Origin: a virus
Reading direction: 5' to 3' (one strand)
DNA: 23,553 bases
IMG/VR virus record: IMGVR_UViG_3300026263_000018
Location: 1 to 23,553 of that record
A program made the translations under genes and the position numbers. The first letter of the stretch is position 1. Every line of letters begins with the position of its first letter. This document shows, piece by piece, positions 1-23,553 of this stretch. Below the pieces are notes generated by a model. The model was not told the DNA's origin. It worked only from the letters and a program-made list of their open reading frames with translations, and did no database searches.

Positions 1-1362
1 TTCCATCTTTTCATTTAAAGAAGTAATAATTTCTTCTTTTTCAGTAAGTGTAGTTTTTAGTGATTCTGTTTCATCGAGTTTTTCAGTCAGGGCGTTGATT
101 GAATTTTGCATACTTAGAATAGTTTTTACGACTTCTTCTAATACCGATTCATCGGACATTGTTTTTTCTTCAACAACTTCCTCTTCAACAACTTCTTCTT
201 CCTCGACAAGTTCTTCCTCAAGAACTTCTTCCTCGACTTCTTCTTCTTCGGTTGCTTCCTCAAGAACTTCCTCTTCCTCGGTTGCTTCTTCCTCGGTTGC
301 TTCTTCCTCAACAACTTCTTCTTCCTCAACAACTTCCTCTTCAACCTCTTCGGTTGCTTCTTCAACAAGTTCTTCGGTTGCTTCCTCGACCACTTCTTCC
401 TCAAGAACCTCTTCGGTCTTTAGGGTAGTAGGTTCTTCGGTAGGAACAACAACATCTTCGGCTTTGATTTCAACATCTTCGATAATATCATCGGAGTTCT
501 TCTCATCAGACATGTCACTTTCCTTCCCTATATGGGTATTAACTGTATCGGACTCGATAACTCCTTTAAGTAATTCTTTTAATGATTCAATTTCTTGGCG
601 CAGTTCTTCCATTCCGTCTTCTGGAACTGGCATTTCTTCGGTTTTCTCAAACTCAACAATATATGCATCTTCCGTTTCTTCAATTGCCAAAATGTGTTTT
701 TGTTCTCCTTTACAAGAACAATCACTGTGGGAATTTGCACCTGTGTAAGAAACCAAAGATTTCTCCACATCAAAAAGGGCATTGGGTGAAGCGGGAATAT
801 CAACAACGCTTGTTTCTATCCATTCAATATCAGTGAATCGAACATAACAAGCATCATCATCTTTGTCATTAGGACATTCCTTTACTGCCGCTTTTGCTAT
901 GAAACCAATAGAGAAAGACCTAAGCATTCCTTTTCGTATCTTTCTAACAATGTCTTGTTCTCCACCGTCTATTCTTGCTCGACCCATGACTGTTTTAATT
1001 TTCCTGTCATCATCTTCATAGACTCCCATTTCAACATCTTCCATAACTCCAATTACCCCGTAGTCTTTTCTATGGTTGTATAGAATAACTGGGTTTTTTG
1101 CATAAGAGTTCCATGAATCTAAAATTGCTTTTGGTTCGACCATTTCTTTGTGTCGGTCAAGCATTGCTTCATCTCCGACATAAACCGGACCATAGACTAC
1201 TACATCATTGTCGGCTTTTTGATATTCGTCACCATCAAAGGACTTATCAATTTTGAAAGGAACTATCATTCGGTATTCAAAAACCGCTTCTTCCTGTTTG
1301 CCTTTAATTGCATCGAACAAATTGTTATCATCAAGGAAAACTGCATTGTTAAAATCAACCAT
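1..1362 (-). CDS. Prohead protease with C-terminal acidic scaffold (partial, runs off left edge)
   Basis: The frame from the ATG at 1362 is open to base 1 (454 codons, no stop), and an in-frame TAG lies two codons before the ATG. Residues 1-200 match the HK97-type (U35) prohead protease fold: YNHRKDYGVIG carries the likely catalytic His97, LRSFSIGF the likely nucleophile Ser151, and ETSVVDIPASPNA is the usual end of the core. The enzyme cleaves scaffold and capsid N-termini during procapsid maturation. Residues about 220-430 are extremely Glu/Val-rich and then become a coiled coil, as in an internal scaffold fused to the protease. The major capsid protein would be expected next, beyond the window. 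It lies 24 bases after the 117-aa gene and is probably cotranscribed with it. The antisense of the Glu repeats gives a false Ser-rich frame on the plus strand. Confidence 0.88.
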   Translation of the reverse strand, partial: MVDFNNAVFLDDNNLFDAIKGKQEEAVFEYRMIVPFKIDKSFDGDEYQKADNDVVVYGPVYVGDEAMLDRHKEMVEPKAILDSWNSYAKNPVILYNHRKDYGVIGVMEDVEMGVYEDDDRKIKTVMGRARIDGGEQDIVRKIRKGMLRSFSIGFIAKAAVKECPNDKDDDACYVRFTDIEWIETSVVDIPASPNALFDVEKSLVSYTGANSHSDCSCKGEQKHILAIEETEDAYIVEFEKTEEMPVPEDGMEELRQEIESLKELLKGVIESDTVNTHIGKESDMSDEKNSDDIIEDVEIKAEDVVVPTEEPTTLKTEEVLEEEVVEEATEELVEEATEEVEEEVVEEEEVVEEEATEEEATEEEEVLEEATEEEEVEEEVLEEELVEEEEVVEEEVVEEKTMSDESVLEEVVKTILSMQNSINALTEKLDETESLKTTLTEKEEIITSLNEKME

Positions 1363-1386
1363 GACCTATTGACTACGATAAAGGGT

Positions 1387-1740
1387 TTAATACACTTCCT
1401 TTACAATATATTCTTCTGGAGTTTGGTTGAGAACTTTCAAATACTTGGCTTCCAACCATTCATTATCATAGTCAAACACCCAAGATGAGTGTTTTTTACT
1501 GGGTTGTCTTATACAACTCCATCCCCAACGCTTGAGAAAATTTGGCACGCTCATTCTCCCCAAGTATTTATTTTGGGGTGTGGCCGAATTACCTACCGCT
1601 CTTGGTTTATTTGCTAAAATCGCATCAAGACACTCGATAGAAGCCCATCGTAGTTCAGGATTTGCCAATGCTTCTTTAGCGAGTAAATACGCACGGTGGT
1701 TAATCCAGTTTGGGAATTTGCTTAATTTATCTCTCGCCAT
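1387..1740 (-). CDS. Unknown protein (117 aa) between neck protein and prohead protease
   Basis: I do not recognise this protein. It is basic and Trp/Tyr-rich (FPNWINHRAYLLAKEA near the N-terminus, FLKRWGWSCIR about residue 70), with no membrane segment or cysteine motif. The ATG at 1740 sits 26 bases from the centre of a TATA box at 1761-1770, so it should be the leaderless first gene of a unit that continues into the prohead protease. Its place between gp10-like and protease genes suggests a head-related or head-assembly role, but this is inference from position only. Confidence 0.75.
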   Translation of the reverse strand: MARDKLSKFPNWINHRAYLLAKEALANPELRWASIECLDAILANKPRAVGNSATPQNKYLGRMSVPNFLKRWGWSCIRQPSKKHSSWVFDYDNEWLEAKYLKVLNQTPEEYIVKEVY

Positions 1741-1760
1741 ATTACATCGGAAGAGATAAC

Positions 1761-1770
1761 CCTATATAAT
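1761..1770 (-). promoter_or_regulatory. TATA promoter of the 117-aa/prohead protease unit
   Basis: ATTATATAGG on the minus strand, centred 26 bases before the ATG at 1740; predicts a leaderless mRNA. Confidence 0.65.
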
Positions 1771-1778
1771 AGTTTCGC

Positions 1779-2183
1779 CTATCGCATTCTCAATGGGAAA
1801 ATTTGTCTAAATTTCTCATTGAATACTTCCTGTGGAACTGATTTCATTTTTTCTTTAGCCATTCTAACTGCGGGTCTAAGATATGGTTTTGGTGGCATTG
1901 GAGCATAAGATATTCTTCCAAACTCCACTACTGACGCATAGCCAACCCTTGAATTTCCAAATCTGACGGTGTAGCCTTTTCTTGATGGTGTTTTAACTGC
2001 CCTACCCGAAGCCTTCAATTTCCCTGTATCAACTGGAACTAATTGTTTCGCCTTTCTTAGAATAAAATTAGCAATCCTCTTAGATAATTCCTTGTTATAC
2101 GATTCGGGCAAAGTGGCCGCCAACATTTGGAATTTAAGTCCTATTCTTGAAAATACTGCATGATTAACAGAGATGTTTGACAT
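1779..2183 (-). CDS. HK97 gp10-like head-tail connector/neck protein
   Basis: The 134-aa protein carries the typical HK97-gp10 pattern: LVPVDTGKLKASGR in the middle, a short beta region ending VRFG, then YASVVEFG and PPKPYLRPAV. These proteins form part of the neck or tail-completion ring of siphovirus-like particles. Two ATGs are possible, at 2189 and 2183. The Shine-Dalgarno GAGG is 7 bases before 2183 but touches 2189, so I chose 2183; with 2189 the gene would overlap the portal stop by 4 bases. It follows the portal gene directly, as is common in such modules. Confidence 0.85.
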   Translation of the reverse strand: MSNISVNHAVFSRIGLKFQMLAATLPESYNKELSKRIANFILRKAKQLVPVDTGKLKASGRAVKTPSRKGYTVRFGNSRVGYASVVEFGRISYAPMPPKPYLRPAVRMAKEKMKSVPQEVFNEKFRQIFPLRMR

Positions 2184-2185
2184 AC

Positions 2186-3565
2186 TCATTCCTCTGTGTT
2201 ATCTTCCTCTTCCTCTTGGACTTCCTCTTCCTCTTGTGATTGGTTGATTGTTAATTTAGGTGATAGGAAGAACGGGTCATCGGCTTCATTGAAGTCTAAT
2301 GACTCAAGACCAAGCATTCGTCTTGATTCGTTTATACTAATTACCCCTTCTTGTCTTAAAGAAGCAATCGCCTGACCCTGCGCTCTTACCACTTCCGCCA
2401 TTATTTTTTGCTTAGATGGTCTAATCGAATTGAAAGCAAACCTATAATCTTTAATACCCAAAAGTGGAAGTATCTTGTGATTGACCATACACTCAACTCT
2501 ATATTGATATGCTTCAACAACATCATACCATGAATCTAATTGTGTTTCAGGATTTGACATTTTACCTGTTTGAACCCAACCCAGTTTCATTGGTGGTATT
2601 CCGAATACTGCACATATCTCTTCTCTGTAATAATAAAGTAAATCTAAATGCTGACCATCTTTTATCGAGTCCAATAATCTAACAGTTTGAAACCCAGTTC
2701 CACCATTTACTGCTACAAGACCAAAAGGGGATTTACCCCCGCTTAATTGTTGCTCAAGCATGGCAAGCATGGATTTCATTTCAGCATTAGAAACATCTCC
2801 AACATTAAGTATAGTCTTTGGTAATGTTCCAGTGAATGATTCGTTTATGTAATTGGATAGGTTTAGATGACCTGCTATTGTATTCATCAATGGAACAAGT
2901 GGTGAAGAACCATATCCCCTACCTGCTTTGTATTTTGATATATGAATAACTTTACTCGATGTGAACCTACGGGTTTTTCGCTCTATGGTTTGTATGAACG
3001 CCATAGCAGGTGGTGCAGGTGTCCTATTGGCGGGAATAATCTTCATTGTTTCAGCAGGTATATTCCAAATCGAGACAAGATTTCCTCCGAAGTTCCAGTC
3101 CTCCCCATTCTTACTTGACTTATCTTTAGTTCCATCTAATTCTAAATATGCATCTCCAAATAATGCCAAGTCAAAGATTAATGATTCAAGCCATTCGTCG
3201 CCGTTGTCGTCAGGGTTTGGTGTTTTGAAAAACTCTCTAAGTGTATTTAATTCAACAGAATTTCCTTGTTCAATACCTTCTTGTAAATCAAAACGATAGC
3301 CATTTCCTAAACAATCATCAACAGTTCTCCTTAGAATAGCATTTACTACCTCATTTTGTAAACTTATTTGTTTAATTAATGTATAATCTATATTGGGTGT
3401 AGCACCACTTGTAGCATAACTGTGAGCGGAGGTTTGCATACCAATTTTTGTTAAAGATGCCAAATGTTTGTAATCCATCTCATCTTTATTTTCCATGTTA
3501 ATGACCGTTGGTTCGATTTTATTTCTCTTGAATCTATCAAGAAAACGCCTACGCCTCTCCGCCAT
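2186..3565 (-). CDS. Phage-type portal protein
   Basis: The 459-aa length and features fit an HK97/SPP1-type portal, the dodecameric ring through which DNA is packaged and to which neck and tail attach. A basic N-terminus (RRRRFLDRFKR) is followed by a typical core: DYTLIKQISLQNEVVNAILRR, the wing region with KVIHISKYKAGRGYGSSPLV, and FGIPPMKLGWV, then a C-terminal helix and an acidic Glu-rich tail. It lies 39 bases after a small membrane-protein gene and downstream of TerL, the usual TerL-portal order. The ATG at 3565 has no strong Shine-Dalgarno; a later Met at residue 24 is a less likely start. Confidence 0.9.
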   Translation of the reverse strand: MAERRRRFLDRFKRNKIEPTVINMENKDEMDYKHLASLTKIGMQTSAHSYATSGATPNIDYTLIKQISLQNEVVNAILRRTVDDCLGNGYRFDLQEGIEQGNSVELNTLREFFKTPNPDDNGDEWLESLIFDLALFGDAYLELDGTKDKSSKNGEDWNFGGNLVSIWNIPAETMKIIPANRTPAPPAMAFIQTIERKTRRFTSSKVIHISKYKAGRGYGSSPLVPLMNTIAGHLNLSNYINESFTGTLPKTILNVGDVSNAEMKSMLAMLEQQLSGGKSPFGLVAVNGGTGFQTVRLLDSIKDGQHLDLLYYYREEICAVFGIPPMKLGWVQTGKMSNPETQLDSWYDVVEAYQYRVECMVNHKILPLLGIKDYRFAFNSIRPSKQKIMAEVVRAQGQAIASLRQEGVISINESRRMLGLESLDFNEADDPFFLSPKLTINQSQEEEEVQEEEEDNTEE

Positions 3566-3604
3566 GAACTATACTACATGCCTTTGGTTCTAAACCTTAT
3601 CGGC

Positions 3605-3979
3605 CTATTTGCTCGTTTTTTGCTTCAATTCTTCCATCTCAACTTTCATCTCATGTTCATGTTGAGCCTTTGCTAAATCCATTTCATGCTCATGTTGAGC
3701 CTTTGCTCTTGCCAGTCTTGCTTCGGTTTCAGCAGGGATAGAATCAACTTCATTCTTTTGCTCCGTTTTCCAAAGTTCAAGAATACTATTCATGAACATT
3801 AAAGCCGGACCACTTATGAAACCTAATAAGATACCATACTCTTCAAGTCTATCTAATAGTGAGGGGTCATTTAATCCTCTCCAAATAATCAGACATGCGA
3901 ACCCAACAAATGCCAGTATTGATGGAACACCAATAACCCACACTAACCTATCATTTTGACTTGCTTTATTATTGCTCAT
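3605..3979 (-). CDS. Membrane protein with C-terminal coiled coil (holin-like?)
   Basis: The 124-aa protein has two predicted membrane helices (about residues 13-33 and 48-66: VWVIGVPSILAFVGFACLII and GILLGFISGPALMFMN), then a charged helix. The tail contains a near-perfect direct repeat of AKAQHEHEMDL/AKAQHEHEMKV, visible in the DNA as a repeated block near 3655-3705. Its ATG overlaps the stop of the upstream frame as ATGA, and AAGGAAAT is placed as a Shine-Dalgarno. Size and topology recall holins or anti-holins, but archaeal virus lysis proteins are poorly known, so this is only a suggestion. Confidence 0.7.
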   Translation of the reverse strand: MSNNKASQNDRLVWVIGVPSILAFVGFACLIIWRGLNDPSLLDRLEEYGILLGFISGPALMFMNSILELWKTEQKNEVDSIPAETEARLARAKAQHEHEMDLAKAQHEHEMKVEMEELKQKTSK

Positions 3980-4404
3980 ATTATCATTTCCTTTACATAA
4001 CTACGGGTAATCCGAGAACTGCGACGACTATTCCAATACCAACGCCGATAACTTTCTTTACGATGACTCTTAGACTTCCTTCCACTTCGGCTTTGAAGTC
4101 CATTACTATTGCTATGTCCTTCTTCATCTCCGCCTGTTCGACCTTCATCTCCGTTAAGTCCTCCGCTATGTGTGCCAAGTGATTGTCTCGGATTTGAACT
4201 ACATCGGTGTGAACCTGTTTCATCATTTCTAACAACACACCGTCTGATGGCATGATAAATTGAAGTAAATACATGGTTTAAAACGGATAGGATATTTCGG
4301 GTTATAGACATTATAGTAGGGGTCAGAACCATGACCCACAAAACGATAATAAAAATAGCAGGTATTAACCTTCCAAATACATATCCCGCTTCAAGACTAA
4401 GCAC
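3976..4404 (-). CDS. Membrane protein overlapping TerL and the nested coiled-coil gene
   Basis: This frame starts at a GTG at 4404 inside the last codons of TerL, with GAGG 7 bases ahead, and ends with an ATGA overlap onto the next gene. Both signals argue that it is translated. Residues 10-55 look like a real membrane protein (PAIFIIVLWVMVLTP followed by SITRNILSVLNHVF). From about residue 60 on it is Ser/Arg/Gly-rich and reads like the shadow of the nested 93-aa gene. Either both frames are used over about 280 bases, or only the N-terminal part is functional. Confidence 0.45.
   Translation of the reverse strand: MLSLEAGYVFGRLIPAIFIIVLWVMVLTPTIMSITRNILSVLNHVFTSIYHAIRRCVVRNDETGSHRCSSNPRQSLGTHSGGLNGDEGRTGGDEEGHSNSNGLQSRSGRKSKSHRKESYRRWYWNSRRSSRITRSYVKEMII
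3993..4274 (-). CDS. Coiled-coil protein with C-terminal membrane segment, nested in another frame
   Basis: The 93-aa protein has a long amphipathic helix (residues about 20-60, with AHIAEDLTEMKVEQAEMKKD) and one C-terminal membrane helix (VIGVGIGIVVAVLGLPVV). This resembles XhlA-type phage membrane-anchored coiled coils. Its composition looks naturally coding, while the overlapping frame is Arg/Ser-rich over the same bases, so this frame is likely the one under selection here. A TAA lies two codons before the ATG at 4274; another ATG is at 4253. I see no Shine-Dalgarno for either, so expression may depend on coupling to the overlapping upstream frame. Confidence 0.65.
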   Translation of the reverse strand: MYLLQFIMPSDGVLLEMMKQVHTDVVQIRDNHLAHIAEDLTEMKVEQAEMKKDIAIVMDFKAEVEGSLRVIVKKVIGVGIGIVVAVLGLPVVM

Positions 4405-6007
4405 CAAAAGTCCTCATTTCCATAACTCCGCCACCATCGTAAACTTGTCTTGCCAGTCTTGCATACAGTAAAGCGTGGAATGCGTGGTCATCACTGTCTC
4501 GACCATACTTCGTTAGAGTTTGTCCTCTAACTGGTTTGGTATTTTTCTCATCCTTTTCAGCCGTCGAAGTCAATGAACACCATTGATGAATCACCCAGTC
4601 AAGCGACTCATCTTCATAGGGTAGTGATATTTCACCACGCTTAATTTGTTCTAATGTTTCTTCAACATAAGTGGTTCTATCAACTACGCACATATAGATT
4701 AGATTCCTGTTGTTATCCCTGCGCTTGTATTCGTATGGTGTCATTGGCCTTGATGAATAATAACAAGACCTAACCCTTTCTCCAAATTCCTCTTGAAGTT
4801 CCTTGACCTGCCTTGCACCATAACCAATATCAGCAACAACTTGAACACAGTTATAATCTGTAATGAGTTTCTTTAATTGAAGAACTTCATCACCCTCGCC
4901 TGATTCTCTTGCATCCAGTTCAAGTGCATTTATTATATCCCCCTTATCGGTCATAATAACCACTGTTGTTGTAGCCCCCCAGTCAATCCCCATGTAAGTC
5001 TCCTGTGGTGGAGAAACCGCTCTAATTATTCCTCGTTTTCTATCAAGACATGGTAGCACTTCATCAAATGTTAGAGGTTTAGAAGTTCCAGCCCAAAATT
5101 CACCCATTACCTCATTTGCATATCGTCTTGGTGTGTATGTTTCTTTCTTTTGTAATATGTCGGCTTTGCTAATATCGGGGTGCATAGGTTGTGATATATG
5201 ATAACCGATAATGTTAGCCTTACTCTCTGTGTGAACCCATCTTTGGGCTTCTTCATCCCATTCGCCTTGTGTTGATTTCTCCCACATTTTCCAAAATTCC
5301 GAGCCTTGTTCACGGGCAGTTCCAGACACAACTACCCATTTGTATTCCGATTGAGCCAACATCTCAACTAACATAGGCAACACATCGGAGTCGGAGTCTT
5401 GGTATTCATCAATACAACATAAATCGGCTTCAATACCTAACAGAGCATGAGCATCACCCCAGTTAGAATAAGCGTATAAGTGATTCAAAGATAATGCCCC
5501 AACATCAAATGTTTGGTGGCTGACGCTTGACTTCAATCTTGATTTCAATAAACAACCCCCGTTAATACTGCTCATCATAGCACCGTTGAACCTCTCTTCA
5601 ACAAACCTTGTCACTTGAGGTTGTCTTGGTGCAGTATAGACCGCATTAAAATAAGGTATATTCAACAAAGCGTAAAGTAATAGGTTGCATATCGTTTCAG
5701 TTTTCTCAACCTTCCTACTGCATTTTAGCATTATCATTTTGGTAGTGTCAGATTTTTCCATAGCCCCGAAGTGCCTATAAATCTCAATAAGATATGGCCG
5801 CTCATCAAGCATGAACGGTTTGCCGTCAATGGTGCGGAAGTATTGCGACCATCTATCGGGGTAAAGTGCAACGGCTTTCGCCTGTTCCGCATTGAGCCGA
5901 CTGGCGTTAGCAGGTTCGCCCATAACCCCGCTTGGGGCGTTAGGGTTTAGAACCGTTGTGGTGGTTTTAATTTCTAACCTTGATAAGTGAAAGGGCAACC
6001 GTAGCAT
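4397..6007 (-). CDS. Terminase large subunit
   Basis: The 536-aa protein has both terminase domains. The ATPase part has a variant Walker A (CSRKVEKTE, about residues 95-103, Glu where Gly is usual) and a Walker B (ADLCCIDEYQD, about 195). The C-terminal RNase H-like nuclease has three acidic motifs: MGIDWGATTT (about 343), VVADIGYGAR (about 390) and DSDDHAFHALL (near the C-terminus). TerL pumps DNA into procapsids through the portal and cuts genome units. The start at 6007 overlaps the preceding Cys-rich gene by 34 bases; an ATG at 5923 (MGEPANAS) is an alternative that would remove the overlap. No small terminase is recognisable beside it. Confidence 0.93.
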   Translation of the reverse strand: MLRLPFHLSRLEIKTTTTVLNPNAPSGVMGEPANASRLNAEQAKAVALYPDRWSQYFRTIDGKPFMLDERPYLIEIYRHFGAMEKSDTTKMIMLKCSRKVEKTETICNLLLYALLNIPYFNAVYTAPRQPQVTRFVEERFNGAMMSSINGGCLLKSRLKSSVSHQTFDVGALSLNHLYAYSNWGDAHALLGIEADLCCIDEYQDSDSDVLPMLVEMLAQSEYKWVVVSGTAREQGSEFWKMWEKSTQGEWDEEAQRWVHTESKANIIGYHISQPMHPDISKADILQKKETYTPRRYANEVMGEFWAGTSKPLTFDEVLPCLDRKRGIIRAVSPPQETYMGIDWGATTTVVIMTDKGDIINALELDARESGEGDEVLQLKKLITDYNCVQVVADIGYGARQVKELQEEFGERVRSCYYSSRPMTPYEYKRRDNNRNLIYMCVVDRTTYVEETLEQIKRGEISLPYEDESLDWVIHQWCSLTSTAEKDEKNTKPVRGQTLTKYGRDSDDHAFHALLYARLARQVYDGGGVMEMRTFGA

Positions 6008-6195
6008 TTGTAAAGACCTGTCACGCCTTCGTATTTATTAAACATGATTTTGCCGTCGCATCCGACGCATTCACACTTAGATGGTTCACCTGTGATGTTG
6101 CACGAAAAGAAAGTGCATTCATCGTCGTCACAATTGCATAGGTGCAATTTAAATCCATTATATTCTGTTTCATCGTAGGTTTCCGGTTCGGGCAT
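5974..6195 (-). CDS. Cys-rich small zinc-binding protein, first gene of the packaging unit
   Basis: The 73-aa protein is acidic and has nine cysteines in pairs (LCNCDDDEC, CECVGCDG, YKCYGC), consistent with one or two zinc sites. The ATG at 6195 is 25 bases from the centre of the TATA box at 6216-6225, so it is probably leaderless and heads the transcript that continues into TerL. A small-terminase role is possible by position but there is no sequence support for it. Confidence 0.75.
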   Translation of the reverse strand: MPEPETYDETEYNGFKLHLCNCDDDECTFFSCNITGEPSKCECVGCDGKIMFNKYEGVTGLYKCYGCPFTYQG

Positions 6196-6215
6196 GTTTA
6201 ATCGTAGGAGTCGCC

Positions 6216-6225
6216 CCTATATAAG
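6216..6225 (-). promoter_or_regulatory. TATA promoter of the packaging unit
   Basis: CTTATATAGG on the minus strand, 25 bases before the ATG at 6195; likely drives the Cys-rich protein, TerL, membrane proteins and portal. Confidence 0.65.
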
Positions 6226-6233
6226 CGTTGTGT

Positions 6234-6503
6234 CTATTCTTCCACTATTTCAACCAAATCGTCAGGTGGTAGGCTCGCCAAGCCCCAAAAAATACCACAT
6301 GGTTTGCCACATATAATTGCTATATTTGGGTATTTATCTCCAGAGCCTAACCAAAGAGCGTCTATTGGACCATCTCGTTTACAGTTAGGGCATTCTTTTA
6401 CAGTGCCTACTCCACTAACTTTAGTTTCGTAGCCTTTTCCAAAATCATTATTTGGAACAAGAACGGTTGATGGTATCTGTTTGTTAGTCAGCCATCTCGT
6501 CAT
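6234..6503 (-). CDS. Small zinc-ribbon-like protein
   Basis: The 89-aa protein contains VKECPNCKRDG and a second Cys pair in ICGKPCGIFWG, spaced as in a zinc ribbon, with an acidic C-terminus. I chose ATG 6503 (MTRWLTNK) because AGGTGG lies 5 bases upstream; a GTG at 6512 would add three residues. It overlaps the end of the winged-helix gene by 20 bases, so the two are likely cotranscribed. Function is unknown. Confidence 0.7.
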   Translation of the reverse strand: MTRWLTNKQIPSTVLVPNNDFGKGYETKVSGVGTVKECPNCKRDGPIDALWLGSGDKYPNIAIICGKPCGIFWGLASLPPDDLVEIVEE

Positions 6504-6759
6504 CAATTCCACCTGCTAAAATGTATTCACAACGGACTCTCCTATTACCATGATGGTTCACTCCGTTTTTAGAAACTTCGATGGTGTTAATAACACCCTC
6601 CCGTGCCATTTGCTTTAGAATGAAACTCATCTGTTTGGGTGTGCGGTGGGATTTCTGAGTATTATTGCAGTATTCAGCCAATACACCACTACCCATCGGT
6701 CTTTTTTCAGTAGCCAGTTTTGCTTTAATCGCTTGTCTTATGCTTTTTGGTATCTTCAT
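6484..6759 (-). CDS. Winged-helix DNA-binding protein (probable regulator)
   Basis: The 91-aa protein has a helix (IPKSIRQAIKAKLATEK), a helix-turn-helix-like stretch (GSGVLAEYCNNTQKSHRTPKQMSFILKQMAREG) and a beta-wing (VINTIEVSKNGVNHHGNRRVRCEYIL). It is probably a transcriptional regulator of viral or host genes. ATG 6759 has a clear Shine-Dalgarno (AGGAGTGAT), whereas the GTG at 6783 would sit near the start of transcription. A TATA box at 6791-6800 lies 37 bases upstream, so this gene has a short leader rather than being leaderless. Confidence 0.7.
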   Translation of the reverse strand: MKIPKSIRQAIKAKLATEKRPMGSGVLAEYCNNTQKSHRTPKQMSFILKQMAREGVINTIEVSKNGVNHHGNRRVRCEYILAGGIDDEMAD

Positions 6760-6790
6760 ATTATCACTCCTATTTACGCCCACATGTTGT

Positions 6791-6800
6791 CAGTATATAG
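6791..6800 (-). promoter_or_regulatory. TATA promoter of the winged-helix gene
   Basis: CTATATACTG on the minus strand, 37 bases before the ATG at 6759. This box type (TATATACT) differs from the TTATATAGG boxes of the main array and recurs in the right arm. Confidence 0.5.
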
Positions 6801-6810
6801 TTCTTTCTGC

Positions 6811-7842
6811 CTATTCAACAATTATGCCCTTTTTCTTACAATCAGGACACTTTAACTTGAGAGTAGGTGGCGGCATATCTTCCTTAGAGAGCGAGACTAT
6901 AACCCTTTGCCCGCATTCAATACAACGGAACTGGTTTATGTAAAAATCACTATCCGCCTTTATTTTGAGTTTTATAGGCAACCTTTTATCGAGATGAATT
7001 GCAGGTATAGGTTTAGAAACCTTTATAGACTCCCCGCCCACCTGCGTATCGCTTGGGGCATGTTTTGCATCATCATGGGCGGTTCTTGCATGAGTAAAAA
7101 ATCTATTAGTAAATGCGTTATCATCCCATGTTGTTGTTGCTCCAGATGTTATTGATATGTCTATTGCGCTCATTACGAAGCATCCTTTGTTCAATATATC
7201 TTTGACCTTTTCACACATGATATTCATGCTATCACAATATACATCAACACTGAAACCTACATTTTTAAATCCATCTTTTCCACCCTTAGAACCTGCAAAC
7301 GCCATAGTAGCCATTTTAGAAACATATCTATGTGCGTTTTTCATAGACTTATGATACCTTGTATATCCCTCTAAACGGTCCATACACTCTGCAACCCATA
7401 TACCATAAGTCATTTTGTTATTGACGGCATGAGGATAAGCAACTGACACAGATGATGACTTCATTAACAAACCTTTATTTGTTGAAGTTTCTCTTAAGAC
7501 AAAGTTTAGAGTTTTTTCGTCATCATCTCTGTATCTTGGGTCATATATAATCACATATTCCTTTCTTCCTATGTTATCAATACAATCCCCATCGAGTCCT
7601 TCATTGGTGTAAATATATCCAAGTGGTATGCATCTATCATCAAAGAAGGTTAATTCATCATCATTTACTGTCAAATTCCATTTCTTGGTAATGAATGATT
7701 CATCAGTAATACATTGCATTATATGGTTGCCTATATCATCGGCTGAAAGGTTATTTTCATGGGTCGCCCATGATACAATGTTAGGCTTAACATCAGCCAA
7801 AGTCAAAAGTTCTTCAACACCATCAAAGTCAAATTCACTCAT
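6811..7842 (-). CDS. Unknown protein (343 aa) with C-terminal zinc ribbon
   Basis: I do not recognise the main body. The C-terminus has a clear Cys4 ribbon (FRCIECGQRV and LKCPDCKKKG, about residues 305-340). The central part is mixed alpha/beta with no obvious catalytic motif and no membrane segment. The ATG at 7842 has GGAGG about 7 bases upstream and overlaps the preceding 68-aa gene as ATGA, so it is the third gene of the unit that starts with the VWA protein. A role connected to that protein is inferred from position. Confidence 0.75.
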   Translation of the reverse strand: MSEFDFDGVEELLTLADVKPNIVSWATHENNLSADDIGNHIMQCITDESFITKKWNLTVNDDELTFFDDRCIPLGYIYTNEGLDGDCIDNIGRKEYVIIYDPRYRDDDEKTLNFVLRETSTNKGLLMKSSSVSVAYPHAVNNKMTYGIWVAECMDRLEGYTRYHKSMKNAHRYVSKMATMAFAGSKGGKDGFKNVGFSVDVYCDSMNIMCEKVKDILNKGCFVMSAIDISITSGATTTWDDNAFTNRFFTHARTAHDDAKHAPSDTQVGGESIKVSKPIPAIHLDKRLPIKLKIKADSDFYINQFRCIECGQRVIVSLSKEDMPPPTLKLKCPDCKKKGIIVE

Positions 7843-8045
7843 GCTTCAACCTCCTTCATGGCTTGATTCCAAGTGTCAGATTCAACGCCCCCATAGAGTA
7901 TTTCTAAGCCACCCTTAACGCCAGTTTCACCCATTAGGTTGTGAACCTCTGTCGCTATCAACAGAGCCAATTCCTGTATGTTAGGAATGTCTATTGGTAG
8001 TCCTTCGTCAGTTTGCATTCTTATTGCTATTGTATCGTATTTCAT
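7839..8045 (-). CDS. Unknown small protein (68 aa)
   Basis: A small acidic protein with one clear helix (IQELALLIATEVHNLMG) and no known motif. AGGTGAT is a good Shine-Dalgarno for the ATG at 8045. It lies 4 bases after the VWA gene stop and overlaps the next gene by 4 bases, so it is translated from the same operon. Its function is unknown. Confidence 0.7.
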   Translation of the reverse strand: MKYDTIAIRMQTDEGLPIDIPNIQELALLIATEVHNLMGETGVKGGLEILYGGVESDTWNQAMKEVEA

Positions 8046-8049
8046 TTTA

Positions 8050-10365
8050 TCACCTATTATTTCTCAATGCCTTTTTCAAACAAGCCTTGAGTGGGATTAG
8101 TATTTGTTCAGCCAAGTTAGCCGTATTTGTGACGGAAGCATGACCGTGATTTCCATAGTATTTTGAAGTGTCCATACCTGCAATACCAACAGAGAAAATA
8201 ATAACATCTTCATCTTCCGCTTCTTTCAATACACTAACTAAGTGAGAGCGTGAAGAATGACTTGGTGGTGCTGGACCGGCAGGTGAACCGTCACTAATTA
8301 CAAAGACAATTCTCTTAGCATTTTCACTACCAAATCTCGCCGTTCTATCAATAGCCCATCTTAGAGCGAACCCATCAGCATTTTCTCGGCCAACATGGGA
8401 TGAAGCAATTTTGCTCTTAGTCTTGTTATTCAAAGTTTCATTAGCACCTTTTCTAATTGTAATTCTGGTTTCACCGTTAGGAGCGTCGCCCCTATAACTT
8501 CGCCCATATTGTGAGTAAAAATCAACCACTTCATATTTAGCCCCTATTTCCTCAAGAACTGAACTAATAGAAACCGCCGCTTCACCCGCACAGTCAGCAC
8601 GGTTTTTGTAAGCACCACTTCTTATTCCACTAACAGAGCAACCCATAGACCCGCTTGCATCAATTAGGACAACAACATTAGCATTAAATTCAGGTGATAA
8701 TTTGTCAGTTTTGAAAACTTTATCACTTGTTGAATGCGCCCAAAGTCGGCGTGTATCAAGGCGACCTCTTTTCTTGTGTGAGTTAAATTTGGTATCAGCA
8801 CCCTTGACTAAGTTCTTCATGACTTTACCAATTCTTTTAATTCCGCCTTTGTTGGTTCTTTCAATTACAGAATATGCGCTTCCATCCGAGCATGTAGTCT
8901 CTTTTTCATTAGTTTGGGTTTGAATAGAAACTTCATGACCAAAGAAACGACCTCCGCCCATTTCGCTATTTTCATCTTTAAATAACTCTCCGTGTTCTTC
9001 AATTTGTTCACACTCAAAGTCTATCATTTCGCCTAATTCATCAACAAGTGCTTGCATTTCACTAAACATTTCAACCGTTTTAGTTCCTTCGCCAGTTCTT
9101 GCTAAAGCATTACCTACACTGTGACCGGAGTTCTCATTTACTTTCGCACTCTCTGTAATGACTTCGCCCTCATAGTTTGAAGCAGTTTGGCTTTCACCTT
9201 GACCTTCTTCGCCCTCTCCTTCGCTTCCATAGACTTCATCACCTTGACCGTCAGGAGCGGAAGAGTCGCCAGTTTGAGAACCGGACTCGCCGTTATCGCC
9301 GTTATCGCCGTTATCGCCCTCTCCTTCGCTTCCTTCGCTTCCTTCGCCTTCATCGTCACCTTGACTACCGGACTCTCCGCCTTCGCCGTCAGCACCCTCT
9401 AAAGCATCATTAAGAGCATTTACATCTTCATCATCGGAGTCGGACATATCTCGACCCTCTGTTGGGCGTTCCATTTTCTTGAACCTCTTGGTTCTAACTT
9501 TCTCTGCCTCTTTCTTCATTCTCTTTTGGTTGTTAGCGGCTTCTGTAATTTTGTCCATTGACATATCATCAGCAAACAAAGCCTTTCCTTCGGCTGAATC
9601 GGAAGCCCCATACTCGCTACCATCGGTTTCATCGGCGGGGAAATGAGTTCTGTATATTTCCAACATAACTCTTGCTTTCTTAATTACTGTGGAAGTGTCC
9701 TGTGAAGCAATTGCATCAGCAAACAAAGGTCGAATTTCATCCATCATAGCAATTACTTTTTCATTATTGACAAAGTGTGGAGTAGCCAATATAACCTCTG
9801 TGGCAATAGCAATAACACCAAGTTTAGGTGCTTCATTGTCACCAATGGTTCTTCCTTTCAGGGTTGCTTTATGTGAAGCCATAAGTCTGTTTTGAGTGTA
9901 GTCTAAACGCTTCTTAGAACCTGCAAAATCTTGGCCTAATAGGTAATTGACTCTTGCATCTTCAACAATGTTCACCATGTCATGAAGTAGTTTATCTTCG
10001 TCGCCTCTTTTAATTCCGTCAGCAACCCTCTTCCATGCGTTAAAGTTAGTGTATCTCAAGTGACCTGCCGCTTCGTGGGCTAAGATTGCTTCGCTGATAA
10101 TCAAATTCTCCGCTTGGCTTGTCACATCAGGTAAAATAGGATAAGATAGCCAAACAGTGCTACCATCGGTTGCACATGGGTTGCCGTCGTTAATATCAAG
10201 TTTCTTAATACAACGGCCTTTGCCGTTTAGTTCACCGGATAGAACCTTAGCAATACGGCTTAGGTGTATTGTGACTCTTCGACGGCTTGATTCATTAAAT
10301 GTATTCATATCCGCTTTTTGTTCACTGGCGAACATTGGGTTTACGGGGGTTTCTGTTTCGGTCAT
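8050..10365 (-). CDS. CobT-like protein with HExxGH metallopeptidase-like motif and VWA domain
   Basis: The 771-aa protein has three parts. The N-terminal third contains LAHEAAGHLRYT (His97, Glu98, Gly101, His102) and NIVEDARVN (Glu135), the arrangement of zinc metallopeptidase-like domains found in CobT/VWA proteins. The middle (about 270-400) is a disordered Glu/Gly/Ser/Asp-rich linker. The C-terminal VWA domain has DASGS (MIDAS) near residue 567 and VFVISDGSP. Such VWA proteins usually work with MoxR/CobS-type ATPases, and one is encoded two genes upstream. The ATG at 10365 lies 26 bases from the TATA box at 10387-10396; the GTG at 10386 falls inside the promoter and is rejected. The function in viruses is unresolved; real cobalt chelation is unlikely. 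Confidence 0.85.
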   Translation of the reverse strand: MTETETPVNPMFASEQKADMNTFNESSRRRVTIHLSRIAKVLSGELNGKGRCIKKLDINDGNPCATDGSTVWLSYPILPDVTSQAENLIISEAILAHEAAGHLRYTNFNAWKRVADGIKRGDEDKLLHDMVNIVEDARVNYLLGQDFAGSKKRLDYTQNRLMASHKATLKGRTIGDNEAPKLGVIAIATEVILATPHFVNNEKVIAMMDEIRPLFADAIASQDTSTVIKKARVMLEIYRTHFPADETDGSEYGASDSAEGKALFADDMSMDKITEAANNQKRMKKEAEKVRTKRFKKMERPTEGRDMSDSDDEDVNALNDALEGADGEGGESGSQGDDEGEGSEGSEGEGDNGDNGDNGESGSQTGDSSAPDGQGDEVYGSEGEGEEGQGESQTASNYEGEVITESAKVNENSGHSVGNALARTGEGTKTVEMFSEMQALVDELGEMIDFECEQIEEHGELFKDENSEMGGGRFFGHEVSIQTQTNEKETTCSDGSAYSVIERTNKGGIKRIGKVMKNLVKGADTKFNSHKKRGRLDTRRLWAHSTSDKVFKTDKLSPEFNANVVVLIDASGSMGCSVSGIRSGAYKNRADCAGEAAVSISSVLEEIGAKYEVVDFYSQYGRSYRGDAPNGETRITIRKGANETLNNKTKSKIASSHVGRENADGFALRWAIDRTARFGSENAKRIVFVISDGSPAGPAPPSHSSRSHLVSVLKEAEDEDVIIFSVGIAGMDTSKYYGNHGHASVTNTANLAEQILIPLKACLKKALRNNR

Positions 10366-10386
10366 GTTTAGTCCTATACACCACAC

Positions 10387-10396
10387 CTATATAAGG
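10387..10396 (-). promoter_or_regulatory. TATA promoter of the CobT-like/VWA unit
   Basis: CTTATATAGG on the minus strand, 26 bases before the ATG at 10365. With the downstream GTGTGGTGTATAGGAC it is nearly the same as the promoter at 12745, so the CobS- and CobT-like genes probably share control. Confidence 0.65.
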
Positions 10397-10414
10397 ACTT
10401 CGGCCTATTGAAAA

Positions 10415-11233
10415 TTATAGCCTTTTATTTGAGCCTTTTATTTGACGCTTGGTGTATCGTGGTTTGAAGGTTGTTTCAGTTCTAAATTGCTCTAATAGGG
10501 TTCTTGATATTTTAGACAAGTCATCAATTTCCCATGCCATAGAATACAATCTAAGTGCCTCTAAACATTTTGTTGGATTTGCTTTATTGTGTATTGCCAT
10601 TTGTATAATAGAAAGAGGATGGCATGAAGAATAATCATATCCCTGTTTCAAAATAACTTCTGGTTGCTTTGTATCTGGAACTGTTTGTCTAATCCTATTG
10701 GGTTCAATACCATACTTCAAACAAAGGGTTGCCAATCTCCACGACTCCGCCTTGTCGCTAATTTTTTCAATTAGCGAATCGGCTTTGTTGAGTCCAAGAT
10801 GGCGGTTCAATTCCGTAAGACCTGCAAATAAAAATCTCTTGGCGGGTTTAGGTATCTCAACAATCATGCATTTGGCTCTTAGCCTGTAAGGTATTGCTTC
10901 AAGGTATTGACATTCTAAAACAAACGGTGGAGGGTTGTCTATTGTGTTAATTTTATTGTATAAAGATGGCTTTAGATAATCAGCACCCTCTATCAAAGCA
11001 AGCCTGTAATTCCCATCAAAAGTCGGATGGCGTGCATTCTCAATACATACCAGTGGGTCATCATGTTCCACGACCTCTATCTTATATTTGTCAGCCAAGA
11101 ATCTGATAATTGTTGTTTTGCCAACACCTGTATTGCCATAAATGATTAACGGTTTAGATGGTGTATTCATCCATGCCTCTATCGGTGTCAATACTGATTT
11201 GATTATGTGCTTAGTCGGATTCATAAATATCAT
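10415..11233 (-). CDS. AAA+ ATPase, possibly clamp-loader-like
   Basis: The 272-aa protein has Walker A YGNTGVGKTT (about residues 32-41), a weak Walker B-like LALIEGADYL (about 78-87), YRLRAKCMIVEIPKP resembling the region after sensor 1 with an Arg, and a helical C-terminal half ending in a basic tail. It resembles RFC/DnaX-type loaders more than MoxR, and could partner the RFC small subunit encoded at 16331-17332. However, the usual DExx box is missing, so ATP hydrolysis may be weak. The Shine-Dalgarno AAAGGAAA supports the ATG at 11233 (an ATG at 11224 is also possible). It overlaps the 48-aa gene by 23 bases. Confidence 0.75.
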   Translation of the reverse strand: MIFMNPTKHIIKSVLTPIEAWMNTPSKPLIIYGNTGVGKTTIIRFLADKYKIEVVEHDDPLVCIENARHPTFDGNYRLALIEGADYLKPSLYNKINTIDNPPPFVLECQYLEAIPYRLRAKCMIVEIPKPAKRFLFAGLTELNRHLGLNKADSLIEKISDKAESWRLATLCLKYGIEPNRIRQTVPDTKQPEVILKQGYDYSSCHPLSIIQMAIHNKANPTKCLEALRLYSMAWEIDDLSKISRTLLEQFRTETTFKPRYTKRQIKGSNKRL

Positions 11234-11357
11234 TTAGTTTCCTTTGAAAATAATTTTTGTATTTTTGATTAGGGTCAAATAATTGCCTTAAGTTCGCTAC
11301 TAATTCCTCTAATGCTTCTATTCTTGCTTCTAAATCTTCCACTCTTATATTGCTCAT
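11211..11357 (-). CDS. Tiny coiled-coil protein (48 aa)
   Basis: A short gene encoding MSNIRVEDLEARIEALEEL followed by more heptad-like helix, then a Lys/Tyr/Asn-rich tail ending YESD. Leu/Ile/Val at heptad positions predict a parallel coiled coil about 25 residues long. The ATG at 11357 lies 27 bases from a TATA-like box at 11379-11388, so it is leaderless and first in its unit. It overlaps the start of the AAA+ gene by 23 bases. It may be an oligomerisation partner of that ATPase, inferred from position only. Confidence 0.7.
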   Translation of the reverse strand: MSNIRVEDLEARIEALEELVANLRQLFDPNQKYKNYFQRKLNDIYESD

Positions 11358-11378
11358 ATCACTTGAGTTAATATCCAC

Positions 11379-11388
11379 CTATATTAAA
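11379..11388 (-). promoter_or_regulatory. TATA-like promoter of the 48-aa/AAA+ unit
   Basis: TTAATATAGG on the minus strand, 27 bases before the ATG at 11357. Confidence 0.5.
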
Positions 11389-11398
11389 GGGGAATAGT

Positions 11399-11467
11399 GA
11401 GAGGGGGAGCGTCAGGAATCACCCGTTGTCCTCCCCCTCTCGTTTTAACCCAAATTCGACAACGGGT
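11399..11467 (-). ncRNA. H-type RNA pseudoknot after the CobS-like gene
   Basis: On the minus strand the order is: ACCCGTTGTC (11467-11458), 16-base loop, GAGAGGGGGAG (11441-11431), GACAACGGGT (11430-11421), 11-base loop, CTCCCCCTCTC (11409-11399). The first and third blocks pair perfectly over 10 bases, the second and fourth over 11, with no base between them, so the stems can stack. It starts 7 bases after the TGA stop and ends just before the promoter of the 48-aa gene. It could end or protect the transcript, or bind a protein. Confidence 0.6.
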
Positions 11468-11474
11468 TTTGAGT

Positions 11475-12695
11475 TCAATAATCAGCCAATCTTGCTCTGC
11501 AAGCCGCTTCAATATGTGGTCTTTCATCGGCATTGTATTTGCCAAGCATAGAGTATTCAATAGCCTCATTCAAGGACAAGTGCTTCATCAATCCAAACAT
11601 TTGAACAAGAGTTCTTGTTGAAGTATCAGTTTCAAGAAGTCCTTCTTTCTTCAATTGTCTTAAGTCATTAGCAACCAATACCATGCCTCTAATAGTTTCT
11701 TCATCTGTGAAGCCACTTTGACCCATTACAACCTCAATTTCTTTTGCTTCCTTAAGGTAGTCAAATGTCAGGTTCATTGTGAAACGGTCTTTTGTTGCTT
11801 GGTTCATAGCATTGACACCTGCATAATCTTCCGGTGGGTTCATGGTAGCAATAATTTGAAAACCATTCTTAGCCTTGACTACACGGTTGTTATCTTCACC
11901 AATAACCAAAGTGCCTCTGTCCATTGCCGCATGAGTAGCAATCAAACATGCCTCTCTTGCCGCATTTAGTTCATCAGCCAATAGGCCGAGTCCATAGTCC
12001 ATAGCAAGTGTCAGGACTCCATCTTGGAATACTACATTACCATCAACAATAGTTCTTGAGCCAATAAATGTGTCCTCTGTGACACCATCGGACATATTAA
12101 TTTGAAGAAGTGGAGTGTTAATGTTGCCGTAAAAATCTTGAGCCAACATAGATTTGCCACACCCTTTAGGTCCTTCAAAAATCATGTGAGAGTCTTGTGT
12201 ATTACCATTCAAACTTTGTTGGTAGCACATAGCCATTAGTCTAAATTCCTGTCTGTCGGACTCAACAAAGCCTCTTGCAGTAGGTATCATAGTTTGTAAG
12301 TGTGCTGAAAATTCATCAGGGTGTCGGCGTGGTATGCCATAGAATACTCCGCCTTGAGGCGTAGCCTTTGGTGGTGAAGTCTTTTGTTCTTCAATTACAC
12401 CTGTTTTTGATTGTTGCATCATCATTATTGGTGTTGGTTCAGCACGGCGACCTTCAAGGGTTGCTTTTATTGCTTCAATTTCCCATACTTGCTTATCTTT
12501 GCCAATGGAAACTCTAACTATACCGGCTTTGTGCATTCTGTTTGCAGAGAACGCATTACTCTTTAGTGAGGTTATGCTACTATCTCTTCCTTCCGCTATG
12601 CACGCTTCTTGTATAGCCTTGAGGTAATCCTCTTCGCTAATCATTCCACCTTCTTTTCTTACTACATCTTTCATTATTTCAATTGTTGTTTTCAT
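11475..12695 (-). CDS. MoxR/CobS-like AAA+ ATPase
   Basis: The 406-aa protein has an N-terminal winged-helix-like region (1-75), a linker, and an AAA+ core: Walker A EGPKGCGKS (about 174-182), Walker B LGLLADELNAA (about 235), sensor 1 IIATMNPPEDY (about 285) and ATKDRFTMN with the arginine. This matches CobS/MoxR ATPases, which act as ring-shaped remodelling chaperones with a VWA partner, here the protein at 8050-10365. The promoter at 12745-12754 leaves a leader of about 30 bases with a strong Shine-Dalgarno (GGAAGGAAT), so it is not leaderless. A perfect RNA pseudoknot follows 7 bases after the stop. Confidence 0.88.
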   Translation of the reverse strand: MKTTIEIMKDVVRKEGGMISEEDYLKAIQEACIAEGRDSSITSLKSNAFSANRMHKAGIVRVSIGKDKQVWEIEAIKATLEGRRAEPTPIMMMQQSKTGVIEEQKTSPPKATPQGGVFYGIPRRHPDEFSAHLQTMIPTARGFVESDRQEFRLMAMCYQQSLNGNTQDSHMIFEGPKGCGKSMLAQDFYGNINTPLLQINMSDGVTEDTFIGSRTIVDGNVVFQDGVLTLAMDYGLGLLADELNAAREACLIATHAAMDRGTLVIGEDNNRVVKAKNGFQIIATMNPPEDYAGVNAMNQATKDRFTMNLTFDYLKEAKEIEVVMGQSGFTDEETIRGMVLVANDLRQLKKEGLLETDTSTRTLVQMFGLMKHLSLNEAIEYSMLGKYNADERPHIEAACRARLADY

Positions 12696-12697
12696 CT

Positions 12698-12851
12698 TAA
12701 TTCCTTCCTTATTTTTCTTGGGTTATTTTGTCCTATACACCACACCTATATAACAGTTATTATAATGTTATGTTTCATGTTGTCTGTCTGTCTCCTGTTT
12801 TTGGTGCGGGTATAGATAACCCTATACACCACTCCTATATAAGGATATTCC
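12698..12851 (-). promoter_or_regulatory. Two tandem promoters before the CobS-like gene with a possible leader peptide
   Basis: The proximal TATA box (12745-12754) and the distal one (12834-12843) share the downstream block CCTATACACCAC (plus-strand reading). No annotated gene starts between them. The distal transcript would contain AGGAGA (12796-12791) and an ATG at 12778 for a 10-codon frame (MKHNIIITVI) whose stop falls in the proximal TATA box. It may be a leader peptide or just an alternative start point for the CobS-like mRNA. Confidence 0.5.
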
Positions 12852-13295
12852 CTATATCAAATTAGGATGAAGCAAACCTTTCACTATCAAATATGTTTTC
12901 AGTAAGCGTGTTTTCCACTCTTCACGGGCAAACTTTTGTTCTTGTCTTTTCTTAGGCCGTTGAGCATTCCACATCTTCATTCTCTGGTCAGGTGCATACT
13001 TTTGACAAGTCGCCACCCAATCAACAACCAATGAAGTTATTGCATACGATAGGTCTTGTGTATGAGTTTCTATCGCTTGTATTGATTCTTCAAGAGTATT
13101 CCTAAGACATGATATGCCAATCTGTTCAACAATTTCTTCGCATGAGTCTTTTAGTATTCTCTTTTCAGCCTTCAAAACATCAGCCCATCTTGAAGAAGGC
13201 ATTAATTTACTACACTCTTTTATCATTTCATGAGTAAAATGGCATTCATCTCTAAGTGTTCTGTATATCCGTCGCTCTCTGTTTAATCCTGTCAT
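12852..13295 (-). CDS. Unknown helical, basic protein (147 aa) coupled to DNA polymerase
   Basis: The protein is almost entirely alpha-helical with many Arg/Lys at both ends (LNRERRIYRTLRDE and QRPKKRQEQKFAREEWK). I find no known motif. Its ATG overlaps the polymerase stop as ATGA, so the two are translationally coupled. A nucleic-acid-binding replication accessory is plausible from charge and position. Confidence 0.75.
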   Translation of the reverse strand: MTGLNRERRIYRTLRDECHFTHEMIKECSKLMPSSRWADVLKAEKRILKDSCEEIVEQIGISCLRNTLEESIQAIETHTQDLSYAITSLVVDWVATCQKYAPDQRMKMWNAQRPKKRQEQKFAREEWKTRLLKTYLIVKGLLHPNLI

Positions 13296-15907
13296 TCAAA
13301 CCATTCCCCCATAGATGATACACCAACACCGGACATACACCGTTGCCAATTAGTGCCTAATGCACTTAATATGGCTAAGAATGAATTACTATCAGCAAAC
13401 ATAGTCTGTATTGACATATCCCTATCAATAACTACATTGTAGTCATCTGGAGAGTCGCCCCATTCAATTGCTATCCTTCTATTGGTTGGTAATGGTTTAT
13501 CACTGGATTTGGCGAAGTAAATACATGGCTTATCTCCTAAATCAAACTCTGTATCAAGGTTTTCATTACTCCACATTGCCGCATTATAGGCAAATGTGCC
13601 TTGTTTCTTCATGCCATATGGCTGACCAAAGGATATGGCGGGGGTTATGTCAGGGTTTTTCATGTCCTCCACCTGCTTTCTAAGAAGTTTGCCTATTTCA
13701 GTCTTGCCCGCTCCATCTAATATAGCACTAAACATCTCTTGTTGAACTGTTTTTACTACCTGTGGAGTGGAAGAACGGCGCATTTCAACGCCTCTAAAGC
13801 CGTGTTTATCGTTATAATCAAGGTATGCATATCTCTTTTTGACCCCCCATTGGAAGTATCTTTTGTAATATGCATCAGGTTTTATGTTGAAAAATTCATT
13901 TTTATCCACATTTAAACACTCTTTGACAAAATCATCAAAGGAATTATTTAATTCATTACAAAGAATCTCTGCCATATCAATAATATCCCTCTCTGTAAAG
14001 GGTCTAATCTTATTTTCAATCTCATCATGGTTGGATATTGCCACCTTGCATGAGTCGGTGTCCTGATATAGCGTGCTGAACCGGACTTCCATACCCTCAT
14101 GAGATGGGGGCATATAGTCTTTATGGGTATATACTCCTTCTTTACAGAACCATAGAGTTCTTTTGTTGATATAATTCTTGTTCCAGTCATTATGACGGCG
14201 GGCAGTATCGGTAATATCCGACCCAATTTCAGGGTCAGCCAGTCTAAATGGTCTGTTTTTTGTCTTTTCAGTTCGCCCCGACCCCAAAACACCATACCAA
14301 GAGTTCATGTTTTCTTTCATGACCCTCTGTTGCCTATCTAAAACCATAAGTCGCTTAGGGTCTTTCTCTATTTTCATCTGGTTTTTTAATTCCTGTCTTG
14401 CTGATGCAAGTTCTCTAAGAACGGTTGGCATAATTCCCACCCTGTCTCGACGGTATATTCTCCCACCTTGAGTCTTAGTTATTGGAAATGGATAACCGTT
14501 AGGGTAGTCATCGGGATTAATTTTTGTGTCAGGAGAAAAATTACCTGTGATAATTGCTGATGGATATTCCATTGAGTTATCTAACTCAAATGCATTTCTC
14601 CAAATTCCAATAGGTGCATCCATAACAAAACCCCCCTGCTCAATTCCACCTTCGGGCATAGTATCAGCAACCACTTTAGCGGAAGGCATGATAATATCTT
14701 GATTCCATAGCAAATGACCCATCATATCTTCAACCAACATCATATTACTGTGGCTTTTGTGTAGGGTGCTATTGTGATAAGCAGTTTTCATAATATAAAA
14801 CGGTAGTAAATCTAAGACCTCCATACATCGTGCCGCCACTACATTATCCCATGCGTTATAGACGGCTAACATCATTGGGTCTTTGACCATTAAATCTGTA
14901 ATTCTGTTTCTCGGAACTTTACCATAGCCAAGTGTTGTTGTCGCCATCCAAGATAAAGAAGCCGCTCCGGTTGTAGTCGCAGTTCCTTGAACTTGTTCAG
15001 CGTATGCAATTTTAGTATCAAACTGTGGTAGTTTCTTAAGATAAGTTAAACTCGGAACTTTCATTCCCTCTTGTTTTAGAATCTTAGCCCTGTTATACAT
15101 ATATGGTATATCGTAGCCTTTGATATTTTGACCTGCTATAACATCGGGGTTATAGTGATTCAATCTTGCATGAAACCATCGAAAAAGTTCGGCTTCTCTC
15201 TGGCTTAGGTCAGGATTGTCAAAACTTTTAACAAATATCTTATCGGCCTCAATAGGCTCAATTGGATTAGTATGCTCGACCACTGAATGCAAAGCCGCTT
15301 GTGAAGAAAGAAACCTTCTAACCATACGCTCGGAGGTTGGTGAACAAGTTCCAATTTCATGTATTCCAGTTTTCTCATCGTAAAATGCAATTGACACCAC
15401 TCGCCCTGTTGGGTTCTGTGTATCTAAACAATCCTCTGTTTCAATATCCCAATACCATAAGTCGAGTGAAAATTCACTGGCCGGAACATCTGATTTGTGA
15501 ACATTGACAGGTCTTAGGTTGTTCCAGTCTTTGTCCGTATCTATCTCAATAACTGCTTCCCAACCATATATCCATCTAACCAAAGATGACCATTTTGCAT
15601 CAGCCGAATAATGAGGATAAAAATAATCTCGCACTTCTCTTATGTCAAATGGGGAATTAACATTGACTTCCATCAACGGTTCTCCTTGAATCGTCGTTTT
15701 ATCGCTTGGTTTAACCGACTTGATGCAAGGAAGGTTCGTAAGTGGAGGGTGTAATTTTTCAGGCTTCGTAGTCCAAAATTTAGGCTGACAACCAACAACC
15801 CTAACAACATGACTTGAACCATCCCGTTTCTTAACTCGTAGCACTGTCGCCCAGTCTTTAATGTCGCCTGTTGTTCCAATATCAACAATCAATAATGGTT
15901 CACGCAT
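13292..15907 (-). CDS. polB: Family B DNA polymerase with 3'-5' exonuclease
   Basis: The 871-aa protein has all polymerase B signatures. Exonuclease: YWDIETED (Exo I, about 153), GQNIKGYDIP (Exo II, about 260) and VYNAWDNV (Exo III, YxxxD, about 345). Polymerase: LDNSMEYPSAIIT with NFSPDT (motif A), VMKENMNSWYGVLGSG (motif B), LYQDTDSCK (motif C) and KKRYAYL. All catalytic acids are present, so it should be an active, proofreading replicative enzyme. No terminal-protein (TPR) insertion is obvious, which fits RNA- or DNA-primed rather than protein-primed copying and fits the viral clamp loader nearby. The ATG at 15907 lies 26 bases from the TATA-like box at 15928-15937; the GTG at 15928 falls in the promoter and is rejected. 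Confidence 0.95.
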   Translation of the reverse strand: MREPLLIVDIGTTGDIKDWATVLRVKKRDGSSHVVRVVGCQPKFWTTKPEKLHPPLTNLPCIKSVKPSDKTTIQGEPLMEVNVNSPFDIREVRDYFYPHYSADAKWSSLVRWIYGWEAVIEIDTDKDWNNLRPVNVHKSDVPASEFSLDLWYWDIETEDCLDTQNPTGRVVSIAFYDEKTGIHEIGTCSPTSERMVRRFLSSQAALHSVVEHTNPIEPIEADKIFVKSFDNPDLSQREAELFRWFHARLNHYNPDVIAGQNIKGYDIPYMYNRAKILKQEGMKVPSLTYLKKLPQFDTKIAYAEQVQGTATTTGAASLSWMATTTLGYGKVPRNRITDLMVKDPMMLAVYNAWDNVVAARCMEVLDLLPFYIMKTAYHNSTLHKSHSNMMLVEDMMGHLLWNQDIIMPSAKVVADTMPEGGIEQGGFVMDAPIGIWRNAFELDNSMEYPSAIITGNFSPDTKINPDDYPNGYPFPITKTQGGRIYRRDRVGIMPTVLRELASARQELKNQMKIEKDPKRLMVLDRQQRVMKENMNSWYGVLGSGRTEKTKNRPFRLADPEIGSDITDTARRHNDWNKNYINKRTLWFCKEGVYTHKDYMPPSHEGMEVRFSTLYQDTDSCKVAISNHDEIENKIRPFTERDIIDMAEILCNELNNSFDDFVKECLNVDKNEFFNIKPDAYYKRYFQWGVKKRYAYLDYNDKHGFRGVEMRRSSTPQVVKTVQQEMFSAILDGAGKTEIGKLLRKQVEDMKNPDITPAISFGQPYGMKKQGTFAYNAAMWSNENLDTEFDLGDKPCIYFAKSSDKPLPTNRRIAIEWGDSPDDYNVVIDRDMSIQTMFADSNSFLAILSALGTNWQRCMSGVGVSSMGEWFE

Positions 15908-15927
15908 GGTAGTCCATCCTATACCCA

Positions 15928-15937
15928 CCTATTTATT
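15928..15937 (-). promoter_or_regulatory. Promoter of DNA polymerase
   Basis: AATAAATAGG on the minus strand, 26 bases before the ATG at 15907; a weaker TATA variant than its neighbours. Confidence 0.5.
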
Positions 15938-16165
15938 ACGCTTTCTTGCTTCTTCAATGCGAATCAATTGTGTAGCCAAATAAACTGATAAGTCAAGTGC
16001 TTCTTCCAAAGCCATTTCGACCCATGAATCATCTTCCGTTCCCCATTGGGTCGTATCGTCGCCATGTCTAAGACCATGACCGTATTCTTTGACTCCCTTC
16101 GCCATAGCGGTCTTGATGAGTTCTAAGATGCGTGGGTTATCGTCTGTCTGGTGTGCATCACTCAT
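15929..16165 (-). CDS. MazG-like small helical protein (possible nucleotide pyrophosphohydrolase)
   Basis: The 78-aa protein ends in a helix with VEMALEEALDLSVYLATQL, the EExxD-type helix typical of MazG-like folds; such proteins hydrolyse nucleoside triphosphates and are common in viruses. Only one metal-binding helix is clearly seen, so activity is uncertain. The start at 16165 has GGTGA upstream and overlaps the 58-aa gene by 8 bases (ATGAGTGA); an upstream ATG at 16249 would read through that gene in a different frame and is rejected. It is the last gene of the RFC operon. Confidence 0.65.
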   Translation of the reverse strand: MSDAHQTDDNPRILELIKTAMAKGVKEYGHGLRHGDDTTQWGTEDDSWVEMALEEALDLSVYLATQLIRIEEARKRNK

Positions 16166-16334
16166 CCTTGTCACCCCAATGGTTGTCGCTGACAATCTTA
16201 TATTTGCCAAAGACTCTATCCCAAAAAGACCGTTGAATCCAACAATCAATTCCTAAGTGGTGTTCAATTTCTCGCTTCATGTTATTCGCTTCAACCCTTG
16301 TTGAAACACTTGTCAGTATTACTTTATCATTCAT
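16158..16334 (-). CDS. Small unknown protein (58 aa) in the RFC operon
   Basis: A short frame starting MNDKVILTSVSTRVEANN and ending DNHWGDKDE. It overlaps the RFC stop by 4 bases (ATGA), has AGGTGAT as a Shine-Dalgarno, and its stop overlaps the MazG-like start by 8 bases. This tight packing on both sides supports a real gene. The sequence has an N-terminal beta strand and a Trp/Phe-rich part (CWIQRSFWDRVFGK). No family is recognised. Confidence 0.7.
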   Translation of the reverse strand: MNDKVILTSVSTRVEANNMKREIEHHLGIDCWIQRSFWDRVFGKYKIVSDNHWGDKDE

Positions 16335-17332
16335 TCAATCATCACCTTTCGCCACCAACATTTTACTGCCAGTATATCATCCTGTGAAACTGATGCGTAG
16401 TATAATCCCTCGCCAAGCGATTTCAAAATATCTTCCTTAAGCGCACGGGGCATTGGGTCATCTTCGTCTGTTGTCAGGTTGTAAATTGAATGTAGGATTT
16501 CTCCACCGCTCATACCTCGACCTGCTAAATCATCAATAGACCTATCTAACTCCCTACTTAGTTCGTGAACCTTATCTTTATTCTTATGACATTGAATAAT
16601 TTTTCCAAGCATATATTTTGCTTGTATTGGATTTAGTGTTGAAATATATTCTTCAACATCTTCCGGCTTGACCTCTGTTGGAATACGGGTCAAAGTCCAA
16701 AGTATATTGAGAGCCTTTCTCATAGAACCACTTGACGCTTCACTAATCATTAGTAATGCTTTGTGGCCGATATTGAAGCCCAATGAATCAAGGTAGTTTG
16801 TCATGTCCTCTTTACTAATTGGTTTGAATCTGGTATTGGAAAAAGCGCATCGGTCAAGCACCGGACTAATTATTCTGTGCGGGTAATTGCCCGATAAAAT
16901 AAATCGGGTGTTCTTGTATTTCTCCATGATGCGTCTTAGAGCCGACTGTGCTTCCTGTGTCAGGTTGTCGCATTCATCTAAGAATATCACATTGAACGGT
17001 ATCGGCATTTGCACACCATCAACCTCAAATGAACCTAAAATTCCTTTCTTGGCGAAGCCTTTGACCTTTTCTCTAATGACACCAATAGACCTCTCATCGG
17101 AGGCATTGAGTTCAATAAAATTCCTATCCCAGTCATCACCGAATGAATCTTTCAGGAATGCAATAGCCGTTGCAGTTTTACCTGTGCCTTGTTTGCCAAA
17201 GAAACCCATGTGAGGTATCGTATTACCTTTACCTTCTCTAATAACATTGACCATAGCCTTGAGGTATTTTATGATGTGGTCTTGACCCACTATATCATCA
17301 AGAGTCTGTGGTCGAAGTTTTTCAGTCAGCAT
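16331..17332 (-). CDS. rfcS: Replication factor C small subunit (clamp loader)
   Basis: The 333-aa protein has the RFC boxes: MLTEKLRPQTLDDIVGQ (N-terminal RFC box), Walker A FGKQGTGKT (45-53), Walker B VIFLDECDNLT (about 115-125), sensor 1 FILSGN, and a DRC variant of the SRC arginine-finger motif (VLDRCAFS), then sensor 2 GSMRKALN and the collar domain. It loads the PCNA clamp for the polymerase. The length is close to that of archaeal RfcS. GAGG lies 7 bases before the ATG. No PCNA gene is in the window, so the clamp is either encoded elsewhere or taken from the host. Confidence 0.93.
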   Translation of the reverse strand: MLTEKLRPQTLDDIVGQDHIIKYLKAMVNVIREGKGNTIPHMGFFGKQGTGKTATAIAFLKDSFGDDWDRNFIELNASDERSIGVIREKVKGFAKKGILGSFEVDGVQMPIPFNVIFLDECDNLTQEAQSALRRIMEKYKNTRFILSGNYPHRIISPVLDRCAFSNTRFKPISKEDMTNYLDSLGFNIGHKALLMISEASSGSMRKALNILWTLTRIPTEVKPEDVEEYISTLNPIQAKYMLGKIIQCHKNKDKVHELSRELDRSIDDLAGRGMSGGEILHSIYNLTTDEDDPMPRALKEDILKSLGEGLYYASVSQDDILAVKCWWRKVMIE

Positions 17333-17513
17333 TCTTAGTCCTCATCTTTTCTTCTTCATACTTGTCCATACCCACTCTCAAACTATGTTCATAGTCCTCA
17401 TTACATGGAGGGCATAAATCACATTCAAGGTGATGACTTGGGCTAAGAACAAACTTAACATTACAATTTCGGCACTTTTTCTTAACAACAAACAATCTTA
17501 TCTTCTCGCTCAT
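17322..17513 (-). CDS. Small zinc-finger protein heading the RFC operon
   Basis: The 63-aa protein has two Cys pairs (KCRNCNVKF and CDLCPPCNED) separated by a His-containing loop, typical of a treble-clef or ribbon zinc site. The ATG at 17513 (MSEKIRLF) is 26 bases from the TATA box at 17534-17543; the longer start at 17534 would be inside that box and is rejected. Its end overlaps the RFC start by 11 bases. The role is unknown. Confidence 0.75.
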   Translation of the reverse strand: MSEKIRLFVVKKKCRNCNVKFVLSPSHHLECDLCPPCNEDYEHSLRVGMDKYEEEKMRTKNAD

Positions 17514-17533
17514 GTCTAATGCTACGAAGCACA

Positions 17534-17543
17534 CCTATATAAG
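17534..17543 (-). promoter_or_regulatory. TATA promoter of the RFC operon
   Basis: CTTATATAGG preceded by GAATATC; the same 20-base block up to the box also occurs at the promoter at 12834, which suggests a shared upstream factor-B element. It lies 26 bases before the ATG at 17513. Confidence 0.65.
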
Positions 17544-17578
17544 GATATTCCCTATAAGTCCTTGATGGGTTATGAATT

Positions 17579-18061
17579 TCACCAAGCAGACTTACGCTTT
17601 GCATCCATCTTAGCCTTTCGTGCATCAGATTTAGCCTTTTTGTCAGCCTTTAATTTTGCCGATTCAATCTCCGCATCTCTTAGACCTTGATGTAGTTCAA
17701 CACTTAGGCGAACTATGTCTCCAATGATAGGGTCGTTAAAATCAACAATATCAATCTTCCAGTCTAAGCCTCTCTTAAAGAAAGAAATATCTTCGACATT
17801 GTGACTTCCTTGCTTTATTAGTTCTAATCCTTTCAATTGTGTCAATACACTGTCTCTAACCCATATTGAAGCACCTACGCCTCTTCCGCCATAGATACAT
17901 GCTACATTCCATTGCGAATCTTCGCTGAATCTAACTGCCTGATAGCCTACTGCTCCGGCTGACCTTTCAATGATGGTCATGTTGTGTTTATTTTCAAACA
18001 AATCTAAGATGAATTGTTTGGTCGCTTTTTTAATCTCGTTTTTGGACATTTCACTGTTCAT
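17579..18061 (-). CDS. Unknown protein (160 aa) with Lys/Ala-rich helical tail
   Basis: The N-terminal 120 residues look globular (TIIERSAGAVGYQAVRFS, GRGVGASIWVRDSVL), followed by a strongly basic helix (AKLKADKKAKSDARKAKMD) likely to bind nucleic acid. I do not recognise the family. The ATG at 18061 overlaps the SprT-like stop as ATGA; a Met at residue 5 is an alternative start. It is the last gene of the 46-aa/SprT unit. Confidence 0.7.
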   Translation of the reverse strand: MNSEMSKNEIKKATKQFILDLFENKHNMTIIERSAGAVGYQAVRFSEDSQWNVACIYGGRGVGASIWVRDSVLTQLKGLELIKQGSHNVEDISFFKRGLDWKIDIVDFNDPIIGDIVRLSVELHQGLRDAEIESAKLKADKKAKSDARKAKMDAKRKSAW

Positions 18062-18582
18062 GTTTCATTGTGTGTCACCCCACCTATATGAAGGGTGAAC
18101 CTGTCGTCATAATTTCCTTTAGCATGTTTTTCACAACAAGAACGGCATACTGCGCCACATAAAGGGGTATTTTTGACGATAACTACCTCACAATGGAGAC
18201 AATTATGAATGAATTTATGTTGATTGCGGGAGAGCATTCTGGCAAATGTTAGTGTTTTTTCTTTAAAGAAGTAATAAAACTGCCATTCTTCCTCATATTT
18301 TTGAAACTCTTCACTGTGTCCTTTGTCTAATCCTATCATATAATGGCATAATTCGTGGTGAATTAAGCCTTTTATTAGGTATTTATGCAAAAATGCATGG
18401 GGATGGAGTTCAATAACTGGTCGGTTTCCTTCAAAAAACAAACGGGCTTGAACATTTTTGTAGTCATATGGAAGATAACGCCATTCAAAAGTAGTAGGAA
18501 GTCCGATAGACCAACCACGCTCAAGGCATAATTGATAGAATACATGGTGAATATGTGTTCGGTGTGTCTCGCTTAATGTCAT
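18058..18582 (-). CDS. SprT-like zinc metalloprotein
   Basis: The 174-aa protein contains HHELCHYMIGLDKGHSEEF (His76-Glu77-x-x-His80, then His89), the SprT/Spartan zinc protease signature, and a C-terminal zinc ribbon (HNCLHC and CRSCCEKH). Cellular Spartan removes proteins crosslinked to DNA. A viral copy beside replication genes could clear DNA-protein crosslinks or terminal adducts; this is inference. Its ATG overlaps the stop of the 46-aa gene as ATGA. Confidence 0.85.
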   Translation of the reverse strand: MTLSETHRTHIHHVFYQLCLERGWSIGLPTTFEWRYLPYDYKNVQARLFFEGNRPVIELHPHAFLHKYLIKGLIHHELCHYMIGLDKGHSEEFQKYEEEWQFYYFFKEKTLTFARMLSRNQHKFIHNCLHCEVVIVKNTPLCGAVCRSCCEKHAKGNYDDRFTLHIGGVTHNET

Positions 18583-18719
18583 TTTTCATCAATTATTAAT
18601 ATCTCGCCATCTCTGGATAAAATGAATGATTTGTTAGGATTCATGAGTAATAACGCTTGTAATTTTGCGCCTAAGATTGACGGGTTATCCATCAACAAGA
18701 ATTGAGCCACTTTTGGCAT
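18579..18719 (-). CDS. Small unknown protein (46 aa)
   Basis: The frame MPKVAQFLLMDNPSILGAKL continues through SFILSRDGEILIIDEK and ends in an ATGA overlap with the SprT-like gene. The mixed hydrophobic/charged pattern and the overlap support coding. Only a weak TATA-like stretch (18741-18749) lies at the expected distance; a GTG at 18725 is an alternative start. Function is unknown. Confidence 0.6.
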   Translation of the reverse strand: MPKVAQFLLMDNPSILGAKLQALLLMNPNKSFILSRDGEILIIDEK

Positions 18720-18767
18720 ACCCACTCATACTACCCTAAGCATATCTGGTTTATGAACCTGCCTATA

Positions 18768-19070
18768 CTAATTTGACTTATATGGCTCTAATCCCATTTC
18801 AAATGATATTACGGTGGGTATATCGCCCCATGTGTTGTATGAAGTCATTGCTCTAACATTAAAAATCTGAAAATCGAAGCCTTGTTGTTTCTTCAACCTC
18901 TCGGCAAAAATATACACCGCATCATTATGGTCTTTATCATCAACATGAATAACATCATTGATAGTCCAACCTTCTTCATCACCCAATGAAGGGTATTCAG
19001 CCACTACTGCATAGACCGCTTTTCCCGCTTCCATGTATTTGTAGGTTAATGTCACATACACTAAGAGCAT
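18768..19070 (-). CDS. Unknown protein (100 aa)
   Basis: The N-terminus MLLVYVTLTYKYMEAGKAVY is hydrophobic but looks like a beta strand rather than a membrane anchor. The rest is acidic and mixed (TINDVIHVDDKDHNDAVYIF). The ATG at 19070 is 25 bases from the TATA-like box 19090-19099; the GTG at 19088 sits in the promoter and is rejected. It is a single-gene unit of unknown function. Confidence 0.7.
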   Translation of the reverse strand: MLLVYVTLTYKYMEAGKAVYAVVAEYPSLGDEEGWTINDVIHVDDKDHNDAVYIFAERLKKQQGFDFQIFNVRAMTSYNTWGDIPTVISFEMGLEPYKSN

Positions 19071-19089
19071 GTATATCCCTATACCCACA

Positions 19090-19099
19090 CCTATTTAAA
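19090..19099 (-). promoter_or_regulatory. Promoter of the 100-aa gene
   Basis: TTTAAATAGG on the minus strand, 25 bases before the ATG at 19070. Confidence 0.5.
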
Positions 19100-19432
19100 T
19101 CAAGCATGGTCTATTACTACTGTGACCGTGCCATGATTGTTGGAGATTACCATACCTGATAGACCATTGAAAACCTTCCTACCTGCGGGATAATCGAATT
19201 GATAAAACCCTCCATTTTGGTTTTTCATTGTGATATAGGCTAATCCATTTGCCGGACCAACCTTAGCCGCAGTATCGGTGTCACCTATCATGAGTTCTAA
19301 ATTGTCAGTCGGTGCGCTACCATGTGGTGCTATGTCAATTGTAATTCCAAAGATGATAGAACCGCCCTCGGCAGGGGCAAGCATAGCATCTCCGTTGTTT
19401 TCCATATCTAAAATCAAAGTAGTATCGCTCAT
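19100..19432 (-). CDS. Unknown beta-rich protein (110 aa)
   Basis: The protein is rich in Gly, Asn, Thr and short hydrophobic strands (SIIFGITIDIAPHGS, AYITMKNQNGGFYQFDYPAG, GTVTVVIDHA), as in small beta-sandwich virion decoration or adhesion proteins, but no family is recognised. The ATG at 19432 lies 27 bases from the box GGTTAATAAG (19455-19464, plus reading), so it is probably leaderless and alone in its unit. Confidence 0.7.
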   Translation of the reverse strand: MSDTTLILDMENNGDAMLAPAEGGSIIFGITIDIAPHGSAPTDNLELMIGDTDTAAKVGPANGLAYITMKNQNGGFYQFDYPAGRKVFNGLSGMVISNNHGTVTVVIDHA

Positions 19433-19454
19433 GAGTTATGCCTGTGTGATGCAT

Positions 19455-19464
19455 GGTTAATAAG
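19455..19464 (-). promoter_or_regulatory. Promoter of the 110-aa gene
   Basis: CTTATTAACC on the minus strand, 27 bases before the ATG at 19432. The same variant (TTTATTAACC) precedes the 44-aa gene at 23100. Confidence 0.5.
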
Positions 19465-19478
19465 CAATTTCTCGCCGT

Positions 19479-19715
19479 TCACAGTTCTTGCCATTCACAA
19501 ATCATTTCACCGTTAATCATCCAGATGAAATGGTTCTTGATTTCCGAATGAGCCATACAATATGCTTCAAACATATCCAAAGAGCGTCGGCAATCATAAA
19601 CTGCTTCTTGTCTTTCGTAAATTTTTTCGCCGTATTCGATTACCCCGTAGTATCTAAAATATACAAAGGTGATTTCTGTTTTTTCTTCTTCCCATTGAGT
19701 TTCTGTTCCGCTCAT
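19479..19715 (-). CDS. Unknown acidic protein (78 aa)
   Basis: MSGTETQWEEEKTEITFVYF is followed by a Tyr-rich region and a helix with FEAYCMAHSEIKNHF. No motif is recognised. The TATA box at 19735-19744 is 25 bases before the ATG at 19715, so it is leaderless. It marks the right end of the continuous gene array before the 520-base gene-poor region. Confidence 0.7.
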   Translation of the reverse strand: MSGTETQWEEEKTEITFVYFRYYGVIEYGEKIYERQEAVYDCRRSLDMFEAYCMAHSEIKNHFIWMINGEMICEWQEL

Positions 19716-19734
19716 GTTTAGAGGATAGGGTGCG

Positions 19735-19744
19735 CCTATATAAA
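19735..19744 (-). promoter_or_regulatory. TATA promoter of the 78-aa gene
   Basis: TTTATATAGG on the minus strand, 25 bases before the ATG at 19715. Confidence 0.6.
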
Positions 19745-20081
19745 GATACCCCCTATTCGATTTAATTATCAGAATTATTCGGACATTTTAGCCCCAAGTG
19801 AAAAGTTTGCCTATACATCTCGATACCGCTTAAACCAAAAACACCCTATTAATTCCAATAATTAATTTGGGGTTAAAACTGTGGTCTGTCAATTGAAAAC
19901 ACCCTATCGAATCTAATAATGATGCAAACGGCACATACTATACCACACACACACCTTACCCCCTCTGTCCTGTGTGTGTGATAATACTTTTTTATTTGTT
20001 TAATTAATTTATAATAATAATATATAATAATAATATATAGGTAAACATAAGGAAGAAAAAAAATTCTCGCTGAAAAGGTGT

Positions 20082-20186
20082 ATGCTGAAAAAAACATTAA
20101 AAATTATCTTACTTTCAAAACATAGGGGGGGCTATGTCAATTTTAAAAAAAGCCGCTTTAAATCAGATTTTTGGCCTCGTTTCTGA
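20082..20186 (+). CDS. Possible plus-strand microprotein (34 aa)
   Basis: A basic frame starting MLKKTLKIILLSKHRGG and ending SDFWPRF. TATATAG at 20034-20040 is about 45 bases upstream, and GGAAG lies in the leader but too far for a Shine-Dalgarno. It spans the G-run hairpin and a later stem, so it may simply be chance coding in a structured region. Confidence 0.2.
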   Translation: MLKKTLKIILLSKHRGGYVNFKKSRFKSDFWPRF

Positions 20187-20235
20187 TTTGGGCGGTTATA
20201 CACCACCCTATACAAAACGACGGCATATAGCGTGC

Positions 20236-20991
20236 TTAATTATAGCGTGCCATGACTGTATTGATTGCAGTTTGGAAGCCCTCATACTTGAAGGTCATCA
20301 TATAGTTCAATGAGTATGCGTCTTTTGGCTTCATGTTGTAAAGTTCTTTCAAGATGATGTAGGATAGGCGGTGCGCTTGCTTTTCATGGCGCATTGTATA
20401 ATATCCGGCGGTGGTGGTGGCCTTCCTTGATGTTTCGCCGTAGCCAGTAGTAAAGGTGCATCCTTCGGCGGTGTAGGCATTGAAGCACGCTTCATACGCT
20501 CTATAATTTAGGGTCGTCATGTTGTTTAGGTTGTAATGATGTAGGATTTTTTGGAAGGTGCGTGTTTGTTCCGATGTTGAATAATATGCTCCTACTTTGC
20601 CTTGTATGTAATGAATCATCTCATGAATTAAAATTATTGTCCACTCGGCCTCGTTGTCTTGTGGGGAGTGTGTGCCAGTTTGTAGGTTAATGTCAATAAG
20701 TGTGTTCTCATCGTGGCGAGTCTCGGATAGAAGAGTTAATACTTGACCTCTTGAGCCGAGTTTGCGCCCTGTTTCGTGTAGTTTTTGTTGAATGAATCCT
20801 TGTGTTCGACCTGCACCACTTCGGCGCAATTGCACGGTTATGGTGTCGTTTGAATAGTCAATTTCAGGAGTAAAGATGTTTAAAACTTCACTGATTCTTT
20901 GAGATATAACATTTTTTAGTTCGGGGCTTCCGACTCTCTTTGGAAAGACGATTTGTGGCGGGTTCGGGTGGCTCATTAATTGGCGGGTCAT
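20236..20991 (-). CDS. HExxH zinc metalloprotease (zincin-like)
   Basis: The 251-aa protein contains TIILIHEMIHYIQG (His123, Glu124, His127), a classic zincin active-site helix, preceded by an extended strand (NTLIDINLQ). A later helix with NYRAYEACFNAY may supply the third zinc ligand (Glu). No signal peptide or membrane segment is visible, so it should act inside the cell. The start at 20991 (MTRQLMSH) sits 27 bases from the box start at 21018, the same spacing and start codons as neighbouring genes; the longer start at 21045 lies upstream of that promoter. Target unknown: host protein cleavage or virion maturation are options. Confidence 0.75.
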   Translation of the reverse strand: MTRQLMSHPNPPQIVFPKRVGSPELKNVISQRISEVLNIFTPEIDYSNDTITVQLRRSGAGRTQGFIQQKLHETGRKLGSRGQVLTLLSETRHDENTLIDINLQTGTHSPQDNEAEWTIILIHEMIHYIQGKVGAYYSTSEQTRTFQKILHHYNLNNMTTLNYRAYEACFNAYTAEGCTFTTGYGETSRKATTTAGYYTMRHEKQAHRLSYIILKELYNMKPKDAYSLNYMMTFKYEGFQTAINTVMARYN

Positions 20992-21010
20992 ATCCTTGCG
21001 TGGTGGTGCA

Positions 21011-21021
21011 AGTATATAATA
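21011..21021 (-). promoter_or_regulatory. TATA promoter of the zincin gene
   Basis: ATTATATACT, then 19 bases, then ATGACCCGCC. Box, spacer length and first codons match the ADP-ribosyltransferase-like gene at 21726. Confidence 0.6.
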
Positions 21022-21049
21022 TGTAGGTAAAATGTATAGATTCATAAAG

Positions 21050-21180
21050 ACTATATACTGTCAGTGTCACCCTTCCAGTGGATGCGCTCTAAAAAAAAGC
21101 GGCTCAACCAAAAACTTGCGCTCTGTCTATCGTTTTTCAAAAAATCTGAATTTTTGTTTTTTCAAAAAGTCTGAATTTTT
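21050..21180 (+). repeat. Repeated divergent intergenic element, copy 1
   Basis: Plus-strand TATA (ACTATATACTG, 21050), TTCCAGTGGATG (21073), A8GCGGCTCA (21091), and two AAAAA-TCTGAA-TTTTT type palindromes (21139-21155, 21164-21180). The ATG at 21082 opens a 30-codon frame starting MRSKKKRLNQ and ending at 21174. It sits between the zincin promoter and the stop of the ADP-ribosyltransferase-like gene, so the T-rich palindromes may end transcription from both sides. Confidence 0.6.
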
Positions 21181-21183
21181 GTT

Positions 21184-21726
21184 TCAATCCTCATAATATG
21201 AAGCGGGTCTTTCTTCTTCTTCTTCTCTGTTCCAACGGCTACCCCAAAAAGCCGAAGTTATCCCCAAAGTTTCAAAGATAGGTGCATAATAATTATTTTC
21301 GCTTATTCCCCATGATAAGTCCTCGCCTACATGAAAGCCCATGTTGATGACTTCTTGGTCTGTGTAAGCCCCTATGATGGCCTCTTTTGGTATATCGCCC
21401 ATAACATGAGTATCACCGTTTGCGCCGTAGCCATCTTCCATCCACTCGCCACCCATAGAAGCGAGAATGTTCATATCAACACAAATGTTCATTCCATCAG
21501 TAGCCCATGAAGTCTCAACGCCACCAAATTTAACAAAGGTTGAGCGTGAAACCCACTCGGCAGTATTTGTTGAAGTGCATAACTTGAAACCTGTTCCGCC
21601 CTTCTTGATTTGTTCAAAGGTGTAGCCTTGAGATTGCATGGACAATATACCATTTTGAAGAATGGTTTCAACATTGGCGGAGTCGGTTCGGTGGAAGGCG
21701 ACAGGGTAAGATTCGGGGCGGGTCAT
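21184..21726 (-). CDS. ADP-ribosyltransferase-like protein (tentative)
   Basis: The 180-aa protein begins AFHRTDSANVETILQNGILS, the pattern of ART-superfamily enzymes (an early basic/aromatic residue, then NxxxILxxGI), followed by LCTSTNTAEWVS like the STS strand, and GDIPKEAIIGAYTDQEV like the strand after the catalytic region. The C-terminus is Glu-rich. Viruses use such enzymes to modify host RNA polymerase or other targets, so an early host-takeover role is possible. The catalytic Glu is not certain from sequence alone. The ATG at 21726 is 27 bases from the box start, so it is leaderless. Confidence 0.5.
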   Translation of the reverse strand: MTRPESYPVAFHRTDSANVETILQNGILSMQSQGYTFEQIKKGGTGFKLCTSTNTAEWVSRSTFVKFGGVETSWATDGMNICVDMNILASMGGEWMEDGYGANGDTHVMGDIPKEAIIGAYTDQEVINMGFHVGEDLSWGISENNYYAPIFETLGITSAFWGSRWNREEEEERPASYYED

Positions 21727-21745
21727 ATATGTGCGTAGTAGTGGG

Positions 21746-21756
21746 AGTATATAATA
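21746..21756 (-). promoter_or_regulatory. TATA promoter of the ADP-ribosyltransferase-like gene
   Basis: ATTATATACT, 19-base spacer containing CACTACTACGCA, then ATGACCCGCC. Confidence 0.6.
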
Positions 21757-21784
21757 TGTCGGTTTTTTGTATATATTAGAAAAG

Positions 21785-21905
21785 ACTATATACTGCCAGC
21801 CTTATGTTCAAGTGGATGATGATTAGCCGAGAGGCCGTCGGCCTCGCAGTATAGCGTTTAGCCTAAAATTTCAGGGCTTCGGCTCGCCCCTGATATTTGG
21901 AGGCG
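21785..21905 (+). repeat. Repeated divergent intergenic element, copy 2 (diverged)
   Basis: Plus-strand TATA (ACTATATACTG, 21785), TTCAAGTGGATG (21807), a 12-codon frame MMISREAVGLAV (21816-21854) with a perfect hairpin GAGGCC-GTC-GGCCTC (21831-21845) in it, GCAGTATAGCG shared in part with copy 3, and a second stem TCAGGG/CCCTGA (21871-21893). The A8 block is missing here. Confidence 0.5.
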
Positions 21906-21953
21906 TGGCAGTTTCCCACCCGCCCCCATTGGTCGCCCAAGTGGTCGCCGTGT

Positions 21954-22298
21954 TCACTCTTCGCCGTATTTGTCACGGCTTAGGTTGAACTCTTTTGAGT
22001 CGTCTGTATAGGTTGGAGAGTGGTTCATATCATCTTCGATGGTGTATGAAAATTCTCGCTCATCTTCGGAGTCAATGAAAATTATTCCAGTTTCAAACCT
22101 GCATGGTGTTTTATTAATTTTAAAGCAAGGAGTGCAAATGTTAAGGTCTGCGGAGTATTCATATTTCCAACCTTTAACAGTAGTCTTTGAAGTGTATTGT
22201 TTGACTTCGTGGACATGGGTCATATTCTCAAGGGTTGATTCTCTGTCGCAAAAGTCGCAACAGTATAAGGCATCGGTGTTAATCGCTTGTCGGCTCAT
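21954..22298 (-). CDS. Zinc-finger protein (114 aa)
   Basis: It has CCDFCDRES near residue 13 and ICTPCFKINKTPC near 54, likely one zinc site, in a beta-rich acidic protein (FIDSEDEREFSYTIEDD). The C-terminus is strongly acidic, so binding of proteins or mimicry of nucleic acid is as likely as DNA binding. The ATG at 22298 (MSRQAIN) is leaderless, with TATATA at 22319-22328. Function unknown. Confidence 0.7.
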   Translation of the reverse strand: MSRQAINTDALYCCDFCDRESTLENMTHVHEVKQYTSKTTVKGWKYEYSADLNICTPCFKINKTPCRFETGIIFIDSEDEREFSYTIEDDMNHSPTYTDDSKEFNLSRDKYGEE

Positions 22299-22317
22299 AA
22301 CCTTCCGTAGGCATGAG

Positions 22318-22328
22318 AGTATATAGTA
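22318..22328 (-). promoter_or_regulatory. TATA promoter of the 114-aa zinc-finger gene
   Basis: ACTATATACT, 19-base spacer, then ATGAGCCGAC; same architecture as the two genes to its left. Confidence 0.6.
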
Positions 22329-22374
22329 TTAACTCAATATAGTTTGATGCATCTATAAATCAAATGACCCTAAA

Positions 22375-22502
22375 GTTTATATGCTTATATGATGTAGTTC
22401 CAGTGGATGAGAGAGAAAAAAAAGCGGCTCAGGCTCGCAGTAATGCGTTTTTAACTTCCGCATGTGGCGACGGCTCGCCAATTCGCCAAAAATCTGAATT
22501 TT
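22375..22502 (+). repeat. Repeated divergent intergenic element, copy 3
   Basis: Plus-strand TATA (GTTTATATGCTTA, 22375), TTCCAGTGGATG (22398), A8GCGGCTCA (22416), AAAAATCTGAATTTT (22488-22502). The ATG at 22407 opens a 15-codon frame starting MREKKKRLRLAV. From the A8 block to the palindrome is 72 bases, against 73 in copy 1. Confidence 0.6.
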
Positions 22503-22509
22503 GCCGTGT

Positions 22510-22541
22510 GACCTGTGGCCGTCTGTGCGACCTGTGGCCGT
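22510..22541. repeat. Tandem repeat GACCTGTGGCCGT
   Basis: Two perfect 13-base copies (22510-22522, 22529-22541) with a 19-base period, directly after the stop of the 100-aa gene. Confidence 0.6.
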
Positions 22542-22844
22542 TCAAGCCATCTTGATGACTCTATCAACCCTCAAGGCGGTTCGTGTTGGTGGTTGGTTAT
22601 CCCTGCGAAGCATGACGGTTTTAACAACGCCCTTACGCACTATCGCTACTATGTTTTGACCGTTGCTCTTAGAGTCACAGTTTGTCGCTCTGTGAGCGTC
22701 TAATTTGAGGGCATAAACGGCCACATCAATTTGACGGCCTACTACTTCAAGAACTGCCTTCACATTTTGGATGACTTCTCTTTTTTCTTCTTCGCTGACT
22801 CTTATGTTCAATCGGTCTAAGGCGTGGGTGCTGATTCGGCTCAT
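22542..22844 (-). CDS. Small protein with DUF4258/RelE-like pattern (100 aa)
   Basis: ISTHALDRLNIRVSEEEKRE followed by a helix, then QNIVAIVRKGVVKTVMLRR gives the helix-strand-strand plan of DUF4258/BrnT/RelE-like proteins, several of which are toxins or RNA-binding. The active residues are not conserved enough to claim RNase activity. The ATG at 22844 is 26 bases from the TATA box at 22866-22875, so it is leaderless. No antitoxin-like partner overlaps it. Confidence 0.6.
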   Translation of the reverse strand: MSRISTHALDRLNIRVSEEEKREVIQNVKAVLEVVGRQIDVAVYALKLDAHRATNCDSKSNGQNIVAIVRKGVVKTVMLRRDNQPPTRTALRVDRVIKMA

Positions 22845-22865
22845 ATTGTCTATACTGTCGGCTCT

Positions 22866-22875
22866 CCTATATAAG
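22866..22875 (-). promoter_or_regulatory. TATA promoter of the 100-aa DUF4258-like gene
   Basis: CTTATATAGG inside CTCCTTATATAGGAG, an almost perfect palindrome, 26 bases before the ATG at 22844. Confidence 0.6.
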
Positions 22876-22925
22876 GAGTTTGTTAAAAATCATCAGATTT
22901 AGCCGCTTAACGGCATTTCCACCCC

Positions 22926-22952
22926 GCCCCGAATGGGGCAGGGTTCGCCCTG
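22926..22952 (-). terminator. Double hairpin after the 44-aa gene
   Basis: Two back-to-back perfect stems: GCCCC-GAAT-GGGGC (22926-22939) and CAGGG-TTCG-CCCTG (22939-22952, plus reading). They follow the stop at 22966 by 13 bases and precede the next promoter. This is likely an RNA 3'-end or processing structure; there is no T-run. Confidence 0.45.
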
Positions 22953-22965
22953 TTGTAGGTGGTAA

Positions 22966-23100
22966 TTATTCAAGGCCGGAGATGTCTTGGCCGTTTTCTT
23001 TCATATTTTGGATTGCTTCGGCTCGGCTCATACCAAACCGACCCATTAAAAATCCGACTAAAATTTCTCCGCTTATTGCTACTTCTCTAAAATTGCTCAT
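22966..23100 (-). CDS. Small unknown protein (44 aa)
   Basis: The frame MSNFREVAISGEILVGFLMG continues as RFGMSRAEAIQNMKENG and ends ISGLE. It looks like a compact helical domain. The box GGTTAATAAA (23121-23130, plus reading) is 25 bases from the ATG at 23100, matching other leaderless promoters here, which supports a real gene. A stable double hairpin follows its stop. Confidence 0.6.
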   Translation of the reverse strand: MSNFREVAISGEILVGFLMGRFGMSRAEAIQNMKENGQDISGLE

Positions 23101-23120
23101 ATTATATCCTAAAGGCCGTC

Positions 23121-23130
23121 GGTTAATAAA
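23121..23130 (-). promoter_or_regulatory. Promoter of the 44-aa gene
   Basis: TTTATTAACC on the minus strand, 25 bases before the ATG at 23100. Confidence 0.5.
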
Positions 23131-23148
23131 GGTTTGCTTGACCGATAT

Positions 23149-23161
23149 GTTTATATGCTTA
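23149..23161 (+). promoter_or_regulatory. Plus-strand TATA promoter of the membrane microprotein
   Basis: GTTTATATGCTTA, a 13-base block also found intact at 22375-22387 in the repeated intergenic element; it starts 27-30 bases before the ATG at 23179. Confidence 0.55.
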
Positions 23162-23178
23162 CACGCATACGGACATAC

Positions 23179-23295
23179 ATGAGCAGAGAAGAGTTCAACC
23201 CCGACGCTGACAAAGTGGCCGACATTGGAGGCGCAATTTTGACCGGAATTTTAATGGCCGGAATTATTTTAATTTCACCATATTTGGCTTTTTGA
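23179..23295 (+). CDS. Plus-strand membrane microprotein (38 aa)
   Basis: This is the only well-supported plus-strand gene. MSREEFNPDADKVADIGG is followed by one membrane helix (AILTGILMAGIILISPYLAF) that runs to the C-terminus. The ATG at 23179 is 27 bases from the start of TATATGCT (23152), so it is leaderless and divergent from the 44-aa gene. It begins MSR like three minus-strand neighbours. A membrane toxin, superinfection-exclusion or holin-like role is possible but unproved. Confidence 0.6.
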   Translation: MSREEFNPDADKVADIGGAILTGILMAGIILISPYLAF

Positions 23296-23309
23296 AAAAT
23301 TTGGCTTTT

Positions 23310-23376
23310 TGTCAAATTTTGAAAAATTCCAATAAATTTAAAATTCCAGTAAATTTTGAAAAATTCCAATAAATTT
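23310..23376. repeat. AT-rich tandem repeat
   Basis: TTTTGAAAAATTCCAATAAA occurs twice with the related AAATTCCAGTAAA between them, at a period of about 37 bases, just after the plus-strand microprotein. May act as terminator or binding region. Confidence 0.55.
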
Positions 23377-23422
23377 CAGGTGTAAAAAATACACCTGATT
23401 TTTAGGTGTAAAAAATACACCA
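23377..23422. repeat. Two copies of palindrome AGGTGTAAAAAATACACC
   Basis: GGTGTA-AAAAA-TACACC at 23378-23396 and 23404-23422, 26 bases apart, each a 6-7 bp stem. Two identical dyads at a fixed spacing look like operators or iterons; a terminator for the microprotein gene is also possible. Confidence 0.6.
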
Positions 23423-23458
23423 TTTTTATTTTTCAAAAAAACATAATCAGATGGCGTT

Positions 23459-23500
23459 AGTATCGGCTAAACATGATGCAACCTGATAAGTATCGGCTAA
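23459..23500. repeat. Direct repeat AGTATCGGCTAA
   Basis: Perfect 12-base copies at 23459-23470 and 23489-23500 (period 30), flanked by AATCAGAT at 23445 and 23504. May be part of a control region continuing beyond the window. Confidence 0.5.
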
Positions 23501-23553
23501 GTGAATCAGATAGAGCGACAGACGGCTTGCCGCCTATTCGCCCCTTTGTAAGC
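23473..23553 (+). CDS. Possible start of a plus-strand gene (partial)
   Basis: A frame opens with two Met codons (MMQPDKYRLSESDRATDG) and stays open to the end of the window. No clear promoter or Shine-Dalgarno precedes it, and it overlaps one of two repeated AGTATCGGCTAA blocks. It would extend the plus-strand unit at 23179 if real. Confidence 0.25.
   Translation, partial: MMQPDKYRLSESDRATDGLPPIRPFVS

What the first reader, a model, noticed from the sequence alone, without database searches (positions are those of the whole stretch)
21050..22502. A family of tiny divergent transcription units between accessory genes
Copies 1 and 3 share, in order and at near-identical spacing, a plus-strand TATA box, 12-13 bases, TTCCAGTGGATG, 6 bases, A8GCGGCTCA, and 72-73 bases later AAAAATCTGAATTTT. 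Copy 2 keeps the TATA box, spacer and AAGTGGATG. The ATG is 29-30 bases from the box start, where leaderless genes begin in this genome, and opens frames starting MRSKKKRLN and MREKKKRLR. The second codon changes from CGC to AGA but stays Arg, a small hint of protein selection. Copies 2 and 3 both end LAV. The palindrome would end the transcript. These may be sRNAs or basic micropeptides, or operators (TCCA-G-TGGA dyad) repressing the facing genes. I know of no described family like this, but could not search.
Basis: partly seen in the sequence, partly recalled or inferred. Interest (0 to 1): 0.68.

Follow-up and report, generated by a model that had tools for sequence, protein, structure and literature searches.

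The report
Orphan promoters firing tiny virus RNAs
Viruses thought to infect abundant ocean archaea carry a repeated promoter that has no protein gene behind it and probably makes very short RNAs facing the neighbouring genes; a sister copy hides inside the virus's DNA-polymerase gene, where its exact DNA letters are preserved, so it likely does something not yet described.

Summary
The three plus-strand units are real and more than chance. I found 15 homologous units in four genomes of a magrovirus-like clade (window virus plus three relatives at 67-69% PolB identity); pattern scans of 2.9 million IMG/VR contigs found no others. Anatomy: TATA box; [GC]TTC[AC]AGT|GGA with predicted +1 at GG, 27-28 nt from the TATA; in nine units a mostly variable middle, then C[GT]CAGT-N4-CG[TG]TTT, predicting RNAs of about 46-58 nt. 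Eleven units oppose both neighbouring genes. Several first-reader points fail: the ATG is absent in 8 of 15 units, so a micropeptide is refuted; the TCCA-G-TGGA dyad is not conserved; A8GCGGCTCA and the palindrome fit terminators of the facing minus-strand genes better. A conserved RNA fold is not supported. The units belong to a wider set of promoter-like elements without a matching gene. One lies in sense inside PolB, where it is the most synonymously conserved 10-codon window in two virus clades; its boxes match each clade's own gene promoters (TATATA versus CATTGATA). Best reading: orphan promoters firing tiny non-coding RNAs. Whether they act locally or in trans is unresolved. No transcript has been seen.

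The parts
21052..21057 (+). Unit 1 TATA box (in AAAGACTATATACTGTCAG)
   Evidence: first T is 28 nt from predicted +1
21072..21082 (+). Unit 1 initiation core CTTCCAGTGGA; predicted +1 at 21080
   Evidence: core is zero-mismatch in 14 of 15 units and one-mismatch in 8d
21080..21137 (+). Unit 1 predicted non-coding RNA, about 58 nt, ending CTCTGTCTATCGTTTTT
   Evidence: Inferred (start; 3' module); no transcript data
21787..21792 (+). Unit 2 TATA box
21806..21816 (+). Unit 2 core GTTCAAGTGGA; predicted +1 at 21814
21814..21859 (+). Unit 2 predicted RNA, about 46 nt, ending CGCAGTATAGCGTTT; unit 85-90% identical to unit 8a of G024
   Evidence: inferred
22378..22383 (+). Unit 3 TATA box (TATATG in TTTATATG)
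22397..22407 (+). Unit 3 core GTTCCAGTGGA; predicted +1 at 22405
22405..22452 (+). Unit 3 predicted RNA, about 48 nt, ending CGCAGTAATGCGTTTTT
   Evidence: inferred
21091..21106 (-). TGAGCCGCTTTTTTTT on the minus strand: terminator-like, 86 nt past the stop of the minus gene 21184-21726
22416..22431 (-). Same minus-strand terminator-like block, 119 nt past the stop of gene 22542-22844
20145..20156 (-). Third copy, GCGGCTTTTTTT, 85 nt past the stop of gene 20236-20991, with no unit beside it
21140..21179 (.). Two AAAA[AG]TCTGAATTTT palindromes, 5-44 nt past the stop of the minus gene at 21184
22488..22502 (.). AAAAATCTGAATTTT palindrome, 40 nt past the stop of the minus gene at 22542
20236..20991 (-). 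Gene divergent from unit 1: leaderless ORF with HEMIH; only a sub-cutoff Pfam M64 match (E = 0.003)
21184..21726 (-). Gene between units 1 and 2, leaderless, no significant Pfam family
21954..22298 (-). Gene between units 2 and 3, leaderless, no Pfam family
22542..22844 (-). Conserved 100-aa gene facing unit 3; homologues lie beside units in G008, G009 and G024
14095..14136 (-). Sister element inside the PolB coding sequence: GAGTATATACCCATAAAGACTATATGCCCCCATCTCATGAGG
   Evidence: top synonymous-conservation window of PolB

Best explanation
Each unit is an orphan archaeal-type promoter (purine-rich stretch, TATA box, conserved start region GTTC[AC]AGT|GGA) that fires a very short non-coding RNA. 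In nine of the 15 units the RNA would be about 46-58 nt and end at a conserved CAGT-N4-CG[TG]TTT module. Most units sit between two genes of one direction and point back at the end of the upstream gene, next to the divergent promoter of the downstream gene. Shown by sequence: the family, its block order, its TATA-to-start spacing, conservation above the flanking genes, loss of the ATG, and a wider class of the same promoter without genes, including one in PolB. Inferred: that transcription happens, where it starts and stops, and that the short RNA (or the act of antisense transcription at cassette borders) regulates or insulates neighbouring virus genes.
For: 15 units in 4 genomes with the same order and spacing. 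TATA first T to the first G of GGA is 27-28 nt in all 15, against 27 nt from TATA to ATG in five leaderless window genes. Unit DNA is 83-90% identical between viruses, while the neighbouring 100-aa gene is 59-70% and PolB 66-67% at nucleotide level. All zero-mismatch C[GT]CAGT-N3-5-CG[TG]TTT hits in the genomes scanned are in units, except one inverted copy inside unit 8d that lies 18 nt past the stop of a same-strand gene; a second same-strand copy lies about 55 nt past the stop of gene L347 4020-4280. 11 of 15 units oppose both neighbours. Promoter nature of the class: in distant viruses the PolB copy and a second copy (L159 22462-, L153 19713-) carry CATTGATA, the box also found about 28-31 nt before several genes of those viruses.
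Against: No transcript data. The middle of the RNA varies, covariation does not exceed shuffles and folding z-scores run from -2.7 to +1.2, so no conserved fold is shown. No target complementarity stands out for the window units (the high values for some other units are largely self-matches left unmasked). Six of 15 units lack the full 3' module in the expected place, and four (8c, 8e, 5d, 6c) do not clearly oppose both neighbours.
Confidence: 0.6

Rival explanations
1. Local transcription control: the antisense promoters act in cis at gene-cassette borders, by collision or as insulators; the RNA itself has no function.
For: 11 of 15 units face the 3' end of the upstream gene; facing minus-strand terminator-like blocks lie in the same gaps; the TerL-end and L159 elements are also antisense between same-direction genes.
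Against: The transcribed part is conserved (83-88%) and the 3' module keeps CAGT and CG beyond a plain U-tract; the PolB copy is sense.
Confidence: 0.35
2. DNA site for a virus-encoded regulator or replication protein: tandem boxes 16-17 nt apart form an operator or origin-like element that merely resembles a promoter.
For: Direct-repeat boxes (ATTGATA-N9-ATTGATA; A[GC]TATAT boxes about 17 nt apart) change together between clades and between PolB and other copies; the shared CCnnCA[GT]C[CT] stretch lies between box and start.
Against: The same CATTGATA box is also found about 28-31 nt before some genes, and 27-28 nt spacing to the start core holds in all units: promoter behaviour.
Confidence: 0.2
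3. Mobile promoter cassettes (like PeSL of T4-type phages) that help shuffle accessory genes.
For: Units occur beside different genes in each virus; HGTV-1 of haloarchaea has TATA plus inverted-repeat motifs proposed for shuffling (PMC3950731).
Against: Units point away from the following gene; no conserved stem-loop; no recombination junction was examined.
Confidence: 0.15
4. Leaderless micropeptide genes (ATG or GTG start).
For: ATG in 7 of 15 units; GTG in all 15; GTG-frame ORFs such as MDDD* and MDDDDL* recur.
Against: ATG lost in 8 of 15; the GTG frames run from 4 codons to over 100 with no shared stop; indels shift the frame in 5b.
Confidence: 0.04

Closest known systems
HGTV-1 haloarchaeal myovirus TATA plus inverted-repeat motifs, likened to PeSL cassettes of T4-type phages (PMC3950731; Arbiol 2010 and Sencilo 2013 as cited there)
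   Same: Repeated TATA-bearing intergenic elements in a tailed archaeal virus genome, beside accessory genes
   Different: Those precede ORFs and carry an inverted repeat; these point away from the following gene, have no gene behind them and no conserved stem, and have a sister copy inside PolB
Archaeal antisense/non-coding transcripts (e.g. Halobacterium primary antisense transcriptome, PMC6523106, abstract only)
   Same: Short antisense transcription in archaea is a known kind
   Different: Here it is a multi-copy sequence family with a conserved start core and 3' module in viruses
Racr solitary repeat units (PMC10651486)
   Same: Virus-encoded small non-coding RNA units
   Different: No CRISPR-repeat match at threshold in the units; 3-5 copies per genome
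Archaeal C/D box sRNA (Rfam sR30)
   Same: UGAUGA-like box at the 5' end of some units; sub-threshold hit, 18.7 versus 38 bits
   Different: No D box; the C-like box becomes ACGACGA in units 8b, 8d and 5c

Membership tests
Archaeal TATA promoter | TATA box about 27 nt upstream of the start, as in the genome's own leaderless genes | tested here: met
   27-28 nt in all 15 units; 27 nt to ATG in five genes
Archaeal TATA promoter | Transcript 5' end at the predicted site | not testable with these tools
   No RNA data available
Protein-coding gene promoter | An ORF with a conserved start codon at +1 | tested here: not met
   ATG in 7 of 15 only; no conserved frame or stop
PeSL-type regulatory cassette | Promoter pointing into the following gene | tested here: not met
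   11 of 15 units point away from the gene they start next to and oppose both neighbours
PeSL-type regulatory cassette | Conserved stem-loop | tested here: inconclusive
   Hairpin possible in 7 of 9 full units, but no covariation above shuffles
PeSL-type regulatory cassette | Associated with gene shuffling | tested here: inconclusive
   Units sit beside different genes in each virus; junctions not tested
C/D box sRNA | C box RUGAUGA and D box CUGA | tested here: not met
   Sub-threshold sR30 hit only; no D box; C-like box lost in 8b, 8d, 5c
Racr / solitary CRISPR repeat | Similarity to a CRISPR direct repeat | tested here: inconclusive
   No Rfam match at gathering score; only sub-threshold CRISPR-DR8 at 21181-21218, outside the unit RNAs; host arrays not available
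Magrovirus (virus of Poseidoniales) | Tailed-virus genome with archaeal-type replication genes | tested here: met
   PolB, terminase, portal and AAA+ clamp-loader-like ATPase found
Magrovirus (virus of Poseidoniales) | Poseidoniales host | not tested
   No host link was sought; the name rests on gene content and on the literature found

The most novel reading that the evidence does not exclude
Magroviruses have a dedicated class of gene-less promoters that fire a common program of tiny RNAs from accessory-gene borders, with a sister promoter embedded in PolB just before catalytic motif C and kept there at synonymous sites through a change of promoter box; the RNAs act in trans (for example as a decoy for a host RNA-binding factor or as replication primers).
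Probability: 0.25. Interest if true: 0.82.

Novelty: new variant of a known kind. Interest (0 to 1): 0.6.

Why it matters
[quoted passage not shown] If these promoters work, magroviruses use a conserved layer of non-coding transcription that gene annotation misses, and the PolB-embedded copy gives a single-position test that could be checked in existing ocean metatranscriptomes.

Tried and rejected
Rfam at gathering score: no match; at relaxed E-value only sub-threshold sR30 and CRISPR-DR8. Broad IMG/VR pattern scans with low specificity were not informative. Conserved hairpin: tested, not supported. Antisense targets in the same virus: none stands out for the window units; the high values for 5a, 5c, 5d, 6b and 6c largely come from incomplete masking of their own or sister units. 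TerL-end antisense copies first looked like proven antisense promoters, but they overlap the start of a small membrane-protein-like ORF, so coding constraint cannot be excluded there. L306 (distant relative with the 100-aa gene) has no unit.

Full report
Setting. The window is a 23,553-base virus record with family-B DNA polymerase, a terminase-type ATPase, portal protein and an AAA+ clamp-loader-like ATPase; with its relatives it looks like the magroviruses described for Poseidoniales (papers found). Host assignment was not tested. A near-identical longer contig exists (IMGVR_UViG_3300005430_000003), which contains unit 1 but ends before units 2 and 3.

Observation. The three plus-strand units are present as described in their main blocks, with the corrections listed in the observation check. 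The region has no DNA similarity to annotated phage records.

Family. Reading PolB relatives showed the same block in three other viruses. A model from seven copies recovered diverged members it had not been trained on, and fetching whole records brought the set to 15 units: three in the window, five in G024, four in G008, three in G009. Three pattern scans of the viral collection found no further virus with them. Every unit has a TATA box, then [GC]TTC[AC]AGTGGA (one mismatch in 8d), with 27-28 nt from the first T of the TATA to the first G of GGA. In this virus five leaderless genes have their ATG 27 nt from the same point.

What is not conserved. In eight of the units the ATG is ACG, AGG, AGA, AAC or AAG, so a peptide started by ATG is not the conserved product. 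A GTG is present in all, but its frames end after 4 codons in some copies and run over 100 codons in others. The TCCA-G-TGGA dyad is replaced by TCAAGTGGA in ten copies. A8GCGGCTCA occurs three times in the window within three mismatches, each time 85-119 nt beyond the stop of a minus-strand gene, once with no unit nearby; read on the minus strand it is a G+C stretch followed by T7-8, so it looks like the terminator of the facing gene. The AAAAATCTGAATTTT palindromes also flank minus-strand gene ends.

What is conserved after the start. Nine units align end to end and share C[GT]CAGT-N4-CG[TG]TTT (CTCTGT in w1, CGTTCAG in 6a). Zero-mismatch matches to this module in the genomes scanned are all in units, apart from one inverted copy inside unit 8d that follows the stop codon of a same-strand protein gene by 18 nt. 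A second same-strand copy follows gene L347 4020-4280 by about 55 nt. This supports a transcript-end role. Predicted RNAs are about 46-58 nt. Between viruses, unit DNA is 83-90% identical while the adjacent 100-aa gene is 59-70% and PolB 66-67%. A hairpin can be drawn in several units, but neither covariation nor folding energy supports a common structure.

Placement. Eleven units (w1, w2, w3, 8a, 8b, 8d, 5a, 5b, 5c, 6a, 6b) lie on the strand opposite to their neighbouring genes, beginning next to the divergent promoter of one gene and facing the end of the other. Units 8c, 8e, 5d and 6c are different or unclear.

A wider class. The unit-type promoter AAAGA[CT]TATATA was found at 30 places after removing duplicates (29 distinct, because one is a truncated repeat), almost never followed by a gene start. 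These include further intergenic copies, copies in more distant viruses G010, G020 and G022, copies at the end of the terminase gene, and a copy inside PolB in sense. The PolB copy encodes KDY[IM]PPSHEG about 40 nt before motif C. Across nine PolBs (28 pairs below 85% identity) this is the most synonymously conserved 10-codon window of 868 (0.967 identical codons against 0.469 expected; sd of the excess 0.095). In a second clade (five PolBs, 895 windows) the homologous stretch is again the top region (1.0 against 0.536), although its boxes are ATTGA and CATTGATA instead of TATATA. In that clade CATTGATA also stands about 28-31 nt before several genes, and a copy outside PolB matches the PolB copy genome by genome (L159, L153); the L159 one lies antisense between two same-direction genes, like the units. 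So the element keeps the promoter box of its own clade in both contexts. PolBs of G010, G020 and G022 lack the insert.

Mechanism. The most likely reading is orphan promoters that fire tiny non-coding RNAs. The promoter part rests on spacing and on box tracking; the RNA part rests on conservation of the transcribed region and the 3' module. Whether the RNA acts in trans, or antisense transcription acts in cis, cannot be decided from sequence. No transcript was observed, and all start and end points are predictions.

Known systems. The nearest is the TATA plus inverted-repeat motif of haloarchaeal virus HGTV-1, likened to T4 PeSL cassettes (PMC3950731); the defining orientation of those is not met here. 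C/D box sRNAs and ATG peptide genes fail defining features; solitary CRISPR repeats are not supported by Rfam but host arrays could not be checked. A magrovirus survey has no mention of promoters, intergenic elements or small RNAs. Novelty is limited to what these libraries hold.

Noticed in passing
window 14095-14136 (-), inside PolB 13292-15928: Promoter-like element inside the PolB gene, most synonymously conserved window of the gene in two virus clades with different boxes.
   Followed up: partly
L341 16110-, L347 6764-, L345 2729-: A second class of gene-less promoter sharing TATATACCG[AT]CAGCCCATC, similar to the PolB insert of L154 and L156.
   Followed up: partly
L340 13444+, L346 1200+, L352 14145-, L354 16575-: Unit-type promoter element just after the terminase stop, on the opposite strand, overlapping the start of a small hydrophobic ORF (MGVYSLLLPIL...).
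   Followed up: partly
L357 2655+, 3036+; L358 1659+, 2341+, 3529+; L359 2868-: Distant viruses have similar gene-less promoters with a different start region (ACGGGGTGGACGGC in three of them) and A6-8 runs downstream.
   Followed up: partly
L345 3707+ / 3849-; L347 8524+ / 8673-: Two unit-type promoters face each other about 150 bp apart in two viruses, around a shared hairpin-like stretch.
   Followed up: no
L159, L153, L158, L150: In this clade some genes carry CATTGATA, sometimes doubled 16 nt apart, in place of a standard TATA box.
   Followed up: partly
units 5c, 8b, 8d, 6b and w2-type copies: Short tandem repeats right after the predicted start: (GAT)3, (GAC)3-4, (GGAAC)3.
   Followed up: no
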